Below are positions 1 to 64,000 of a stretch of DNA of 64,000 nt, in pieces. The stretch comes from Chitinophagales bacterium (lineage in GTDB: Bacteria; Bacteroidota; Bacteroidia; Chitinophagales; JADIYW01), in the NCBI GenBank assembly GCA_023957245.1, contig JAMLHJ010000007.1:62001-126000 (forward strand). The letters are read 5' to 3'. The notes under the pieces are model-generated. The model did no database searches and had not been told where the DNA came from. It saw nothing but the letters and a program-made list of their open reading frames with translations. Position 1 is the stretch's first letter, and each line of letters starts with the position of its first letter. The position numbers and the translations under genes were made by a program.

Positions 1-880
1 AACCTTGTGAGGAGTATGAAGCATCAATCACACGACCTGTTTTGTCCACTTTTACTGTGATGATGACTTTTCCCAAAGCGTTTTGATTATTTACAATTTC
101 TGGTTTGGATAAGATATTTCTTCCAGCTAAATTGTGGGATACAGAGCTTCCTTTACCTGACCCAGTGCCAGTACCCGTCCCTGTACCATGACCTCCGCCT
201 GTGCCTCCACCAGAACCGCCAGTGCCATTGCCTCCATTCATACTTCCACTTGGGTTGCCTTGGTTGCCACCTGGTTTTGTATTGCCTTGACCTGATCCAG
301 TGCCTGTTCCTCCAGTTCCTGAGCCATTATTAATATTATTAAGTCCGCCTTTCATTTTTTGAGCAAACTCTTCTTGCTCTTTACGTATTCTATCTTGTTC
401 TGCCTTTATTTTAGCTTCTTGCTCTGCTTTGAGTTGTGCCTCTTTTCGTATTCTGTCTTGTTCAGCTTTTGCAGCTTTCTCTGCTTCTTTTTTCTGCTTT
501 TCTATCGCTATTGCATCAGCATTAGTAGAAGTCATTGTATTATTGGGTGAGGTATTGACCTTTGGAGTTGTAGGAGTAGGAGTTTTTACAACAGGTGCTG
601 TTACTTTAGGAGGAGCTACTGGGGTAGGAGCTACTTCTGGCTCAGCTGTAGCTTCTGGTTCAGAAGCAGCAGGAGTTCCCAATGAGGTATTGTCCTCGCC
701 CAATCCAAATTCAGAGTTTCCAAAGTCCAATTCTATGCCTCCACCTCCAGGATCTACGTTATCTTCATATTTGATATTCCAGAAAAACAATAAGATGAAA
801 AACAAAATAAAAATGATAATGGTATAAACCAAAGATTTCTTTTCGTTTCCAGAATGTTTTGTGAAAGATACCAGTGCCAT
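1..880 (-). CDS. TonB-like energy transducer, 3' end outside window
   Basis: The reading frame is open from the ATG at 880 to the window edge, giving 293 residues with no stop. One membrane segment lies at about residues 18-35. It is followed by a Pro/Thr/Glu-rich stretch (about 68-110), a charged helical stretch (about 127-177) in which AEQDRIRKE occurs twice, and a Gly/Thr/Ser-rich spacer (about 178-245). The last 30 visible residues (GKVIITVKVDKTGRV) look like the start of a TonB C-terminal domain. The family transmits inner-membrane proton-motive force to outer-membrane receptors. The gene begins 5 bases after the exbD stop, downstream of exbB, which supports a Ton/Tol-type complex. TolA-like function is the alternative, because the end of the domain is not visible. 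Confidence 0.85.
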   Translation of the reverse strand, partial: MALVSFTKHSGNEKKSLVYTIIIFILFFILLFFWNIKYEDNVDPGGGGIELDFGNSEFGLGEDNTSLGTPAASEPEATAEPEVAPTPVAPPKVTAPVVKTPTPTTPKVNTSPNNTMTSTNADAIAIEKQKKEAEKAAKAEQDRIRKEAQLKAEQEAKIKAEQDRIRKEQEEFAQKMKGGLNNINNGSGTGGTGTGSGQGNTKPGGNQGNPSGSMNGGNGTGGSGGGTGGGHGTGTGTGTGSGKGSSVSHNLAGRNILSKPEIVNNQNALGKVIITVKVDKTGRVIDASYSSQG

Positions 881-885
881 AATTC

Positions 886-1278
886 TTAATTTGGTTCTGT
901 TGCTAAAACCATTTTTAAATTCATATCCTTAACGATGCTCATCACTTTCACTACTTGTTCAAGAGGAATAGATTTATCTGCTCTAATCACTACGGTAGCT
1001 GCATTATTCTCTCCGATAGCAGATTCAATGGATACAGCCATCATTTCGATACTGACAGGTGATTTATTGACATAATATTGCAAATCTTGGGTGATGCTCA
1101 CATCAACAGTTTTGTCTGGTACTACTTGTGCATTTGCAGAAGGTAGGTTGAGATTGATACCGTTGGAGCTGACCAAAGATGAAGCGATAAGAAAAAATAG
1201 CAATAAGAAAAACATGATATCATTTAATGATGCCACGAATACCTCGCCTTTTTCTCTTTTTCTTTTACCAAAATTCAT
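886..1278 (-). CDS. Biopolymer transporter ExbD/TolR family protein
   Basis: This 130-residue protein has the usual ExbD size and layout. A short basic cytoplasmic N-terminus (GKRKREKG) leads into one membrane helix at about residues 17-37 that contains the conserved Asp of the family (LNDIMFFLLLFFLI). A periplasmic domain follows, ending VVKVMSIVKDMNLKMVLAT. ExbD works with ExbB as a proton-driven motor for TonB. It sits between exbB (12-base gap) and the TonB-like gene (5-base gap), all on the minus strand, so the three are probably co-transcribed. TolR is the main alternative name. Confidence 0.92.
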   Translation of the reverse strand: MNFGKRKREKGEVFVASLNDIMFFLLLFFLIASSLVSSNGINLNLPSANAQVVPDKTVDVSITQDLQYYVNKSPVSIEMMAVSIESAIGENNAATVVIRADKSIPLEQVVKVMSIVKDMNLKMVLATEPN

Positions 1279-1290
1279 AATTAAGGTATT

Positions 1291-1986
1291 TTATTTTGCT
1301 GGTTCTTCTAATAAATCTATGAAATCAATTGCGCTTAATTCCATATTTCTCATTTCTCTATCAATTCTATTTGTAAGGAAACTATATGCAGCAAATGCGA
1401 CCATACCGATAAATAATCCTGTAGCACTTGTTACCATTTTGATATAAAGACCTCCCGAAATTGAGCCAATCTCAATACTATTTTTGATAGATATCTCTTG
1501 GAAGATGGTGATAACACCTATGATAGTACCCAAAAATCCAAACATAGGAGCCAAGCCAGCAATTGTATTTAAAATATTGACATTTTTTTCCAAATTGCTG
1601 ATTTCAATTTTTCCAGCATTTTCGATAGCGTTTTCGATATCTTTAACTGGTCTTCCAATACGTTGAATTCCTTTCTCGATGATTTTTGCAACTGGGCTAT
1701 TGGTTGCTTTACAAAGAGATTTTGCACCTTCGATATTGCCATTCAAGATATAATCTTTGACGTTTCTCATGAAATTTGGGTCGATTTGACTTGCTTTTCT
1801 GATGGTAATAAATCTTTCAATAAATAAATAGATGGTAGCAAAAAACAATAAAACTAGAGGAATCATTACTGGACCTCCTTTTAATAAAATTTGGAAAGCA
1901 GACTCAGTACTGACATTAGGTGTTGCTAATGGTGCTTGAATTGAATCTATTGCTGAGGTTGCTTGCAAAAATAATGTATGGAACAT
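1291..1986 (-). CDS. MotA/TolQ/ExbB proton channel family protein
   Basis: This 231-residue protein has three hydrophobic segments, at about residues 34-56, 140-162 and 180-205. The second and third are the conserved MotA/TolQ/ExbB block (LNTIAGLAPMFGFLGTIIGVI, then GLYIKMVTSATGLFIGMVAF). The family forms the pentameric inner-membrane stator through which protons pass to energise TonB or TolA. The N-terminal segment is preceded by a short periplasmic stretch rich in Ala, Ser and Thr. The gene leads exbD and the TonB-like gene, and follows the eIF2B-like gene after a gap of 59 bases. Confidence 0.92.
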   Translation of the reverse strand: MFHTLFLQATSAIDSIQAPLATPNVSTESAFQILLKGGPVMIPLVLLFFATIYLFIERFITIRKASQIDPNFMRNVKDYILNGNIEGAKSLCKATNSPVAKIIEKGIQRIGRPVKDIENAIENAGKIEISNLEKNVNILNTIAGLAPMFGFLGTIIGVITIFQEISIKNSIEIGSISGGLYIKMVTSATGLFIGMVAFAAYSFLTNRIDREMRNMELSAIDFIDLLEEPAK

Positions 1987-2045
1987 AAGTTCGTGTTTTT
2001 GTATGTTAACGTAATTGTTAGAAAATATTATACCAAATGTATAAA

Positions 2046-2960
2046 CTAAATGAATTTAGAAACTAAAATTTTATCCACTTCTAAGGATAACTCTTCTGGA
2101 AGGTACGCTTGATGCTCAAAAACGAAGAAATTGACCCACTTGTTTTCTATCTCTTCCAAGTGATAATTGGTAATCGGAATTTCATTAGGTGCAGATTTCC
2201 ATATTTCAGAAGTGTTTTTAGATGTTTCATTGATAAATGAGCCTAAAACTGATGGAGGTAAAATTTTTGTATTTAATATCTTACGTGTATCGCTACATAC
2301 CAAGATAGGAATATGGTTTTCTTTTGCCCATGGTGCAATGAGATTCATGCCTGACTTTCCAATAAATTTATTGTGCATGATAATATCAGAAGTAACGATG
2401 ATATAATCTATTTCATCTTTTAACCTTCCAAGGTTTTGGAGGTTGGTGACTAATGTACTAACACCTTTTGCTTGAATATTTTTGGCTTGTTCTTTAGCAT
2501 TTTTGTCATTGTTATCGACTATCTGAACGACTTTACAATTGGCTTCATTGACCAAACAGATATCTACCAATGCTTCCATATAGTCGCTAGCACCATAAAA
2601 TAGCATTCGTTTATGTTTGAAATTATATAGATTATAAGTGACTTGTGCAGTTTTCCTTTCTACGTTTTTCCATCTTTCGTGAAATACCTCTAATATTTCT
2701 TTGAGGACGATAGGCTGATTTTCTGGATTGAGTTTAAGTACAAAGTGGTTGATAAAGTGATTGATAGAGACAATATTGGGTTTGTCCACTATGACAACTT
2801 TAAGATTATTCAACATTTCTCTAGCTGATGCAGAAATTTTATTATCCTGAAGTAGTGATAATAGACTTTCAATCAACTTTGCAGTATTTTTTATTGAAGT
2901 GACCTGACCTTTTATATTGCTCAGGCTCAAATTGTCTTTTAAGGTTTTAAAAATTTCCAT
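2046..2960 (-). CDS. Divergent eIF2B/ribose-1,5-bisphosphate isomerase-like protein
   Basis: The 304-residue protein has the two-part layout of the eIF2B alpha/beta/delta and MtnA superfamily: a helical N-terminal half (about 1-110) and a Rossmann-like C-terminal half. In the second half, LFYGASDYMEAL, KVVQIVDNND, IDYIIVTSDIIMHN and HIPILVCSDTRKI line up in order with the sugar-phosphate-binding strands. An Asp equivalent to the catalytic Asp of the isomerases may be D192. The Cys usually found in the first loop (THC-type motif) is not seen in YGASDY, so enzymatic activity is doubtful. It starts 3 bases after the redoxin stop, so the two genes are probably translated from one transcript. The function is unknown; the family call is by eye. 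Confidence 0.6.
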   Translation of the reverse strand: MEIFKTLKDNLSLSNIKGQVTSIKNTAKLIESLLSLLQDNKISASAREMLNNLKVVIVDKPNIVSINHFINHFVLKLNPENQPIVLKEILEVFHERWKNVERKTAQVTYNLYNFKHKRMLFYGASDYMEALVDICLVNEANCKVVQIVDNNDKNAKEQAKNIQAKGVSTLVTNLQNLGRLKDEIDYIIVTSDIIMHNKFIGKSGMNLIAPWAKENHIPILVCSDTRKILNTKILPPSVLGSFINETSKNTSEIWKSAPNEIPITNYHLEEIENKWVNFFVFEHQAYLPEELSLEVDKILVSKFI

Positions 2961-2963
2961 AGT

Positions 2964-3524
2964 CTAAGGTTTTTTCCATTTAATATTGCAACCGATACTA
3001 GCCTTTTGGTCTGGATTGACTACTTTCCCTTCTACAATAGCATTTAAGGCAGCCCTCAAATCATTCCCTGTTAGTTCAACTTGATTTTTCGGTGTAGAAC
3101 CATCTAATCTACCTCTGTAAACACATTTTAAGTTTTTGTCAAAAACGCTTATATCAGGTGTACATTCTGCAAAATATGCTTTAGCTACATCTTGTGATTC
3201 ATCGTATAAGTATGGAAATTTATATCCTACTTCTTGTGCATGAGTTGTCATCAATTCGGGTGCATCTTGAGGATAATTTTCAATATCATTACTAGAAATT
3301 CCTATAAATTGAACTCCTTGCTTGGAGAATTCTTCTACCAATTGATTGATTTGTGGATTGACATGTAGCACATAGGGGCAATGGTTACATATAAACATAA
3401 TTACAGTCGCTATTTCACCTTTGATTTGGCTCAATTGGAGAGTTGCTCCACTAACGGTGTCTGGAAGTGAAAAGTCAGGAGCTTTAAATCCTAAAGGTAT
3501 CATATTGGTTTCTGTTGCCGCCAT
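2964..3524 (-). CDS. Thioredoxin-like AhpC/TSA-family redoxin
   Basis: This 186-residue protein has a thioredoxin fold with the typical opening G-KAPDFSLPD at about residues 12-21. A CNHCPY active-site motif lies near residue 46, and cis-Pro-like and strand motifs follow (CTPDISVFD, CVYRGRLDGS). It matches the cytoplasmic PRX-like group with a CxxCP motif; the usual CP-Thr motif of classical peroxiredoxins is replaced by NHCPYV. No signal peptide is visible. The substrate is not known; a thiol peroxidase or disulfide reductase role is likely. A second in-frame Met at residue 8 is a possible start. A TAGATTTG box about 20 bases upstream may be its promoter. Confidence 0.88.
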   Translation of the reverse strand: MAATETNMIPLGFKAPDFSLPDTVSGATLQLSQIKGEIATVIMFICNHCPYVLHVNPQINQLVEEFSKQGVQFIGISSNDIENYPQDAPELMTTHAQEVGYKFPYLYDESQDVAKAYFAECTPDISVFDKNLKCVYRGRLDGSTPKNQVELTGNDLRAALNAIVEGKVVNPDQKASIGCNIKWKKP

Positions 3525-3707
3525 TTTTTAAGGTATGTTTGTAACAAATCTATTAATAAATACAGACTTTGTTGGTTGATAAACTGTTAAGAATTAAATA
3601 TAATATTTGATAGGAATAAGATACTAAAAGTCAGGGAGTATTCTTCAATTAATTCGTAAAATAATTGTGTTTGTTGAAAATTGTGACTAAATGATTTTTG
3701 TATCAAT

Positions 3708-3737
3708 AAAAAAGCCCCGAATTTTCGAGGCCTTTTT
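3708..3737. terminator. Intrinsic terminator after the M13 peptidase gene
   Basis: An A-run, a GCCCCGAA/TTCGAGGC stem with one mismatch and a T-run lie about 25 bases past the peptidase stop. The symmetry lets it work on either strand. A sister sequence with the same core stands at 12890-12916. Confidence 0.75.
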
Positions 3738-3759
3738 GTTATTATGTGAAAGATATTTT

Positions 3760-5727
3760 TTACCAGATAATCACTCTTTCTGATGCTGGAACAACAGGTT
3801 CGCAATTAAAAGCATCATAAAATTCTTTCAAGTTGGATAAAGTAACATTGATACGTGCTTTGGCAGGAGAGTGAGGGTCTGTAGCAATCAGTTGTTTTGT
3901 TGCTTCTTCTGTAGCATTGCTTCTCCAGACATTTGCCCAGCCATAAAAAAATCTTTGTTTGTAGTTCATACCATCTACCAAAGGAGGTTCAGGTTTATTG
4001 GCATATTCTTTAAGTAGTGCATAATATCCCAAAATAACACCACCTTGATCGGCAATATTTTCACCTAAAGTAAACGTTCCATTGACATGTAATTGTGGTA
4101 ATATTTCGAAGTTATTGTATTCTTGAACAAGTTTTTCTGTCAGTTTATCAAATTTGGCTCTATCTTCTTCAGTCCACCAATTATTTAGATTTCCTTCTGC
4201 GTCAAATTGAGATCCTTGGTCATCAAATCCATGAGAAAATTCATGTCCAATAACTGCTCCAATACCACCATAATTGACAGCATCATCTATATTAGGGTCA
4301 TAGAAAGGTGCTTGTAAGATACCTGCTGGAAATACAATTTCATTGAAAAGAGGATTGTAATAAGCATTTACTTCATGAGCATTCATCTCAAATTTATCTT
4401 TATCAGTCTCTTTGCCATATTCTTTAAGATTCTTTTTTATCAAGAAAGTTTGAATTTTCATGATGTTTTCAAATGCTTTATCTTCTTGAATATCAATGCT
4501 AGAGTAGTTTTCCCATTTTTTAGGATAACCAATTTTATATGTGAATGTACTTAATTTTTTTAGAGCAGCTTTTTTAGTTTCATCTGACATCCATTCTAGT
4601 TGGTTAATTCTGTCAGCGTAAACAGAACGCATATTTTCAATCATGTGTTCAACTTTTGCTTTAGATTCTGCAGAGAAATATTTGCTTACGAATAAACGTC
4701 CCATTGGTTCTCCAAATACATTATTGAGTCTTCTGATTGTCTTCTCATTCATAGGAAGTTGCTCTTTTACCCCGTTAATGGTAGTAGAGAAGAAATCAAA
4801 ATTGGCTTGTTCAAAATTTTCAGGTAAATAAGATGCCATATTCATCGTTAGATGGTATTTCAAATATTCTTTCCAGCTCGCCAATGAATGGTTTTTAATG
4901 ATTTTTGAATAGCTTTTTAAAATATTTGGATTGACGACAATGATTTCATTCGGTTGAATATTTAATGCTCTGAAATAAGCGTCCCAATCAATTGAAGGAG
5001 AAGCTTTTTTCATGTCTGCATAAGTAAATTTGTTGTAAATCTTCATAGGATTTCTCATCTCTTCCTTGCTCATGTGGAAATGTGCGATGTCATCTTCAAT
5101 GGCAAATATCTGTGCAGCTATTTTTTCAGCTTTTGAAGGTTTCTTTCCTAATAATACTTCTATGTTATAGAGATATTTTTTGAACGCTTCTCTTATTTTT
5201 TGTTTATCTTCTTTGTCAGAAAGATAAAATTCTCTATCTCCGAGAGAAAGTCCAGATTGCGAAATATAAAATGTATTGTATTTTGAATTCATCATATCAG
5301 CTTCTACACCTCCTTCAATCGGTAAAGTTAGGCCTGGGATGATAGCATTTAATACAAGCAAATCATTGAAAGTAGTAGCGTTGTCAATGAGTTTGAAATA
5401 ATTTTTCAAAGGTGCTATACCTCTTTGGTTTCTCACTTCTGTATTACTGAGTGACTTGTATAGGTCTTTAATCTGTTGTTGGTAGGAATTTTTAGGATAA
5501 GAGTTATTCAATAAATCTTTCACTATTTCCTCCATTTTTTTATCGTTGTTTTTTGCTAGAATATTGAAAGAACCCCATCTGCTTTCTGTAGAAGGTACAG
5601 GATTTTTAGCCTTCCAATCTGCATTGATATGTTGGTCAAAATCAGAACAAATACTTCCAGATGTCTGTGCTTTGATGGGAGCCATAGCAATAAGAGATAA
5701 ACAAAATACCCCAATCGATTTTTTCAT
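3760..5727 (-). CDS. M13-family (neprilysin/PepO-type) zinc metallopeptidase, secreted
   Basis: The protein has 655 residues from the Met at 5727, normal for M13. A Met eight codons upstream (5751) is possible, but 5727 gives a classic signal peptide (MKKSIGVFCLSLIAMAPIKAQ). The zinc motif HEFSH is at residues 495-499 and is followed by GFDDQGSQFDAEG; the third ligand is in ENIADQGG. The C-terminus carries the conserved region with PHSPAKARIN and a Cys near the end (FNCEPV). The family cuts oligopeptides on the outer side of the inner membrane. No lipobox is seen, so it is probably periplasmic or released. It is a separate unit from the LysE gene upstream (about 110 bases). Confidence 0.93.
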   Translation of the reverse strand: MKKSIGVFCLSLIAMAPIKAQTSGSICSDFDQHINADWKAKNPVPSTESRWGSFNILAKNNDKKMEEIVKDLLNNSYPKNSYQQQIKDLYKSLSNTEVRNQRGIAPLKNYFKLIDNATTFNDLLVLNAIIPGLTLPIEGGVEADMMNSKYNTFYISQSGLSLGDREFYLSDKEDKQKIREAFKKYLYNIEVLLGKKPSKAEKIAAQIFAIEDDIAHFHMSKEEMRNPMKIYNKFTYADMKKASPSIDWDAYFRALNIQPNEIIVVNPNILKSYSKIIKNHSLASWKEYLKYHLTMNMASYLPENFEQANFDFFSTTINGVKEQLPMNEKTIRRLNNVFGEPMGRLFVSKYFSAESKAKVEHMIENMRSVYADRINQLEWMSDETKKAALKKLSTFTYKIGYPKKWENYSSIDIQEDKAFENIMKIQTFLIKKNLKEYGKETDKDKFEMNAHEVNAYYNPLFNEIVFPAGILQAPFYDPNIDDAVNYGGIGAVIGHEFSHGFDDQGSQFDAEGNLNNWWTEEDRAKFDKLTEKLVQEYNNFEILPQLHVNGTFTLGENIADQGGVILGYYALLKEYANKPEPPLVDGMNYKQRFFYGWANVWRSNATEEATKQLIATDPHSPAKARINVTLSNLKEFYDAFNCEPVVPASERVIIW

Positions 5728-5768
5728 GAATAATAAATGATTTTTATGCATATAATTGATTTACACCG

Positions 5769-5776
5769 CAAATGTA
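5769..5776 (-). promoter_or_regulatory. Candidate -7 box for the M13 peptidase gene
   Basis: On the minus strand the sequence reads TACATTTG, a match to the Bacteroidota TAnnTTTG box. Transcription would start near 5763, leaving a leader of about 35 bases to the Met at 5727. No clear -33 TTG is seen. Confidence 0.45.
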
Positions 5777-5838
5777 AACGGAAAGTATTTTAAATTATAC
5801 CTTCTTAACTTTTGTTATGTAATTGTTAAAGCACTTGA

Positions 5839-6483
5839 TTAAGCTAAAGTAGAAATCCTATAAAACATAATCAATCCAAATAAAATAAGCAATGCACCGC
5901 CGATAGCTCTTAGATTGGATAAGAGAGAAGGGTTGAGTTTTTGGGAAATTTTATCTGCAAAAAATATTTTTGTTAAGTCAGCACCAACTGTAGTCGCAAA
6001 TATTCCAAAATAAAATAAAGGTGTTTCAAATTTACTTTCAAAATTGACTTTTGAAGCGACTCCCAACCAAAACAAAAAGACAAAAGGATTGAATGTGTTG
6101 ATGATAAATCCTTTTAAAAACAAATTTCCTGATTTGAAAAACTGAATATCTCTCTGCCTTTCTACTTTGTTTTTTGTCTTTATCGAAGTGATACCAATGA
6201 TAATGAGTAGAAATGCTACGATATACCCTAGCTTATAGTCTAATTGATTGTTTTCAAATACAGAATAGAGGCCGAAGTAGGTAATGTATGCAATCAAAAT
6301 ATCACTTACCCACAATCCAAAAGTGAGAAAAAAAGTAGCTTTTCGACCTCTCTTTACAGTTTCTTCCAATATGAGTATAAATATGGGTCCTACTATAATA
6401 GAAATCACTATACCTAATCCTATGCCTTGAAAAAGTGCTATCACAATGGGCAATGATAGTGATTTTAATCTTTTTAAAACCAT
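5839..6483 (-). CDS. LysE/RhtB-family membrane exporter
   Basis: The protein has 214 residues and about six membrane segments. The N-terminal LysE signature is clear: GLGIVISIIVGPIFILILEETVKRG-type sequence at about residues 22-46, with the conserved Gly-Pro. A cytoplasmic Lys/Arg-rich linker (KTKNKVERQRD) and a second three-helix block containing NTFNPFVFLFWLG follow. The family exports amino acids or small metabolites; the substrate cannot be told from sequence. It is divergent from queG, with only 48 bases between the starts. Confidence 0.85.
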   Translation of the reverse strand: MVLKRLKSLSLPIVIALFQGIGLGIVISIIVGPIFILILEETVKRGRKATFFLTFGLWVSDILIAYITYFGLYSVFENNQLDYKLGYIVAFLLIIIGITSIKTKNKVERQRDIQFFKSGNLFLKGFIINTFNPFVFLFWLGVASKVNFESKFETPLFYFGIFATTVGADLTKIFFADKISQKLNPSLLSNLRAIGGALLILFGLIMFYRISTLA

Positions 6484-6531
6484 AATTATTGATAATAAAT
6501 AGATATTTGTTAGAGATTTGTATCGTTTTCT

Positions 6532-7458
6532 ATGAGTATAAAAGAGAATTTTCGACAGTGGGCTTTAGAATTGGGTTTTCAAGATGTTGGTTTTGCTCAA
6601 GCAGGTTTTCTGGAAGAAGAAGCTCCATTACTTGAAAATTGGCTAAAGAATGGTTATCACGGTCAAATGAAGTACATGGAAAATTGGTTTGACAAAAGAT
6701 TAGACCCTCGTTTATTAGTCGATGGAGCCAAGACGGTAATGGTCATGACTTATAATTATCATCAGGAAGAAAAGCAGAGATGTGAAGATGCTCCAAAAAT
6801 TTCACAGTATGCTTATAGTCTAGATTATCATGATGTTATAAGAGATAAGTTAAATTTTTTATTGAATAAGGCTCGTGAAATTTATGGTGATTTTCAAGCA
6901 CGTGGATTTGTTGATTCTGCACCTGTATTGGAAAATGCATGGGCAAAACGTGCAGGAATTGGCTGGATAGGTAAGCATACTATTATTATCAACAAAAGAA
7001 AGGGTTCATTTTTCTTTTTGGCTTCTATTGTGATGGATTTAAAGATTGAAGAAGATGTTCCTTTTAAGACCGATCATTGTGGAACTTGTACTCGTTGTAT
7101 AGATTTTTGTCCTACTGATGCGATTTTGGCACCTGGATTATTAGACGCTAGTAAATGTATTTCTTATTTAACAATAGAGCTGAAAGATGCTATCCCAGAA
7201 TCTTTTAAAGGAAAGACTGAAGGCTGGGCTTTTGGTTGTGATATTTGTCAGCAGGTATGCCCATGGAATAGGTTTAGTATAGCCAATCAGGAACCTGCAT
7301 TTAAGCCATCTGAAGAATTTCTGAATATGACAAGACGAGATTGGGAAGAAATGACGCAGGAAACTTTTAGCCGAGTATTTAGAAAATCAGCTGTGAAAAG
7401 AACTAAATATGCTGGATTGATGAGAAATGTTTCTTTTCTCAAAAAAGATGAGGAGTAA
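6532..7458 (+). CDS. queG: Epoxyqueuosine reductase QueG
   Basis: QueG catalyses the last step of queuosine synthesis in tRNA: cobalamin-dependent reduction of epoxyqueuosine. The 308-residue protein is of normal length. It carries the FVDSAPVLE motif with the catalytic Asp (D128), then AGIGWIGKHT. Two 4Fe-4S clusters are ligated by Cys: CGTCTRCIDFCP at 183-194 (C183, C186, C189, C193) and CDICQQVCPW at 236-245 with C209 between. All expected ligands are present. No other queuosine gene is in the window. It is divergent from the LysE-type gene. Confidence 0.96.
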   Translation: MSIKENFRQWALELGFQDVGFAQAGFLEEEAPLLENWLKNGYHGQMKYMENWFDKRLDPRLLVDGAKTVMVMTYNYHQEEKQRCEDAPKISQYAYSLDYHDVIRDKLNFLLNKAREIYGDFQARGFVDSAPVLENAWAKRAGIGWIGKHTIIINKRKGSFFFLASIVMDLKIEEDVPFKTDHCGTCTRCIDFCPTDAILAPGLLDASKCISYLTIELKDAIPESFKGKTEGWAFGCDICQQVCPWNRFSIANQEPAFKPSEEFLNMTRRDWEEMTQETFSRVFRKSAVKRTKYAGLMRNVSFLKKDEE

Positions 7459-7704
7459 TTTAGTAATGAATAAAGTTTGATTGAGTTTTATAATAACCTT
7501 ATAATCATGGTGTTATAATAATTTTCTTATCTTTTACTTTAATATTGTTAAAAGTAAATTGAGGAAGTATAAATGTTTGATTGAATGGAATTTATTAAAT
7601 CTGAAATGCTTTTATTGTTTCATGAAAGTCCTATAGATTTTTTTAGTATCAAAATATTCAATCAATAATATTTTATTTTTTAGTAGAAAGGCATTAGAAG
7701 TCCT

Positions 7705-7712
7705 TATATTTG
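7705..7712 (+). promoter_or_regulatory. Candidate -7 box directly at the hisIE start
   Basis: TATATTTG matches TAnnTTTG. The GTG start of hisIE is only 5 bases further, so transcription from this box would begin at or next to the start codon. Confidence 0.4.
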
Positions 7713-7716
7713 TGAA

Positions 7717-8322
7717 GTGAGACAAGCAGATTTTTCTAAAGGATTATTGCCAGCTATCATTCAAGATGCAATTACAGGGCAAGTATTAATGTTGGGGTAT
7801 ATGAATGAGGAATCTTTTATCAAGACACAAGAGTCTGGGAAGGTTACTTTTTTCAGTAGAAGCAGAAATACTCTATGGACAAAAGGGGAAACAAGTGGCA
7901 ATTTTTTATTGGTGAATAGTATTCATGTTGATTGTGATTTAGATACAATTTTGATTCAGGCTACTCCAGAAGGACCTACCTGTCATGAAGGTACTGGTAC
8001 TTGCTGGGCAAATGATAATGTTGATGAATTTGGCTTTTTGCACTATTTAGAAAGATTAATCTTAGACAGAAAAACTAACCCGCAAGAAGGTTCTTATACC
8101 AATCATCTTTTCAATAAGGGAATTAACAGAATAGCTCAAAAGGTTGGAGAGGAAGCTATTGAAGTGGTGATAGAAGCTAAAGACAATAATGATGAGTTAT
8201 TCAAAGGCGAAGCTGCAGATTTATTATTCCATTTATTGGTCTTATTGGCTGAGAAAAATATCTCACTCAATGAAGTTGTAGATGTACTCAGAAAAAGACA
8301 TTCTGTCAAGTCGAGTAAATAA
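7717..8322 (+). CDS. hisIE: Bifunctional phosphoribosyl-AMP cyclohydrolase / phosphoribosyl-ATP pyrophosphatase
   Basis: The protein catalyses steps 2 and 3 of histidine synthesis. HisI is at about residues 1-100 (LMLGYMNEES, LWTKGETSGN, the metal-binding GPTCHEGTGTCW region). HisE is at about 107-200 (RIAQKVGEEAIEVVIEAKD, EAADLLFHLLVLL). At 201 residues it is the normal fused length. The start is GTG at 7717. An in-frame TAG at 7684 and only ATT codons between leave no ATG alternative, and the first internal ATG would remove conserved HisI sequence. The rest of the his operon is not in this window, so hisIE is either at the end of a dispersed pathway or a lone unit. Confidence 0.95.
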   Translation: MRQADFSKGLLPAIIQDAITGQVLMLGYMNEESFIKTQESGKVTFFSRSRNTLWTKGETSGNFLLVNSIHVDCDLDTILIQATPEGPTCHEGTGTCWANDNVDEFGFLHYLERLILDRKTNPQEGSYTNHLFNKGINRIAQKVGEEAIEVVIEAKDNNDELFKGEAADLLFHLLVLLAEKNISLNEVVDVLRKRHSVKSSK

Positions 8323-8491
8323 GGAAATTTAAACCATCTTTTTGTATTAAATATTTTTTTGCCTTACCCAAAGGCGAATAGCGTTTTTTGTTCAATCCCG
8401 AAAAGGTCTTGCCCTTTTTTACCTGAATATTCAAACCATGATTTTGTTTATTCTTATAAAGTAATTCCTTTGTTTTAACATTCTTTTCCAT
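8306..8491 (-). CDS. Small basic hypothetical protein
   Basis: This is an open frame of 61 codons, Lys/Asn-rich (MEKNVKTKELLYKNKQ), with no membrane segment and no motif I recognise. It fills the otherwise empty space between hisIE and the PIG-L gene and overlaps the 3' end of hisIE by 17 bases tail to tail. It could be chance in AT-rich DNA: the high Lys content is what minus-strand T-rich sequence would give. I include it because it is the only frame in the gap. Confidence 0.3.
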   Translation of the reverse strand: MEKNVKTKELLYKNKQNHGLNIQVKKGKTFSGLNKKRYSPLGKAKKYLIQKDGLNFLIYST

Positions 8492-8550
8492 TTACGATAA
8501 GGTTAAGCAGTCATTTTTTTCTATTTTGGCTTTCTATATTTTGATAGTAG

Positions 8551-11058
8551 ATGAAGAAGATGTTAATGGTTTTGTTGCTTGTTATAAGTGTAGTATTTAA
8601 TTTTTCTTATGTTTCTGCTCAGATTCCTATTCAAAAGAATAGTGCAGAAATATTTCAAGATTTACAACGATTGAATACTTTAGGGACTGTTCTTTATGTG
8701 GCTGCACATCCCGATGATGAAAATACTCGACTACTATCATGGTTGGTCAATGAGAAAAAGTTTAGAACGGCTTATGTGTCTTTGACAAGAGGCGATGGCG
8801 GTCAAAATCTGTTGGGTACTGAATTGGGTACAAGTTTGGGTGTGATTCGTACTCAGGAATTGTTGGCTGCAAGAAAGATAGACGGTGCAGAACAATATTT
8901 TACTAGAGCGTATGACTTCGGATTTTCTAAAAACCCTGAAGAAACACTAGAAAAGTGGAATAAAGATAGTGTGTTGAGAGATTTAGTGACCTTGATAAGA
9001 ACCATTAAGCCTGATGTGATGATTTGTCGTTTTCCTCATACAGGTGAGGGAGGGCATGGTCATCATACCGCTTCTGCAATATTAGCAAGAAAAGCATTTC
9101 AATTGGCTGCTGATCCTCAATATAAATTGCCTTCAGGGCTTCCTTTTTGGCATGTGAAAAGCTTGTTTTGGAATACTTTTAATTTTGGTTCTGCTAATAC
9201 CATTTCTGAAAGTCAGTTGAAATTAGAAATAGGAAATTTTAATCCAGTTTTGGGCAAAAGTTATGGAGAAATTGCATCTAATAGTAGAAGCCAGCACAAG
9301 TCTCAAGGATTTGGGACAGCATCAACAAGGGGAGAATTAAAGGAATATTTTGTTCAATGGTATGGTGATACGGTGAAGAATGATTTGTTTGAAAATCTAA
9401 ATTTTTCATGGAGTAGAATCCCTAGAACTCAAGAGATTCAAAGTCTTGTTAATCAAGCTATTGAAAAATTTCAACTTGCCCGACCCAATGAAGTATTACC
9501 TCTGCTTTTAAAGGTTAAGAAGAAAATTGATGGTTTGAAAATGTCAAGGGAATTTAATCCTGAAAAAGATACTTGGTTGAAATATAAAACAGATCAATTG
9601 AATCAATTGATTTTTCAGTGTGCTGGAATTTTTGCCACTGCAACTGTCAATACCAATGAATTAAGCTATGGAGATAGTGTGCAGATAAAAGTAGATGGTA
9701 TTCAACGTTCAAATCTTCCTGTTTCGATAAAAAATATTATTTTAGGAAATCAAATATTTTCCATTGATAGTATATTGACAAACAATATTTTAAATACATT
9801 TAATTACACTATTACTATACCTGATAATATTCCTTATTCAAGTCCGTATTGGTTAGATAGAGATATTAAAGATAATCTCTTTCAGCCTTTGAAAGATAGG
9901 AATGGTAATCAGGCTTATATTTATGATGATACTTTAGCAAGAATAGTATTGAATATCGATGGGCAAGATTTTCAATATGATTTGCCATTGAATTATAGAT
10001 TTGTGGATCCTATTCGTGGAGAAGTTTATCAGCAAGTGGTGATTTTGCCTCAAATAACAATGCAATGGTCTGAGCCTTTTTCTTTACATCCTAATGGAGA
10101 TGAAGGTGCTGTTTCATTGAAAGTGACTGCTCATAGTGATATGAATAAAGGACATTTATTATTGAAATATCCAGAAGATTGGAATGTTCAAATTGTAAAT
10201 GGTGTGGAATTGCCAGAATTGAATAAAGGGCAGACTTATGATTTTGTGTTGAATATTTCAAACCAAGGAAAAACCTTGTCAAAAGATTTTTTAGAAGCGA
10301 GTATTGAAGTGGATGGTCAAATTTTTAATCAAGAATTGACAAGTATTGATTATAGCCATATTCCAAGGCAGACTATTTTGAAACCAGCTCATTTAGCATT
10401 GACTTCTTTCCCAATAATTACACATTTTAAACGTATTGGTTATTTGGAAGGTGCAGGAGATATGGTAGCTATGTCTTTGAAGCAATTGGGTTATGAGATT
10501 GTACAAATTAATGAACATAATTACAATCAATTGAATTGGAATGATTTAGAAGCAGTAGTGGTAGGAGTGCGTGCTTATAATACACACAAATGGTTGAATG
10601 ATGCCTACGATAAGATTTTGGAATATGTCAATAGTGGAGGTAATCTTGTAGTTCAATACAATACGAATAATAGATTGGGTCCTATCATTGCTCGTATGTT
10701 TCCTTATGATTTGGAGGTGACCACAAGTAGAGTAACTGTTGAGGAAGCACCTGTAACTATGTTGGATAAAGATTCGCCAATATTGAATTATCCAAATAAA
10801 ATAACGAATGAAGATTTTGATGCTTGGATACAAGAAAGAGGGATTTATTTTGCTGGAAAAAGAGGTGATGAATGGAAAAGTGTGATAGCTATGAATGACC
10901 CTAATGATACACCCAAAGATGGTAGTTTGGTTTATGCTCCTTATGGGAAAGGCAATATTGTTTATACTGGACTTTCTTTCTTTAGGGAATTGCCTTCGAG
11001 CGTAGTTGGAGCATTCAGGCTATTTGTCAATCTTATAGAACTTCCGAAAAATCAATAG
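8551..11058 (+). CDS. Secreted PIG-L (LmbE-like) deacetylase with C-terminal GATase-like domain
   Basis: The 835-residue protein begins with a signal peptide (cleavage near VSAQ, residue 24). The PIG-L domain follows: AHPDDE at residues 52-57 gives the zinc ligands, and a His cluster GGHGHH at 168-172 gives the third. Family members remove N-acetyl groups from GlcNAc-type substrates. The middle (about 340-610) looks like beta-rich accessory modules. The last 200 residues (from ITHFKRIGYLEGAG) resemble a ThuA/GATase1-like domain without a clear catalytic Cys. The true substrate is unknown. The downstream 43-codon peptide begins 2 bases after the stop and the symporter follows, suggesting one transcript and a link between extracellular deacetylation and uptake. 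Confidence 0.88.
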   Translation: MKKMLMVLLLVISVVFNFSYVSAQIPIQKNSAEIFQDLQRLNTLGTVLYVAAHPDDENTRLLSWLVNEKKFRTAYVSLTRGDGGQNLLGTELGTSLGVIRTQELLAARKIDGAEQYFTRAYDFGFSKNPEETLEKWNKDSVLRDLVTLIRTIKPDVMICRFPHTGEGGHGHHTASAILARKAFQLAADPQYKLPSGLPFWHVKSLFWNTFNFGSANTISESQLKLEIGNFNPVLGKSYGEIASNSRSQHKSQGFGTASTRGELKEYFVQWYGDTVKNDLFENLNFSWSRIPRTQEIQSLVNQAIEKFQLARPNEVLPLLLKVKKKIDGLKMSREFNPEKDTWLKYKTDQLNQLIFQCAGIFATATVNTNELSYGDSVQIKVDGIQRSNLPVSIKNIILGNQIFSIDSILTNNILNTFNYTITIPDNIPYSSPYWLDRDIKDNLFQPLKDRNGNQAYIYDDTLARIVLNIDGQDFQYDLPLNYRFVDPIRGEVYQQVVILPQITMQWSEPFSLHPNGDEGAVSLKVTAHSDMNKGHLLLKYPEDWNVQIVNGVELPELNKGQTYDFVLNISNQGKTLSKDFLEASIEVDGQIFNQELTSIDYSHIPRQTILKPAHLALTSFPIITHFKRIGYLEGAGDMVAMSLKQLGYEIVQINEHNYNQLNWNDLEAVVVGVRAYNTHKWLNDAYDKILEYVNSGGNLVVQYNTNNRLGPIIARMFPYDLEVTTSRVTVEEAPVTMLDKDSPILNYPNKITNEDFDAWIQERGIYFAGKRGDEWKSVIAMNDPNDTPKDGSLVYAPYGKGNIVYTGLSFFRELPSSVVGAFRLFVNLIELPKNQ

Positions 11059-11060
11059 AG

Positions 11061-11192
11061 ATGAAAGAGAATGAAGAAGAAGATAAGGTGCCAGTATTTA
11101 AGTCTTGGAACGGGTGGTATCTTTTATCTGCATTGTTGTTATTGGCATTAATTGTATTTTTTTACATTCTAACAGTTTTATTTAATGAGTAA
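11061..11192 (+). CDS. 43-residue single-pass membrane peptide
   Basis: An ATG at 11061 opens 43 codons ending TAA at 11190-11192. The peptide has an acidic head (KENEEED), the motif FKSWNGWY, then one hydrophobic helix of about 20 residues and a short tail (LFNE), so the N-terminus probably lies on one face and a single helix spans the membrane. It starts 2 bases after the PIG-L stop. Its last 8 bases overlap the symporter start (ATG at 11185), a sign of translational coupling. Its size, hydrophobic profile and placement resemble the small partner subunits known for some sodium/solute symporters. The function is inferred only from position. Confidence 0.75.
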   Translation: MKENEEEDKVPVFKSWNGWYLLSALLLLALIVFFYILTVLFNE

Positions 11193-12876
11193 TATTGATT
11201 GGGTAGTATTAGTAATAACTATTCTTTCAATAGTTGTTTATGGTTTGTATAAAAGTCGTGGTCAGAAAAATCTTCAAGGTTTTTTATTGGCAGACCGTCA
11301 ATTGCCTTGGTATCATGTAGGCTTGTCTGTAATGGCGACTCAAGCGAGTGCAATTACATTTCTGTCTGCTCCTGGACAAGCTTATAAAGAAGGAATGAGT
11401 TTTGTTCAATTTTATTTAGGTCTTCCTTTGGCGATGATAGTGCTGTGTATCGCTTTTATACCTGTATATCATCGAATGAATGTCTATACCGCTTATGAAT
11501 ACTTGGAAAAACGTTTTGATGTTAAAACCCGAACGCTTACAGCGGTTTTGTTTTTAATTCAGCGAGGTTTATCTACTGGGATTACTATTTATGCGCCTTC
11601 GATAGTCTTATCTCATATTTTGGGAATAGATATTTATTATGCAATAGGAGTAATAGGAGTTTTAGTGATTATTTATACCGTTTACGGAGGAACTAAAGCT
11701 GTTTCTTATACTCAAATGTTACAAATGGCTATTATTTTCTCGGGTTTATTTATGGCTGCATCTATGGTGCTGTCAATGTTACCATCAGATATAGGCATTG
11801 TGCGTTCGATGAAAATAGCTGGAGCTACTGGCAGGATGAATGTGATGAATTTTGATTGGGATTTTAATAATAAATACACTTTGTGGTCAGGACTAATAGG
11901 CGGTTTCTTTTTGCAATTATCTTATTTTGGAACAGACCAATCTCAGGTAGGGAGATATTTGACAGGTAGTTCAATAGGAGAGAGTCGATTGGGATTATTG
12001 ATGAATGGTATTGTCAAAATACCTATGCAGTTTTCAATATTATTTATAGGAATATTGATTTTTATCTTTTACGAAACACATCCTACTCCTGTCAATTTTA
12101 ATAAGTCAATTGTAGAAAAAGTAGAACGAGAAAATAATTCTCCAGAATTGGAGGGTTATTTAAGTGTTTATAAGAATGCCCAAGATTTTAAGCAAGCTTC
12201 TGCTATCAAATATGCAGATGCTTTGGAGCTAGGAAATCAAGAAGCAATTGTACAGGCAAAACATCAATATTTGGTAGATTATTACAAAGCCCAAGAAATG
12301 CGTACTCAAGCCAATGAATATATGATGTCATTGGATAGACAATTAGATTTTAATGATTCTAACTATGTTTTTTTGAGCTTTGTCACCGAACATTTGCCTA
12401 TTGGATTGGTCGGTTTGTTAATTGCAATCATATTTTTAGCATCTATGGGTTCGTGTGCATCAGGGTTAAATTCTTTGGCATCGACTACTGTAGTAGATAT
12501 TTATAAAAGATGGAGCAAAAAGGAAAATTCAGAAGGATATGACTTAAAAGTATCTCGATGGGCTACATTTTTTTGGGGAGTATTTTGTATCGTTGTTGCA
12601 TTGAATGCTTCAAGATTGGGCAATCTCATTGAGGCTGTAAATATTTTGGGGTCATTGTTCTATGGGACAATTTTGGGTGTTTTTTTAGTGGCATTTTTCC
12701 TTAAATCTATAAATGGTCAGCAAGTGTTTTTAGCTGCTATTCTCGGAGAATGTATTGTTGTTTACTGTTATTGGTTTGATAAAGTAGAATATTTATGGTT
12801 GAATGTCATTGGATGTTTTGCAGTCATGATTATTTCTTGGTTGCTATCCATGATAAGATTGCCGAAATATTTATAG
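11185..12876 (+). CDS. Sodium:solute symporter family (SSS) transporter
   Basis: The 563-residue polytopic protein has the SSS core: the N-terminal helix and DRQLPWYHVGLSVMATQASAI, the unwound-helix region AITFLSAPGQAYKEG, and TVYGGTKAVSYTQMLQ. A long cytoplasmic insertion at about residues 300-385 is charged and helical. A final block with SMGSCASGLNSLASTTVVDIYKR carries the Ser/Thr-rich segment typical of the second sodium site. The substrate is not predictable. It is translationally coupled to the 43-codon peptide and ends at a shared terminator. The context with a secreted PIG-L deacetylase suggests uptake of a sugar or amino-sugar product, which is inference. Confidence 0.92.
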   Translation: MSNIDWVVLVITILSIVVYGLYKSRGQKNLQGFLLADRQLPWYHVGLSVMATQASAITFLSAPGQAYKEGMSFVQFYLGLPLAMIVLCIAFIPVYHRMNVYTAYEYLEKRFDVKTRTLTAVLFLIQRGLSTGITIYAPSIVLSHILGIDIYYAIGVIGVLVIIYTVYGGTKAVSYTQMLQMAIIFSGLFMAASMVLSMLPSDIGIVRSMKIAGATGRMNVMNFDWDFNNKYTLWSGLIGGFFLQLSYFGTDQSQVGRYLTGSSIGESRLGLLMNGIVKIPMQFSILFIGILIFIFYETHPTPVNFNKSIVEKVERENNSPELEGYLSVYKNAQDFKQASAIKYADALELGNQEAIVQAKHQYLVDYYKAQEMRTQANEYMMSLDRQLDFNDSNYVFLSFVTEHLPIGLVGLLIAIIFLASMGSCASGLNSLASTTVVDIYKRWSKKENSEGYDLKVSRWATFFWGVFCIVVALNASRLGNLIEAVNILGSLFYGTILGVFLVAFFLKSINGQQVFLAAILGECIVVYCYWFDKVEYLWLNVIGCFAVMIISWLLSMIRLPKYL

Positions 12877-12889
12877 GGACATTAAAATA

Positions 12890-12916
12890 AAAAAAGCCCG
12901 AATATTCGAGCTTTTT
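12890..12916. terminator. Bidirectional intrinsic terminator
   Basis: AAAAAGCCCGAA / TTCGAGCTTTTT forms a stem around CGAATATTCG with A- and T-runs on both sides. It lies between the convergent symporter and MaoC genes and can end both transcripts. Confidence 0.8.
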
Positions 12917-12934
12917 ATAATTAATGACTACTTA

Positions 12935-13786
12935 TTATTGTTTGATATATCCTTTTAAGTGAGGATAACCTTCTTTTTCATTAATGAGGTCAAAATAAAT
13001 TGTCTCTCCATCTTGTTGTATTCTTGATAACACTTTTCCAGGTAAGAATAAAGGTTTTTTGAAGGATACATAAAGCTCATGGATTCCTTTGATAGAGGAT
13101 TGTACAGGAGCTACGGCTCTGCTTAATGAGTACCAGCCATGAATTAAATGTTTTGGGAATCCCAACATTTTTGCACCTAAATTATGTAAGTGAATAGGAT
13201 TGTAGTCTCCACTGACTTTAGCATATTCTAGACCCAAATTAGAGCTTAGACTCCATGGGTAAGCATTGGTAGCATTTGTAATTTCAATTGCTGGTTTCTC
13301 GTCAGCGACTTCTCCTATACCTTTTTTCCCAAGATATAAATTGATATTTTTTTGCTCCCAGACAATTTTATCATTTCGTTTTAAGGTCGTAATGATTTCC
13401 ATAGCAGTTCCTTTATCATGCTGAAGCAATCGTCCAAATTGGCAAGTTACATCTAATTTGTCTGAAGGATAGATGGTGTTATACTGTTTAATTTCACATG
13501 ATAAATGCACCATTCCAGGCATAGGGAAAGGAGCGTCAGGATGTGCCATTAATAAAGATTGAAGCCCAAATAGTCTAATATACCAATATGGCGAAGGTAC
13601 TGTACTTTCATCAAAACCAAACATTTTACAATAAGCTGTATATTGTTTTTTGTCGATAGTCAAACCTTTAAGGGTATAACCTTTATCTGGCAATGAATTG
13701 CCTGGTTTTTTTACGCCAGTAACACTTGCTCTAAGTAGTGTTTCAATTGAGCTGGGCAATGCTTTAAGTGGAAATAATTGTGCCAT
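12935..13786 (-). CDS. MaoC-like double-hotdog acyl dehydratase
   Basis: The protein has 283 residues. The C-terminal half carries the hydratase-2 motif YAKVSGDYNPIHLHNLGAK, with the catalytic Asp and His (D-x4-H) near residues 197-202, and PKHLIHGWYSLSRA follows. The N-terminal half (about 1-140) matches the degenerate first hotdog of two-domain MaoC proteins. The family hydrates trans-2-enoyl-CoA (or acts on acyl-ACP). No partner is next to it, but an enoyl-CoA hydratase and a 3-hydroxyacyl-CoA dehydrogenase are elsewhere in the window. It is flanked by terminators, so it is probably a single-gene unit. Confidence 0.87.
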   Translation of the reverse strand: MAQLFPLKALPSSIETLLRASVTGVKKPGNSLPDKGYTLKGLTIDKKQYTAYCKMFGFDESTVPSPYWYIRLFGLQSLLMAHPDAPFPMPGMVHLSCEIKQYNTIYPSDKLDVTCQFGRLLQHDKGTAMEIITTLKRNDKIVWEQKNINLYLGKKGIGEVADEKPAIEITNATNAYPWSLSSNLGLEYAKVSGDYNPIHLHNLGAKMLGFPKHLIHGWYSLSRAVAPVQSSIKGIHELYVSFKKPLFLPGKVLSRIQQDGETIYFDLINEKEGYPHLKGYIKQ

Positions 13787-13884
13787 ATCACAAATATGGT
13801 CAAAACTATTTGATTGAGTATCGTTTTTTATTAAGAACCTTCTGATTTCTCAATTTCTTAAAATTCAAATTGATAACATAAAAA

Positions 13885-13912
13885 AAGAGGAGCTAAAAAA
13901 CTCCTCTTGATA
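13885..13912 (-). terminator. Terminator after the double-FKBP gene
   Basis: AAGAGGAG (13885-13892) and CTCCTCTT (13901-13908) form a perfect 8-bp stem. Read on the minus strand it is followed by a T-run, 26 bases past the FKBP stop. Confidence 0.85.
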
Positions 13913-13933
13913 TTATATTGTTGGATAAAATAT

Positions 13934-14905
13934 CTATTTCACCTCCAATACTTCTATGTCAAAAACTAGTACAGAATTAGGTTTAATAATAGCTCCAGCT
14001 CCTCTTTCTCCATATCCTAATGTTGAAGGAATAAAGAGTGTGCCTTTTCCTCCAGCTTTGAAAAGAGGAAGACCTTGTTCCCAACCTTGTATAACTCTAT
14101 TAGCTCCAACTTGTACAGGGAAAGGTTGATTTCTATCTTTTGAAGAATCAAATTTAGTTCCATCAATCAATTTTCCTGTGTAATGAACAACTGCTGTTGA
14201 ACCTGAAGTGACTTGAGCACCTTTTCCTTCTTCAGTAATCAGATATCCCAAACCAGAAGGCAAGTATTGAATTTTTAGTTGATGGTCTTTAGCATATTTT
14301 TCAATGATAGCTTTATCAATAGCTACTTGTTTTTCTGCTTTTGCAGCAGCTTCGGCCTGATGTTTAGCTTGTAATGCTTTTTGTTGCTCCAAGTAAGTTG
14401 AATTGTCCACAGATTCAATCACTTCGATATCGAATATTAAAGGAGAATTTGCTGGGATAACTCCTCCGACACTTCTGTCTCCATAAGCTAGATGACTAGG
14501 TAAAAATATAGTTCCCTTTTCACCTGTTTTAAATAATGGAATACCTTGTTCCCATCCTGAAATAACTTGCCCCATGCCAATTCTGAAAGTAATCGGTTCG
14601 TCTCTATCCAATGAGGAGTCAAATTTTTTCTCGTTCACTAATTTCCCTGTATAATGTACAGTTACATAATCTCCAGCATTTACCTTTTTCCCGTCAGAAT
14701 TAGTTTGGGCTTTGATATAATAAATTCCTTCAGGAGAAACTTTTACATCATAGAGTTTATGGAGGTCTAAATACGCTTCAATAGCTGTATCTCTTACTTT
14801 TGCAGCTTCAAATTGTTTGTTCATAATTTCTTTTGTTTGTGCTTGAGCTGTGAATGTTGCAGTGCTAACAAACATACAACAGCTTAGTAATAATTCTTTT
14901 TTCAT
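13934..14905 (-). CDS. Exported peptidyl-prolyl isomerase with two FKBP domains
   Basis: Counting from the Met at 14905 the protein has 323 residues; a Met five codons upstream is possible. A signal peptide (MKKELLLSCCMFVSTATFTAQAQ) precedes a helical segment. Two FKBP domains follow, at about 70-160 and 230-323, each with VHYTGKL, FDSS, V-GWEQG-P and the closing LVFDIEV or LIFDIEV. A linker of about 50 residues is Ala/Lys/Gln-rich and helical. The protein probably aids folding of exported proteins in the periplasm. Both domains keep the Tyr, Asp and Trp of the active pocket. LLSCC could be read as a weak lipobox, but the hydrophobic stretch continues past it. Confidence 0.93.
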   Translation of the reverse strand: MKKELLLSCCMFVSTATFTAQAQTKEIMNKQFEAAKVRDTAIEAYLDLHKLYDVKVSPEGIYYIKAQTNSDGKKVNAGDYVTVHYTGKLVNEKKFDSSLDRDEPITFRIGMGQVISGWEQGIPLFKTGEKGTIFLPSHLAYGDRSVGGVIPANSPLIFDIEVIESVDNSTYLEQQKALQAKHQAEAAAKAEKQVAIDKAIIEKYAKDHQLKIQYLPSGLGYLITEEGKGAQVTSGSTAVVHYTGKLIDGTKFDSSKDRNQPFPVQVGANRVIQGWEQGLPLFKAGGKGTLFIPSTLGYGERGAGAIIKPNSVLVFDIEVLEVK

Positions 14906-15010
14906 AAATTTTATACTCAATCGTTTTTATTATTAGTGATTAACTCTTCTAATTTAATTGTTAGAGCTAATATCTCAAACTTTATACCAAAGAAAAGCTT
15001 GTTGGCTTGA

Positions 15011-15436
15011 TTAAGACAGTTCTTGAATGAGTAATTGTTTTAGGTGTTCGGGGATTTTGACACTTTTTTGAGTGATAGGATCGGCGCAGACCATTATTCC
15101 TTGACCTGTAGCAGCGATTTCACCAGTAGATTTGATGATAATTTGATGCTCAACAGTTACACTACTATTACCCACTTTGACCAATCCACATTGAGCGATA
15201 ATTGTTTCTGGATAGTGAATAGATTTTAAGAAATTACATTCAATCTTAGCTAATACAACAAATAAACCAGCATCTCTATATTTATCCCATATTCCACCGA
15301 CTTCCAACATGTGAACTCTTGCGCTTTCAAAATATCGAATAAACATGACGTTATTGACATGTCCCAATGCATCTTGATCGCCCCAATGTACAGGAATCTC
15401 AAGTGGATATTTATAAATAATTTCTTGAGTTGACAT
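15011..15436 (-). CDS. 4HBT-family acyl-CoA thioesterase
   Basis: The start at 15436 (MSTQEI) gives 141 residues, the normal length for single-hotdog thioesterases; an in-frame extension to 15514 would overlap the PiT gene and has no family match. The YbgC-like motif HWGDQDALGHVNN lies near residues 14-26 and supplies the catalytic Asp. FIRYFESARV follows, and the central helix and strands match the family. It hydrolyses acyl-CoA esters; substrate length is unknown. It begins 2 bases after the PiT stop, so it is the last gene of the DUF47-PiT-thioesterase set. Functional coupling to phosphate transport is not obvious. Confidence 0.88.
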   Translation of the reverse strand: MSTQEIIYKYPLEIPVHWGDQDALGHVNNVMFIRYFESARVHMLEVGGIWDKYRDAGLFVVLAKIECNFLKSIHYPETIIAQCGLVKVGNSSVTVEHQIIIKSTGEIAATGQGIMVCADPITQKSVKIPEHLKQLLIQELS

Positions 15437-15438
15437 TG

Positions 15439-16509
15439 TTATATTTTTGTAACAAGATAATAGGTTAAAGCTGCAATAGCCGCACTTACAGGGATAGTCA
15501 GTATCCATGCCCAAACCAAATTAATTGTAACTCCCCATCTTACTGCTGAAACTCTTTTTGTAATTCCAACACCTATTATTGATCCAGTGATAGTATGAGT
15601 TGTAGAAACAGGTATGCCTAAAAATTCAGAAATATACAAGGTCAAAGCACCTGCAGTTTCTGCTGAAACACCTTCTAAAGATGTGACTTTGGTGATACGT
15701 GAACCCATTGTTTTTACTATTTTCCAGCCACCACTTAAAGTTCCTAATCCTATTACTAAGAAACTAGTGAAAGGCACCCATTCCCATTCATTGACGAAGT
15801 GATTGAATTGATCAGGTGATTCTATCCAGCCAGCATGACCTTCTTGTACGTGGTAAAATATAACTGCAGCTCCGATAATCCCCATCACTTTTTGAGCATC
15901 ATTTCCACCATGTCCTAATGATAATAGGGCAGAAGATACTATCTGAGATCTTTTAAACCATTTCTCAGCTTTGGCAGGATTACTATTCTTAAAGAGGTTA
16001 ATGATGATGGCCGTTATTATAAATGCCATAATCATACCGATTATTGGGGCTAAAAATATAAATAAGAATACAGGAATAACTTTTGGATAGTTAATCACAT
16101 GAACTCCTGCTGCTGAAAGACCTCCAGCATGTGCAATTGCAGCGCCCATAAATCCTCCTAATAATGTATGAGAAGAACTAGACGGAATGCCGAACCACCA
16201 TGTAATTAAATTCCAAATGATTGCAGCTACTAATCCTGAGAGAATAACTTCTAAAGTGATAAAATTCTCATGAACTGATTTGGCAATAGTGTTTCCTACT
16301 TTAAATTCTCCAATTAGGTATTTGGAGATGAAAAAAGCCACAAAATTGAAAAATGCAGCCCAAAGTACCGCTTGAAATGGTGTAAGCACTTTCGTAGATA
16401 CTATTGTTGCGATTGAGTTGGCTGAATCATGAAATCCATTGATATAGTCAAAGACCAATGCAAGGAATATAATAATAACCAATAAGATGGGTAAGTCGAA
16501 AACCATCAT
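15439..16509 (-). CDS. Inorganic phosphate transporter, PiT family
   Basis: The 356-residue polytopic protein has both copies of the PiT signature: DYINGFHDSANSIATIVS near residues 22-39, and GAAQ-type counterparts in the second half (ALLSLGHGGNDAQKVMGII). SSSHTLLGGFMG and STTHTITGSIIG are the paired Ser/Thr-His loops. The family takes up phosphate (or metal phosphate) with H+ or Na+. The DUF47 gene is 21 bases upstream, the usual arrangement of pit with its accessory protein. Confidence 0.95.
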   Translation of the reverse strand: MMVFDLPILLVIIIFLALVFDYINGFHDSANSIATIVSTKVLTPFQAVLWAAFFNFVAFFISKYLIGEFKVGNTIAKSVHENFITLEVILSGLVAAIIWNLITWWFGIPSSSSHTLLGGFMGAAIAHAGGLSAAGVHVINYPKVIPVFLFIFLAPIIGMIMAFIITAIIINLFKNSNPAKAEKWFKRSQIVSSALLSLGHGGNDAQKVMGIIGAAVIFYHVQEGHAGWIESPDQFNHFVNEWEWVPFTSFLVIGLGTLSGGWKIVKTMGSRITKVTSLEGVSAETAGALTLYISEFLGIPVSTTHTITGSIIGVGITKRVSAVRWGVTINLVWAWILTIPVSAAIAALTYYLVTKI

Positions 16510-16530
16510 ATTTCTTATGAAATTTTTAGG

Positions 16531-17181
16531 TTAAGAGTATTTAATCAAAATGGTTTCAATAACATTACTGACATCTTCACATTTGTCAGTCACCATTTCC
16601 ATCATTTGGAAAAGCTCACGCTTTTTAATCATTAATTTGATATCATTTTCATGTTCAAATAAACTTTCAACACTCAAATCATATACGTCATCAGCTTGAT
16701 TTTCAAAACTATTGATTTTCACTAATGCATTACTGATCTCAGTAGATTTACGCATGTTTTTCAAATCTTTAACAATAATCCTTACTTGCTCACAAGCTAA
16801 TTTTATTAATTCGGAAAATTTTGAAATAGCTATATCACTAGTAGGGTCAAGTTTGTAGAGTGTAATCTTTTTTGAACATGCATGGATATAATCCGCTACA
16901 TCATCCAATGCAGTTGCCAAATAGTGAATATCTTCTCTGTCAAATGGAGTAATGAAATTCTGACTTAACTCTACAAAAATCTTGTGAGTAATATCATCAT
17001 TTACATGTTCTAAATCTTCAATTTTAATACTAATAGCATTGCGCTCATTAATATTTGAATTAGCCACCATCTCATCTAATAATATGCCCATGGTGTAAAC
17101 ATTGTCGCCCATTTCTGCAAAAAGGCTAAAAAAAACTTTGTCTTTGGGTAAGAAGTTCTTAATAAGATCGTTCAGAAACAT
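16531..17181 (-). CDS. DUF47 (PhoU-like) accessory protein of the PiT transporter
   Basis: The protein is 216 residues from the ATG at 17181 and all-helical, with the family opening LIKNFLPKDKVFFSLFAEMG. The E/D-rich helices of PhoU-like proteins follow (EDLEHVNDDITHKIFVEL, REDIHYLATALDDVADYIHA), which bind metal in relatives. DUF47 proteins are usually encoded next to PiT transporters and are thought to regulate or assist them. An alternative TTG start at 17199 is unlikely, because a promoter-like TAACTTTG covers it. Confidence 0.9.
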   Translation of the reverse strand: MFLNDLIKNFLPKDKVFFSLFAEMGDNVYTMGILLDEMVANSNINERNAISIKIEDLEHVNDDITHKIFVELSQNFITPFDREDIHYLATALDDVADYIHACSKKITLYKLDPTSDIAISKFSELIKLACEQVRIIVKDLKNMRKSTEISNALVKINSFENQADDVYDLSVESLFEHENDIKLMIKKRELFQMMEMVTDKCEDVSNVIETILIKYS

Positions 17182-17196
17182 ACCTGAAATTTGAGG

Positions 17197-17204
17197 CAAA
17201 GTTA
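17197..17204 (-). promoter_or_regulatory. Candidate -7 box of the DUF47-PiT operon
   Basis: On the minus strand this is TAACTTTG, matching TAnnTTTG. It would place the transcription start near 17190, just before the ATG at 17181, which helps fix the start codon. Confidence 0.45.
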
Positions 17205-17437
17205 CATCTTGACTGCTAATTTGTAGCTGAAAGCTGTTTTAATTTTCCCACAATGCTAAATGTAATCAACATGCATATTGGAATTTATTTTATAACACTT
17301 TGATAATTAGAAGATTGAAATAATTTTTTTCTAATGTTATTTTTAGTGTAAGAATATACATTTAAAGATTTGATGCTTTCTTTAAGGATTTAATAAGTGA
17401 TAACTTTTGATTAACGAATTTGTCAAAATAATTTTGG

Positions 17438-17445
17438 TATTTTTG
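17438..17445 (+). promoter_or_regulatory. Candidate -7 box of rseP
   Basis: TATTTTTG matches the Bacteroidota box TAnnTTTG and is followed by GCACG; the rseP ATG is 29 bases further. No well-spaced -33 TTG is evident. Confidence 0.5.
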
Positions 17446-17473
17446 CACGTTTTCAAATAAGTTGATTATATAA

Positions 17474-18844
17474 ATGGAAGATATATTAATAAGAGCAGGA
17501 CAATTTTTGTTGAGTTTGACATTGCTTGTCTTTTTACATGAATTGGGGCATTTTATCCCTGCCAAGCTTTTTAAAGTACGAGTTTCAAAATTTTATGTCT
17601 TTTTTGACTTTCTTTTTCCTTTACCAAAAGTTTTAAATTTTTCTCTTTTCAAGAAGAAAGTTGGAGATACTGAGTATGGTATCGGCTGGTTTCCATTGGG
17701 AGGATATGTTCAAATAGATGGTATGGTAGATGAGAGTATGGATACTGAAAAACTCAAAGAAGCACCAGAACCATGGGAGTTTCGTTCTAAACCAGCATGG
17801 CAAAGGCTAATCATTATGGTAGGAGGAGTGACTGTTAATATTATTGTTGCCATGTTGATTTATATGGGAATCTTATATTATTGGGGAGAATCTTACTTGC
17901 CTATGAAAAATGCAACTAATGGTATAATGGTTTCAGATTCATTGGGATATGAATTGGGATTCCAAAATGGAGATAAAATATTATCTGTTAATCATCAACC
18001 TATTGAGAAGTTCAATGAATTTACAAAGGTGTTATTAATTGATGATGCTAAAACTATTGAAATCAACCGTAATGGTACAGATACTGCATTAAATGTTCCT
18101 TCAGGAATTGTTTCTAAGATATTGAGTAAAAGTGCCAAAACTAAAAGATTGAATTTGATAGAGCCTCGTATTCCTATTGAAGTGAAGGAGTTAATGAGTG
18201 GCAGACAAGCAGAGAAAGCTGGTTTGAAAGTTCATGATAGAGTGGTAGGAGTGAATGAAGTTCCGACATTCTTCTTTGATGAAATGTATGGCGAATTTCA
18301 AAAGAATAAAGGCAAAGAAGTGGCTTTGCAAATTGTAAGAAATGGTGAGAACCTTTCATTAAATGTGAATTTAGATTCCAATGGAACAATCGGTTTTATT
18401 CCAGAATTTGAGTATGATAAGTTTTATGATATTGCTAAAGTAGAATATGGTTTGCTAGGTGCGATTCCTGGTGGAGTGAGATTGGCTATGACTTCATTGA
18501 GTGATTATGTGAAGCAGATGAAATTATTGTTCAATGGGACTGCAAAAGTCAATGAATCTGCTGGTGGATTTATCTCTATTGCAAAAGTATTTGGTACAGA
18601 ATGGGACTGGTTCAGATTTTGGAATATGACAGCAATGATTTCAGTGATTTTGGCATTTATGAATATTTTACCGATACCAGCATTAGATGGAGGTCATGTC
18701 ATGTTCTTGTTGTATGAGATGATATTTAGAAAACCTCCTCCATTGAAGTTTATGGAAGCTGCACAAATGGTAGGTATGGCAATATTGCTAGGAGCGATGT
18801 TATATTTTAATGGGTTAGACTTTTTTAGAGAATTTTTCAAATAA
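17474..18844 (+). CDS. rseP: RseP-type site-2 membrane protease
   Basis: The 456-residue membrane metalloprotease has HELGH at residues 22-26 in the first helix, supplying the catalytic Glu and zinc His residues. The second motif is LDGGH at 404-408 (NILPIPALDGGH). Between them are two PDZ-like regions (about 140-215 and 225-300), as in RseP. The family cuts transmembrane anti-sigma factors or signal peptides within the membrane, so it probably serves an envelope stress response. Length and motifs are normal. It stands alone, with a tRNA gene after it and the DUF47-PiT operon divergent upstream. Confidence 0.94.
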   Translation: MEDILIRAGQFLLSLTLLVFLHELGHFIPAKLFKVRVSKFYVFFDFLFPLPKVLNFSLFKKKVGDTEYGIGWFPLGGYVQIDGMVDESMDTEKLKEAPEPWEFRSKPAWQRLIIMVGGVTVNIIVAMLIYMGILYYWGESYLPMKNATNGIMVSDSLGYELGFQNGDKILSVNHQPIEKFNEFTKVLLIDDAKTIEINRNGTDTALNVPSGIVSKILSKSAKTKRLNLIEPRIPIEVKELMSGRQAEKAGLKVHDRVVGVNEVPTFFFDEMYGEFQKNKGKEVALQIVRNGENLSLNVNLDSNGTIGFIPEFEYDKFYDIAKVEYGLLGAIPGGVRLAMTSLSDYVKQMKLLFNGTAKVNESAGGFISIAKVFGTEWDWFRFWNMTAMISVILAFMNILPIPALDGGHVMFLLYEMIFRKPPPLKFMEAAQMVGMAILLGAMLYFNGLDFFREFFK

Positions 18845-18858
18845 AAAAAGCAAGGGTA

Positions 18859-18888
18859 TTGCGTAAGAAAATTTTCTTTCTATCTTTG
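18859..18888 (+). promoter_or_regulatory. Promoter of tRNA-Leu
   Basis: TTG at 18859-18861 and TATCTTTG at 18881-18888 are 19 bases apart, a full match to the Bacteroidota -33/-7 pattern. It sits 30 bases before the tRNA 5' end. This is the clearest complete promoter in the window. Confidence 0.75.
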
Positions 18889-18918
18889 CACCACGTTAGC
18901 CACAAGCAAATGATTTGA

Positions 18919-18998
18919 GCGGAAGTGGCGGAACTGGTAGACGCGCACGACTCAAACTCGTGTACTACGGTGTGAGGGTTCGATTCCCTCCTTCCGCA
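18919..18998 (+). tRNA. tRNA-Leu(CAA)
   Basis: An 80-base cloverleaf can be drawn: acceptor GCGGAAG/CTTCCGC with discriminator A at 18998, anticodon stem CACGA/TCGTG with loop CTCAAAC (anticodon CAA, reading UUG) and T arm GAGGG/CCCTC with TTCGATT. The extra arm of about 11 bases is long, as in class II tRNAs, but short for a Leu tRNA. The CCA end is not encoded, since CA follows the discriminator. Confidence 0.93.
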
Positions 18999-19009
18999 CA
19001 TCAAAAGAG

Positions 19010-19038
19010 AAAAGGAACTGAATTTCAGTTCCTTTTTT
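19010..19038 (+). terminator. Terminator after tRNA-Leu
   Basis: AGGAACTG / CAGTTCCT forms an 8-bp perfect stem around an AATTT loop, then a run of seven T. It lies 12 bases past the tRNA end and well before the next gene. Confidence 0.85.
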
Positions 19039-19106
19039 TGTATTATTTGTTTGATAACTTTAAAATTGATTATCTTGGTTTTTCAATAACATTTAAAAAG
19101 ATACCA

Positions 19107-19856
19107 ATGGAAGAGTCTAACGAAAAATCTATTCTCATCAGCAAAATAGCTCATATTACAAAAGTAAGCCCAAGTGCTATCTCATTTTTGGACAAATTGG
19201 AGGTAGATGAAATCAGCCAATTGAATGATGGTTTTCAAGATGCTCTTTTTAGTGATCAAGCTGAACATTGGAAACGTGTTGCCAAAGTGGTCAAGTATTT
19301 TCCCAACTATATGAGTGCTAAAGTTTCTGAGCAGGTATTGGGAGCTTATATTACTGCTAATATCTGTTATCATGTGGAAATGCGTGATTTGATAGGTATT
19401 GCTAAGCATCTATCTACTCCATTTTTGGGTGAAGTTGCAGAAAACATTATTCCTTCAAAAGCCAATAGGATTGTCAATGAATTGCCTATCGGTATGGTTC
19501 AGACTGTGACAGAATATCTGATGCGCAAAGAGCAACATTTCGTGGTAGCTTCTTTCATTGAAGTAGTAGAAAGGAAAAGATTGATGCAGTTAATTGAAGC
19601 CATTAAAAGTGATACTGATCTATTGAAATCTGCTGAATATATTCGCAATCCTGAACTATTAAAAGATGTATTCTTGTCATTGCCTACAAATCGACAAACT
19701 AAGATTATCCAAGAGTCCGTCAGGTTGAATAAAGAAGGTATCATTATCCGTACATTGGATCACATGGGAGCATCACAGAGAGAGCAAGTGTTAAATACAT
19801 TTATCAAATCCAATCCAGCAGGAGCAGCCGCTTTTGTAGAACGGTTTTTTAAATAA
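19107..19856 (+). CDS. Hypothetical helical cytoplasmic protein
   Basis: The start is the ATG at 19107 (MEESNEKSIL). The frame is open further upstream, but that stretch runs through the tRNA gene and its terminator, so it is not coding. The 249-residue protein is almost all helical by eye, with no signal peptide or membrane segment. Repeated helix pairs (FVVASFIEVVERKRLMQLIEAI, NPELLKDVFLSLPTNRQTKI) recall the armadillo-like repeats of MgtE N-terminal or FliG domains, a weak resemblance. It is tail to tail with ddl. I do not recognise a known family. Confidence 0.7.
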   Translation: MEESNEKSILISKIAHITKVSPSAISFLDKLEVDEISQLNDGFQDALFSDQAEHWKRVAKVVKYFPNYMSAKVSEQVLGAYITANICYHVEMRDLIGIAKHLSTPFLGEVAENIIPSKANRIVNELPIGMVQTVTEYLMRKEQHFVVASFIEVVERKRLMQLIEAIKSDTDLLKSAEYIRNPELLKDVFLSLPTNRQTKIIQESVRLNKEGIIIRTLDHMGASQREQVLNTFIKSNPAGAAAFVERFFK

Positions 19857-19887
19857 GATTGGAAAGTGAGTTATTGAGTTTTTACTT

Positions 19888-20973
19888 CTATAATCTTGTG
19901 CTTTTTATTGATAATTTCCTTTGATGTCTGTCTATCGCTAGTTGTAATAATTGAGTGATAAGGTCAGAATAACTGATACCTGATTTTCCCCATAGTTGTG
20001 GATACATACTCACAGAGGTAAATCCTGGTAAAGTATTGACTTCATTGACTATCACTTCGTTATCTGGAGTAAGGAATACATCTACTCTTGTCAAACCTTC
20101 TAGACCGAGGCATTGATATGCTTTTATGGCTACTTTTTGAATTTTGGCAATGATTTCGGGGCTTACATTTTCTGCAGGGATGAAAAGTCGGGTATTTTCT
20201 TCACTGAGGTATTTGTTCTCAAAATCATAAAAACCTTTGAGCATAATGATTTCTCCGACAGTACTTGCTTTTGGATGTTCATTGCCCAATACTGCACATT
20301 CCAATTCTCTACCCACTACAGCTTTTTCAACTAAGATTTTTGTGTCGTATAAAAATGCTTCTTTTATGGCTTTTTCAAATGTACTCTGGTCAGTGCTTTT
20401 GCTGACACCTACAGACGAACCCATATTCGCTGGTTTGATGAAAAGAATATTTCCTAATTGATTTTCAATTGCTTTATAATCAATTTCATTTTGTAAATGT
20501 CTATGTAAAACAACTCCGTCTGCACATCCAATACCTGCTTGCGTGAATAATTTTTTACAGAAATCTTTATCCATTCCAACCGCTGAACCCAATACATCTG
20601 GACCTACAAAAGGAATATTGATTTGATTCAATAAACCTTGAAGATTTCCATCTTCACCGTTTGGACCATGCGTAATAGGAAAAGCTACATCAATTTTTCC
20701 GATACTTTCAGCATTTGCTAATAGGCGAATCTGGTTTTCAGAATGTCCAGGAAGAATAAATAATTCTTTACCGTTTTGGCCGATTTTAAAATCTTTTATT
20801 TGGTGATTTTCAGGAGCTTCCAAAAACCATCTTCCTTCTTGAGAAATACCTATAAGAACTACATTTGAGCTAGTTTTGTCAATAGCATTGTAAATATTTC
20901 TTGCCGAAATTATAGAAACTTCATGTTCAGGAGATTTACCTCCGAAAATGAGTGCAATATTCATTTTAGACAT
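19888..20973 (-). CDS. ddl: D-alanine--D-alanine ligase
   Basis: This ATP-grasp enzyme joins two D-Ala for peptidoglycan. The 361-residue protein has the N-terminal FGGKSPEHEVSIISA, then HGPNGEDGNLQGLL (Ddl signature 1) and VGPDVLGSAVGMDKD. The C-terminal signature includes TRVDVFLTPDNEVIVNEVNTLPGFTSVSMYPQLW with metal-binding Glu and Asn residues. Length and motifs fit a D-Ala ligase rather than a D-Lac ligase, though substrate choice is not proven. It starts 4 bases after the 3-hydroxyacyl-CoA dehydrogenase stop, so they are probably co-transcribed. Confidence 0.95.
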   Translation of the reverse strand: MSKMNIALIFGGKSPEHEVSIISARNIYNAIDKTSSNVVLIGISQEGRWFLEAPENHQIKDFKIGQNGKELFILPGHSENQIRLLANAESIGKIDVAFPITHGPNGEDGNLQGLLNQINIPFVGPDVLGSAVGMDKDFCKKLFTQAGIGCADGVVLHRHLQNEIDYKAIENQLGNILFIKPANMGSSVGVSKSTDQSTFEKAIKEAFLYDTKILVEKAVVGRELECAVLGNEHPKASTVGEIIMLKGFYDFENKYLSEENTRLFIPAENVSPEIIAKIQKVAIKAYQCLGLEGLTRVDVFLTPDNEVIVNEVNTLPGFTSVSMYPQLWGKSGISYSDLITQLLQLAIDRHQRKLSIKSTRL

Positions 20974-20977
20974 ATAC

Positions 20978-21868
20978 TTATTTTAAGAATGATGGAGCTA
21001 CAATTAATTCTTTACTGCCTTTAGTGTGGACATAAAATCCTTCTCCAGATTTGACTCCCAATTTGCCAGCAGTTACCATATTGACTAATAAAGGGCAAGG
21101 AGCATACTTTGGATTTTTAAAACCATCATATAGAACATTCATGATGGCCAAACATACATCCAAACCTATAAAATCTGCTAATTGTAATGGACCCATCGGA
21201 TGAGCCATTCCCAATTTCATTACAGTATCTATTTCTTCTACACCACCGACACCTTCATATAAAGTATAAATTGCTTCATTTATCATTGGCATTAAGATTC
21301 GATTGGCTACAAATCCAGGATAATCATTGACTTCTACAGGTACTTTACTCAATTTTCTGGAAATTTCCATGATAATATTGGTTGTTTCGTCAGAAGTAGC
21401 GTAACCTCTGATGACTTCTATCAATTTCATGACAGGTACAGGATTCATAAAATGCATTCCTATTACTTTGTCAGGTCTATTGGTAAAAGAAGCCAATTTG
21501 GTAATAGATATTGATGAAGTATTTGAGGCAATTATTGCATGTTCTGGAGCTACGCTATCAATTATTTTAAAAATATTTTCTTTAACAGCCATATTTTCAG
21601 AAACAACTTCTATAATCATATCTGATTGAGCAGCAGTAGCTTTTAAATCTGTACTAGTTTGAATATTATTGAGTGTGTTTTCTTTCTCTGTTTCAGTTAA
21701 AATACTTTTACTGACTTGTCTTTCTAGATTTTTAGTAATATTGGCGATAGCATTTTCTAAAAATTTTTCTTGTAAATCTACAAGAGTTACTTTAAAGCCA
21801 TGTTGTGCGCATACGTGAGCAATTCCATTTCCCATTGTTCCAGCTCCAACTACAGTAATATTTTTCAT
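20978..21868 (-). CDS. 3-hydroxyacyl-CoA (3-hydroxybutyryl-CoA) dehydrogenase
   Basis: The Met at 21868 starts the Rossmann motif (MKNITVVGAGTMGNGIAHVCA) directly and gives 296 residues, the normal length; ten extra upstream codons are unlikely. SNTSSISITKLA, GMHFMNPVPVMKLIEVI (catalytic His near residue 139) and NDYPGFVANRILMPMINEAI are the family blocks, and the C-terminal domain is complete. It oxidises 3-hydroxyacyl-CoA with NAD(P), in beta-oxidation or butyrate-type metabolism. It is divergent from the secreted unknown gene at 21910 and leads ddl. Confidence 0.94.
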   Translation of the reverse strand: MKNITVVGAGTMGNGIAHVCAQHGFKVTLVDLQEKFLENAIANITKNLERQVSKSILTETEKENTLNNIQTSTDLKATAAQSDMIIEVVSENMAVKENIFKIIDSVAPEHAIIASNTSSISITKLASFTNRPDKVIGMHFMNPVPVMKLIEVIRGYATSDETTNIIMEISRKLSKVPVEVNDYPGFVANRILMPMINEAIYTLYEGVGGVEEIDTVMKLGMAHPMGPLQLADFIGLDVCLAIMNVLYDGFKNPKYAPCPLLVNMVTAGKLGVKSGEGFYVHTKGSKELIVAPSFLK

Positions 21869-21909
21869 ATATTCAATCTTAAATTTTTTGAACTGCAATT
21901 TAATATTTC

Positions 21910-22887
21910 ATGAGGACTATTTGGATGGTTTTTTGTTTTTCTTGTATTCCTTACGTTCTTTTTGGACAAGAAAATTTAGAAAATGAATATGATAGTGTTG
22001 CTGCTAGTTTTGTGCTAGATTCAGTTACGGTTTTTGCTGTAAGAAAAGGTTCATTGAAAGCTTCTGATTTTATTCGTTATACGATGGAAGATACAAGCCT
22101 TTTTTATAGTTTCTCATTGTTGAAAGTTACTCCTCATCAAATGTACATGGATGCCAAAGTGGAAGATAAAAAGGGTAGGCAAGGGAAAGTGAGAAGGAAT
22201 TATTTTCAATGTATATCTGATAATTGTAGAGAGCAACATTATGAAACAATTGATAGCTCAGGTTTTTTTTATGATAAAAAAGGGCAACCTATATCTGAAA
22301 CTTATCAAATGATGATGCAGTTTTTTACTACTCCCCAAAGAGTATGCAATATAAAAGTTCCTTTATCTCCCAAAGGAGTTGTTGTATTTGATAGCCCCAA
22401 AAATTATAACCAACAAAAGGAATTGGTGAAAAGAATGATTTTTGCACCACATACAATTAGAGTTGATGTTCCTTTTTTCGGGAATAAGTTGAAAACAAAT
22501 ATTTTTGAACGACCTGTGTCAGATTATTATCTTTTCAATGTGAGTTTTCAAGTTTTAGATGACAATACTCCTATATATCAATTTGATATTGAAGTAGATA
22601 GTTTAAAATATCCCGACTGGAGAAAAAGTGTATTGATAAAAAAGATGAGTACGACTTTCAGGGCTGAAGATATGGCTATTATTCATCGAACTTATGATTT
22701 GTTATATCCAGGTTGGTTGATTGCTTGTGATATGTCGATAGATATTGAAATGCAAGAAGTCGAAGGGAAATTATATCCTAAAGAGATTTTTTATCGTGGA
22801 GAATGGAAATTTCCTACTAAAGGGAAAGATAAGTCGGATATAAAGCTGAAATTTGACCAAATAAATAAAGAGGAATGCTCACAATAA
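21910..22887 (+). CDS. Secreted hypothetical protein
   Basis: The 325-residue protein begins with a signal peptide (MRTIWMVFCFSCIPYVLFGQ). The rest is rich in beta-strand patterns and aromatic residues and shows no catalytic motif I recognise; a conserved-looking end (FYRGEWKFPTKGKDKSDI) is notable. A Cys pair (CISDNC) lies near residue 100. Its last 13 bases overlap the alpha-galactosidase-like gene in another frame, so the two are translationally coupled. The protein may act with that enzyme at the cell surface, which is inference from position alone. Confidence 0.75.
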   Translation: MRTIWMVFCFSCIPYVLFGQENLENEYDSVAASFVLDSVTVFAVRKGSLKASDFIRYTMEDTSLFYSFSLLKVTPHQMYMDAKVEDKKGRQGKVRRNYFQCISDNCREQHYETIDSSGFFYDKKGQPISETYQMMMQFFTTPQRVCNIKVPLSPKGVVVFDSPKNYNQQKELVKRMIFAPHTIRVDVPFFGNKLKTNIFERPVSDYYLFNVSFQVLDDNTPIYQFDIEVDSLKYPDWRKSVLIKKMSTTFRAEDMAIIHRTYDLLYPGWLIACDMSIDIEMQEVEGKLYPKEIFYRGEWKFPTKGKDKSDIKLKFDQINKEECSQ

Positions 22888-24893
22888 ATCGTGTATTAAT
22901 AGTTTATGATATTGAAGGAATCAAAAAAGATGTTGTACTGACTTCAGAGCGTCCCCATTTTGATTTTTTTAAGTTAGTAGAAGAAGATGCATTGTCGGGC
23001 AAACGGATGAAATTAATTTTTCAATCGGATAAGTCAATTCTTTTGGATAAAGTAGAATTGATTTATTCACTAGATTACAATGCTACTAAATCTGTTTTTG
23101 CCAATGGTTTTCAGTCATGGTCAGAATCAAAATTGTATAAAAAAACAGATAAAATTAAACCACTTCGTAAGTTGACTCAGTCGATAATGAAGCCTTATGG
23201 AGATTATACTTATTATGATTATACTGGGAAAGAAGGAGTGATTCACAGTTGGACTTATACTTATCTCCCCATTGCTAATAAGAAAATATTTTTCATCGGT
23301 TCTTTAGATGAAAAGAATGCTTTTACCAATTTTGTACATCATACTTCTTCTGATGAGTTGCATGTAATAAAAGATGTGCAAGGATGGCAAGTATCTGGAG
23401 AGCAACATCTAGCTGATTTATTCTTCACTGAAAATTCAGAAAGAGGTGCATTTCAACATTATTTTATGTTATGTGGTTATGATGAACCATCTGCAGAACC
23501 AGCAATTGGTTGGACAAGTTGGTATCATTATTATACTAAAATATCTGAGAAAATTGCACTAGAAAATTTAGAAAATTATAAGAAAGATAGTCTGCCAATA
23601 AAAATTTTCCAAATAGATGATGGTTATCAAACTCGAGTAGGAGATTGGTTGAGTGTAAATGAAAAATTTCCTAGTGGTATGAAGTTCATGGCTGACGAAA
23701 TCAAAAAAGCTGGATTTCAAGCAGGAATTTGGTTGGCTCCATTGGCAGCCGAGAAAAAATCTCAATTATTTCAAGAACATCCAGATTGGATACTCAAGAA
23801 TTCAGATGGTTCTTTCTGTAAAATAGGAATCAATCCCTTGTGGAGCATGGCATTTTATGCTTTGGATATTTATCACGAGGAAGTGAGGACTTATATCAAG
23901 AAGGTATTTCAAACAGTGTGTCGAGATTGGGGATTTGATTTAGTGAAATTAGATTTTTTATATGGTGCTTGTTTAGTGCCTAGAAATGGCAGAAGTAGGG
24001 CAGGAGTTATGAGTGATGCCATGCAGTTATTAAGAGAAGCAGTAGGAAATGATAAGTTAATTTTGGGTTGTGGAGTGCCATTAGGATCGGGTATGGGCAC
24101 AACAGATTATTGCAGAATCGGAGCAGATGTGCATTTAACTTGGGATATTAAATCATTGAAATGGTGTAATAATAGAGAAAGAGCTTCAACACTTTTGGCA
24201 GTTACCAATACGATTAATAGACGACAGCTCAATGGATATGCTTTTATTAATGATCCAGATGTGTTGATGTTGAGAAAGAAGAAACAGTTTTTAAATCAAA
24301 AGGAACAATACACACTATTACTTGCCAATTTGATTTTTGGAGATTTAATTTTTACTTCTGATAATATTGCAGACTATGATGAGCCAACACGTAAGTTGTA
24401 TTTTTCAATATTTCCTTTGGTGAAACGAAAAGAAATTATTGTTGAACATGCAAATGGATTGTATAAAATATTTTTCCAAGTGGACGACCGCCGTTATTTG
24501 GCATTAATTAATCTGTCTGAAAAGGATAGATTGTACAAACTACCGACGGGTATTTATTTTGATTCCCATTTGCAAGAGATTATTTCCAATGAACAGACTT
24601 TATTGATTAAGAAGCATGAGAGTACATTGATGCATTGTTGTAGTACTGGACCTTTTGGAGTAATTGGTAGTAAAGGGCATTTTTTTGCAGGTTCAGAAAT
24701 TACCAAAATTTCTTTACAGGGAACGGATATTAAAGTTAAAATCAGGCAAGGATTGTTGTCAGATCCGACTATCTATCTCAAAATACCTAAAGATTATACA
24801 GGGACAACTATCAATGGAAAACCTTTTCAATTGGTGAAGAAAAAGGATTTTTCGATTGCTTATATTCAATTAAATAGAGAAGAAATAGAATAG
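22875..24893 (+). CDS. Alpha-galactosidase-like (GH36/GH27-type) glycosidase
   Basis: The 672-residue protein is a clan GH-D-like enzyme. The N-terminal region (about 1-210) is beta-rich. A TIM barrel runs from PAIGWTSWYHYYT to about residue 500, with FQIDDGYQTRVGDW and GFQAGIWLAPLAAE. The nucleophile is probably the Asp in LVKLDFLYGA (near residue 360) and the acid/base the Asp in CRIGADVHLTWD (near residue 420). The C-terminal beta domain follows. No signal peptide is visible, so it acts in the cytoplasm unless the true start differs. The exact sugar is not predictable. It overlaps the secreted unknown gene by 13 bases. Confidence 0.85.
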   Translation: MLTINRVLIVYDIEGIKKDVVLTSERPHFDFFKLVEEDALSGKRMKLIFQSDKSILLDKVELIYSLDYNATKSVFANGFQSWSESKLYKKTDKIKPLRKLTQSIMKPYGDYTYYDYTGKEGVIHSWTYTYLPIANKKIFFIGSLDEKNAFTNFVHHTSSDELHVIKDVQGWQVSGEQHLADLFFTENSERGAFQHYFMLCGYDEPSAEPAIGWTSWYHYYTKISEKIALENLENYKKDSLPIKIFQIDDGYQTRVGDWLSVNEKFPSGMKFMADEIKKAGFQAGIWLAPLAAEKKSQLFQEHPDWILKNSDGSFCKIGINPLWSMAFYALDIYHEEVRTYIKKVFQTVCRDWGFDLVKLDFLYGACLVPRNGRSRAGVMSDAMQLLREAVGNDKLILGCGVPLGSGMGTTDYCRIGADVHLTWDIKSLKWCNNRERASTLLAVTNTINRRQLNGYAFINDPDVLMLRKKKQFLNQKEQYTLLLANLIFGDLIFTSDNIADYDEPTRKLYFSIFPLVKRKEIIVEHANGLYKIFFQVDDRRYLALINLSEKDRLYKLPTGIYFDSHLQEIISNEQTLLIKKHESTLMHCCSTGPFGVIGSKGHFFAGSEITKISLQGTDIKVKIRQGLLSDPTIYLKIPKDYTGTTINGKPFQLVKKKDFSIAYIQLNREEIE

Positions 24894-24899
24894 ATTTTT

Positions 24900-25427
24900 T
24901 TACTTGTCTTCTTTGTCAGTGAACCAAGAAGCGTATTTGACGTAATTATTGGCGATGCGCATATTTTGGTCTTTGAAAGTTTCAGGTGATAGTGTTTTAA
25001 CTTTTTTTGCAGGTATTCCAGCCCATATTGTTCCAGCTTCAATATGAGTATTTTCCAAAACTACAGCACCAGCTGCAATTAATGCATTTTTTTCGATATA
25101 ACAATTGTCCATCACAATGGCTCCCATTCCTATCAATACATTTTCTTCAATTGTACAGCCATGAACTATGGCATTATGACCAATTGAAACATTGTCACCA
25201 ATGATGGTTTTTGTTTTTTCAAAGGTGCAATGTATGACAACATTGTCTTGAATATTGACTTTGTTGCCTATTATTATTGAATTGACATCGCCTCTTACGA
25301 CAGCATTGAACCAAATACTGCAATCATTACCCATGGACACTTCTCCTACTATTGTTGCGTTGGGTGCTATAAAACAATTATTACCGAATGAAGGTGTATA
25401 ATCTCGACAAGGTAGGATATAAGGCAT
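24900..25427 (-). CDS. Gamma-carbonic-anhydrase-like left-handed beta-helix protein
   Basis: The Met at 25427 gives 175 residues, the family length; the frame extends 50 codons further upstream through AT-rich intergenic DNA, which I reject. The hexapeptide repeats of a left-handed beta helix are clear (NATIVGEV, NKVNIQDN, GDNVSIGHN, EENVLIGMG). The His ligands match: VVIHCTF, GHNAIVHGC. The family includes gamma carbonic anhydrases and YrdA/PaaY-type proteins, and activity cannot be told from sequence. The stop is 6 bases past the convergent alpha-galactosidase-like stop. Confidence 0.9.
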   Translation of the reverse strand: MPYILPCRDYTPSFGNNCFIAPNATIVGEVSMGNDCSIWFNAVVRGDVNSIIIGNKVNIQDNVVIHCTFEKTKTIIGDNVSIGHNAIVHGCTIEENVLIGMGAIVMDNCYIEKNALIAAGAVVLENTHIEAGTIWAGIPAKKVKTLSPETFKDQNMRIANNYVKYASWFTDKEDK

Positions 25428-25762
25428 AAAAATAATTTTTGAATTGGCAAAGTTAATGAAATAATGAAGTATTGTGGAGATGTGAAAATGTGAGAGGTAA
25501 AATGTAAGATGAAATTTGTTGGTGTTTAAGTTTGCCTCGTAGAGGCTATCGCTTGGTAAAAATAAATAATCAACCAACCATTGCTCCGTAGGTGCTACCC
25601 TAAATAATAATATTGTCTAAATTTTACCACAAAGTTTCACAATGAAGCACAGAGCTTCACAAAGACTTTTCTTCGAGTTTTTTGTGAAATAATTTATTTT
25701 AAAATTAACCGCAAAGTACACTAAGTTTTACGCAAAGTACACGGAGTGATAGGTAGTATTAT
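25428..25762. other. Intergenic region with dispersed repeat fragments
   Basis: No gene is supported here. 25535-25600 contains GGTA and CTCCGTAGGTGCTACC-type blocks that resemble a repeat seen widely in Bacteroidota intergenic DNA. 25624-25668 is an ACCACAAAG/CTTCACAAAG-type string. 25706-25744 is a 39-base unit whose reverse complement recurs at 32198-32236. Confidence 0.55.
25706..25744 (+). repeat. 39-bp CGCAAAG unit, inverted copy at 32198-32236
   Basis: The unit contains CCGCAAAG and ACGCAAAGTACACGG. The reverse complement of 32198-32236 matches it at 37 of 39 positions. It sits 18 bases before palindromic element A and may be its outer part. Confidence 0.7.
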
Positions 25763-25950
25763 ACGTTGCGAATGCACCCTGCACCATAGATTTTGATGCT
25801 GGGCACCCACTATACGAAGAAAGTGTAATTTCTTCAACTGTTTGAGACGAAGTCGAGTTTTGAAGAAATAGCTTTCAAGTATTTAGTGGGTCAGCGAAAA
25901 ATCAGGTGCGATTCTTTTGCATACTTTTTCTTCTAAAGAAAAGTATGAAG
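25763..25950 (+). repeat. Palindromic repeat element, copy A
   Basis: This 188-bp element has the same length as copy B at 62974-63161 and differs from it by 7 substitutions, with no indel that I can find. It folds into one large imperfect hairpin spanning about 25770-25924, with nested arms CCCACTA/TAGTGGG and ATTTCTTCAA/TTGAAGAAAT. A second smaller hairpin (CATACTTT/AAGTATG) follows. There is no open frame and no transposase nearby. A non-autonomous mobile element or a structured RNA are both possible. Confidence 0.85.
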
Positions 25951-25975
25951 AGAAATAGTGAGTAAGGAAAATAAA

Positions 25976-26005
25976 AAAGGCTACCTGAATTGTCAGATAG
26001 CCTTT
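25976..26005 (-). terminator. Terminator after the coiled-coil gene
   Basis: AAAGGCTACCTGA / TCAGATAGCCTTT forms a 13-bp stem with one mismatch. On the minus strand it is followed by a T-run, 21 bases past the stop of the coiled-coil gene. Confidence 0.85.
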
Positions 26006-26026
26006 ATGTATATAGTTAGATAAAAA

Positions 26027-26974
26027 TTATTTCAAGCTGAAATTACCTTGTCCGATTAAAAGTCCACTTTGATAAATTTCTACTGAGTAATTGCCTGGAC
26101 TAAAGTTGTAGCTTTGGTTCCAAATAGAACATACAGTTTTAGCTTCATTTTGATAATCTGGGCGAATTAAGTAAGTGTATGGAATTGAATTGCCAGTAGT
26201 TGCATCAGTAAGATTTCCACTTCCCAACTCTTCGATTTGTATAGTAGCACCACTTGGATTGATAATTCTCAATGCCATTTCTGTTTCACCAGCAGGAGCA
26301 ACACGGTTAACTAATAAGTCGAAACAGATTTTAAGGGCATCAGTATCTTTTGCTCTTTTAACTTCTACTTCTTTATCTCTTTTTCCAGATTTAGTAGGTA
26401 TAACTTTGATATTACTTGTTGTCAAAATTTTTGCTTTGTTGACAGTAGATTTCAATTTTGAATTTTCTTCTTCAACTTTTGTTTTTTCATTATTGACAGT
26501 AGCTACAGTTTCAGTCAATTGATCTCTTTGAGTAGTAAGGTCAACATTAGCCACATTGAGTTCAGTGTTTAGTTTTACAAGAGAGTCAATTTTTGTTTGG
26601 AAAACCAATCTTTCGTCTTGCAATTGTTTAATCATCAAGCGTGCTTTGTCCAAATCTGCTTTGTTGGTTTGCCCACTTTTAATCAATTCCGAAATTTGCT
26701 TTTTCTTCATTTCCAAATCTCTAACTCTTTCATTGAGTAAGCTATCAACTCCAGCTTTTTCAATATTTAGAACCTCTAAATCATCTAAAGCTTTTTGATA
26801 TTCCTTATCTAATTCCGCTTTAAGATTTTCTGTGTTTTCTAATTCGGTGGTAGTTACTCTGATGGTTTCAGTAGATTTTTTTAGTTTTAAATTGGTGAAA
26901 ACTAAACCTCCCAACAAAAGAAGAATTAATACTAAGTACAGTGCGTGAATTTTAGAATTTGAATTTTCAGACAT
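26027..26974 (-). CDS. Membrane-anchored coiled-coil protein, unknown function
   Basis: The ATG at 26974 starts 315 residues. A membrane helix lies at about residues 11-29 (LYLVLILLLLGGLVF). A long coiled coil follows (about 35-185), made of Glu/Lys/Leu heptads in several blocks. A beta-rich C-terminal domain of about 120 residues runs from CFDLLVNRVAPAGETEMALRI to the end. The C-terminal domain probably faces the periplasm. I do not recognise a named family. It is divergent from the exonuclease gene and has its own terminator. Confidence 0.75.
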   Translation of the reverse strand: MSENSNSKIHALYLVLILLLLGGLVFTNLKLKKSTETIRVTTTELENTENLKAELDKEYQKALDDLEVLNIEKAGVDSLLNERVRDLEMKKKQISELIKSGQTNKADLDKARLMIKQLQDERLVFQTKIDSLVKLNTELNVANVDLTTQRDQLTETVATVNNEKTKVEEENSKLKSTVNKAKILTTSNIKVIPTKSGKRDKEVEVKRAKDTDALKICFDLLVNRVAPAGETEMALRIINPSGATIQIEELGSGNLTDATTGNSIPYTYLIRPDYQNEAKTVCSIWNQSYNFSPGNYSVEIYQSGLLIGQGNFSLK

Positions 26975-27081
26975 AGTCAACTTTTATTTATATTTTCAAA
27001 TTTAACACCTACTTGCAACTAAAATTACTTTTAACAATATTTACGCATTATTTTAGTAACTTATTAACAAATTTCAGTTTT

Positions 27082-27822
27082 ATGTTAGAACATATTCCTA
27101 TAAGTAAGGTGCTTTTTATTGATATTGAGACAGTGTCTGGAGTTTCTGATTTGTCTGACTTACCAGAGTATGACCAAGCATTATGGATGGGCAAAAGAGG
27201 TAAGTTGAAACCAGAAGATATGGATGATGATGAATACTATTTTAATAATGCTGGAATTTTTGCAGAGTTTGGAAAGATAATTTGTATTTCAATGGGTTAT
27301 TTTTCTATTACTAATCAAGAAAGAATCTTTAGAGTAAAATCTATTTACGGCGATGATGAAAAATCTTTGCTCAAACAATTTATCAATGTTTTTAAGAAAA
27401 TAGAACAGAGTTTTGGCAATCAAATGGTCGTCTGTGGTCACAATGTCAAAGAGTTTGATATTCCTTATATTTCTCGAAGATTGTTGGTCAATAACTTAAT
27501 AGATGAATTTCCTAGTTTTTTACAAAAGATTCAATTTTCTAAGCCTTGGGAAGTTTCAGCAATGGTTTTGGATACACTTGATGTATGGAGGTTTGGAGAT
27601 TATAAAAATTATATTTCCTTGAAGTTATTGACACATGTTTTAGGTGTTCCGACTCCTAAAGATGATATAGATGGTTCAGAAGTAGGACGGGTTTATTATC
27701 ATGAGTATGGACTGGATAGAATCAAGCGATATTGCGAGAAAGATGTAGTAGCAGTAGCTAGAATTGTCTGCAAAGTGAAGGGTATGAAAGATTTAGAAGA
27801 TTCAGAGGTGCTTTCTATTTAA
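27082..27822 (+). CDS. Predicted 3'-5' exonuclease, PolB-exo-like
   Basis: The ATG at 27082 gives 246 residues; a longer frame from 27013 would add AT-rich sequence with no family match. The DEDD exonuclease motifs are visible: VLFIDIET (Asp and Glu near residues 14-16), VVCGHNVKEFDIPYISRRLL, and the last motif RIKRYCEKDVVAVARI. The family acts on single-strand DNA or RNA 3' ends; the natural substrate is unknown. The last part (EDSEVLSI) is a short tail. It is followed by the polytopic membrane gene after 18 bases, on the same strand. Confidence 0.82.
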   Translation: MLEHIPISKVLFIDIETVSGVSDLSDLPEYDQALWMGKRGKLKPEDMDDDEYYFNNAGIFAEFGKIICISMGYFSITNQERIFRVKSIYGDDEKSLLKQFINVFKKIEQSFGNQMVVCGHNVKEFDIPYISRRLLVNNLIDEFPSFLQKIQFSKPWEVSAMVLDTLDVWRFGDYKNYISLKLLTHVLGVPTPKDDIDGSEVGRVYYHEYGLDRIKRYCEKDVVAVARIVCKVKGMKDLEDSEVLSI

Positions 27823-27840
27823 TTTGTGTTGACTTTGAGT

Positions 27841-29331
27841 ATGAGGTTAAAAGATATTAGTATATCTATCTTATCGGCTACTATATTTTTATGGGCTAAG
27901 GGTTTTATTTTTAATTCAGCAGATCAGGTTGAACCTCTTGTTTTAGTGTATAAAAAGTTGAATCCATCTCTTTTTCAAGGTGATTTTTATGTAGAATCTG
28001 CGAAAGATATTTTTACTGTTCGTTTCTATTACATTCAATTATTGGCTTTTTTAGGGAAATATTTTTCGCTTTATAATATTTCATTAGTTCTTACTTTTTG
28101 TTGTTTATTTTTCTCTGCATTAGGACTAGTTAAAATTGTTAGAAAATTGACAGATGGTCGATTAGAAGGATATTTTGCTCCATTCTTTGTTTTGTTTTTA
28201 TTTTTAGAATGGACTGTTGGGGGGAATGTTTTACAGTATAATTTATTGATAGGAAGTGCATTAGCTAAAGCTCTTTCTATCTGGGCTATTTATCTTTTAT
28301 TGCAAAGGAGATATTTTTTTTCTGGTTTTTTGGTAGGATTAGCAGGTTTGTTTCAAGTATTAGTAGGGTTGCAAATTGCTTTGATTGTTATTACCTTTAT
28401 GTTGTTCATTCGCAATTGGAATGGTGTATTTAGATGGGGTACTACATGGTTATTTTGTATAAGTCCAATGTTATTGCCTATTCTTTATCGACAATTTTCC
28501 TTGCCAGTGACAGATGTTGATGAAAAGTTGTTTTATACGATATTGTATCGGTTTAGAAACCCTGAACATTATCTTCCTAGTTTATTTTCTATCAATTCAT
28601 ATATCAAAATTTCAATATTGATGTTTGTTGGAAATTTGGCTTTGTTTATATTCTTAGATAGAAAATTGTTTTATCGATTTCAATTAGTCAATGGAATAAT
28701 TGTTTTGGGCTTGATTGTTTATTCAATGAGCATAGAAAATTTTTCTTTGATGTCAATAGGCAAAATTCAATGGTTCAAAACGACAATAGGATTGAATGTT
28801 ATAGCTTCTTTGGGATTGGCAATTGGATTGGAATCTGTTTTAAGATATTTCAAACAGTTGAATTACCCTTGTCTTTTGGGTTCGTTAAGTATTATCTTTT
28901 GGGCATTATTTTTACATTTTCCATCTTTAGCTGATTGTCTAGATAAAAGAACTGAAGACCAAAAGGAATTGAGTGAGGTTCATAAATGGGTAAATATTCA
29001 TACACCAATTGATGCATTGTTTGTAACTTATATTGACGATGAAAGTTTTATGTGCGAGGCTAAGCGTTCATTGACATTGAGTTGGAATTGTATGATACAT
29101 GAACCATGGTTTTTGTTGAAATGGTATAAAAATTTTTATCAGCAATATCATGTAAATACTTTGATTTACAATCATATAGAAGTGAAGAGACTGGCTAATA
29201 AATATTATGAAAGTGGAGCTTGGTTGGGAGATACAAAAGCACAATATTGCATCGTTCGGAAAGGTGTTTTATTTCCAAATACTCAGGAATTATTCTCCAC
29301 TACTCATTATGAAGTCTTGAAAATTAATTAA
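27841..29331 (+). CDS. Polytopic membrane protein, possibly GT-C-like
   Basis: The ATG at 27841 (MRLKDI) is preferred over an upstream in-frame GTG at 27826. The 496-residue protein has about nine or ten hydrophobic helices in its first 370 residues and an extramembrane C-terminal domain (from about 385, EVHKWVNIHTPIDALFVTY). The layout recalls GT-C glycosyltransferase-type proteins, but no DD/ED motif in the first loop is conclusive. I cannot name a family. It overlaps the convergent MORN gene by 8 bases. Confidence 0.7.
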   Translation: MRLKDISISILSATIFLWAKGFIFNSADQVEPLVLVYKKLNPSLFQGDFYVESAKDIFTVRFYYIQLLAFLGKYFSLYNISLVLTFCCLFFSALGLVKIVRKLTDGRLEGYFAPFFVLFLFLEWTVGGNVLQYNLLIGSALAKALSIWAIYLLLQRRYFFSGFLVGLAGLFQVLVGLQIALIVITFMLFIRNWNGVFRWGTTWLFCISPMLLPILYRQFSLPVTDVDEKLFYTILYRFRNPEHYLPSLFSINSYIKISILMFVGNLALFIFLDRKLFYRFQLVNGIIVLGLIVYSMSIENFSLMSIGKIQWFKTTIGLNVIASLGLAIGLESVLRYFKQLNYPCLLGSLSIIFWALFLHFPSLADCLDKRTEDQKELSEVHKWVNIHTPIDALFVTYIDDESFMCEAKRSLTLSWNCMIHEPWFLLKWYKNFYQQYHVNTLIYNHIEVKRLANKYYESGAWLGDTKAQYCIVRKGVLFPNTQELFSTTHYEVLKIN

Positions 29332-30148
29332 TAAATACATTAGCTTTCCATTCGCCTTTATATTTTACTTTTCCTTTTTTGTCGTAAAGAGTTCCTTGAC
29401 CTTGTTGCATGTCATTTTCCCATTGACCCACATATTTTTCATTGTATTTGGATACATAAGTTCCAATGCCTGAGCGCATGTTATTGCTGAAACTACCTTC
29501 ATAGAAGCTTCCATCTGGAAAAAACTCTTTGCCTTTTCCTTGTTTAGAATTATTATCCCATTGGCCTTCATATACAAGACCATTGTCAAATACACCTTTA
29601 CCTATTCCATCTGCTTTGCCATTAACAATATCTCCAGTGTAATAAACATTGTTTTTGCCAATTTTAAATCGTAAGTATTTTATATTGATTTCTTTGTTGT
29701 TATTGGATTCACTTTGTACTTCATGCTGTTGGTTGTCAGATTCAGAGATTTGCAACTCATTTGGTATATCGTTTTCGCTAGAAGGTTCTTTTTTATCTAT
29801 TGCTTGAGGTGAAGACATTTCTTTAATTGCAATATCTTCAATTTTGGTAAACAATCCTGTATTGGTGACTTTGTGGCTTTTTAAATAGCGAGTTATTTTT
29901 CTACTCAAATGAGGATTGTGTTTTTTCAGATTTTTAGCAGCTAATTCTAAGCTATCCATTTGGTGGTCAAATATCCATTCCAATATTTTATCATTGTCAG
30001 GAGTAGAAGTATTTGCCTGCGAGTCAGTAGAATGATTTTGTTGAATTTCTGCTATTTTATTTTTCAAGAAAAATGTCCAAAATGCTGAAACAGATGCTAT
30101 AGTTAAAAGTGAGAAGAGTATGATAATAGAAATTGTACTTTTTTTCAT
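29324..30148 (-). CDS. MORN-repeat protein with N-terminal membrane anchor
   Basis: The 274-residue protein has one N-terminal membrane helix (about 6-28). A low-complexity, charged linker (about 30-160) rich in Ser, Asn, Gln and Glu follows. About five MORN repeats form the C-terminus (YYTGDIVNGKADGIG, YEGQWDNNSKQGKG, YEGSFSNNMRSGIG, YVGQWENDMQQGQG, YKGEWKANVF). MORN repeats are beta-hairpin modules that bind proteins or lipids. The repeats probably lie outside the inner membrane. The gene overlaps the polytopic gene tail to tail by 8 bases. The partner is unknown. Confidence 0.85.
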   Translation of the reverse strand: MKKSTISIIILFSLLTIASVSAFWTFFLKNKIAEIQQNHSTDSQANTSTPDNDKILEWIFDHQMDSLELAAKNLKKHNPHLSRKITRYLKSHKVTNTGLFTKIEDIAIKEMSSPQAIDKKEPSSENDIPNELQISESDNQQHEVQSESNNNKEINIKYLRFKIGKNNVYYTGDIVNGKADGIGKGVFDNGLVYEGQWDNNSKQGKGKEFFPDGSFYEGSFSNNMRSGIGTYVSKYNEKYVGQWENDMQQGQGTLYDKKGKVKYKGEWKANVFIN

Positions 30149-30322
30149 AGCATTAAAATTGGTTTCGAATTTGATTTATCTTGATAAAGCAAAATTATTG
30201 CCAGTCTTTTATTAAAATTAAAAAAGCACAAAATTTGTTCAATATAATTCAAAAATTCAAGTTCTTATAATAAATCTAAGTTATGTTAAGTAATAATTTA
30301 AAATAAAAAAGTTCTTTTACCG

Positions 30323-30330
30323 TATCTTTG
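30323..30330 (+). promoter_or_regulatory. Candidate -7 box of the DEAD-box helicase gene
   Basis: TATCTTTG matches TAnnTTTG and is followed by CG, 30 bases before the ATG at 30361. An in-frame TTG at 30328 falls inside the box and so is not a plausible start. Confidence 0.5.
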
Positions 30331-30360
30331 CGCCAAATTATTTTTTACGTGATAGAAACC

Positions 30361-32070
30361 ATGGAAGGGTTTAAGGCATTGGGCTTGTCAGAGGAAACGC
30401 TTAGTGCTTTAGAAAAAAAAGGTTATACAAAACCAACACCTATTCAGGAACTGACCATTCCTCTTCTGCTTAATGGAAGCAAAGATATAGTAGGACAAGC
30501 GCAAACGGGATCGGGCAAGACAGCTGCTTTTGGAATTCCAATTATTGAAAAGTTTGATAAAAATAACGGAGATGTTCAAGCATTAATTCTGACTCCTACA
30601 AGAGAGTTGGCATTGCAAATATCTGAAGAGCTTCAAAGCTATAAAGGTGGCAGACGTATTTGGATTACTACAGTTTATGGTGGTGCTCCTATCGCTCGTC
30701 AAATGAGAGATTTGGAGAAAGGGACTCACATTGTAGTGGGAACTCCTGGTAGAGTTATTGACTTGATTGATAGAGGGAAGTTGATTTTAGATGATGTGAA
30801 GTATGTCGTTTTAGATGAAGCAGACGAGATGCTCAATATGGGCTTTTTGGATGATGTTGAGAAGATATTGTCTAGTTGTGATGACGACAGAAGAATGTTG
30901 CTTTTTTCAGCGACTATGCCAGACAGGATATTGTCTTTGGCAAAAAGATATATGGGTCAATATGACTTAGTATCTGTCAAGAAAAAAGAATTGACTACAG
31001 ATACTATTGCTCAATCTTATTTGGAAGTTCCTGCAAGAAGTAGATTTGATGCTTTGTGTCGTGTATTGGATATTGAAGAAGATTTTTATGGCATTGTGTT
31101 CTGTAATACTAAAGCTGAAGTGATTGAAATAACCAATCATTTGAACGAAAAAGGATATACTGCGGATTCTCTTCATGGCGATATTGCTCAAAATTTGAGA
31201 GAAAAAGCTATTAAACAATTCAAATCTAATAAGTTTGGTTTGTTGATTGCTACTGATGTTGCAGCTAGAGGTATTGATATTCAAGATTTGACTCATGTTA
31301 TCAATTATGGTTTACCTCAAGATCCTGAATCTTATATTCATAGAATTGGTAGAACAGGAAGAGCAGGTAAAGAAGGTAAAGCAATCTCTATCATTGATTC
31401 TAATGAGAGAAGAAAATTGATGTTTATTCAGAAAATCACAAAAGCAATCATTGAGAGAGGTAAATTACCTGATGCTCATCAGATGGTAGCTATCAAAAAG
31501 AGAAGATTGAATGAACAATTGGAAACTACAGTTTCTACGGAGCATTATCTTCCTTTTGTAGAATATGCAAAAGAAATTATCCAAGGAAATGACCCTGAAG
31601 TTATTGTAGCTTCATTGTTAAAAATATTCCATGGTGATGATTTGGATGTTCAGGCATATAAAGTGATTAAAGAAGCTACTGAACGCTCTCGTGATGAAAG
31701 AGGTGACAGAGATAGAGGAAGAGACAGAGATAGAGATAGAGGAAGAGACAAAGACAGAGGAAGAGATAAGGACAGAGGTCGTGATAGAGATGGAGATAGA
31801 AGAAGCGGAGGAAGAAATTCTGGATCTAAAATGAGATTGTTTGTGGCTAAAGGAAGAAAGGATAAAATTTCTCCTATAGATATCTTGAAAATGATAGAAG
31901 AAGAAACGAATATACCTGGAAGAAATATTGATGATATTAAGATTTTAGATGCATTTTCTTTCTTTACAACAAATTTTGAAGATGGCGCTTATATTCTAGA
32001 TGTATTCAAAAAGAAAGCAAGAAAAGATGACCAAAAGCCGTTAATTGAACGTGCTAGAGATAGAGACTAA
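30361..32070 (+). CDS. DEAD-box RNA helicase
   Basis: The ATG at 30361 gives 569 residues. Helicase motifs are in order: FKALGLSEETLSALEKKGY (Q-motif region), AQTGSGKT (I), PTRELALQ (Ia), VVGTPGRVID (Ib), VLDEADEML (II), LFSATMP (III), TDVAARGIDI (V), HRIGRTGRAG (VI). A low-complexity tract near residues 450-480 is a run of Arg-Asp and Lys-Asp pairs with Gly. The end (about 490-560) resembles the C-terminal RNA-binding domain of DbpA/CsdA-type helicases. The role is probably RNA remodelling in ribosome assembly or cold adaptation. It stands as a single gene with its own promoter and terminator. Confidence 0.95.
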   Translation: MEGFKALGLSEETLSALEKKGYTKPTPIQELTIPLLLNGSKDIVGQAQTGSGKTAAFGIPIIEKFDKNNGDVQALILTPTRELALQISEELQSYKGGRRIWITTVYGGAPIARQMRDLEKGTHIVVGTPGRVIDLIDRGKLILDDVKYVVLDEADEMLNMGFLDDVEKILSSCDDDRRMLLFSATMPDRILSLAKRYMGQYDLVSVKKKELTTDTIAQSYLEVPARSRFDALCRVLDIEEDFYGIVFCNTKAEVIEITNHLNEKGYTADSLHGDIAQNLREKAIKQFKSNKFGLLIATDVAARGIDIQDLTHVINYGLPQDPESYIHRIGRTGRAGKEGKAISIIDSNERRKLMFIQKITKAIIERGKLPDAHQMVAIKKRRLNEQLETTVSTEHYLPFVEYAKEIIQGNDPEVIVASLLKIFHGDDLDVQAYKVIKEATERSRDERGDRDRGRDRDRDRGRDKDRGRDKDRGRDRDGDRRSGGRNSGSKMRLFVAKGRKDKISPIDILKMIEEETNIPGRNIDDIKILDAFSFFTTNFEDGAYILDVFKKKARKDDQKPLIERARDRD

Positions 32071-32090
32071 TCCAGTTTTTAGATAAAAAG

Positions 32091-32127
32091 AAAGGCTATT
32101 CATTATATTTTGGATAGCCTTTTTTTA
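32091..32127 (+). terminator. Terminator after the DEAD-box gene
   Basis: AAAGGCTAT (32091-32099) and ATAGCCTTT (32114-32122) form a 9-bp perfect stem, followed by a T-run, 20 bases after the stop. Confidence 0.85.
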
Positions 32128-32135
32128 TGATAGTA

Positions 32136-32236
32136 TAGTGGTCAGCGAAAAATCTATGCTGCAGTATGCTTTGTAATATGCAATTCTGCCCATTATTCCG
32201 TGAACTTTGCGTAAAACTTAGTGTCCTTTGCGGTTA
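32136..32236 (-). repeat. Partial diverged copy of the palindromic repeat, copy C
   Basis: TAGTGG at 32136 with TCAGCGAAAAATC at 32142-32154 repeats part of the element at 25763-25950. The end, 32198-32236, is the inverted 39-bp unit of 25706-25744. The whole stretch aligns to the reverse complement of the left half of element A with its outer flank, with many substitutions between the two blocks. Confidence 0.65.
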
Positions 32237-32266
32237 GTTTCGATAGCATTTTTCACATCTCCCAAT

Positions 32267-34453
32267 CTATTTCGTAAGCTTTTTAGCTTCTTCTATTGAT
32301 ATAGCTTTGCCCTTGTAAAACGGTACAATAAATGCATCTTTTATTCCTCTTTGATAGACAGTGTCCAGGAATTTTTTAGCAGCTTCATAACTAGGATATG
32401 AGTAAATATAAACTTTGACAAAGTCTTTATTTTTTTCAGGAATCATTTCAATATTCCCCAAGTCACTTATAGTTTGTAACCATTTTTGATCTGGAACTTT
32501 GAATACACCAATCTGAATTTTGTAAACTAAATTGTTCTTAGCTACATATTCATCAGCAAAAATAATTGGAGTAGATTTTTCTTGAATATCTTGTAAAAAA
32601 CCAATTAATTTAAACTCAGTTCTACGATTAATGGCGTGTTCTTCTTCACTACAAACAACTCCATCTTTACATTTGTTGAGCAACACTTTTTCTCCATACC
32701 CTTTGGCATATAATCTTGAAGCATTAATACCTTTGTCAGTTAAAAATTTTACTACATTAATAGCTCTTTTCTCAGATAATGTCTGATTGTAAGTGGCATC
32801 AGCTCTACTATCTGTATGCGCTCCGATTTCAATTATCCAAGTAGGATTGTCAATTAAAAGATTATAAAGTCTAGTCAGAGCTTTGTCTGCTTGTGGTGTA
32901 ATATCAGCTTTGTCGAATTCGTAATAAATATTGGGAACAACAATGCTTTTATTAATTTCAATTTTTTGCAAAACTAATTTACCTGCTGAATTTGTAGCTG
33001 ATAGAGAAACCTGTGTGTCTAAAGGGAAATATCCTTTATGGAATACTGATAAAGATAAATTGTCTGGATTGCCTTGAACTATTAATTCAAAGTTTCCATT
33101 ATTATCTGTCTGTGTTTCAAAAATATCTTTATCCTGATTCAAAATTCTAACTGTGGATTTAGGAAGAGCTTCTAGTGTTGATTTGTCCTGAATTTTTCCA
33201 GTAAATTTTGTTTCAGCTATTTTTGTTACAATATTATTATTAAGTACAATTCTATAAATATCATCATTGCCAGCTCCTCCAGGTCTATTTGAACTAAAAT
33301 AGCCATTGTTTTTATTCTTGTCTAAAATAAGCCCAAAGTCATCATAGCTTGAATTGATTGTTGCCCCAATATTTGTTGGCTTGTTCCATACTCCATTTTC
33401 ATAAGTAGAATAAAAAATATCTAAACCACCAAATCCAGTATGACCTTCTGATGCGAAATATAATGTTCCATCTTCATGAATAAAAGGAAATAGTTCATTA
33501 GCTGTGGTATTGATATTGGTGCCTAGATTGATAGGTGCAGTCCATTTGCCATTTGTAAATCGGGAATAATAAATATCTGTTCCTCCAATTCCTCCAGGCT
33601 TATCTGATACAAAAAATAAATCTTTTCCATTGTTGCCTATTGTTGGATGTGCAACTGAATATTCAGGATGATTAAATTCAAAGGCTTTTAATTCAGTCCA
33701 CTTATTGTCTCTTTTTACAGCAGAAAATATTCCAATTGTATTACTATTAGACTTTGATTTTTTGATTTTATTTTGACTATGTGAAAAATAAATCCTGTTG
33801 TATTGTGAAGTGAAAGTGACTGGACCACTATGGAATTTATTGACTTTTGGTAGTTTTAAAACCTGAGCTTCTAGTTTTTCTTTACCCGTTGGTTTGAATG
33901 GAATTTGAAGAATATTTAACCAAGGTCTATTGTTCCATGAATATTTGGATTTTTTACTTTTTGCATTGCCTATAAAAACAATTCCATCTCTATAATAAGA
34001 AGGAGAGAACTCATCTCCAGAAGTGTTAATATTGGCTATTGAATACACATCATAATTTGCTGCTTGTATATATTTCGAAGCACGAGAAAGTTTATTTTGA
34101 TATTTATTACCATATCTAGAAAAGATACTATCCGCAGCAGTAGTGTTGCCAGTGATTTTGTACAATTCAGCGAGATGTATTTGATAATACTCTGAAAGTT
34201 CATTGACTTGACTAGCTTTTAGCATCCATTCTAATGCAGAATTGTAATTTTTTTGTTGATAATAAGCTTCTGCCAATTGTAATTTTGACTCCAAATCTCC
34301 TTTGCCACTTTTCTCAATTTTCAACCAATTCTGAATAGAACTAGCATACTGGGTAAGATTAAATTGTTGAATAGCCTTCGCTCTTTCTTCTATTTGTGCT
34401 GAGGAAGTTGTATATATAGTAAGGAACAAAACTGACCAAATGAGTTTTTTCAT
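32267..34453 (-). CDS. OmpA-family protein with TPR, PD40 and SPOR-like domains
   Basis: The 728-residue protein has a signal peptide (MKKLIWSVLFLTIYTTSSAQ). TPR-like helices (about 25-125) and PD40/WD40-like beta-propeller blades (about 150-400, repeats of FVSDKPGGIGGTDIYYS and YFSSNRPGGAGNDDIYR) follow. A carboxypeptidase-like beta domain (about 415-495) is next, then an OmpA/peptidoglycan-binding domain (about 505-620, with ITPQADKALTRL and IEIGAHTDSRA). The last 90 residues look like a SPOR-type domain. Its 5' end overlaps the PorP/SprF stop by 1 base. OmpA plus PorP/SprF pairs are common in T9SS loci, so a role at the outer membrane-peptidoglycan interface is likely. Confidence 0.9.
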   Translation of the reverse strand: MKKLIWSVLFLTIYTTSSAQIEERAKAIQQFNLTQYASSIQNWLKIEKSGKGDLESKLQLAEAYYQQKNYNSALEWMLKASQVNELSEYYQIHLAELYKITGNTTAADSIFSRYGNKYQNKLSRASKYIQAANYDVYSIANINTSGDEFSPSYYRDGIVFIGNAKSKKSKYSWNNRPWLNILQIPFKPTGKEKLEAQVLKLPKVNKFHSGPVTFTSQYNRIYFSHSQNKIKKSKSNSNTIGIFSAVKRDNKWTELKAFEFNHPEYSVAHPTIGNNGKDLFFVSDKPGGIGGTDIYYSRFTNGKWTAPINLGTNINTTANELFPFIHEDGTLYFASEGHTGFGGLDIFYSTYENGVWNKPTNIGATINSSYDDFGLILDKNKNNGYFSSNRPGGAGNDDIYRIVLNNNIVTKIAETKFTGKIQDKSTLEALPKSTVRILNQDKDIFETQTDNNGNFELIVQGNPDNLSLSVFHKGYFPLDTQVSLSATNSAGKLVLQKIEINKSIVVPNIYYEFDKADITPQADKALTRLYNLLIDNPTWIIEIGAHTDSRADATYNQTLSEKRAINVVKFLTDKGINASRLYAKGYGEKVLLNKCKDGVVCSEEEHAINRRTEFKLIGFLQDIQEKSTPIIFADEYVAKNNLVYKIQIGVFKVPDQKWLQTISDLGNIEMIPEKNKDFVKVYIYSYPSYEAAKKFLDTVYQRGIKDAFIVPFYKGKAISIEEAKKLTK

Positions 34454-35409
34454 TAGAAGTATCTTGGACTTTTGTAAATAATATTGGAAGGTTTGAAAAT
34501 TGCCATATCGAAAGAAACCATCAATTCGTGTGAACCAGAATTTGCAGTTCTAAGGGATTTCCATGATAAATCGTAGGAATATCCGATGTTCAATTTTTTC
34601 TCTCCATGGTCAAATGTCGGCATATATTGAACAAGAATACTACTTGACTTATCTGTTCTCACACCTATACCTGCCATAAATTTATCATAAAGAATGGTAT
34701 TGACAGAAAATTCTGCTTGAAAGGGTTGTGAAGGTAGGATTCTGAATGTAGTTGTCGGAAGCAATCTGAAATTTTCTTGAATATTCCATTGATAAGCTCC
34801 GGATATAAAATATTGAACAGTAGGCTGTGTGCCCCATTTGTCATCTTTAAAAATACTCTTAGGCAATAATTGAGGAATACCTACGCCGATAGAAAAATTG
34901 TTTCCGTAAAAATATACTCCTGTTCCAATGTGTGGCATCCAACTTTTCTCAAAATTTGTTACTTGAGTATTGTCAGGCATTCCATCATCTGTGTGAATCT
35001 TAGAGCTTTGTAAATTTCTAAATTCAGCACCTGCTTGCATACCTAAGGAAAGTGTGTATTTATCAGCAAATCTTAATCGATAAGCATATTGCACTGAAAG
35101 ACCATTATTGGATAAAGCACCGATTCTGTCATTGAAAAAATTGATACCTAATGCGATATTTTCTTTGTGTAATGGAGTATGAACTGATGCATTAATAGTA
35201 TTGGGTGCGCCATTCATCCCTACCCATTGCAATCTGTTCAGCACTTGAGCATGAAAATTTTCTTTACTTCCTACATAAGCAGGATTATAATACTGCTCAT
35301 TCCAATAGTAGTGCGTGAATAAAGACTGCTGTTGAGCAAATACAAAAGGGATGTTAAGTATAATAATTAGCCCAGCTAAACTCTTTCGAAAAATATTTTT
35401 AAATAACAT
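34453..35409 (-). CDS. PorP/SprF-family type IX secretion outer-membrane protein
   Basis: The 318-residue protein has a signal peptide (cleavage near VFAQ) and the family N-terminus FTHYYWNEQYYNPAYVGSKENFHAQVLNR. A beta-barrel-like series of alternating strands follows, as in PorP/SprF proteins of Bacteroidota. These proteins anchor or help export T9SS cargo at the outer membrane. The end (NIIYKSPRYF) has the usual C-terminal aromatic residue. It overlaps the OmpA-like gene by one base, so the pair is likely one unit. Confidence 0.9.
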   Translation of the reverse strand: MLFKNIFRKSLAGLIIILNIPFVFAQQQSLFTHYYWNEQYYNPAYVGSKENFHAQVLNRLQWVGMNGAPNTINASVHTPLHKENIALGINFFNDRIGALSNNGLSVQYAYRLRFADKYTLSLGMQAGAEFRNLQSSKIHTDDGMPDNTQVTNFEKSWMPHIGTGVYFYGNNFSIGVGIPQLLPKSIFKDDKWGTQPTVQYFISGAYQWNIQENFRLLPTTTFRILPSQPFQAEFSVNTILYDKFMAGIGVRTDKSSSILVQYMPTFDHGEKKLNIGYSYDLSWKSLRTANSGSHELMVSFDMAIFKPSNIIYKSPRYF

Positions 35410-35453
35410 AAGTTAAACAACTTCGCTAAGATACAGCTTGTTAAATAAAATCT

Positions 35454-36215
35454 TTATTTCTTTTTTAACATGGCTACAAAACCATTCAAAATATTTTGCA
35501 CATGAGGCTGATACCAATGCTCGATTATTTTGTCCAATAGTTGTTCATCATATTCTGATACCTCCTTAATAATATCTTTTTTCAAGTTCAGTTTTGTCTG
35601 ACTCCATGTAGCTTGATCAAATTTTAAATATTGACCCATTTTGCGTTCAGCTGATTCAAGCACTTGTTCAGTAGGAACTACAATATCTACCAATCCTGCA
35701 TCTGAAGCTTGCTGAGGATTCATGAGTCTTCCTTCCATTAAAAATTGATATGCACGATGGCGACCTATCCAAAAAGAATATAGTTCAAAAATATGTCTAG
35801 GAACTACAATACCCACTGGAACTTCATTTAATCCAATTTTATATTGTCCTCCAGCCATAATTCTATAATCACTACAGATGGCAATTATACATCCTCCAGC
35901 TGGTGCGTGCCCTGTGATAGCTGAAATCAATGGTTTTGGAAATGATGTTAATGCAGCTATGACATCCATGAATTTTTGCCAAAATAATCTTGTAGTAGAT
36001 TTGTCATAGGTCATGATTTCTGGCAAGTCTAATCCTGATGAAAAAAAGTTCTCTTTTCCTGAAATAATAACACCTTGTACCGATTTATTATTTTTAAGTT
36101 CTTCAAATAGATTAATTAACTCTTCGAGCATTTTCAGATTCATAGGGTTGGATTTTCCTCTATCCAATGTCACAATACTGTAAGAATCTTTTTGTGTAAG
36201 CTGTAATGTTTCCAT
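35454..36215 (-). CDS. Enoyl-CoA hydratase/isomerase (crotonase) family protein
   Basis: The 253-residue protein has the crotonase core: SGKENFFSSGLDLPEIM near residue 50 and KPLISAITGHAPAGGCIIAICSDYRIMA near 95-122, with the oxyanion-hole Gly. The usual catalytic Glu of the hydratases is not certain: NEVPVGIVVPRH contains a Glu near the expected position. The family acts on acyl-CoA thioesters. It stands between the OmpA/PorP pair (44 bases) and the divergent NDH-2 gene. The precise reaction cannot be told. Confidence 0.88.
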   Translation of the reverse strand: METLQLTQKDSYSIVTLDRGKSNPMNLKMLEELINLFEELKNNKSVQGVIISGKENFFSSGLDLPEIMTYDKSTTRLFWQKFMDVIAALTSFPKPLISAITGHAPAGGCIIAICSDYRIMAGGQYKIGLNEVPVGIVVPRHIFELYSFWIGRHRAYQFLMEGRLMNPQQASDAGLVDIVVPTEQVLESAERKMGQYLKFDQATWSQTKLNLKKDIIKEVSEYDEQLLDKIIEHWYQPHVQNILNGFVAMLKKK

Positions 36216-36315
36216 AAGTGTAATCGTAAGTTAAACGTGTGTAAAAATTAGAAAATATTCTAAGATTATCATAACAAAATCAGCCATTTTTGTTTTAAAT
36301 AATAAAAGAATTCTC

Positions 36316-37599
36316 ATGAATCTCAAATTACCACAAACTACACACAAAAGAATTGTAGTAATCGGCGGTGGTTTTGCTGGAATGAATTTGGCATTGCACC
36401 TTAAAAACACAGACTTTCAGGTTGTATTATTGGACAAACATAATTATCATACTTTTCAGCCTTTATTATATCAGGTGGCAACTGGTGGACTTGAACCTAC
36501 GTCAATTGCTTATCCATTGAGAAAATTGTTAAGGAAAATTCCTAATGCTTTTTTCAGAATTGCTAATGTAGAGAATATTGATACAGATAAAAAGATAATA
36601 TCTACTGATATCGGTAGTTTAGAATATGATATTTTGGTGATAGCAACCGGAACAACTACCAATTTTTTTAATCTTCCTCAAGCGAGTACTGCAAAAATGA
36701 AGTCCTTGAAATCAATTTCTGAAGCTTTGGATTTGAGAAGTTATCTATTGGAAAATTTTGAAATGGCACTATTGGAAGATGATCCTCAAAAGAAACAGGC
36801 ACTTATAAATATTGTCATTGTTGGTGGTGGGCCTACAGGAGTTGAATTGGCAGGAGCTATCGCTGAAATGAAAAATCACATGTTGCCAAGAGATTATAAA
36901 GAGTTGGATTTGACAAAGATGCAAGTACATTTATATGAGGCAACTGATAAATTGTTGGGTCCAATGACCGAAAATTCGAGGGAAAGAGCATTGGAATATT
37001 TGAAGAATTTGAATGTTCAAGTGAATTTGAAAACTGCTGTCAAATCTTATGAAGATGGTGTGTTGTATTTGGGTGAAGGTCAACAATTGCCTACAGAAAC
37101 TGTGATTTGGACGGCAGGTGTTAAAGGGAAATCTCTTCCAGGAATAAATCCTGAAGCTGTCTTGCCCAATGGTCGAATTAAAGTAGATGAGTATAATCAA
37201 GTCCCTTTGTTGAAAGATGTTTATGCTATTGGTGATATATCTTGCATGATAACTGAAAAACTTACTCATGGGCATCCTATGGTAGCTCCCGTTGCAATTC
37301 AGCAAGGAGAATTATTGGCTAAAAATTTCATTCGTAAAGAACAAGGAGAATCTTTAAAGGCGTTTGAATATTTTGATAAGGGTTCAATGGCTACTGTAGG
37401 AAGAAATAAAGCAGTAGTAGATTTTCCAGGTAAGTCTATAAAAATGGGTGGTTTTATGGCTTGGATTGCTTGGATGTTTGTGCATTTGATGTCTTTAGTA
37501 GGCTTTAGAAATAAATTAATAGTCTTGACAGGCTGGGTCTATAATTACTTGAATTATGATAGAGTATTGAGATTGATTATTAGACCTTCTAGAGAATAA
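36316..37599 (+). CDS. Type II NADH:quinone oxidoreductase (NDH-2)-like
   Basis: The 427-residue protein has two dinucleotide-binding folds: FAD-binding VVIGGGFAGMNLALHL near residues 15-30 and NADH-binding IVIVGGGPTGVELAGAI near residue 168-184. The NDH-2 hallmark YHTFQPLLYQVATGGLEPTSIAYPLR is present, followed by TGTTTNFFN. The C-terminal part (GGFMAWIAWMFVHLMSLVGFRNKLIV) forms the amphipathic membrane-attaching segment. NDH-2 transfers electrons from NADH to quinone without pumping protons. It is a single gene, divergent from the enoyl-CoA hydratase-family gene. Confidence 0.92.
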   Translation: MNLKLPQTTHKRIVVIGGGFAGMNLALHLKNTDFQVVLLDKHNYHTFQPLLYQVATGGLEPTSIAYPLRKLLRKIPNAFFRIANVENIDTDKKIISTDIGSLEYDILVIATGTTTNFFNLPQASTAKMKSLKSISEALDLRSYLLENFEMALLEDDPQKKQALINIVIVGGGPTGVELAGAIAEMKNHMLPRDYKELDLTKMQVHLYEATDKLLGPMTENSRERALEYLKNLNVQVNLKTAVKSYEDGVLYLGEGQQLPTETVIWTAGVKGKSLPGINPEAVLPNGRIKVDEYNQVPLLKDVYAIGDISCMITEKLTHGHPMVAPVAIQQGELLAKNFIRKEQGESLKAFEYFDKGSMATVGRNKAVVDFPGKSIKMGGFMAWIAWMFVHLMSLVGFRNKLIVLTGWVYNYLNYDRVLRLIIRPSRE

Positions 37600-37645
37600 G
37601 CAGCAGTTTATTTCTTTTTAAAAACAATAGTCATCTATTTATAGT

Positions 37646-37653
37646 TATTTTTG
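37646..37653 (+). promoter_or_regulatory. Candidate -7 box of the NYN-domain gene
   Basis: TATTTTTG matches TAnnTTTG and lies 34 bases before the NYN gene ATG at 37687. No clear -33 TTG is seen. Confidence 0.4.
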
Positions 37654-37686
37654 ATGTATTGGCAGTAGATGCATTGAATAAATATT

Positions 37687-38457
37687 ATGGAAGATAAAAG
37701 ATTTAATATTGCAGTTTTGGTAGATGGTGATAATGCTCAACCAAAGCTTATTAAAGAAATTGTTGAAGAAGTATCAAAATACGGGAAAGCAACTATTCGT
37801 AGGATATATGGTGATTGGACAAGTGTGCAGATGAATAGCTGGAAATTATTGATAAATCAATATTCTTTCAATCCGATTCAGAAATTTTCTTATACCACAG
37901 GTAAAAACTCGACGGATAGTTCATTGATAATTGATGCGATGGATATTCTTCATGAAGACAATGTAGATGGATTTTGTATCGTTTCTAGTGATAGTGATTA
38001 TACAGGACTTGCCAAAAGAATCAGAGAAGAAGGTATGTTTGTCATGGGAATAGGAGAGAAGAAAACTCCTGAGGCTTTTGTGAAATCTTGCGAAGTTTTT
38101 ACTTATACTGAAAATCTTTTAGCAGAAGACGAGAAGGAAGTTGTATTGATTAAATCGTCAAATACTTCATTGAAATCTGACGCTAAAGTTCAACCCAAAA
38201 AATATGTAAGACTATCTGAAGTTGATTCAAGAAATATTCATAAAGCATATCTTATTTCTCTAAATGATGAAGATGATGATATTTCATATATCTCTCAAAT
38301 AGGAAAAAATATTAAAAAAATAGACCCAAGTTTTGACCCTCGTACTTATGGATATGGTACTTTGAAGAAATTATTTGAAGGGCTAAAAGAATATCAAGTA
38401 ATTAAGAATGAAGTGAATGGATTGGATTATCCGTTGATAAAATATATTGGAGAATAA
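37687..38457 (+). CDS. NYN-domain (PIN-like) predicted RNase with C-terminal LOTUS/OST-HTH-like domain
   Basis: The 256-residue protein has an N-terminal NYN fold: IAVLVDGDNAQPK supplies the first Asp (D14), and FCIVSSDSDYTGLAKRIREEG supplies more acidic residues near 97-105. The C-terminal 80 residues (from RNIHKAYLISLNDED to DYPLIKYIGE) match the LOTUS/OST-HTH-type helix-turn-helix that binds RNA. This NYN-plus-LOTUS pairing is known in bacterial LabA/DUF88 proteins, expected to act on RNA. It is transcribed alone. The substrate is unknown. Confidence 0.88.
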   Translation: MEDKRFNIAVLVDGDNAQPKLIKEIVEEVSKYGKATIRRIYGDWTSVQMNSWKLLINQYSFNPIQKFSYTTGKNSTDSSLIIDAMDILHEDNVDGFCIVSSDSDYTGLAKRIREEGMFVMGIGEKKTPEAFVKSCEVFTYTENLLAEDEKEVVLIKSSNTSLKSDAKVQPKKYVRLSEVDSRNIHKAYLISLNDEDDDISYISQIGKNIKKIDPSFDPRTYGYGTLKKLFEGLKEYQVIKNEVNGLDYPLIKYIGE

Positions 38458-38798
38458 ATAGGCTTGCCCATAGAAAAATGACAGGTAGAAGATTTTCAAA
38501 TGTGAGTTTTTAGACAAAATATAGCTCAAACAATGCATAGAAAATATGGTAAATTGTATGTCGATGGAAGATTCTAATACATAATACTCTACCAAGTTAG
38601 AAGTTGATATAAATGTTGTGATTGACCTAGTTTATATAATTGGGTTATTACAAAACATAACCTTATTTGTAAATTCTCCTATAAGACATTGTCCAAAGTT
38701 ATACTGAGATTGTTGAAATAAGCCAAAAACCTCAAAAGTATTAGACTGCTGTATTTATGGTCTTTTCTAATAGGTGTCATGTGATATATTCAAATGAT
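38458..38798. other. Intergenic region between the NYN gene and the toxin remnant
   Basis: I see no convincing gene, RNA or repeat here. An antisense frame that overlaps the NYN 3' end (38383-38595) has no recognisable content. The region is AT-rich. Confidence 0.5.
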
Positions 38799-39072
38799 TT
38801 AATTATCTCCATAGTGACCCATTGCAGAAACAATAGTTATAGTAACAATATCTTCTTCAACAGAGTAAATCATTCTGTCTTATTCGTCTTGACCAATATC
38901 CTGCGAGTTCATATTTAAGTTGCTCTGGATGTCCTGTGCCTGAGTATGGTGTCTCTTCTAATTCGGAAAGTATCTTTTCAATATTATGGATACTTGCTTT
39001 ATCACCTGATTTGTAATGTTTTTTTAAGTCCTTTTTAGCTTCAGGCTTTATTTCAATCCCAAACTTTCCCAT
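38799..39072 (-). pseudogene. Txe/YoeB-family toxin, frameshifted
   Basis: The first 65 or so codons read MGKFGIEIKPEAKKDLKKHY to GYWSRRI, an N-terminal match to Txe/YoeB mRNA interferases. The frame then ends early with a stop at 38857. Just after RRI, in another frame, DRMIYSVEEDIVTITIVSAMGHYGDN continues the family to a stop at 38799. In relatives about three residues lie between RRI and the next Asp/His-Arg; only one base remains here, consistent with a loss of about 8 bases. The C-terminal catalytic part is therefore out of frame, so the protein is probably inactive. The start overlaps the antitoxin gene by 25 bases. Confidence 0.75.
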
Positions 39073-39266
39073 ATATTGTTAGGATTTACTTTTATGCTTT
39101 TTTGTTTTTCAGCACGCCTTATCTTTGCAACAAAATCTGCATTATAAGGACTTTTGTCTGAAACAATCTCAACTCCTTTATTTTCTTTTGAAAATATTTC
39201 GATTAACTCCTTCAAAGTTTTTCCTGCTTTCGTGCGCTCGTTTATTTTTATGGTTATCGTTGTCAT
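39048..39266 (-). CDS. Antitoxin of a Txe/YoeB-type pair
   Basis: The intact 72-residue frame (MTTITIKINERTKAGKTLKEL...) resembles small DUF2683-type antitoxins found upstream of Txe-like toxins in Bacteroidota. It is acidic and basic in blocks, with a predicted ribbon-like N-terminus and a helical C-terminus. The gene overlaps the start of the frameshifted toxin by 25 bases, the usual coupled order antitoxin-toxin. If the toxin is dead, the antitoxin may be relaxed or act on other targets. The antitoxin call rests on position and resemblance. Confidence 0.7.
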   Translation of the reverse strand: MTTITIKINERTKAGKTLKELIEIFSKENKGVEIVSDKSPYNADFVAKIRRAEKQKSIKVNPNNIWESLGLK

Positions 39267-39616
39267 AACTTTAAAAACTTTATAAATAGAAATGTAATAA
39301 AAATAATTTTTGTTTAATACAATTTACTCTGATACTGTAGATTTCTGAGTCATCAAGATGAAACTGAAAGGCTTGAAAATACCTACAAGCGAACAGAAAT
39401 TTCTCCACCAATGCCAAAGATAAAACATCCAACAATAGTTCCTGCCACGATGAAGTATGGTTTTGTCATTGGGCTAGGTATTACAAAGTATTATTTTTTT
39501 TCTTCTTTGACAAATGACATACTATTTGCAAAGTTGTTATTTAACAAATTGCTAAGTTTTGATTTTTAGTCAACTTATTACTTCAAAAATTCTTAAATTA
39601 TTTATAAATAGTAAAT
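39267..39616. other. Intergenic region upstream of the copper ATPase gene
   Basis: No clear gene or RNA is seen. On the minus strand a 28-codon frame (39383-39469) encodes a hydrophobic stretch (YFIVAGTIVGCFIFGIGGEI) that could be a tiny membrane peptide or a remnant of a membrane gene; I do not call it. The region must hold the antitoxin promoter and that of the ATPase. Confidence 0.4.
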
Positions 39617-42031
39617 ATGTCTGCTCAGATAAAACTTATTTTACCTCTGCCAGTTACTTTGAAAGCTGATGATGCCATTAAAATTGAACAAAAGATTCAA
39701 CAAGTTAAGTCTGTTGTTTGGGCAAAGGTGGATTTGCCTCTTCGTCAATTACATTTGGCCTTACTAGAGAATAATGCTTCTTCCATAGTCGTTTCTGAAT
39801 TGGTATCAATGGGATATGAGATTGATATTGCACAAAAATCTTTTCCCATTTTAGAAATGTCTTGTGCTGCATGTGCTGGGAGTGTTGAACAAATATTGAG
39901 AGAAGTACCAGGAGTGCTAGAAGTCAATGTTAACTATGCATCACAAAAGGGATTAGTAAAATATTTACCACAAGTTGTCGTACCCGAGCAGTTGAAAAAA
40001 TCGGTTCAAGATGGTGGTTATGACTTGTATATCGAGGATAAGGAAGATTCTCTAGAGGAGCTAAAAGAAAATAAATTACAACAAAGTAAAAGGCAATTGA
40101 TTGGTGCTTGGTTATTAGCATTGCCACTATTGGTGATAGGAATGTTCTTTATGGATATGCCTTATGGAGATTATATCATGTGGGTATTATCTACACCGAT
40201 AGTATTTTATTTTGGAAAGCAATTTTTTGTTGGCGCGTGGAAACAATTGAAAAATAAGACTTCCAATATGGACACCTTAGTAGCATTGAGTACTGGTATT
40301 GCTTATGCGTTTAGTGTTTTCAATATGTTATTTCCAGATTTTTGGCAGCGTAGAGGTATGCATGGTCATGTTTATTTTGAAGCAGCTGGAGTTGTTATCG
40401 CATTTATTTTATTAGGGAGATATTTAGAAGAAAATGCAAAAAGTCAAGCTGCGTCATCTATAAAGAAGTTAATGGGACTACAACCCAAAACAGTAAATGT
40501 TGTCCTTGCAAATGGAGATATAAGTGAAACACAGATTGCAGATATTGTTGTAGGAGATATGCTTTTGGCAAAGCCAGGAGAGCGTATAGCTGTTGATGGC
40601 AAGGTGTTAAAAGGAAGTTCTTATGTAGATGAAAGTATGATATCGGGCGAACCTCATCCTGTCAAAAAAGCGATGAATGATGAGGTGTTTGCTGGTACAA
40701 TTAATCAAAAAGGGAGTTTTCAATATCAGGCACAAAAAGTAGGAGCAGAGACAGTTTTGTCGAGGATTATCCGTATGGTAGAAGTGGCACAAGGTAGTAA
40801 AGCTCCAGTGCAAAAGCTAGTAGATAAAATATCTTCCATTTTTGTTCCTATTGTCATATCTATTGCAATATTGGCATTTATTGTTTGGGCAACATTTGGA
40901 GGTGAACAGGGATATGCACAAGGATTTATGGCTTTTGTGACAGTCTTAGTAATTGCTTGTCCATGTGCTTTGGGGTTGGCTACACCTACCGCTTTGATGG
41001 TGGGAATAGGTAAAGGTGCTGAGAATGGAATCTTGATTAAAGATGCTGAGAGTTTGGAAATTGCTCATCAATTAAATTTGGTTGTCTTGGACAAAACAGG
41101 AACCATCACAGAAGGTCATCCATCTGTACAAGATATATTCTGGGTGGATACTACTGAAAAAGATTATCATACGTCGTTATTGTATAGCATAGAACAGTCG
41201 TCAGAACATCCACTTGCTTTAGCAATTGTTAATGCTTTGAAGGAAGATGCAAAATTTATTGACCATTTGACAATTGAAAATATTGTAGGACAAGGTATTA
41301 GAGGAATTGATGGTGATAAAAGATTTTTTATTGGGAATGATAGACTAATGAAAAGCCTTAATATCAATATGCCAGATGCCGTTCGCTCTTGGTTAATGGA
41401 GCAATATCAATATGCTCATACTGTTGTTTATTTCTTTGATACTGAAAAGGTGATTGCAACTATTTCTATTGCTGATAAAATAAAAGGTTCATCTCAAGAT
41501 GCTGTAAAAAATCTCCATGATATGAATATTCAAGTGGCAATGCTGACTGGCGATCAACCTAAAACTGCAGAGTCTGTTGCTCAGCAAGTCAATATTGATA
41601 CTGTGAAATCTCAAGTGCTACCTGAAGAAAAGTTTAGCTATATTCAGGAGATGCAAGCCAAAGGGCATGTTGTCGCTATGGTTGGAGATGGTGTTAATGA
41701 TAGTAGTGCATTAGCTCAAGCTAATATCAGTATAGCGATGGGACATGGAAGTGATGTTGCTATGGAAGTCGCTAAAATAACGATAATATCTTCAGATTTG
41801 AAAAAGATTCCTTTAGCCATTAAACTGTCTAAATTGACTGTCAGAACAATTCGCCAAAACTTATTTTGGGCATTTATTTATAATGTAATTGGTATTCCAA
41901 TAGCAGCTGGTATTTTATATCCAATCAATGGATTTATGCTAGACCCAATGTGGGCAGGTGCTGCTATGGCTCTTAGTTCTGTCAGCGTGGTGTTGAATAG
42001 CTTGAGATTGAAAATAAAGCAAATCAATTAA
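39617..42031 (+). CDS. copA: Copper-translocating P1B-type ATPase
   Basis: The 804-residue protein has an N-terminal region of two HMA-like folds. The first (about 1-70) lacks a CxxC motif; the second has MSCAAC with C83 and C86. Eight membrane segments include CPC at 448-450 (VIACPCALGLATPTALM). The phosphorylated Asp is D492 in DKTGTITEG. The A-domain motif is SGEP (DESMISGEPHPVKK), and the hinge is MVGDGVNDSSALAQ. The family exports Cu(I) from the cytoplasm. The terminal HMA lost its metal-binding Cys pair, leaving one functional N-domain. It overlaps cdd tail to tail by 4 bases. Confidence 0.95.
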   Translation: MSAQIKLILPLPVTLKADDAIKIEQKIQQVKSVVWAKVDLPLRQLHLALLENNASSIVVSELVSMGYEIDIAQKSFPILEMSCAACAGSVEQILREVPGVLEVNVNYASQKGLVKYLPQVVVPEQLKKSVQDGGYDLYIEDKEDSLEELKENKLQQSKRQLIGAWLLALPLLVIGMFFMDMPYGDYIMWVLSTPIVFYFGKQFFVGAWKQLKNKTSNMDTLVALSTGIAYAFSVFNMLFPDFWQRRGMHGHVYFEAAGVVIAFILLGRYLEENAKSQAASSIKKLMGLQPKTVNVVLANGDISETQIADIVVGDMLLAKPGERIAVDGKVLKGSSYVDESMISGEPHPVKKAMNDEVFAGTINQKGSFQYQAQKVGAETVLSRIIRMVEVAQGSKAPVQKLVDKISSIFVPIVISIAILAFIVWATFGGEQGYAQGFMAFVTVLVIACPCALGLATPTALMVGIGKGAENGILIKDAESLEIAHQLNLVVLDKTGTITEGHPSVQDIFWVDTTEKDYHTSLLYSIEQSSEHPLALAIVNALKEDAKFIDHLTIENIVGQGIRGIDGDKRFFIGNDRLMKSLNINMPDAVRSWLMEQYQYAHTVVYFFDTEKVIATISIADKIKGSSQDAVKNLHDMNIQVAMLTGDQPKTAESVAQQVNIDTVKSQVLPEEKFSYIQEMQAKGHVVAMVGDGVNDSSALAQANISIAMGHGSDVAMEVAKITIISSDLKKIPLAIKLSKLTVRTIRQNLFWAFIYNVIGIPIAAGILYPINGFMLDPMWAGAAMALSSVSVVLNSLRLKIKQIN

Positions 42032-42510
42032 AAATCACTAGCTCCAAAATAAAAAGGCATCAAGTCTTTGACGGCATCAAATCTTAAAATCGGACCTTGC
42101 TCTCCTTGCATCAATACTCGAATATTTTGATTCTGAATTTCTTCAGATTCCAATAGTACTTGACGACAAATTCCACATGGCGCAGCAGGTTGATTGACAA
42201 GTTTGATTTCACTTCTCACTCTGATGGCAATCATTATTATTTTTTTATCTGGAGCAATAGCCACTTTAGCTGATAAGGCAGTCCTCTCTGCACAAAATCC
42301 CACTGGGAAAGATGCGTTTTCTTGATTGCTACCTTCTATTATACTGCCATCATCTAATAATAAGGCAGCTCCAACTCTAAATTTGGAATAGGGTGAATGA
42401 CTACTTAGTGTTGCATGTTCTGCTGCTGCAAGTAATGTGCTCTCTTCTTGACTACATTCATCTGCATTTCTTGCTAGGAAGTAATTGATTTTTAATGATT
42501 TATTTTCCAA
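42028..42510 (-). CDS. cdd: Cytidine deaminase
   Basis: The 160-residue protein has the zinc-dependent deaminase core: the substrate Glu-bearing block (CAERTALSAKVA, Glu near residue 79) and PCGICRQVL (two Cys ligands near 114-117), plus the first Cys in the block GFCAERTA. YSKFRVGAALLLDDG at about 43 is the conserved opening. It deaminates cytidine and deoxycytidine to uridine forms in pyrimidine salvage. The gene starts 2 bases after the NUDIX stop and ends by overlapping the convergent copper ATPase gene by 4 bases. It is the last of a four-gene cluster. Confidence 0.94.
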   Translation of the reverse strand: MENKSLKINYFLARNADECSQEESTLLAAAEHATLSSHSPYSKFRVGAALLLDDGSIIEGSNQENASFPVGFCAERTALSAKVAIAPDKKIIMIAIRVRSEIKLVNQPAAPCGICRQVLLESEEIQNQNIRVLMQGEQGPILRFDAVKDLMPFYFGASDF

Positions 42511-42512
42511 AA

Positions 42513-43067
42513 TTATTTTCTTTTTTCTTGTTCTAAAATATGATACTTTAATAGTGCAACAATTGACATGCTATCAGTAATTTCTCCATTTAATGCCATA
42601 TTGATTGCTGTTTGAATGGGTATCTTTTTTCGTTCTATAATTTCTGTTTCGTCTAATTTTCCTTCAAGTGGATACAAATCTCTTGCCACATAAATATAAG
42701 CTGTTTCATCTGTAACAGAATTTGAATTATGTAATTTAGCAATTAGTTCCCATTGATGAGCACCCAGACCTACTTCTTCTGAAAGTTCTTTCTGTGCTGC
42801 TTCTAAAGGGTCTTGTGGAATTAATGCACCACCTTCAGGGATTTCCCAACTATACTCATCAATAGTGTATCTATATTGCCCTACTAACCAGGTGTTATCT
42901 TCTTCATCAATAGGGATAATACCTACTGCGATATTTTTAAAATGAACTTTCCCATAGATTCCAGGATTTCCATTAGGAATTAAAACATCTTCATGGGTGA
43001 GTGTAATCCAAGGATTGTCATATACTTGAGTCTTTTTTAAAGTTTTCCAAGGATTATTTGTTTCCAT
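42513..43067 (-). CDS. NUDIX hydrolase, ADP-ribose-pyrophosphatase-like
   Basis: The ATG at 43067 gives 184 residues (METNNPWKTL). The family block SWEIPEGGALIPQDPLEAA and KELSEEVGL carry the NUDIX box (near residues 82-104), with Lys where Arg is typical (KELSEEVGL). The strands WLVGQYRYT match NudF/NUDIX proteins active on ADP-ribose or nucleotide sugars. The true substrate is open. It overlaps the sirtuin stop by 14 bases and precedes cdd by 2 bases, so the cluster is tightly coupled. An earlier in-frame Met (43103) would overlap the sirtuin more and is less likely. Confidence 0.85.
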   Translation of the reverse strand: METNNPWKTLKKTQVYDNPWITLTHEDVLIPNGNPGIYGKVHFKNIAVGIIPIDEEDNTWLVGQYRYTIDEYSWEIPEGGALIPQDPLEAAQKELSEEVGLGAHQWELIAKLHNSNSVTDETAYIYVARDLYPLEGKLDETEIIERKKIPIQTAINMALNGEITDSMSIVALLKYHILEQEKRK

Positions 43068-43752
43068 ATTTTTTGATAAGTTGATTAACAATATTTTGAA
43101 CACCTATAGTAGCTTTTTCAGCTATAGTTTCAAATGAAAATGTATTTGTCATATTATCAGCATTGGGGTCTATTAAGTATTTGGGTATTTCAAAACTTGC
43201 ATATCTCGATAATCCTGCTGCAGGATATACTTGTAGAGAAGTGCCAATGACAATTAAAATATCTGCTCTTTTTACTACCTCAATAGCTTCTTCTATCTTA
43301 GGAACACTTTCACCAAACCATACAATATGTGGTCGGAGTTGATGCCCATCTTTGCCTTTATCACCTATGAAAATATCTTTATCCCAATTGACTATCAAGT
43401 CTGGATTTTTTACGCTACGAGCTTTTCTTAATTCTCCATGAAGGTGAATAATATTTGAACTCCCAGCTCTTTCATGCAGGTCGTCAACGTTTTGAGTGAT
43501 GATTTGTACTTTAAAATATTGTTCCAAGTCTGCCAAAGCTTTATGAGCAGAATTGGGTTGACAAGCCAATAATTGTCTTCTTCTGAGATTGTAAAAGTTT
43601 AATACTAATTCGGGATTATCTTCAAATCCTTCAATACTTGCAACATCTTCTATTTTATGATTTTCCCATAGTCCATCTGCATCTCTAAACGTTTTAATGC
43701 CACTTTCTGCACTGATTCCTGCTCCAGTAAGTACAACAATATTTTTTGCCAT
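43054..43752 (-). CDS. Sirtuin, NAD-dependent protein deacylase, no zinc Cys
   Basis: The 232-residue protein has the NAD-binding motifs: GAGISAESGIKTFRDADGLW (residues 10-29), TQNVDDLHERAG (86-97) and LHGE with the catalytic His at about 105. Y54 and R57 in FYNLRRR match the Tyr-x-x-Arg signature of sirtuins that prefer succinyl- or malonyl-lysine. The zinc-ribbon region between LHGE and PHIVWFGE has no Cys at all, unlike classical sirtuins. It lies between nnr and the NUDIX gene; the sirtuin product ADP-ribose derivatives could be NUDIX substrates. Confidence 0.9.
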   Translation of the reverse strand: MAKNIVVLTGAGISAESGIKTFRDADGLWENHKIEDVASIEGFEDNPELVLNFYNLRRRQLLACQPNSAHKALADLEQYFKVQIITQNVDDLHERAGSSNIIHLHGELRKARSVKNPDLIVNWDKDIFIGDKGKDGHQLRPHIVWFGESVPKIEEAIEVVKRADILIVIGTSLQVYPAAGLSRYASFEIPKYLIDPNADNMTNTFSFETIAEKATIGVQNIVNQLIKKYGNK

Positions 43753-43754
43753 AT

Positions 43755-45263
43755 TTATATTTTTCTAATGGAATTAAACGCTTTTCCCAAATTGCTGATA
43801 ATATCTGATGCAATTAGAGATTCTTTAGATTCATTTTCTAAAGCAAAATTACCTGCTAATCCATGAATATACACTCCTAAAATAGCTGCATGAATAGATG
43901 AATACCCTTGAGATAATAGTGAACAGATAATTCCAGTCAGTACATCTCCCGAACCAGCTGTCGCCATACCACTATTGCCTGTGGAGTTGAAATATATATT
44001 TCCTTCTGGGTCGCTGATAGAAGTGTGTGCTCCTTTTAATACGACAACTATATGATTTTTGATAGAAAAATTTCTTTGCAATTCTAATCTTTCAAAATCA
44101 TTATCCCATTGCCCTACCAATCTTTCAAACTCTTTGGGATGAGGTGTTATAATACTATTGACTGGAATGAGTCTAATCATTGTCGGGTCAATACTGAGTA
44201 GATTTATTGCATCTGCATCTATTACCATTGCTTTGGAAGTATTGAGTAATAATTGCCTAAAAACTGCTTGAGTAGTAGGAGAGGTGCCTATTCCTGGACC
44301 TACACCGATTGTTTTATTTTGAATATTTGGTAACTCTGACCATTGCTCGCCATGTCTATCTATGCTACACATTGCTTCTGGAAAAGAAGTTTGAATAATA
44401 GATAGATAATTTGAAGGTACGTGAACGCTTAATAATCCAGCACCTGATTTTAAAGCAGCTTTTGAACTTAATAGAGCTGCTCCAATTTTCCCTTTCGAAC
44501 CTGCAATAATGCAACAATGTCCATAAGTACCTTTATGTGTAAATTTTTCTCTAGGCAAATAGATTTCTTGGATATTTCTCTTCTGTATATAGAAAAATTG
44601 CCCGTCAGTATTTTCTGTAAAATCTGCAGCCAATCTAATATCTAAAACCTTAAAACTTTGGGCATAAGAAGCGTTTTCTGGTAACAAAAATGCCAATTTT
44701 GGCGCATGAAAGGTATATATTCGATGTGCTTTAAAAATGATGTTTTCAGAAGGATTATGACTATCTGCAAATAGACCTGTAGGAATATCAATGGCTATTC
44801 TAGTGCTTAAATGTATTTGATTGAGATATTGAACTACATTTTTAATTATTCCATCCAATGGCTTATTTAATCCAGTTCCTAAAATAGCATCAATGATAAT
44901 ATCGGCAGGTTGTATTTGGGATATTTGGTCAATATTTTTCAACTGAATACACTCAATTTCATCAATGTTTTGTACTTTCTTAAGATTGATGAGATAATCT
45001 TCAGATGGTCGCCCATCTAATAAATATACTTTCACTTGATGCCCATAATGGTGTATCATTCTAGCGATTGCCAATCCATCGCCGCCATTATTGCCAGTGC
45101 CGCAAAATATATGCTTGACTCTTTGTGTAGATTGAAATTCGTTGAGCAATATTTCTACTACTTTTAATGACGCTCTTTCCATCAATTGAATAGATGGTAT
45201 AGGTTCATTTTGAATAGTATATTGGTCTGCTTCTCTAATTTGGGGTGCAGTAAGGATTTTCAT
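43755..45263 (-). CDS. nnr: Bifunctional NAD(P)H-hydrate epimerase / ADP-dependent dehydratase
   Basis: The ATG at 45263 gives 502 residues. The N-terminal YjeF_N epimerase domain (about 1-215) has GTGNNGGDGLAIARMI. The C-terminal YjeF_C dehydratase (about 230-500) shows the ribokinase-like end TAGSGDVLTGIICSLLSQG. The two activities repair hydrated NADH and NADPH. A frame extension of 25 codons upstream has no family match and is rejected. The sirtuin starts 2 bases after its stop, making this the first gene of the nnr-sirtuin-NUDIX-cdd run. Confidence 0.93.
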   Translation of the reverse strand: MKILTAPQIREADQYTIQNEPIPSIQLMERASLKVVEILLNEFQSTQRVKHIFCGTGNNGGDGLAIARMIHHYGHQVKVYLLDGRPSEDYLINLKKVQNIDEIECIQLKNIDQISQIQPADIIIDAILGTGLNKPLDGIIKNVVQYLNQIHLSTRIAIDIPTGLFADSHNPSENIIFKAHRIYTFHAPKLAFLLPENASYAQSFKVLDIRLAADFTENTDGQFFYIQKRNIQEIYLPREKFTHKGTYGHCCIIAGSKGKIGAALLSSKAALKSGAGLLSVHVPSNYLSIIQTSFPEAMCSIDRHGEQWSELPNIQNKTIGVGPGIGTSPTTQAVFRQLLLNTSKAMVIDADAINLLSIDPTMIRLIPVNSIITPHPKEFERLVGQWDNDFERLELQRNFSIKNHIVVVLKGAHTSISDPEGNIYFNSTGNSGMATAGSGDVLTGIICSLLSQGYSSIHAAILGVYIHGLAGNFALENESKESLIASDIISNLGKAFNSIRKI

Positions 45264-45454
45264 TAGGATAAATATAATTGATAAAATTAATTTTCTTGAT
45301 ATAGTATTGAACTTATTAAAAGTGTAGTTAAGATTCAACTATACTTGGTTTTGTGTATTTTATAAGAAATTATCCCCTTTTTATCTAAATCACTTTTAAG
45401 AGATATTATTGTTTCTTAATTTCGTAAATTCGTAGCTAGTGGTGGAGAATTTGC

Positions 45455-45462
45455 AAAGGAGG
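45455..45462 (+). promoter_or_regulatory. Strong Shine-Dalgarno-like sequence before the first PKD gene
   Basis: AAAGGAGG stands 13 bases before the ATG at 45476. It is a strong match to the anti-SD sequence, unusual for Bacteroidota, where most starts here have none; the spacing is longer than optimal. Confidence 0.45.
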
Positions 45463-45475
45463 CATTAATTTTATT

Positions 45476-48400
45476 ATGAAAGAATGCCTGTTAAATAGAA
45501 ATTTTAAAATTCAACTTTTCTTATTGTTGATAATAAATGTGTTTTCTATTAATTTATCTTATTCTCAAATTAAACCAAGTTTTACTGTTTCTAAATATGC
45601 TGGTTGCGTTCCTCTTGTAGTCGAGTTTGAAAACACAACTCCAATAGATTTAAGTACAGTTGAAGTAAATTGGGATTTTGGAAACGGCAACCAATCGGTC
45701 GAAAAGGAAATTACTCAAGCAGTATATAATACTTCTGGAACTTTTAATATTGTCTTGAAGATTAAAGTGAATGGTATTGAATATACAAGTTCTCAATCAA
45801 TAGAAGTTTATGGCAATCCTAAAGCAGATTTTTCTGCAGATATACAATCTGGCTGTATTCCTCTTAATGTTCGGTTTTCAGACTTGTCGGTCCCCGCTCA
45901 AAATCCAATAGTGAGTTGGGTATGGAATTTTGGTAATGGAACAGGTAGTACAAAGCAAAATCCACTAAACACATACTTGTCAGAAGCTAAAAATAATGTC
46001 ACGCTCGTTGTGATAGACAATAAAGGATGTAAAGATTTTATTGTTAAAAATGATTTTGTTGCAGCTACTGAAAAACCGACTATTGATTTTACTTATTCAG
46101 ATACAATCACTTGTAAACTTCCTCTAAATGTAACATTTAATGGTATTGTTACAAGTTCTTATCCTACTAAAGTACAATGGGATTTTGGTAATGGTTCAAC
46201 ATCTGATTTAATTAAAGCAACTACAAAATATACAGAAAGTAAAACTTACACAGTAAAATTAGTTGCTGAGAATATTTATAAGTGTAAAAATGAACTAGTA
46301 AAAGAGATTTCAATTCTGGAAGAACCATTTTTACCTCAAATTATTTCTAATAACAATAAAGGTTGTGCTCCATTCAAATATTCATATAAAGCGACCTCAA
46401 ATATTGCTATAGCATCATACAAATGGGAAATTGGTTCTACTGTGAGAACTGATTCTTTAGGTGATACTACCTTTGTTAATCCTGGAACATATTATATTAA
46501 ATTCACTGCAAAAGATAATTCAAATTGTAGTAAAATTATTAGAGATACTATCGTTGTATATCCTGAGTTTGTAGCTGATTTCAGATTGGATAAAGACTCT
46601 GTTTGTTCTCCTCCGTTAAATGTAAATATTAAAAGTCTTTCACCTACTGCCACATCTCATTTGTGGTCATTTTCGGGAGGAATTCCTAGTAGTACTGACG
46701 CCAATCCATCCTTTGTAATTAATAATGTAGGTTCGTATAATATCCGATATATAGCCTCTAATGATTTTGGTTGTAGAGATACAATAATGAAGCTGGGTGC
46801 AATTTATATTGGAAATCCACTTTTGGAGATTTTAGCAACAAAGGATAAAGGTTGTATTCCTTTTGATACGGATTTAAGTATAATGCAAACAGGTCCTGGA
46901 AAGATTAAAAATATTTCTTGGGATTTGACGGAAGGAAATACTTATCAAGGTTTAAATCCTCCTAATATTAAAGTGCAAAAAGAAGGAGTTTTTAATATAA
47001 AAGCCACTGTTGAATTTGAAGATAATTGTCCAAGTCAAGAAGTGTTTAAAGAAATTGCAGGAGGGACATTAAAACCTTTTAACGCTAAAATCCAGCCTAC
47101 TACTTTATGTGTCAGAGAAGGATTAAGTACAAAGATTACCAATCCAGATGCTAACACTACATATAAATGGTATTTTGGAGATGGCGGTATGCGAGAAGGG
47201 ATAAATCCTTCTTATGAATATTCAGATCCTGGAAAATTTGAAGTATATGTTGTTGCTGAGAAAAATGGTTGTAAAGATTCAATTTTTATACAGACGATAA
47301 ATATTTTAAATCCTGCTGCAATGTTTACTGTGACGAAAGCATGTAATACAAGCGGGTTTATATTTAAAAACACATCAGTAGGTCAAGATTTTTCTCGTTG
47401 GGATTTTGGAGATGGGAATACATTGGTATCCAATGACAAGAGTATCCAATATGTTTTTCAGGATACTGGTACATTTCAAGTGAAATTATATGTAGAAAAT
47501 TCCTCTACAAAGTGTAAAGATTCTATCATTAAAGAAGTTATTAATATAGATGAACGAGCGTCATTGGGTCTAGTACCACAGAAAGGATGTATGCCATATA
47601 CAGCTGAATTTAATGTAGGTTCTACTGATTATAAAGCAGTGAAATGGGATTTCAATGGAACAGAAATTGTAGGTAGGACTGGTAAATATACTTATACTAC
47701 TCCTGGTGTTTATGATGTGACTGTATATTTGACAAAGTTGAATGGATGTGTTGAGGCATTCAAATTTCCTAAACTTGTCACTGTAATTGATTATCAAGCA
47801 GATTTTGAATTTAGCCCTATAGGTGGATGTGCACCTTTGGAAGTGACATTCTATGATAAGACTCAATCTGACTATTCAAAAATTGTAAAGCGAGAGTGGC
47901 TCTTAGGTGCTTTAGGGTATTCTAGTCAGAAACAACCAACTGTACTTTTTACTGTTAATAAAGAAGATACTATTCGATTAATAACAACTGATAATTATGG
48001 ATGTAAAGATACAGTTGAAAAAGTTTTACCAGTAATAGTTCCAAAGACCAATTTTACTTCTGATTATCGGAGTGTTTGTACAGATGTTGATTTTGTATTT
48101 CGTGACACATCTATTGGCGTAGGACTTCAGTATTCATGGACATTTGGAGATGGAACTAGTTCTAATGAAAAGAATCCCATAAAATCTTTTGCTAAAGAAG
48201 GAGAGTATGATGTGAGTCTGCTTATTACTGATGCCAATAATTGCCAAGATTCTATTTCTATCAAAAAGTATGTCAAAGTTGAAAATTTTGTTTACGATTT
48301 TGATGCTTATCCAAGATTTAAAACCTGCCCAGAGCTATCTTCTAATTTTCAAATTATTCCTTCAAATATTTTATATAAAAAAGCACATTGGGATTTTGGT

Positions 48401-50053
48401 GATGGCAATCAGAGCTTGGACTCCAATCGATTTCCTGTGAATATTTATTCTAAATCTGGAATTTTTGATGTTAGATTGATAGTAGAAGATTTTAGAGGAT
48501 GTAAGGATACTGTTGTAAAAGAGGATTTTGTAACAGTTAAAGGCCCTCGTGGCAAAATGAGTTTTAGTCCTACTGCTGGATGCTTACCTTTGGAAGTTAA
48601 TTTTCAGGCTGAGTTTCAGGATTCAAAATATAACTTTTGGGATTATGGAACAGGTGTGGGTTGGTTGGATAATACCTTGCAGACGACAACAAAATATGTA
48701 TATACAGAACCTGGTATTGCTATTCCAAGCTTGGTTTTAGATGATGGTTATGGTTGTGTGATTCATTTATTTTCTGATACCATTGTCGTTTCAGGTGTTA
48801 AAGTGAAATTGGCTGCTTCAGAATCTGGCGTTTGTTCAGGAGCAGAAGTATTATTTGAAGATATTTCTGAGGAAAATATTTATTCTCCAATTATTAATAG
48901 GACATGGGAGTTTAGTAATGGAGTTACAGTCAATAATGAGAAAAATACTTTGCAAAATTTCAAAGTGGACTCTACTCAAATTATCTTTTCAAAATTGACT
49001 ATTGAAACTGAAAATGGTTGTATTCATTCAGATAGTATCCCTTTAAAAGTTTATGCTTATCCGCAAATGCAGACTGTGGAAGATAGGGTGATTTGTAAAG
49101 GAGACGGTGTTGTTTTATGGACTCAAGGAAGCGATTATTATGACTGGGAGCCTAAAAGAGTAATTTCTCAACCTTATATTTCCAATCCTAAAGTATCACC
49201 TATAGAAGATACTTGGTTTTATGTAACAGGTTATGATACTATAATGTGTCCAGTGTACGATACGGTATTTGTTAAGGTCATAAATAGTTTTGAGGCGGAT
49301 GCATATCCTGACACTGTAGTATGTTATGGAGATTCAGTTCATTTGAAAACGATGGTTTCAGATATTCATTCAGGGGCATATAAGTATTCTTGGAGTTTAA
49401 ATCAAGAAGTTGTCAGCGATAGTAGTTATTTGGATTTACTTCCAGAGGAGGAAGGCACTTATATTGTTCATATTTCCAATGGTTCTTGTAAGGAATATTA
49501 TTTGCCAGTTTATGTGGGAGTATCTCATGTTCCAGAACTTGAAGCATATAAAGACACCACAATTTCAAGTGGTCAATCAGTAGTATTGAATGCTGTAACA
49601 AATCAGAATGTCAACTTGAGTTGGTCGCCAAATATAGACATTTCATGTATTGATTGTTTTTCTCCAATTGTTTCTCCTAAGGTTTCAACAGAATATTCAG
49701 TCGTAGCTAAGAATGAATTTGGATGCCAAAATGAAGCTCGTGTGATGATAGAAGTTTTAGATTATTGCTCAAATACTCAATTGAAAATCCCTAATGTGTT
49801 CACTCCTAATCACGATGGATTAAATGATGTTTTTAAATTGCAGTTTGACAAAGATTTATTGATGTTCAAACAAATGAGAATTTATAATAGGCATGGAGAA
49901 TTGGTGTTTGAAACGAAAGACCCTAGTGTGTTTTGGGATGGTTCATATAGTGGGACACCTGTCAATCCTGGAGTTTTTGTATATTATTTAGATTTGGACT
50001 GCTATAATGGAAAGAGAACTTTGATAAAGGGTAATCTTACTGTGTTAAGATAA
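45476..50053 (+). CDS. Giant PKD-repeat surface protein with T9SS type B C-terminal domain (paralog 1)
   Basis: The 1525-residue protein begins with a signal peptide (about 1-31). About 14 PKD-like repeats follow, each with a WDFGNG/WDFGDG-type turn. Many repeats open with GC-P-L and close with GC-D, suggesting a disulfide in each. Three further beta modules precede the C-terminal sorting domain (about 1440-1525: NVFTPNHDGLNDVFKL, ending GNLTVLR). This 'gliding motility-associated' C-terminal domain directs export by T9SS and surface attachment, usually with a PorP/SprF partner. The role could be adhesion or motility; the ligand is unknown. It is colinear with the protein at 50922-55484. Confidence 0.92.
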   Translation: MKECLLNRNFKIQLFLLLIINVFSINLSYSQIKPSFTVSKYAGCVPLVVEFENTTPIDLSTVEVNWDFGNGNQSVEKEITQAVYNTSGTFNIVLKIKVNGIEYTSSQSIEVYGNPKADFSADIQSGCIPLNVRFSDLSVPAQNPIVSWVWNFGNGTGSTKQNPLNTYLSEAKNNVTLVVIDNKGCKDFIVKNDFVAATEKPTIDFTYSDTITCKLPLNVTFNGIVTSSYPTKVQWDFGNGSTSDLIKATTKYTESKTYTVKLVAENIYKCKNELVKEISILEEPFLPQIISNNNKGCAPFKYSYKATSNIAIASYKWEIGSTVRTDSLGDTTFVNPGTYYIKFTAKDNSNCSKIIRDTIVVYPEFVADFRLDKDSVCSPPLNVNIKSLSPTATSHLWSFSGGIPSSTDANPSFVINNVGSYNIRYIASNDFGCRDTIMKLGAIYIGNPLLEILATKDKGCIPFDTDLSIMQTGPGKIKNISWDLTEGNTYQGLNPPNIKVQKEGVFNIKATVEFEDNCPSQEVFKEIAGGTLKPFNAKIQPTTLCVREGLSTKITNPDANTTYKWYFGDGGMREGINPSYEYSDPGKFEVYVVAEKNGCKDSIFIQTINILNPAAMFTVTKACNTSGFIFKNTSVGQDFSRWDFGDGNTLVSNDKSIQYVFQDTGTFQVKLYVENSSTKCKDSIIKEVINIDERASLGLVPQKGCMPYTAEFNVGSTDYKAVKWDFNGTEIVGRTGKYTYTTPGVYDVTVYLTKLNGCVEAFKFPKLVTVIDYQADFEFSPIGGCAPLEVTFYDKTQSDYSKIVKREWLLGALGYSSQKQPTVLFTVNKEDTIRLITTDNYGCKDTVEKVLPVIVPKTNFTSDYRSVCTDVDFVFRDTSIGVGLQYSWTFGDGTSSNEKNPIKSFAKEGEYDVSLLITDANNCQDSISIKKYVKVENFVYDFDAYPRFKTCPELSSNFQIIPSNILYKKAHWDFGDGNQSLDSNRFPVNIYSKSGIFDVRLIVEDFRGCKDTVVKEDFVTVKGPRGKMSFSPTAGCLPLEVNFQAEFQDSKYNFWDYGTGVGWLDNTLQTTTKYVYTEPGIAIPSLVLDDGYGCVIHLFSDTIVVSGVKVKLAASESGVCSGAEVLFEDISEENIYSPIINRTWEFSNGVTVNNEKNTLQNFKVDSTQIIFSKLTIETENGCIHSDSIPLKVYAYPQMQTVEDRVICKGDGVVLWTQGSDYYDWEPKRVISQPYISNPKVSPIEDTWFYVTGYDTIMCPVYDTVFVKVINSFEADAYPDTVVCYGDSVHLKTMVSDIHSGAYKYSWSLNQEVVSDSSYLDLLPEEEGTYIVHISNGSCKEYYLPVYVGVSHVPELEAYKDTTISSGQSVVLNAVTNQNVNLSWSPNIDISCIDCFSPIVSPKVSTEYSVVAKNEFGCQNEARVMIEVLDYCSNTQLKIPNVFTPNHDGLNDVFKLQFDKDLLMFKQMRIYNRHGELVFETKDPSVFWDGSYSGTPVNPGVFVYYLDLDCYNGKRTLIKGNLTVLR

Positions 50054-50836
50054 TTATTCGAGCATTCTTTTGATCAATTTCAATTGATGAGAATATTGAT
50101 TTTCTCTATTTCCTTCTTGAACTAAAATTCCTTTCTCGTCTAAAATATCTATTTTGACATATTTACTTGCATGAATCACTTTTACTTGTTTTTTGCTAGT
50201 GGAATAAATAATGCCAACATGTGTGATTTTTTCACTTCCTTGTGTAAAAAAAACTAAATCGCCTTTTTGAACATCTTGCCAATGAATTTGCTGACCCTTC
50301 TCGGCTTGTTGATATGCATCTCTAGGCAATTGAATACCATTGACTTGAAAAACAAGTTGAGTAAGCCCTGAACAGTCAATTCCAAATTGAGTCTTTCCCC
50401 CCCAATGGTAGGGCGTTCCTAAAAACTTTTTAGCGGTAGAGATAATATTATTGGTAAAATTTTGCTTAGAAAATGAGATGGTTTTAATTTGTTTATTAAA
50501 ATGAAATTGGGATAAAAATTCATCTTGAATGTTATTATCCCAAACTCTTGCACCTATTAAGATTTTTGTTGTTTTATTGTTAAATTTCACGGAGGAAAGT
50601 AGTGATATATTGTATCTAAAATGTTTATCATTAATATTTTGAATCGCATTCCATTGGCCATTTTGTATCCATCCAATATAACCGTCTTGTGCTAATTGTA
50701 TTCTAGACCAATCATTTGTATATTCTAAAATTTTGAAAGTTTCACCAAAAAGAGCTTCTGTAATTTGTTCAGATTGATGACTGTCCTCTGCTCTTATTGC
50801 TACATTACTTAATGTAACTATCCCAAATTGGTACAT
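50054..50836 (-). CDS. NlpC/P60 (C40) peptidase with N-terminal SH3 domain
   Basis: The 260-residue protein has an SH3-like N-terminal part (about 1-75, SEQITEALFGETFKILE and WSRIQLAQDGYIGWIQ) and a C-terminal NlpC/P60 domain. The catalytic Cys is in FGIDCSGLTQLVF; the His is in ITHVGIIYS, and a His follows in VIHAS. It probably cuts peptidoglycan peptides between D-Glu and DAP. No signal peptide is visible, as in many Bacteroidota members of the family. The stop abuts the first PKD gene stop with no bases between; it stands inverted between two paralogs. Confidence 0.9.
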   Translation of the reverse strand: MYQFGIVTLSNVAIRAEDSHQSEQITEALFGETFKILEYTNDWSRIQLAQDGYIGWIQNGQWNAIQNINDKHFRYNISLLSSVKFNNKTTKILIGARVWDNNIQDEFLSQFHFNKQIKTISFSKQNFTNNIISTAKKFLGTPYHWGGKTQFGIDCSGLTQLVFQVNGIQLPRDAYQQAEKGQQIHWQDVQKGDLVFFTQGSEKITHVGIIYSTSKKQVKVIHASKYVKIDILDEKGILVQEGNRENQYSHQLKLIKRMLE

Positions 50837-50921
50837 TTTTTGTAATTTTGCATGAATATATCATTTTTTGTAATTGGTTATTTGTGTGTAAAGTAAATTT
50901 TTAAGTATATTTTTTGAGGTT

Positions 50922-53900
50922 GTGTTTAAACTATTGAATATTGATTATTTTAAATATTATTATTTGAAGAAAATAATAATTGGGATTGTTTTTGCCTTTT
51001 CTATTAATACTGTATTAGCGGTAGATGTTAATTTGAGTTCTACTAGTGGTTGTACTCCTTATCGAGTAGGAGCTAATGTAGTAGGCATAGTTCCAGATAG
51101 TGTTTTATGGGACTTTGGTAATGGTACTACTGCCAAAGGGCTTACTGTATTTAATATTTATAATGAATCAGGTACTTTTACTATCAAAACTAGGATTTTT
51201 AAGAATGGTGTTGAGACAATAATAACTAAGTCTGTTACTGCTAATAAATCGCCAATTGCAGATTTTGAATTTAATCCAAATATAGGATGCCCTCCATTGG
51301 ATGTTCACTTTAAAGATAAAAGCACTGTCGGCTCTTCGCCAATAAAAGAATGGACTTGGGATTTTGGAAATGGTAAATCTGTGAAAGGAACAGATAAGAC
51401 TCCTTCAATTACTTATATCAATCCAAGCGTAAGAGATATTACTTTGGTAGTTGAAGATCAAAATGGTTGTAAGAATACTAAGGTTTATCCTAAGGCTATT
51501 ACTGTATTGCCAAAACCTACAGTAGATTTTGTAATTAACAATGCCAACAGCTGTGCTTTACCAGTATTAACAACAACTTCAAACAAAACAACATCATCCC
51601 TTCCGGTAACTTATGTATGGGATTTTGGTGATGGTGGAACAAGTACAGATATTGAACCTACACATCAATATACTAAGGCTGGAAATTTTCCAGTCTCTCT
51701 TATTGCTACTGATGAAAATGGATGTAAAGACCAAAAAACAGTAAATAATTTAATAGTTGATGAGAATTTTACTGTTGATATTAAATTTTCAGACACTGTT
51801 GGTTGCGGTAGTTTGACTACTCACTTTGAACCAGTTATTAGTTCTTTGTATAGAAGTATTAAATGGACTTTTGATCCTGCTTTGAGTGTATATATGGAAA
51901 CTCAAACGATTCAGGGAAATACTCCAGGGATATATAAAGTGAAAATTGAAGCAGTTTCACAATTTGGTTGCGTTGCTTCTCAAGAAAGAACTTTATATAT
52001 TGATAATGTGCCACAAGTTGATTTTGTTGCTAGCCCTTTGTTGGGTTGTAATGTTCCTCAGACTGTGAAATTTACAAACCAATCAACAGATGCAGATAAT
52101 TACAAATGGAGTTTTGGGAATGGTGGAAGTTCAACAGACGTTCATCCTTCAACGACATATACTAGATTAGGAGATTATTTTGTAAGGTTAACTGCTTATA
52201 GTACGCATGGATGTTCTAATGAAATTGTTAAATCCAAGTATGTTTCCATTGCTCAACCTATTGCAGTTATTGAAACTTCAAACGATGGTGGTTGTATTCC
52301 ATTTAATACGACTTTTAAAGTGAATTGTACTAATGGCTTTACTGTGTCAAATGTGAAATGGGATTTTGGTAATGGAAATACTTTTAATGGAATTAGTCCT
52401 CCTTCTCAAACCTATAATTCAGAAGGAACTTATACTGTTAAAGCTATTGTTAGTTTTAAAGAAGGATGTAGTGGTATTGCATTGAGTCATAATATTAAAG
52501 TAGGTTCAAACACTAACTATACAGCTTCAATTTCTTCTACCTCTATTTGTCCGATTACGCCATTAACAGGACAGGTCAATCCTATTATTGGAGCTACGTA
52601 TGAATGGCGCATTGGCACAGATACCATTTTCAAATCTCGAACTTTTTCTTATAAGTTTCTAAAGTCAGGATCATATCCTATTTCTGTAAAAGTGATAGTG
52701 AATGGATGTTCATCAGTAAAGAGTTTAGGTGTTGTGACAGTGAAAGAGACTGCTGCAGATTATTCTGTTATAAGCAACTGCGGAGGTGGAATAGTTAATT
52801 TCAGAAATAATAATTATCAAGGTGTTACTTCTACATGGGATTTTGGAGACGGTACTATTGTTCAAAGCAATGAAGGAAATATATCTCATAAGTTTAAAAA
52901 TTTTGGAACTTATCAAGTGAAATTGTCTGTTTCCAATGCTCAAATTAGTTGTAGTGATGTGATTGTGAAAGAAATAGTAGTTTCCAAAACGCATACTGAT
53001 GGATTTACTTTACCAAAAGCAAAAGGTTGTTCTCCTCTACTTGTTGAATATCTGGCTCCCGCTGGAGCTAATGGTAATTATTGGTATTTTGGAGATACAT
53101 TATTAACAGGGCCTAAGTTTAATTATTCATTTGATAAGTCTGGTGCTTATGACTTGACTTTAGTTTCAGTAAAAGAAAATTGTAGAGACACTTTAAATTT
53201 TAAAAATCTTATTCAAGCTATCAAACCTGATGCTGGATTTGAATTTGACCCAATAGGTGGTTGTGCACCTATCACTGTGAATTTTAAAGATACTTCTTCT
53301 TCTGTTATTTCTAATATCACTAAGTATCAATGGGATATTGGTGGCTTTGCACAAAAAACAGTCAAAGAGTTTTCCTATGATTTCTCTGTTACTGCAATAG
53401 TTCCTATTACCTTGATGGTTGAAGATAATTTTGGTTGTAAAGACACTGTAAAAAATAATGTTGTCGTTGCTTATCCATTTGCAGATTTTTATATTCCAGT
53501 AGAGTCTTTTTGTACTGGCAATGCCTTCAAACCAGTCAATTTATCTTCTGGTGTTGGGCTAGAATATTTTTGGGATTTTGGTGATGGTTCTCCAATTTCT
53601 AAAGATAGTATTCCTAGTCATTACTATCAGAAAGAAGGTGTATATGACATGTCTTTAATAATTATTGATGCTAATAAATGTGCAGATTCAGTGTTTATAA
53701 AGAATGCAATTACTATTAGTGATATTAAATATGATTTTGATGGTTTCCCTACAACAAAAATTTGTCCTGAATTATTGACTAATTTTGAAATTGTTCCTTC
53801 AAATATAACGTATAGAAATACAATTTGGGATTTTGGAAATGGCAATATAAGTAATGATACAGCTAGATTCCCTACAAATCTTTATACTCAAGCTGGAATT

Positions 53901-55484
53901 TATGATGTGTCGTTAATCCTTGAAGACTATAGAGGTTGTATTGATACTATTACAAAAGAAAAATTTATTAACATAAGTGGTCCTTCTGGAAGATTCACAG
54001 TGAGTGATACTGCCGCTTGTGCACCTATAGAAGTTCAGATAAGTGCTAGTGTAAGAAATTCAATCGCTAACTTTTGGGATTTTGGAGATGGAGAAGGTCA
54101 GTATGATACCTTAGCGGTTTCAGATACAAAACATATTTATAAAAACCCTGGCGTATATCAACCAAGTGTAACGGTGGATGATGGTCAAGGGTGTATCGTT
54201 ACTGTGAATGGACCTAAAGTCAGGGTAGGAGGGCCAGATGCCAAGATTAATGCATCAGCTTTAATAGTTTGTAATGGTGAAGAATTGTTTTTTTCAGACA
54301 CTTCAATCTATGAACAACACTCTCCATTAATTGATAGAAATTGGCAATTCTCGGATGGCTTTACTTCTAAAGATAGTGCATTGAGTTATTACTTTTATTC
54401 TCAAGATTCTTCTAGTTCCAAAATATTTTTGACAGTAACAGATTCATTGGGATGTAGTGATAGAGATTCTGTGAAAATTAGAATTTTTAGTAAAGCACCT
54501 TTGGAAGTTCAAGATAAGTATGTGATTTGCAAAGGAGATACCATTCAGTTGAATGCTTCTGGTGTTCACTATTACGAATGGGGAAAAACAGGGACACTTG
54601 ATAAATTAAATATTAGTAATCCTAAAGCATTTCCTTTACAATCGACAGATTATTATATAAAAGGATTTGTTAGCCCTACCTGCTATACAGATACTATAGT
54701 AAGAGTCGAAGTGAAAAATTCAATTATTGGCGATGCTGGTCCAGATACAGTTATTTGTAAAGGTCAAGAAGTGGAATTGTTTGTCAATCACGATACAATT
54801 CATTCTGGGCAGTTTACTTATAATTGGTTTGTAGATGGGGTGAGAATAGATACTCTTCAACGAGTGCATGTGACTCCTCAAGATAATGTGGTTTATATGG
54901 TTCAGGTGAAAAATGGGTCTTGTAAAGAGTTGAATATTCCAGTTTATGTTGAGGTGAGAGATATACCTTCTTTGAACGTTGTGGGAGATATGGATATCTT
55001 GAAAGGGCAGACAGTATTGTTAGAAGCATATTCAGATGAAGGAGTTACTTATTCTTGGTCTCCTAGCGATTATTTGAGTTGTACTGATTGTCCATTCCCT
55101 TCTGCTAAACCCGTAGCTACAACTACTTATACTGTTACTGCTACTGATGCATTTGGATGTAAAGTGTCAGAAGATATTCAAGTCAATGTTCATACTGCCT
55201 GTGATGGCAGTCTGATTCAGATACAAAATGTATTTACTCCAAATAATGATGGCATTAATGATTTCTTTTCACTTAAAAACAATAATTTTATCCAATTGGA
55301 ACGTATAAGAATATATTCAAGGTCTGGAGAGATGGTTTTTGAATCAAGAAATGTTGATGATATATGGGATGGTAGTGTGAATGGTACGCCTCTCAATACT
55401 GGAGTTTATGTTTATTATTTGGAAGGAAGATGTAATAATGGTGAATCTATCTTATTAAATGGAAATATAACCTTGCTGAGATAA
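50922..55484 (+). CDS. Giant PKD-repeat surface protein with T9SS type B C-terminal domain (paralog 2)
   Basis: The 1520-residue protein has a GTG start (50922); no ATG exists near the signal peptide, which is LKKIIIGIVFAFSINTVLA (to about residue 33). A TTG at codon 15 is an alternative. About 14 PKD-like repeats run through the protein with WDFGNG/WDFGDG turns and paired Cys. Modules and spacing match paralog 1 throughout, for example YDFDGFPTTKICPELLTNF with YDFDAYPRFKTCPELSSNF. The C-terminal domain (NVFTPNNDGINDFF to GNITLLR) is the T9SS type B signal. The stop overlaps the PorP/SprF start by one base. Confidence 0.92.
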   Translation: MFKLLNIDYFKYYYLKKIIIGIVFAFSINTVLAVDVNLSSTSGCTPYRVGANVVGIVPDSVLWDFGNGTTAKGLTVFNIYNESGTFTIKTRIFKNGVETIITKSVTANKSPIADFEFNPNIGCPPLDVHFKDKSTVGSSPIKEWTWDFGNGKSVKGTDKTPSITYINPSVRDITLVVEDQNGCKNTKVYPKAITVLPKPTVDFVINNANSCALPVLTTTSNKTTSSLPVTYVWDFGDGGTSTDIEPTHQYTKAGNFPVSLIATDENGCKDQKTVNNLIVDENFTVDIKFSDTVGCGSLTTHFEPVISSLYRSIKWTFDPALSVYMETQTIQGNTPGIYKVKIEAVSQFGCVASQERTLYIDNVPQVDFVASPLLGCNVPQTVKFTNQSTDADNYKWSFGNGGSSTDVHPSTTYTRLGDYFVRLTAYSTHGCSNEIVKSKYVSIAQPIAVIETSNDGGCIPFNTTFKVNCTNGFTVSNVKWDFGNGNTFNGISPPSQTYNSEGTYTVKAIVSFKEGCSGIALSHNIKVGSNTNYTASISSTSICPITPLTGQVNPIIGATYEWRIGTDTIFKSRTFSYKFLKSGSYPISVKVIVNGCSSVKSLGVVTVKETAADYSVISNCGGGIVNFRNNNYQGVTSTWDFGDGTIVQSNEGNISHKFKNFGTYQVKLSVSNAQISCSDVIVKEIVVSKTHTDGFTLPKAKGCSPLLVEYLAPAGANGNYWYFGDTLLTGPKFNYSFDKSGAYDLTLVSVKENCRDTLNFKNLIQAIKPDAGFEFDPIGGCAPITVNFKDTSSSVISNITKYQWDIGGFAQKTVKEFSYDFSVTAIVPITLMVEDNFGCKDTVKNNVVVAYPFADFYIPVESFCTGNAFKPVNLSSGVGLEYFWDFGDGSPISKDSIPSHYYQKEGVYDMSLIIIDANKCADSVFIKNAITISDIKYDFDGFPTTKICPELLTNFEIVPSNITYRNTIWDFGNGNISNDTARFPTNLYTQAGIYDVSLILEDYRGCIDTITKEKFINISGPSGRFTVSDTAACAPIEVQISASVRNSIANFWDFGDGEGQYDTLAVSDTKHIYKNPGVYQPSVTVDDGQGCIVTVNGPKVRVGGPDAKINASALIVCNGEELFFSDTSIYEQHSPLIDRNWQFSDGFTSKDSALSYYFYSQDSSSSKIFLTVTDSLGCSDRDSVKIRIFSKAPLEVQDKYVICKGDTIQLNASGVHYYEWGKTGTLDKLNISNPKAFPLQSTDYYIKGFVSPTCYTDTIVRVEVKNSIIGDAGPDTVICKGQEVELFVNHDTIHSGQFTYNWFVDGVRIDTLQRVHVTPQDNVVYMVQVKNGSCKELNIPVYVEVRDIPSLNVVGDMDILKGQTVLLEAYSDEGVTYSWSPSDYLSCTDCPFPSAKPVATTTYTVTATDAFGCKVSEDIQVNVHTACDGSLIQIQNVFTPNNDGINDFFSLKNNNFIQLERIRIYSRSGEMVFESRNVDDIWDGSVNGTPLNTGVYVYYLEGRCNNGESILLNGNITLLR

Positions 55485-56497
55485 TGAGAAAGATTTTTTT
55501 ATTGACACTCTTTTCATGTATGCTAGCATTTGTAACAAATGCCCAAGACATTAAGTTTTCACAATATTATTCTACACCTCATCTTTATAATCCTTCTTTT
55601 GCTGGGAATTTTAAAGGTGATGTAAGAGCGTCAGCAATATATAGAAGTCAATGGGTGGCTCCATTTAATGCATATAGAACAATTGGTGGAGGTGCCGATT
55701 TTAGCCTTGGCAAACAAAAATTTAAAGGTTCTGGATTTGGAGTGGGAATGCACTTTTTTAGTGATCAAGCAGGAGATTTAGATTTTAATACCAATCAATT
55801 GCTTATGAGTGCAGCATATACTCAGAAGTTAGGATTGAATATGTATAATTATTTATCTGCTGGATTTCAAGCTACAATAGCCAATCGTTCAATTAATATG
55901 TCCAATGCTATTTTTGAAAACCAATTGGGTAGTGGAAGTGGAGTTGAAAATATTGGAGTGGATAATTATTGGTTCTTTTCATTAGGTCTTGGTATGCTTT
56001 GGTATGCAGAACCTACAGATAAAGTCAATTTTTACATTGGAGGTAGTGCTTTAAATTTATTAAAACCCAATCAAAGTTTTTTTACTGATGGAAATGATGC
56101 TCTTTATGTTCGATATGTAGGACAAGCTGGGGTCAATTTTGATGTAAGTGATAGAATAGATTTCAATACAAGTACAATGTATCAAAGACAAGGCCCTTTT
56201 CAAGAGATGATGGTTGGATTATTGGGTAGATATGACTTCTCAAACCGTCAAGATCAAAATTTCATAATGGGTGTTGGTTTGTGGTATAGAGTACAAGATG
56301 CTTTAATTCCAACGTTTAGGGCTGAATATCAAGATTTTATATTGACTTTCTCTTATGATGTAAATCTTTCTACTTTAACCAAAGCAACAAGAGCCAACGG
56401 TGGACCAGAGATTTCATTGACTTATGCTGGTTTTTGGAATAGCAGCCGCAAAAAAAATAGTAATAAGAAAAATTATTTTGCTTGCCCTACTTTATAA
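55484..56497 (+). CDS. PorP/SprF-family type IX secretion outer-membrane protein
   Basis: The 337-residue protein has a signal peptide (MRKIFLLTLFSCMLAFVTNAQ) and the PorP/SprF N-terminus DIKFSQYYSTPHLYNPSFAGNFKGD. An alternating beta-strand series follows (RVQDALIPTFRAEYQDFILTFSYDVN is the terminal motif). The ATG shares a base with the TAA of the PKD paralog 2 gene (TAATG), so translation is coupled. In T9SS loci such proteins are the dedicated partner that anchors or exports the adjacent adhesin. The C-terminus (KNSNKKNYFACPTL) is longer and more basic than usual. Confidence 0.92.
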   Translation: MRKIFLLTLFSCMLAFVTNAQDIKFSQYYSTPHLYNPSFAGNFKGDVRASAIYRSQWVAPFNAYRTIGGGADFSLGKQKFKGSGFGVGMHFFSDQAGDLDFNTNQLLMSAAYTQKLGLNMYNYLSAGFQATIANRSINMSNAIFENQLGSGSGVENIGVDNYWFFSLGLGMLWYAEPTDKVNFYIGGSALNLLKPNQSFFTDGNDALYVRYVGQAGVNFDVSDRIDFNTSTMYQRQGPFQEMMVGLLGRYDFSNRQDQNFIMGVGLWYRVQDALIPTFRAEYQDFILTFSYDVNLSTLTKATRANGGPEISLTYAGFWNSSRKKNSNKKNYFACPTL

Positions 56498-56545
56498 TCT
56501 TATTCAAATAAAGAATTTTGAATACAGAATTTTTAGATGAAGATT

Positions 56546-57301
56546 TTATAGCTTTTCAAATTCTTTAAAGCTGTTGTCATTGTCAACTAAGAAATTCCAC
56601 ATCATTCTATAAATATCTTTTTTCATAGCATCCATATCTGGATATTTATCTGGAAATACTGGATCTAAATGTGTGACTTCTATTTTCCAAGGTCTAATTA
56701 AAATTGATTCTGTTCCGCTGAGGTTTCTTATATTGGTAAATACAACAGGCAAAACCGGAACATTTGTTTCTTTAGATAAAATAAACGCTCCGTTGTGAAA
56801 TTCCTTTAAAGGTTGAGGTGTTCTGTTTCTAGTTCCTTCTGGAAATATTATTAGAGAAATATTTTGTAAAAGTTCTTTTTTCATAATCTCTAAACTTTTC
56901 TTTCTAGCGGATTCATTTTTTCTATCTAAGGGAACACTAGCCATCGCAAATAATTGTCCTATAATTGGAATTTTCAATAGCTCTTTTTTAACCAATGGTT
57001 TGCCCGGAACTTGAATGCCATACGCTGAAGCTACTAGGTCTGCGAGGTTGTTATGATTGCAGATAGCAATATAATTTTGTTTTGGGTCAATAAGCTCAAC
57101 GCCTCTAATTTTATATCTAAATCCTACAAAAGCAGACCATGTAAGGAAAAGAATCTTATTAGTACGATACACCCATATTTGTTGATGAGCATAAGGAATG
57201 AATAATTTTATTATGAAATAGATAGGAAGAACTAATGCAAAAAGAATGAACATTATAACAATTGAATAAATACTGTAGGGAAATTTCCACCATTTTGACA
57301 T
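56546..57301 (-). CDS. 1-acyl-glycerol-3-phosphate acyltransferase-like (PlsC family)
   Basis: The 251-residue protein has a hydrophobic N-terminal segment (about 8-35) and the acyltransferase block ICNHNNLADLV (near residue 80), a variant of the NHxxxxD motif with Asn-His before Asn-Asn-Leu-Ala-Asp. FPEGTRNR near 155 is the second signature, and PVLPVVF is the third block. It adds an acyl chain to a lysophospholipid or related acceptor. It is divergent from thrA, with about 100 bases between starts. Length is normal. Confidence 0.9.
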   Translation of the reverse strand: MSKWWKFPYSIYSIVIMFILFALVLPIYFIIKLFIPYAHQQIWVYRTNKILFLTWSAFVGFRYKIRGVELIDPKQNYIAICNHNNLADLVASAYGIQVPGKPLVKKELLKIPIIGQLFAMASVPLDRKNESARKKSLEIMKKELLQNISLIIFPEGTRNRTPQPLKEFHNGAFILSKETNVPVLPVVFTNIRNLSGTESILIRPWKIEVTHLDPVFPDKYPDMDAMKKDIYRMMWNFLVDNDNSFKEFEKL

Positions 57302-57371
57302 GTTACATTAAATTATATGCGACTAATATACATATTCTCTTTCTTCTTTCCTTTTTTAACGATGCTTTATC

Positions 57372-57379
57372 TATTTTTG
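57372..57379 (+). promoter_or_regulatory. Candidate -7 box of thrA
   Basis: TATTTTTG, followed by C, matches TAnnTTTG and is 27 bases before the ATG at 57406. This argues for the shorter start over an upstream in-frame Met at 57262. No clear -33 TTG. Confidence 0.45.
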
Positions 57380-57405
57380 CAAATTCAATAAAGAACATCT
57401 TTTGT

Positions 57406-59868
57406 ATGTTGGTGATGAAATTTGGTGGCTCATCTGTAGCCAATCCTGAGAGGATAAAAAATGTGATCGAAATTGTTCGTGGACGTAAAGAACAATACGA
57501 TAAGGTGGTAGTTGTTTGCTCTGCTTTTAGAGGGGTGACGGATATGCTGATTAATATTGGCAGATTGGCAGAAGCAAAAAATCTGAAATATAAAGAGCTA
57601 CTTGAAGATCTTAAAAAACGACATTTAGATATTGCACACGATGTTATTATTACTGATGATAAAGCTGTTTTAATTGCGGAAATTGAAGAAGGTCTGCATG
57701 ATATAGAAAGAATATTGGAAGGAATATGTCTTTTGGGAGAATGTTCTGATAAGTCTTTAGCAAGATTATCTTCTTTTGGAGAGAGAATATCTTGTTTTAT
57801 TATTTCTGCAGCGTTGAAAAGTTCAGGTATTCCTTCTATGTATGTCAATGCTACTCAAATAGTGAAAACAGAGCAAAATAGCTATCTAGGTGCAAAAGTA
57901 AATTACAATACTACTAATAAAAATATTGTTGAACTAATAGATCATTTAAATGCAGTCCCTGTGGTTACAGGATTTATTGCTTCAAATAGCAAAGGTGAAA
58001 TTACAACGCTAGGTCGTGGTGGTTCAGATTTTACTGCTTCAATACTAGGTGCAGCTTTGAAAGCAAAAATGATTGAAATATGGACAGATGTGGATGGAGC
58101 ATTGACTGCCAATCCAAATATTGTTGAACAAGCTGTTACAATTCCCGAGTTGAGTTACAAAGAAGCAATGGAACTTTCACACTTTGGAGCTAAAGTTATT
58201 TATCCACCTACAATTCTACCTGCATTAGTTAAAAAGATTCCTTTAGCAATAAAAAATTCTTTTAGACCGGAGCATCCAGGAACATTAATTGTCGAAAAAG
58301 CTAAAGTAGGAGATAATCCTATTAAAGGAATTTCTTCAATTTCTGAAATCGCCTTGATGAGATTGGAAGGTAGTGGTATGTTTGGTGTAGTGGGTACTGC
58401 AGCAAGATTATTTGGTGCTCTTTCAAGAGTGTCTGTCAATATTATATTTTTGACTCAAGGTTCTTCTGAGCATTCTATATGTTTTGGTGTTGCCCCTGAC
58501 GAAGTCGGCGTAGCAGCAACAGCAGTTGAACAAGAATTTAGATACGAAATTCAAAATAAATATATTCATCCTATTGTTGCTGAACGTGACAAATCTGTTA
58601 TCGCTGTAGTAGGTGAGAATATGATGAATGTTCCAGGTGTTGCTGGTAGATTGTTTAAGGCATTAGGGAAAAATGGTATTAATGTCAAAGCGATTGCTCA
58701 AGGCTCTTCAGAATTGAATATCACTACTGTTATTGATAGAAAGGATGAAGCAAAAGCTTTGAATGCATTACACGAAATTTTCTTTAATGAAGATTTACAT
58801 TCAGTGAATTTATTTCTTGTCGGTCCAACTGGCTTGATTGGTAGTACATTGTTACAACAAATTTATTCTCAGAAAGAATTGTTGAAAAAACAAATGGGAA
58901 TGGAGATTAACGTAATGGGTCTTGTGAACTCTAAAAATGCTTTAATTGACACCAATGGTATTGATTTGACAAACTGGAAGAATGCATTGAGTGCAAGTAA
59001 AGATAAAGCGAGTTTATCTAAATTTGTTGAGGATATCATTCAATTGAATTTTGCAAATAGTGTATTTGTAGATTGTTCAGCAAGTAAAGAAGTGACTACT
59101 TTTTATGAAAAATTGCTGAGTAAGAGTATTTCAATTGTTACTCCAAATAAAATTGCCAATACTTTATCTCTCAAAAAGTACAATGGACTTAGAGAAATAG
59201 CTAGAAAGCGTAATTCTAAATTTTTATACGAAACGAATGTAGGTGCCGGACTGCCAGTTATTAATACTTTGAATAATCTTTTAAAAAGCGGAGACCATAT
59301 CATTAAGATTGAAGCTGTATTATCAGGTACATTGTCTTACATCTTTAATAATTTTAAAGCTAATGCCCAATTTAGTGAAGTGGTATTGAAAGCTAAGCAA
59401 GAGGGTTATACTGAGCCAGATCCAAGAGACGATTTAAGTGGATTGGATGTTGCAAGAAAAGCATTGATATTAAGCAGAGAACTTGGAGTAGATATGGAGT
59501 TGGAAGATATTTCTGTAGAAAATTTAGTACCTGAAAGTTTAAGAAATGTATCTGTATCTGAGTTCTTAGAAAGAATATCAGAGGCAGATAAAGATTATGA
59601 GTCTTTAAAGAAATCTGCTGAAGCTGAAGGTAAAGTGCTGAGATATATGGCAGTCATCGAGAATGGAAATGTACAGATTGTTTTAAAACCTGTAGATGCT
59701 AGCCATCCATTTTATAATTTGAGTGGAAGTGATAATATGATTGTTTTTACTTCTGAACGATATAAGAAAAATCCTTTAGTTGTCAAAGGCCCTGGAGCAG
59801 GAGCAGAGGTGACCGCAGCAGGAGTATTTGCAGAAATTATTACGATAGGAAACTATATGGCTAACTAA
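57406..59868 (+). CDS. thrA: Bifunctional aspartate kinase / homoserine dehydrogenase
   Basis: Starting at 57406 (MLVMKFGGSSVANPERI) gives 820 residues, the usual length. An aspartokinase domain comes first (KFGGSSV near residue 4-10; GRGGSDFTASILGAALKA). ACT-type regulatory domains lie near 305-460. The homoserine dehydrogenase domain is in the second half (LVGPTGLIGSTLLQQI, VTPNKIANTL, GAGLPVINTL, FKAN, YTEPDPRDDLSGLDVARK). It catalyses the first and third steps from aspartate to threonine and methionine. thrB follows after 18 bases; thrC is not in the window. Confidence 0.95.
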   Translation: MLVMKFGGSSVANPERIKNVIEIVRGRKEQYDKVVVVCSAFRGVTDMLINIGRLAEAKNLKYKELLEDLKKRHLDIAHDVIITDDKAVLIAEIEEGLHDIERILEGICLLGECSDKSLARLSSFGERISCFIISAALKSSGIPSMYVNATQIVKTEQNSYLGAKVNYNTTNKNIVELIDHLNAVPVVTGFIASNSKGEITTLGRGGSDFTASILGAALKAKMIEIWTDVDGALTANPNIVEQAVTIPELSYKEAMELSHFGAKVIYPPTILPALVKKIPLAIKNSFRPEHPGTLIVEKAKVGDNPIKGISSISEIALMRLEGSGMFGVVGTAARLFGALSRVSVNIIFLTQGSSEHSICFGVAPDEVGVAATAVEQEFRYEIQNKYIHPIVAERDKSVIAVVGENMMNVPGVAGRLFKALGKNGINVKAIAQGSSELNITTVIDRKDEAKALNALHEIFFNEDLHSVNLFLVGPTGLIGSTLLQQIYSQKELLKKQMGMEINVMGLVNSKNALIDTNGIDLTNWKNALSASKDKASLSKFVEDIIQLNFANSVFVDCSASKEVTTFYEKLLSKSISIVTPNKIANTLSLKKYNGLREIARKRNSKFLYETNVGAGLPVINTLNNLLKSGDHIIKIEAVLSGTLSYIFNNFKANAQFSEVVLKAKQEGYTEPDPRDDLSGLDVARKALILSRELGVDMELEDISVENLVPESLRNVSVSEFLERISEADKDYESLKKSAEAEGKVLRYMAVIENGNVQIVLKPVDASHPFYNLSGSDNMIVFTSERYKKNPLVVKGPGAGAEVTAAGVFAEIITIGNYMAN

Positions 59869-59886
59869 GTTTTTTTGAAAGATAGA

Positions 59887-60834
59887 ATGAAACCAGGAGA
59901 TAGAATAAAGGTATTTGCACCTGCTACAGTAGCTAATGTAGCTTGTGGATATGATATACTAGGATTTGCAATTGAAAGACCAGGTGATGAATTGGTCATG
60001 GAATTGACGGCTGAAAAAGGGGTTGTTATTGTTGATATTGAAGGAGATGGTGGCGTGCTTCCTAGAAATCCATTGAAAAATTCTGCTACAGTTGCTATTT
60101 TAGATTACCTGAACTATATCAATGCAGATTTTGGTTGTAAGGTTTGGATTAAGAAAATGATGCCTTCTGGTAGTGGATTGGGAAGTAGTGCTGCAAGTGC
60201 AGTAGCTGGTGTCTATGCTATCAATATGCTTTGCAATGAAAAATTGACAAAGTTTGAAATGCTTCCATTCTTATTGAATGCTGAAAAGGCTGCATGTGAT
60301 GCTGCTATTGCTGATAATGTTGCCTCGTCATTATTTGGAGGCTTTATTCTGGTGCGTAGTTATGAACCTTTGGATATAATTCAGATTCCTGTGCCAGATG
60401 AACTTTGGTGTGCAGTCATTAATCCAGATGTTATTGTATTGACTAAAGAAGCGAGAGAGATTTTACCGAAAGAAATACCTCTTTCAATCTCTTTAAGGCA
60501 AAGTGCCAATGTAGGGGGATTGATGGTCGGTTTATTGAGAGGTGATTATGATTTGATAGGACGATCTTTAGTAGATTATATTGCAGAACCTCATAGAAGC
60601 CAATTGATTCCAGGGTTTTATGATATGAAAAATGCTGCTATCGCTGCTGGTGCATTGGGAAGTAGTATTAGTGGTTCAGGTCCATCAGTTTTTGCATTGT
60701 GTAAAGGCAAAGAAATAGCTGAGAATGTTGGTGTTGCTATGAAGAAAGTAATGGATGGACTCAATATTGGAGCAGAAGTATATGTAAGCAAAGTGAACCA
60801 TACAGGTCCAAAAGTTTTGCCTTTTGTAGATTAG
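59887..60834 (+). CDS. thrB: Homoserine kinase
   Basis: This GHMP-family kinase phosphorylates homoserine. The ATG at 59887 (MKPGDRIKVFAPATVANVACGYDILGFA-type start) gives 315 residues; a TTG four codons upstream is possible. The GHMP ATP-binding block MPSGSGLGSSAASAVAGV lies near residue 90-108, and ALGSSISGSGPSVFALCK is the third motif. It follows thrA by 18 bases on the same strand. It is convergent with dnaB (40 bases). thrC is not visible, so threonine synthase must be encoded elsewhere. Confidence 0.94.
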   Translation: MKPGDRIKVFAPATVANVACGYDILGFAIERPGDELVMELTAEKGVVIVDIEGDGGVLPRNPLKNSATVAILDYLNYINADFGCKVWIKKMMPSGSGLGSSAASAVAGVYAINMLCNEKLTKFEMLPFLLNAEKAACDAAIADNVASSLFGGFILVRSYEPLDIIQIPVPDELWCAVINPDVIVLTKEAREILPKEIPLSISLRQSANVGGLMVGLLRGDYDLIGRSLVDYIAEPHRSQLIPGFYDMKNAAIAAGALGSSISGSGPSVFALCKGKEIAENVGVAMKKVMDGLNIGAEVYVSKVNHTGPKVLPFVD

Positions 60835-60873
60835 TTATTTAGGAGAAATGATATTTTAAAAGTGGAGGATGAG

Positions 60874-62409
60874 TTAAAATAGATCATCCCCATTTGCTTC
60901 TTTATCATTTGGCATACTATCCATTTTGGATTGTACCGTGATATATCCTTCTTGAGAATTGTTGGAATGTTTATGTGATGAACCATGATGGATTGACATT
61001 GGATTCCAATCTTTGAACTTAGTGAATTCATTGATAAACTTCAATTTGACAGTTCCGATTGAACCATGTCTATGCTTCAGTACAATAACTTCCGCCATGC
61101 TTTTAGTAGATTCGCCAGTTGAATCGACTTCTAAACCATAATATTCAGGACGATACAATGCTAATACCATGTCCGCATCTTGCTCTATTGCTCCAGATTC
61201 TCTCAAATCGGACAATTGAGGTCTTTTATCTCCAGTACGAGTCTCTACAGCACGGCTTAATTGAGAAAGAGCAATTACTGGAATGTTGAGTTCTTTTGCT
61301 ATTCCTTTTAATGCTCTTGAAATTGCACTGATTTCTTGTTCACGTGTACTTCCTTTTCCCTCAGATGTGCCACTCATCAATTGTAAATAGTCTATCATGA
61401 CCATTTGAATATCGTGAGTACTTTTTAATCTTCTACATTGTGCTCTGAATTCAAATATGTTTAATCCAGGAGTATCATTTATGAATATAGGAGCTCTTGA
61501 AAGTCTTTCTACTTTTTTACTCATTTCTGCCCATTCATAATCATTGAGTTTCCCATGGTGGATTTTTTCTGCCTCTATCTCAACTTCAGACGAAATAATC
61601 CTTTTCACTAATTGGGTAGCATTCATCTCTAAAGAGAAAATAGCAACAGCCATATTGTGATCTACAGCGGCAGTACGTGCCATATTTAAAACGAAAGCAG
61701 TTTTACCCATAGCAGGTCGTGCTGCCACAATAATCAAATCTGACCTCTGCCAACCTGAAGTCATGCTATCAAGATTTGTAAATCCAGAAGGAACTCCCGT
61801 AAGTCCATCTGGTTTGTTTCTGATAGAGTCAATTTCTTTCAGTGTGTCTGCCAAAAGATTTTCCATTGAAAGAGAACCTCTTTTAAGATTTTGTTCTGCT
61901 ACTGAAAAGATATCTTTTTCTGCTTTATCCAATAAAACTAATACGTCAGTTGTGTCTTCGTATGCATCTTTAATAATAGTATTGGAAATTTCTATCAACT
62001 TACGTTGGATATATTTTTGAATGACAATTCTAGAATGGTATTCAATGTTTGCAGAAGATGCAACTTTATTGGTCAATTCAGAAAGATAATATGCGCCACC
62101 TACAACTTCCAAGCTTCCATTCTTTCTCAGTTGTTGAGCTACGGTCAATAAATCGACTGGTTTTGATGCTTCAAATAATTCTTTGATAGCATTGAAAATT
62201 GTACGATGTGCATCAACATAAAAAATTTCTGGTTTGATGATATCTATTACTTCATTGAGTGCCTCTTTATCTATCAGCAATGCTCCGATGACAGCTTCTT
62301 CCAAATCACGAGCTTGAGGAGGGATTTTTCCAAACATTATTGAAGAAAAATCTTGCGCGATTGTCTTTGTCGCACTTAAACCTTTTTTAGCATATTGTGA
62401 AGTATCCAT
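60874..62409 (-). CDS. dnaB: Replicative DNA helicase
   Basis: The 511-residue hexameric helicase unwinds DNA at replication forks. The N-terminal domain (about 30-135) has QARDLEEAVIGALLIDKEALNEV. The RecA-like motor has Walker A ARPAMGKTAF (near residue 235), Walker B MVMIDYLQLM and the R-finger block LSQLSRAVETR. The C-terminal tail (NGDDLF) is acidic and probably used for protein contacts. No intein or insertion is visible. It is convergent with thrB. On the minus strand, TATCTTTA (near-match to TAnnTTTG) stands upstream of the start. Confidence 0.95.
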   Translation of the reverse strand: MDTSQYAKKGLSATKTIAQDFSSIMFGKIPPQARDLEEAVIGALLIDKEALNEVIDIIKPEIFYVDAHRTIFNAIKELFEASKPVDLLTVAQQLRKNGSLEVVGGAYYLSELTNKVASSANIEYHSRIVIQKYIQRKLIEISNTIIKDAYEDTTDVLVLLDKAEKDIFSVAEQNLKRGSLSMENLLADTLKEIDSIRNKPDGLTGVPSGFTNLDSMTSGWQRSDLIIVAARPAMGKTAFVLNMARTAAVDHNMAVAIFSLEMNATQLVKRIISSEVEIEAEKIHHGKLNDYEWAEMSKKVERLSRAPIFINDTPGLNIFEFRAQCRRLKSTHDIQMVMIDYLQLMSGTSEGKGSTREQEISAISRALKGIAKELNIPVIALSQLSRAVETRTGDKRPQLSDLRESGAIEQDADMVLALYRPEYYGLEVDSTGESTKSMAEVIVLKHRHGSIGTVKLKFINEFTKFKDWNPMSIHHGSSHKHSNNSQEGYITVQSKMDSMPNDKEANGDDLF

Positions 62410-62973
62410 TGTCGTGTTCTGTAAATATGAAGAGATGATAAAGATACGGGCTTTATTTCTTCTTTTTTCAATAAGAAGTTTACATTGAAGTGTTGATAAG
62501 ACAGATAATGATTTGTGTCTTTTTGTATAATATTGATTGTTTGAATTTTATAATTCTTTTCTCTTGCAAAGTTTTTTTAAGGTATTTTTTTGTGTTGACA
62601 AAGCCAAGTTTTTATGTTGGTAATATGAAAAATCTGTTTATAAGTTGGTAGTTTTTACTTTATAACTTGTTGGTAAATCCTTATAAAATAATTGAAACTA
62701 TGTGGATAAAGTTGATATCAGTGAATGAATTACTTTGAATTTGTGTGAAAAATCAACTGATAATCACGTTGTTATAGGTTTGAGTTTTAAATTGAGCTAT
62801 TTCTGAAATTCATATTCTCGATTCAATATCGTTTAGATGAGAGAATATATTGTATTAGATTCTTACAGAATGAAAGCGATATTGTCATGCAGGGCTTGCG
62901 AAGCATCTATAGAACAATGTAGCTAAAGAGACGACCCAAGATGAATTCATGGAAGTCATATAGATAGAATTAC
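62410..62973. other. Intergenic AT-rich region upstream of dnaB
   Basis: No gene is supported. A run near 62883-62908 (TGTCATGCAGGG and GCGAAGCATCT) resembles a widespread dispersed bacterial intergenic sequence. One DnaA-box-like TGTGGATAA is at 62701-62709 but has little weight alone. Confidence 0.45.
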
Positions 62974-63161
62974 ACGTTGCGTATGCGTCCTGCACCATAG
63001 ATTTTGGTGCTGGGTACCCACTATACGAAGAAAGCGTAATTTCTTCAACTGTTTGAGACGAAGTCGAGTTTTGAAGAAATAGCTTTCAAGTATTTAGTGG
63101 GTCAGCGAAAAATCCGGTGCGATTCTTTTGCATACTTTTTCTTCTAAAGAAAAGTATGAAG
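62974..63161 (+). repeat. Palindromic repeat element, copy B
   Basis: Same 188-bp element as 25763-25950, with 7 substitutions. Outer ends GTATGC (62981-62986) and GCATAC (63130-63135), middle arms CCCACTA (63017-63023) and TAGTGGG (63095-63101), and inner arms ATTTCTTCAA (63039-63048) and TTGAAGAAAT (63071-63080) nest into one large hairpin. A second, smaller hairpin follows at about 63131-63158. There is no coding capacity. Confidence 0.85.
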
Positions 63162-63381
63162 AAAAAAATATTGAAGTGATGTGTTGATATAGATTGCTTC
63201 GTTCCTCGCAAGGTGAAATTCCTTGCCTGCTGTTAAGCATCTCGAAATTCATTGAAATACTTAACAAAACGACATTGATTCTCGATTATATTCTTGCTTT
63301 AATTATGGACTATCTAAAATTTGCTTTGAGTTGATAATGTTTTAAATCTTATTTAGATTTTGTGTAGCAAAAATTTATCAG
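63162..63381. other. Intergenic region downstream of repeat copy B
   Basis: No gene is seen. 63191-63213 has GATTGCTTCGTTCCTCGCAA, which resembles a dispersed repeat of many bacterial genomes. The rest is AT-rich. Confidence 0.4.
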
Positions 63382-64000
63382 TTAAAAATAGTATCCTACA
63401 TTAATATTGAATCTAAAACCCCAAGGATCTTTTGTTGCTCCATTTGAAAATGCATTTGTCCATTCTGCGCCCAACCAAGGATGGTTTTTCCCAAATGCAA
63501 AATCTACAAACGTATATATAGGTCCAGTAGTAATCATAGCACCAGAAACGTTCATGATACTATTGTCAAATTTTTTATTGAACTTTTGCATATATCCAAA
63601 GTCGTTATAAACTTTAATGCTTTGAAGTATTTTTTTATCAAACGGGAAAGTATAAGATAGGCCAAGTGTGTATGTGTTGGCTTTAGAAGCTATAAAGTAG
63701 GGTGCATCGTAGGCTGTCAATGCGATGATATCTTTGTTCTCTTCATTGGGAGATTTTGGATTATATTGGTAAGTGATGATTTGGGATTTTAAGGCAAATC
63801 TTTTTACATTCATTTCATAATGAACTGCTGCTGCATAACTTCCTCCTGTTTTTCTTGTATCTAGATTGTATAATCCACCAACTTTTACAGATGCACCAAT
63901 CTGATGAAATATATTTGTTTTATGATGTTTATAGACAAATTTTATGTTGCCTTGATTGACTTCTTTATTGCGAATTTTTACACCATTACCTAAATCAATT
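63382..64000 (-). CDS. Outer-membrane beta-barrel protein, 5' end outside window
   Basis: The frame is open from the window edge to a stop at 63382, at least 205 residues; Met codons inside it are not the start. Alternating strands (FHQIGASVKVGGLYNL, YAAAVHYEMNVKRFAL, NTYTLGLSYTFPFD) and the last residues VGYYF, with the aromatic end typical of barrel proteins, mark an outer-membrane protein. The loop KNHPWLGAEWTNAFSNGATKDPWGFRFN is Trp-rich, as in some porin-like families. The family cannot be named from this part. Confidence 0.75.
   Translation of the reverse strand, partial: IDLGNGVKIRNKEVNQGNIKFVYKHHKTNIFHQIGASVKVGGLYNLDTRKTGGSYAAAVHYEMNVKRFALKSQIITYQYNPKSPNEENKDIIALTAYDAPYFIASKANTYTLGLSYTFPFDKKILQSIKVYNDFGYMQKFNKKFDNSIMNVSGAMITTGPIYTFVDFAFGKNHPWLGAEWTNAFSNGATKDPWGFRFNINVGYYF

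Follow-up and report, generated by a model that had tools for sequence, protein, structure and literature searches.

The window, the whole stretch of 64,000 nucleotides of a Chitinophagales genome that was analyzed, carries two copies of a palindromic repeat, at 25763-25950 and 62974-63161, each 188 bp long and separated from the other by exactly 7 substitutions. Both copies are intergenic, with genes for a hexapeptide transferase (24903-25577) and DnaB (60877-62409) identified by Pfam among their neighbors and no Pfam match for the remaining two neighboring genes. An earlier note, made from the letters alone, had described an intergenic pair of equal length differing by seven substitutions, each copy folding into one very large hairpin plus a smaller second hairpin, with no transposase in or beside either copy and no frame running across; sequence comparison and folding (25780-25910 and 25920-25947) bear this description out. 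The features of the two copies are as follows, where R1 is a covariance model of the hairpin tip:

25763..25950, + strand: copy 1 of the repeat, 188-bp subtype (R1 model match at 25822-25875, 61.4 bits)
25780..25910, + strand: copy 1, large imperfect hairpin (RNA and single-stranded DNA folds; three-species consensus)
25834..25863, + strand: copy 1, conserved apex TCAACTGTTTGAG-mini-stem-GAGTTTTGA (same apex in at least seven phyla)
25920..25947, + strand: copy 1, 3' AT-rich hairpin CATACTTTTTCTTCTAAAGAAAAGTATG (fold)
62974..63161, + strand: copy 2 of the repeat, 7 substitutions relative to copy 1 (R1 match at 63033-63086, 60.7 bits)
62991..63121, + strand: copy 2, large imperfect hairpin (in register with copy 1)
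63045..63074, + strand: copy 2, conserved apex (R1 model)
63131..63158, + strand: copy 2, 3' AT-rich hairpin (in register with copy 1)

Folded as RNA, the 188-nt strand reaches -60.2 kcal/mol versus -39.3 +/- 3.9 kcal/mol for shuffled sequences (z = -5.4), with 0 of 200 shuffles giving an equally good fold, and folded as single-stranded DNA it gives z = -5.9. The 3' module in the window lineage is mainly a simple hairpin, with a 5-bp extra helix (a weak pseudoknot) possible.

The earlier note had left it to a count of copies in the full genome to tell wider spread from local duplication, with only two copies in a single assembly speaking for the latter. The window genome (3.09 Mb) holds 26 copies spanning essentially the whole unit and about 12 partial ones, and local duplication of the two copies is thereby ruled out. 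These 26 full-length copies comprise 15 of the 188-bp type and 11 of a ~207-bp type, in which the GATTC before the 3' hairpin is swapped for TGGTCACTGAGTTTGTCGAAGTGC, a REP-like piece; the 11 copies that are exactly 188 bp long share 94-99% mutual identity. No ORF of at least 110 aa spans or contains a copy (0 of 26), and 13 of the 26 lie between convergent genes. The window-genome copies sit in flanks that are patchworks of other repeats, in which neither exact ends nor a target duplication could be made out.

Several further observations concern the arrangement of these copies. They (L001-L026) are embedded among intergenic repeats, namely CAAAGTTCACNAAG tracts, the CGTC-REP-like GATTGCTTCGTTCCTCGCAATGACG, GTCATTCTGAAAGAATC, and CTTCGACAAACTCAGTGACC, and REP-like sequences adjoin many of them. 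Same-strand pairs of copies lie 407 and 442 bp apart (C21:199015-199608 and C17:192174-192821), so the tandem duplication took in a larger unit, flank included. Two contigs end inside the element, C21 with its left 42 bp (C21:214341-214382) and C4 with its right 41 bp (C4:1-41), and the gap between these ends may hold a larger or unresolved copy. Three truncated copies (L027-L029, at C1:194855, C7:44168, and C6:36043) share a common breakpoint at position 111 with the same sequence after it, as if this truncated derivative had spread on its own. Both flanks of one copy (L013) match those of a copy in the congener G001 (L042), so that two species carry the element at the same intergenic site, reflecting either an old insertion or a repeated target.

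Diverged copies are present in two congeners, at 84% and 73% identity over the matched part. In an alignment of the three species the consensus fold contains 57 pairs, 21 of which have changed on both sides and still pair. Among the three species, stem segments have been swapped wholesale for unrelated complementary ones (GATTTT/AAAATC; GATATC/GATATC; GTGATTGAAT/ATTCAATCAC), while the tip TCTTCAACTGTYTGAR...GAGTTTTGAAGA remains constant.

This apex, TCAACTGTTTGAR-mini-stem-GAGTTTTGA, recurs at the tip of long intergenic hairpins with unrelated stems. The motif has the form ACTGTYTGAR...GAGTTT and is asymmetric and unpaired, placed around a small variable stem at the hairpin tip. We scanned one genome per species from 84,980 species for the exact pattern TCAACTGTTTGAR-N2-14-GAGTTTTGA and obtained at least 114 stretches, versus about 1 chance match calculated from the length of the pattern. 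One match, L125 in Nodosilinea, falls within a long ORF and resembles the one expected by chance; the remaining matches that were inspected form long imperfect hairpins tipped by the motif, on stems that have nothing in common between taxa. The hosts belong to at least seven phyla (Bacillota, Campylobacterota, 'Deltaproteobacteria', Nitrospirota, Patescibacteria, Fusobacteriota, and Bacteroidota), and those in the scan include Lachnospiraceae, Lutispora, Alkaliphilus, Natronincola, Peptoniphilus, Acidaminococcaceae, Campylobacterales, 'Deltaproteobacteria', Nitrospirae, several Patescibacteria, and Chitinophagales. Copies per genome often number in the tens, and the strict pattern itself occurs 1-36 times per genome in 28 carriers, with 0 matches for the reversed control. 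In viral contigs, the strict apex pattern and the 3' module each gave 0 matches and a looser apex pattern gave 6.

In a 30-sequence cross-phylum alignment, 95.1% of stem cells pair, and the covariation score is 0.708, compared to 0.154 for shuffled sequences and at most 0.149 when the pairing partner is slid. The 30 sequences were picked by the tip pattern, and a constant tip among them is therefore no evidence in itself. The tip is confirmed by copies not selected with that pattern, found through the R1 model and through a BLAST match to the 3' module. R1 at E <= 1e-4 matched 11 of 249 genomes of the order, with 53 copies in G413 and 21 in G438, two other Chitinophagales, whose copies show single-position changes in the tip (CTGTCTGAG) and are otherwise unchanged there. 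A BLAST match confined to the 3' module led to plasmids of Ilyobacter polytropus (Fusobacteriota) and Aureibacter (Cytophagales), and both plasmid loci carry the tip just upstream of the module (56.8 bits in Ilyobacter, 51.4 bits in Aureibacter). The Ilyobacter plasmid has 9 copies, among which a double change turns TCAAC/GTTTTGA into TCGAC/GTTTCGA.

A second 3' hairpin or pseudoknot has been added in several lineages. In those that include Ilyobacter and Aureibacter it takes the form of an H-type pseudoknot, CCTTGAT...GTTACTTTT...ATCAAGG...AAAAGTAAC, and most members keep complementarity in its two helices, in Bacteroidota as well as Fusobacteriota. Inspection by eye also revealed a further internal loop in several lineages, with GCGTTAAG upstream and TTTAGC downstream. 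On the Aureibacter plasmid pAT6 (L288:2313-2557), a copy separates cas7d from cas5d in a type I-D cas operon. On the Ilyobacter plasmid pILYOP01 (L287:2075-2181), a repeated palindrome is found beside several copies and scores 34 bits against the archaeal sRNA41, for which the cut-off is 45.

The ends of the unit can be defined in two related lineages. The 'deltaproteobacterial' complete chromosome CP070673 (5.1 Mb) contains at least 40 units of ~195 bp, 92-97% identical to a common query, that start with CRGGCTGTTGCC and finish with GGCAACAGCCYG as inverted terminal repeats. In this chromosome and related genomes, an exact 4-bp direct repeat flanks 21 of 39 such delta units and a 5-bp repeat flanks none (0/39), whereas mispaired flanks agree at 4 bp in 3.7% of cases; the target is itself palindromic (GTYAA-N3-TTNA-N3-TTGAC). 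In G413 the unit is ~416 bp long with the ends GGGTTATTCAG...CTGAATATCCC, again terminal inverted repeats, and an exact 6-bp duplication flanks 5 of 17 rows (4 independent sites), with 0 for other lengths. Fixed-length target duplication is the mark of staggered-cut (DDE-type) insertion. Mobility is thus demonstrated directly in the delta and G413 lineages, where the target-site duplications that the earlier note had suggested looking for are present. The spread of a non-autonomous element, which the same note had raised as one of two options, is supported by these duplications together with the 26 full copies in the window genome, their close likeness at 188 bp, and the lack of a transposase in or next to the two window copies. 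Since the duplication lengths differ (4 versus 6 bp), at least two enzymes or enzyme variants are implied, and a single enzyme is unlikely. In a comparison of empty with occupied sites at the loci analyzed, the matches listed contained only occupied pairs. Carriage by phage or plasmid was rejected on the viral-contig counts above and on plasmid searches with the window and delta units, which gave no match.

We found no autonomous partner in the carrier genomes, for which the ends of PF05598 genes, the proximity of Y1_Tnp, and the neighboring genes were examined. An IS5/IS1182-type (PF05598) transposase, the sole transposase family checked for delta ends, was rejected as the parent of the delta units, with the PF05598 transposases in the carriers lacking those ends. 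No recurrent transposase-like or partner gene family was seen beside the copies.

Rfam 15 returned no family at the element in the window, at 18 other loci, or, at a relaxed threshold, at 14 further loci. A match to Flavo-1 reached 15 bits versus a cut-off of 42, which is noise, and a known Rfam RNA is ruled out; a literature search with the letters of the motif gave nothing relevant. The closest known kind is the set of published 'mobile/repeat sequence candidates' (MRSCs; PMC11109978), above all MRSC-65-2. MRSC-65-2 has more than 20,000 representatives in diverse phyla, with one long covarying stem, a UYCCGG repeat, dozens of copies per genome, and sometimes a transposase gene nearby (PMC11109978). 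MRSCs, MRSC-65-2 among them, share with the palindrome family a single long stem, a copy number in the dozens per genome, presence in many phyla, strong covariation, the lack of a consistent orientation, and a probably selfish nature, and the palindrome family may be an unnamed listing among the motifs of that publication (PMC11109978). By description, the two are set apart in that MRSC-65-2 has UYCCGG and is sometimes near a transposase gene, whereas the palindrome family is marked by the apical ACTGTYTGAR/GAGTTT loop, often with a hairpin or pseudoknot on the 3' side, and no transposase gene was seen beside its copies. As read by eye, neither the element nor alignments A1 and A3 contain the UYCCGG repeat.

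To our knowledge, the MITE families described so far are taxonomically narrow and derive from one IS; in contrast, the palindrome family carries the same tip across phyla in units whose ends and duplication lengths differ, and we found no parent IS for it. Nevertheless, it shares with MITEs such as Correia, ERIC, and BrickBuilt (PMC10969869) a short length, intergenic position, terminal inverted repeats, target duplications, stable stem-loops, and the lack of an ORF. Terminal inverted repeats with target-site duplications of fixed length are found in the delta and G413 lineages, and the family is multi-copy, short, and non-coding, as expected of MITEs. The GTAG- and CGTC-tagged REPs, or REPINs with RAYT (PMC3733652), are likewise palindromic extragenic repeats present in several phyla with some tandem or inverted pairing. 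REPs measure 20-40 bp and carry, at one end, a GTAG or CGTC tag (PMC3733652), whereas the palindrome units are 188-416 bp long, with an apical motif and with target duplications where ends are defined. By eye, neither tag occurs at the apex or at the defined ends, and the arrangement characteristic of REPs and RAYT, a tagged 20-40 bp hairpin with a RAYT gene flanked by the repeat, was not found. Rickettsia palindromic elements are 100-200 bp palindromic repeats with no known mobilizer, and they often lie inside ORFs. Compared by description, they are like the window repeat in size and palindromic form and unlike it in their position, with 0 of 26 copies in ORFs here. A separate observation comes from a 7.5-kb stretch (L068) carrying two Clostridiales-1 RNAs (RF01699; L068:4415-4568 and L068:7326-7464), which have a TCATACTTTTTCATG...CATGAAAAAGTATGA hairpin like the 3' module of the palindrome family; RF01699, an 'sRNA' in Rfam, may likewise be a dispersed repeat. 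The mobile covarying hairpin is a kind already published, and the cross-phylum tip of the palindrome family is not shared by MITEs or tagged REPs.

We consider it fairly probable that the palindrome is a non-autonomous, MITE-like mobile element moved in trans, with the folded core as a conserved recognition element. A transposase encoded elsewhere would copy or move short intergenic units within the genome, each built on a core consisting of the long imperfect hairpin, its ACTGTYTGAR...GAGTTT tip, and, in several lineages, the 3' hairpin or pseudoknot. The folded core, as single-stranded DNA or RNA, would be recognized by the mobilizing machinery or a host partner, and on the simplest reading an intact fold would be required for mobilization. 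Recognition of the core would account for the retention of tip and pairing in every lineage despite the variation in stems, ends, and duplication length, and the recognizer is probably something conserved, judging by these patterns. Against this reading stand the missing autonomous partner, the mosaic flanks in the window genome, the differing duplication lengths, and outer arms unlike those of simple cut-and-paste, which does not explain arms that differ between copies and stay complementary.

The main rival is a structured RNA that serves the host, for example by insulating against or antiterminating read-through, in RNase-dependent mRNA processing, or as an sRNA, with several kinds of MITE doing no more than dispersing it. 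Such an RNA would fit the asymmetric unpaired motif beside the mini-stem, the 3' pseudoknot kept in Bacteroidota and Fusobacteriota, the occurrence of the core in units with differing ends and duplication lengths, and the copy within the cas operon. However, three data sets show no strand bias relative to co-directional neighbors (34 versus 39), and this speaks against a cis-acting RNA that works only when read from one side, and tens of near-identical copies are unexpected for a trans-acting one. There is also no constant gene neighbor and no Rfam match, and we regard this rival as unlikely. The earlier note's second option, a structured RNA under selection, stands as far as selection on the folded form is concerned, given the covariation it had proposed to look for, which is present both within the genus and across phyla; the lack of strand bias gives an RNA role no support, and the fold could act as single-stranded DNA. 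With spread and selection on the fold each supported, the two options are not mutually exclusive.

The element could also be a REP/BIME-type repeat that REP-associated tyrosine transposases (RAYT, Y1_Tnp) mobilize, being palindromic, intergenic, and multi-copy. Y1_Tnp (RAYT-like) genes occur in 15 of 23 carrier genomes, the window genome has 4 matches, REP-like sequences adjoin many copies, and in Campylobacterales (L077, L107, L115) inverted element pairs lie 160-300 bp apart like REPIN doublets. Yet 8 of the 23 carriers, most of them drafts and some with several copies, have no Y1_Tnp match, and no apex was found within ~1.5 kb of the Y1_Tnp loci examined, so RAYT as a general mover is not supported. 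The unit is also 5-10 times the length of a REP, and HUH single-strand transposition would not be expected to produce target duplications of 4 and 6 bp, leaving this explanation quite improbable in our view. The outer arms bear on another account, in which inverted repeats grow by replication template switching and the pairing and covariation reflect quasi-palindrome correction instead of selection. Locus-specific outer arms of ~10-35 bp are still complementary around the element at several loci (L070, L100, L103, L097, L122, L137), and in Lachnospiraceae, Acidaminococcaceae, and Lutispora they differ between copies yet remain complementary; they look like the product of template-switch correction, or of insertion at the center of existing palindromes. 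Part of the covariation could therefore arise without selection, but template switching leaves the tip shared across phyla, the dispersed copies, and the target duplications unexplained, and as a full account it is highly improbable.

Returning to the MITE-like element moved in trans, a broader and more tentative possibility is that it represents a pan-bacterial mobile structured nucleic acid whose folded core (the apex, often with the 3' pseudoknot) is itself recognized in mobilization, with the tip retained in at least seven phyla through the replacement of stems, ends, and duplication lengths. If this is true, transposition would depend on a folded single-stranded DNA or RNA signal and not on terminal repeats alone. 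The usual view of small palindromic repeats is that they are species-specific debris left by local IS elements; a folded core common to at least seven phyla, with differing ends and duplications, would imply a conserved partner, and the sequence mark and covariance model provide a handle for finding it. The family may account for many unannotated intergenic hairpins.
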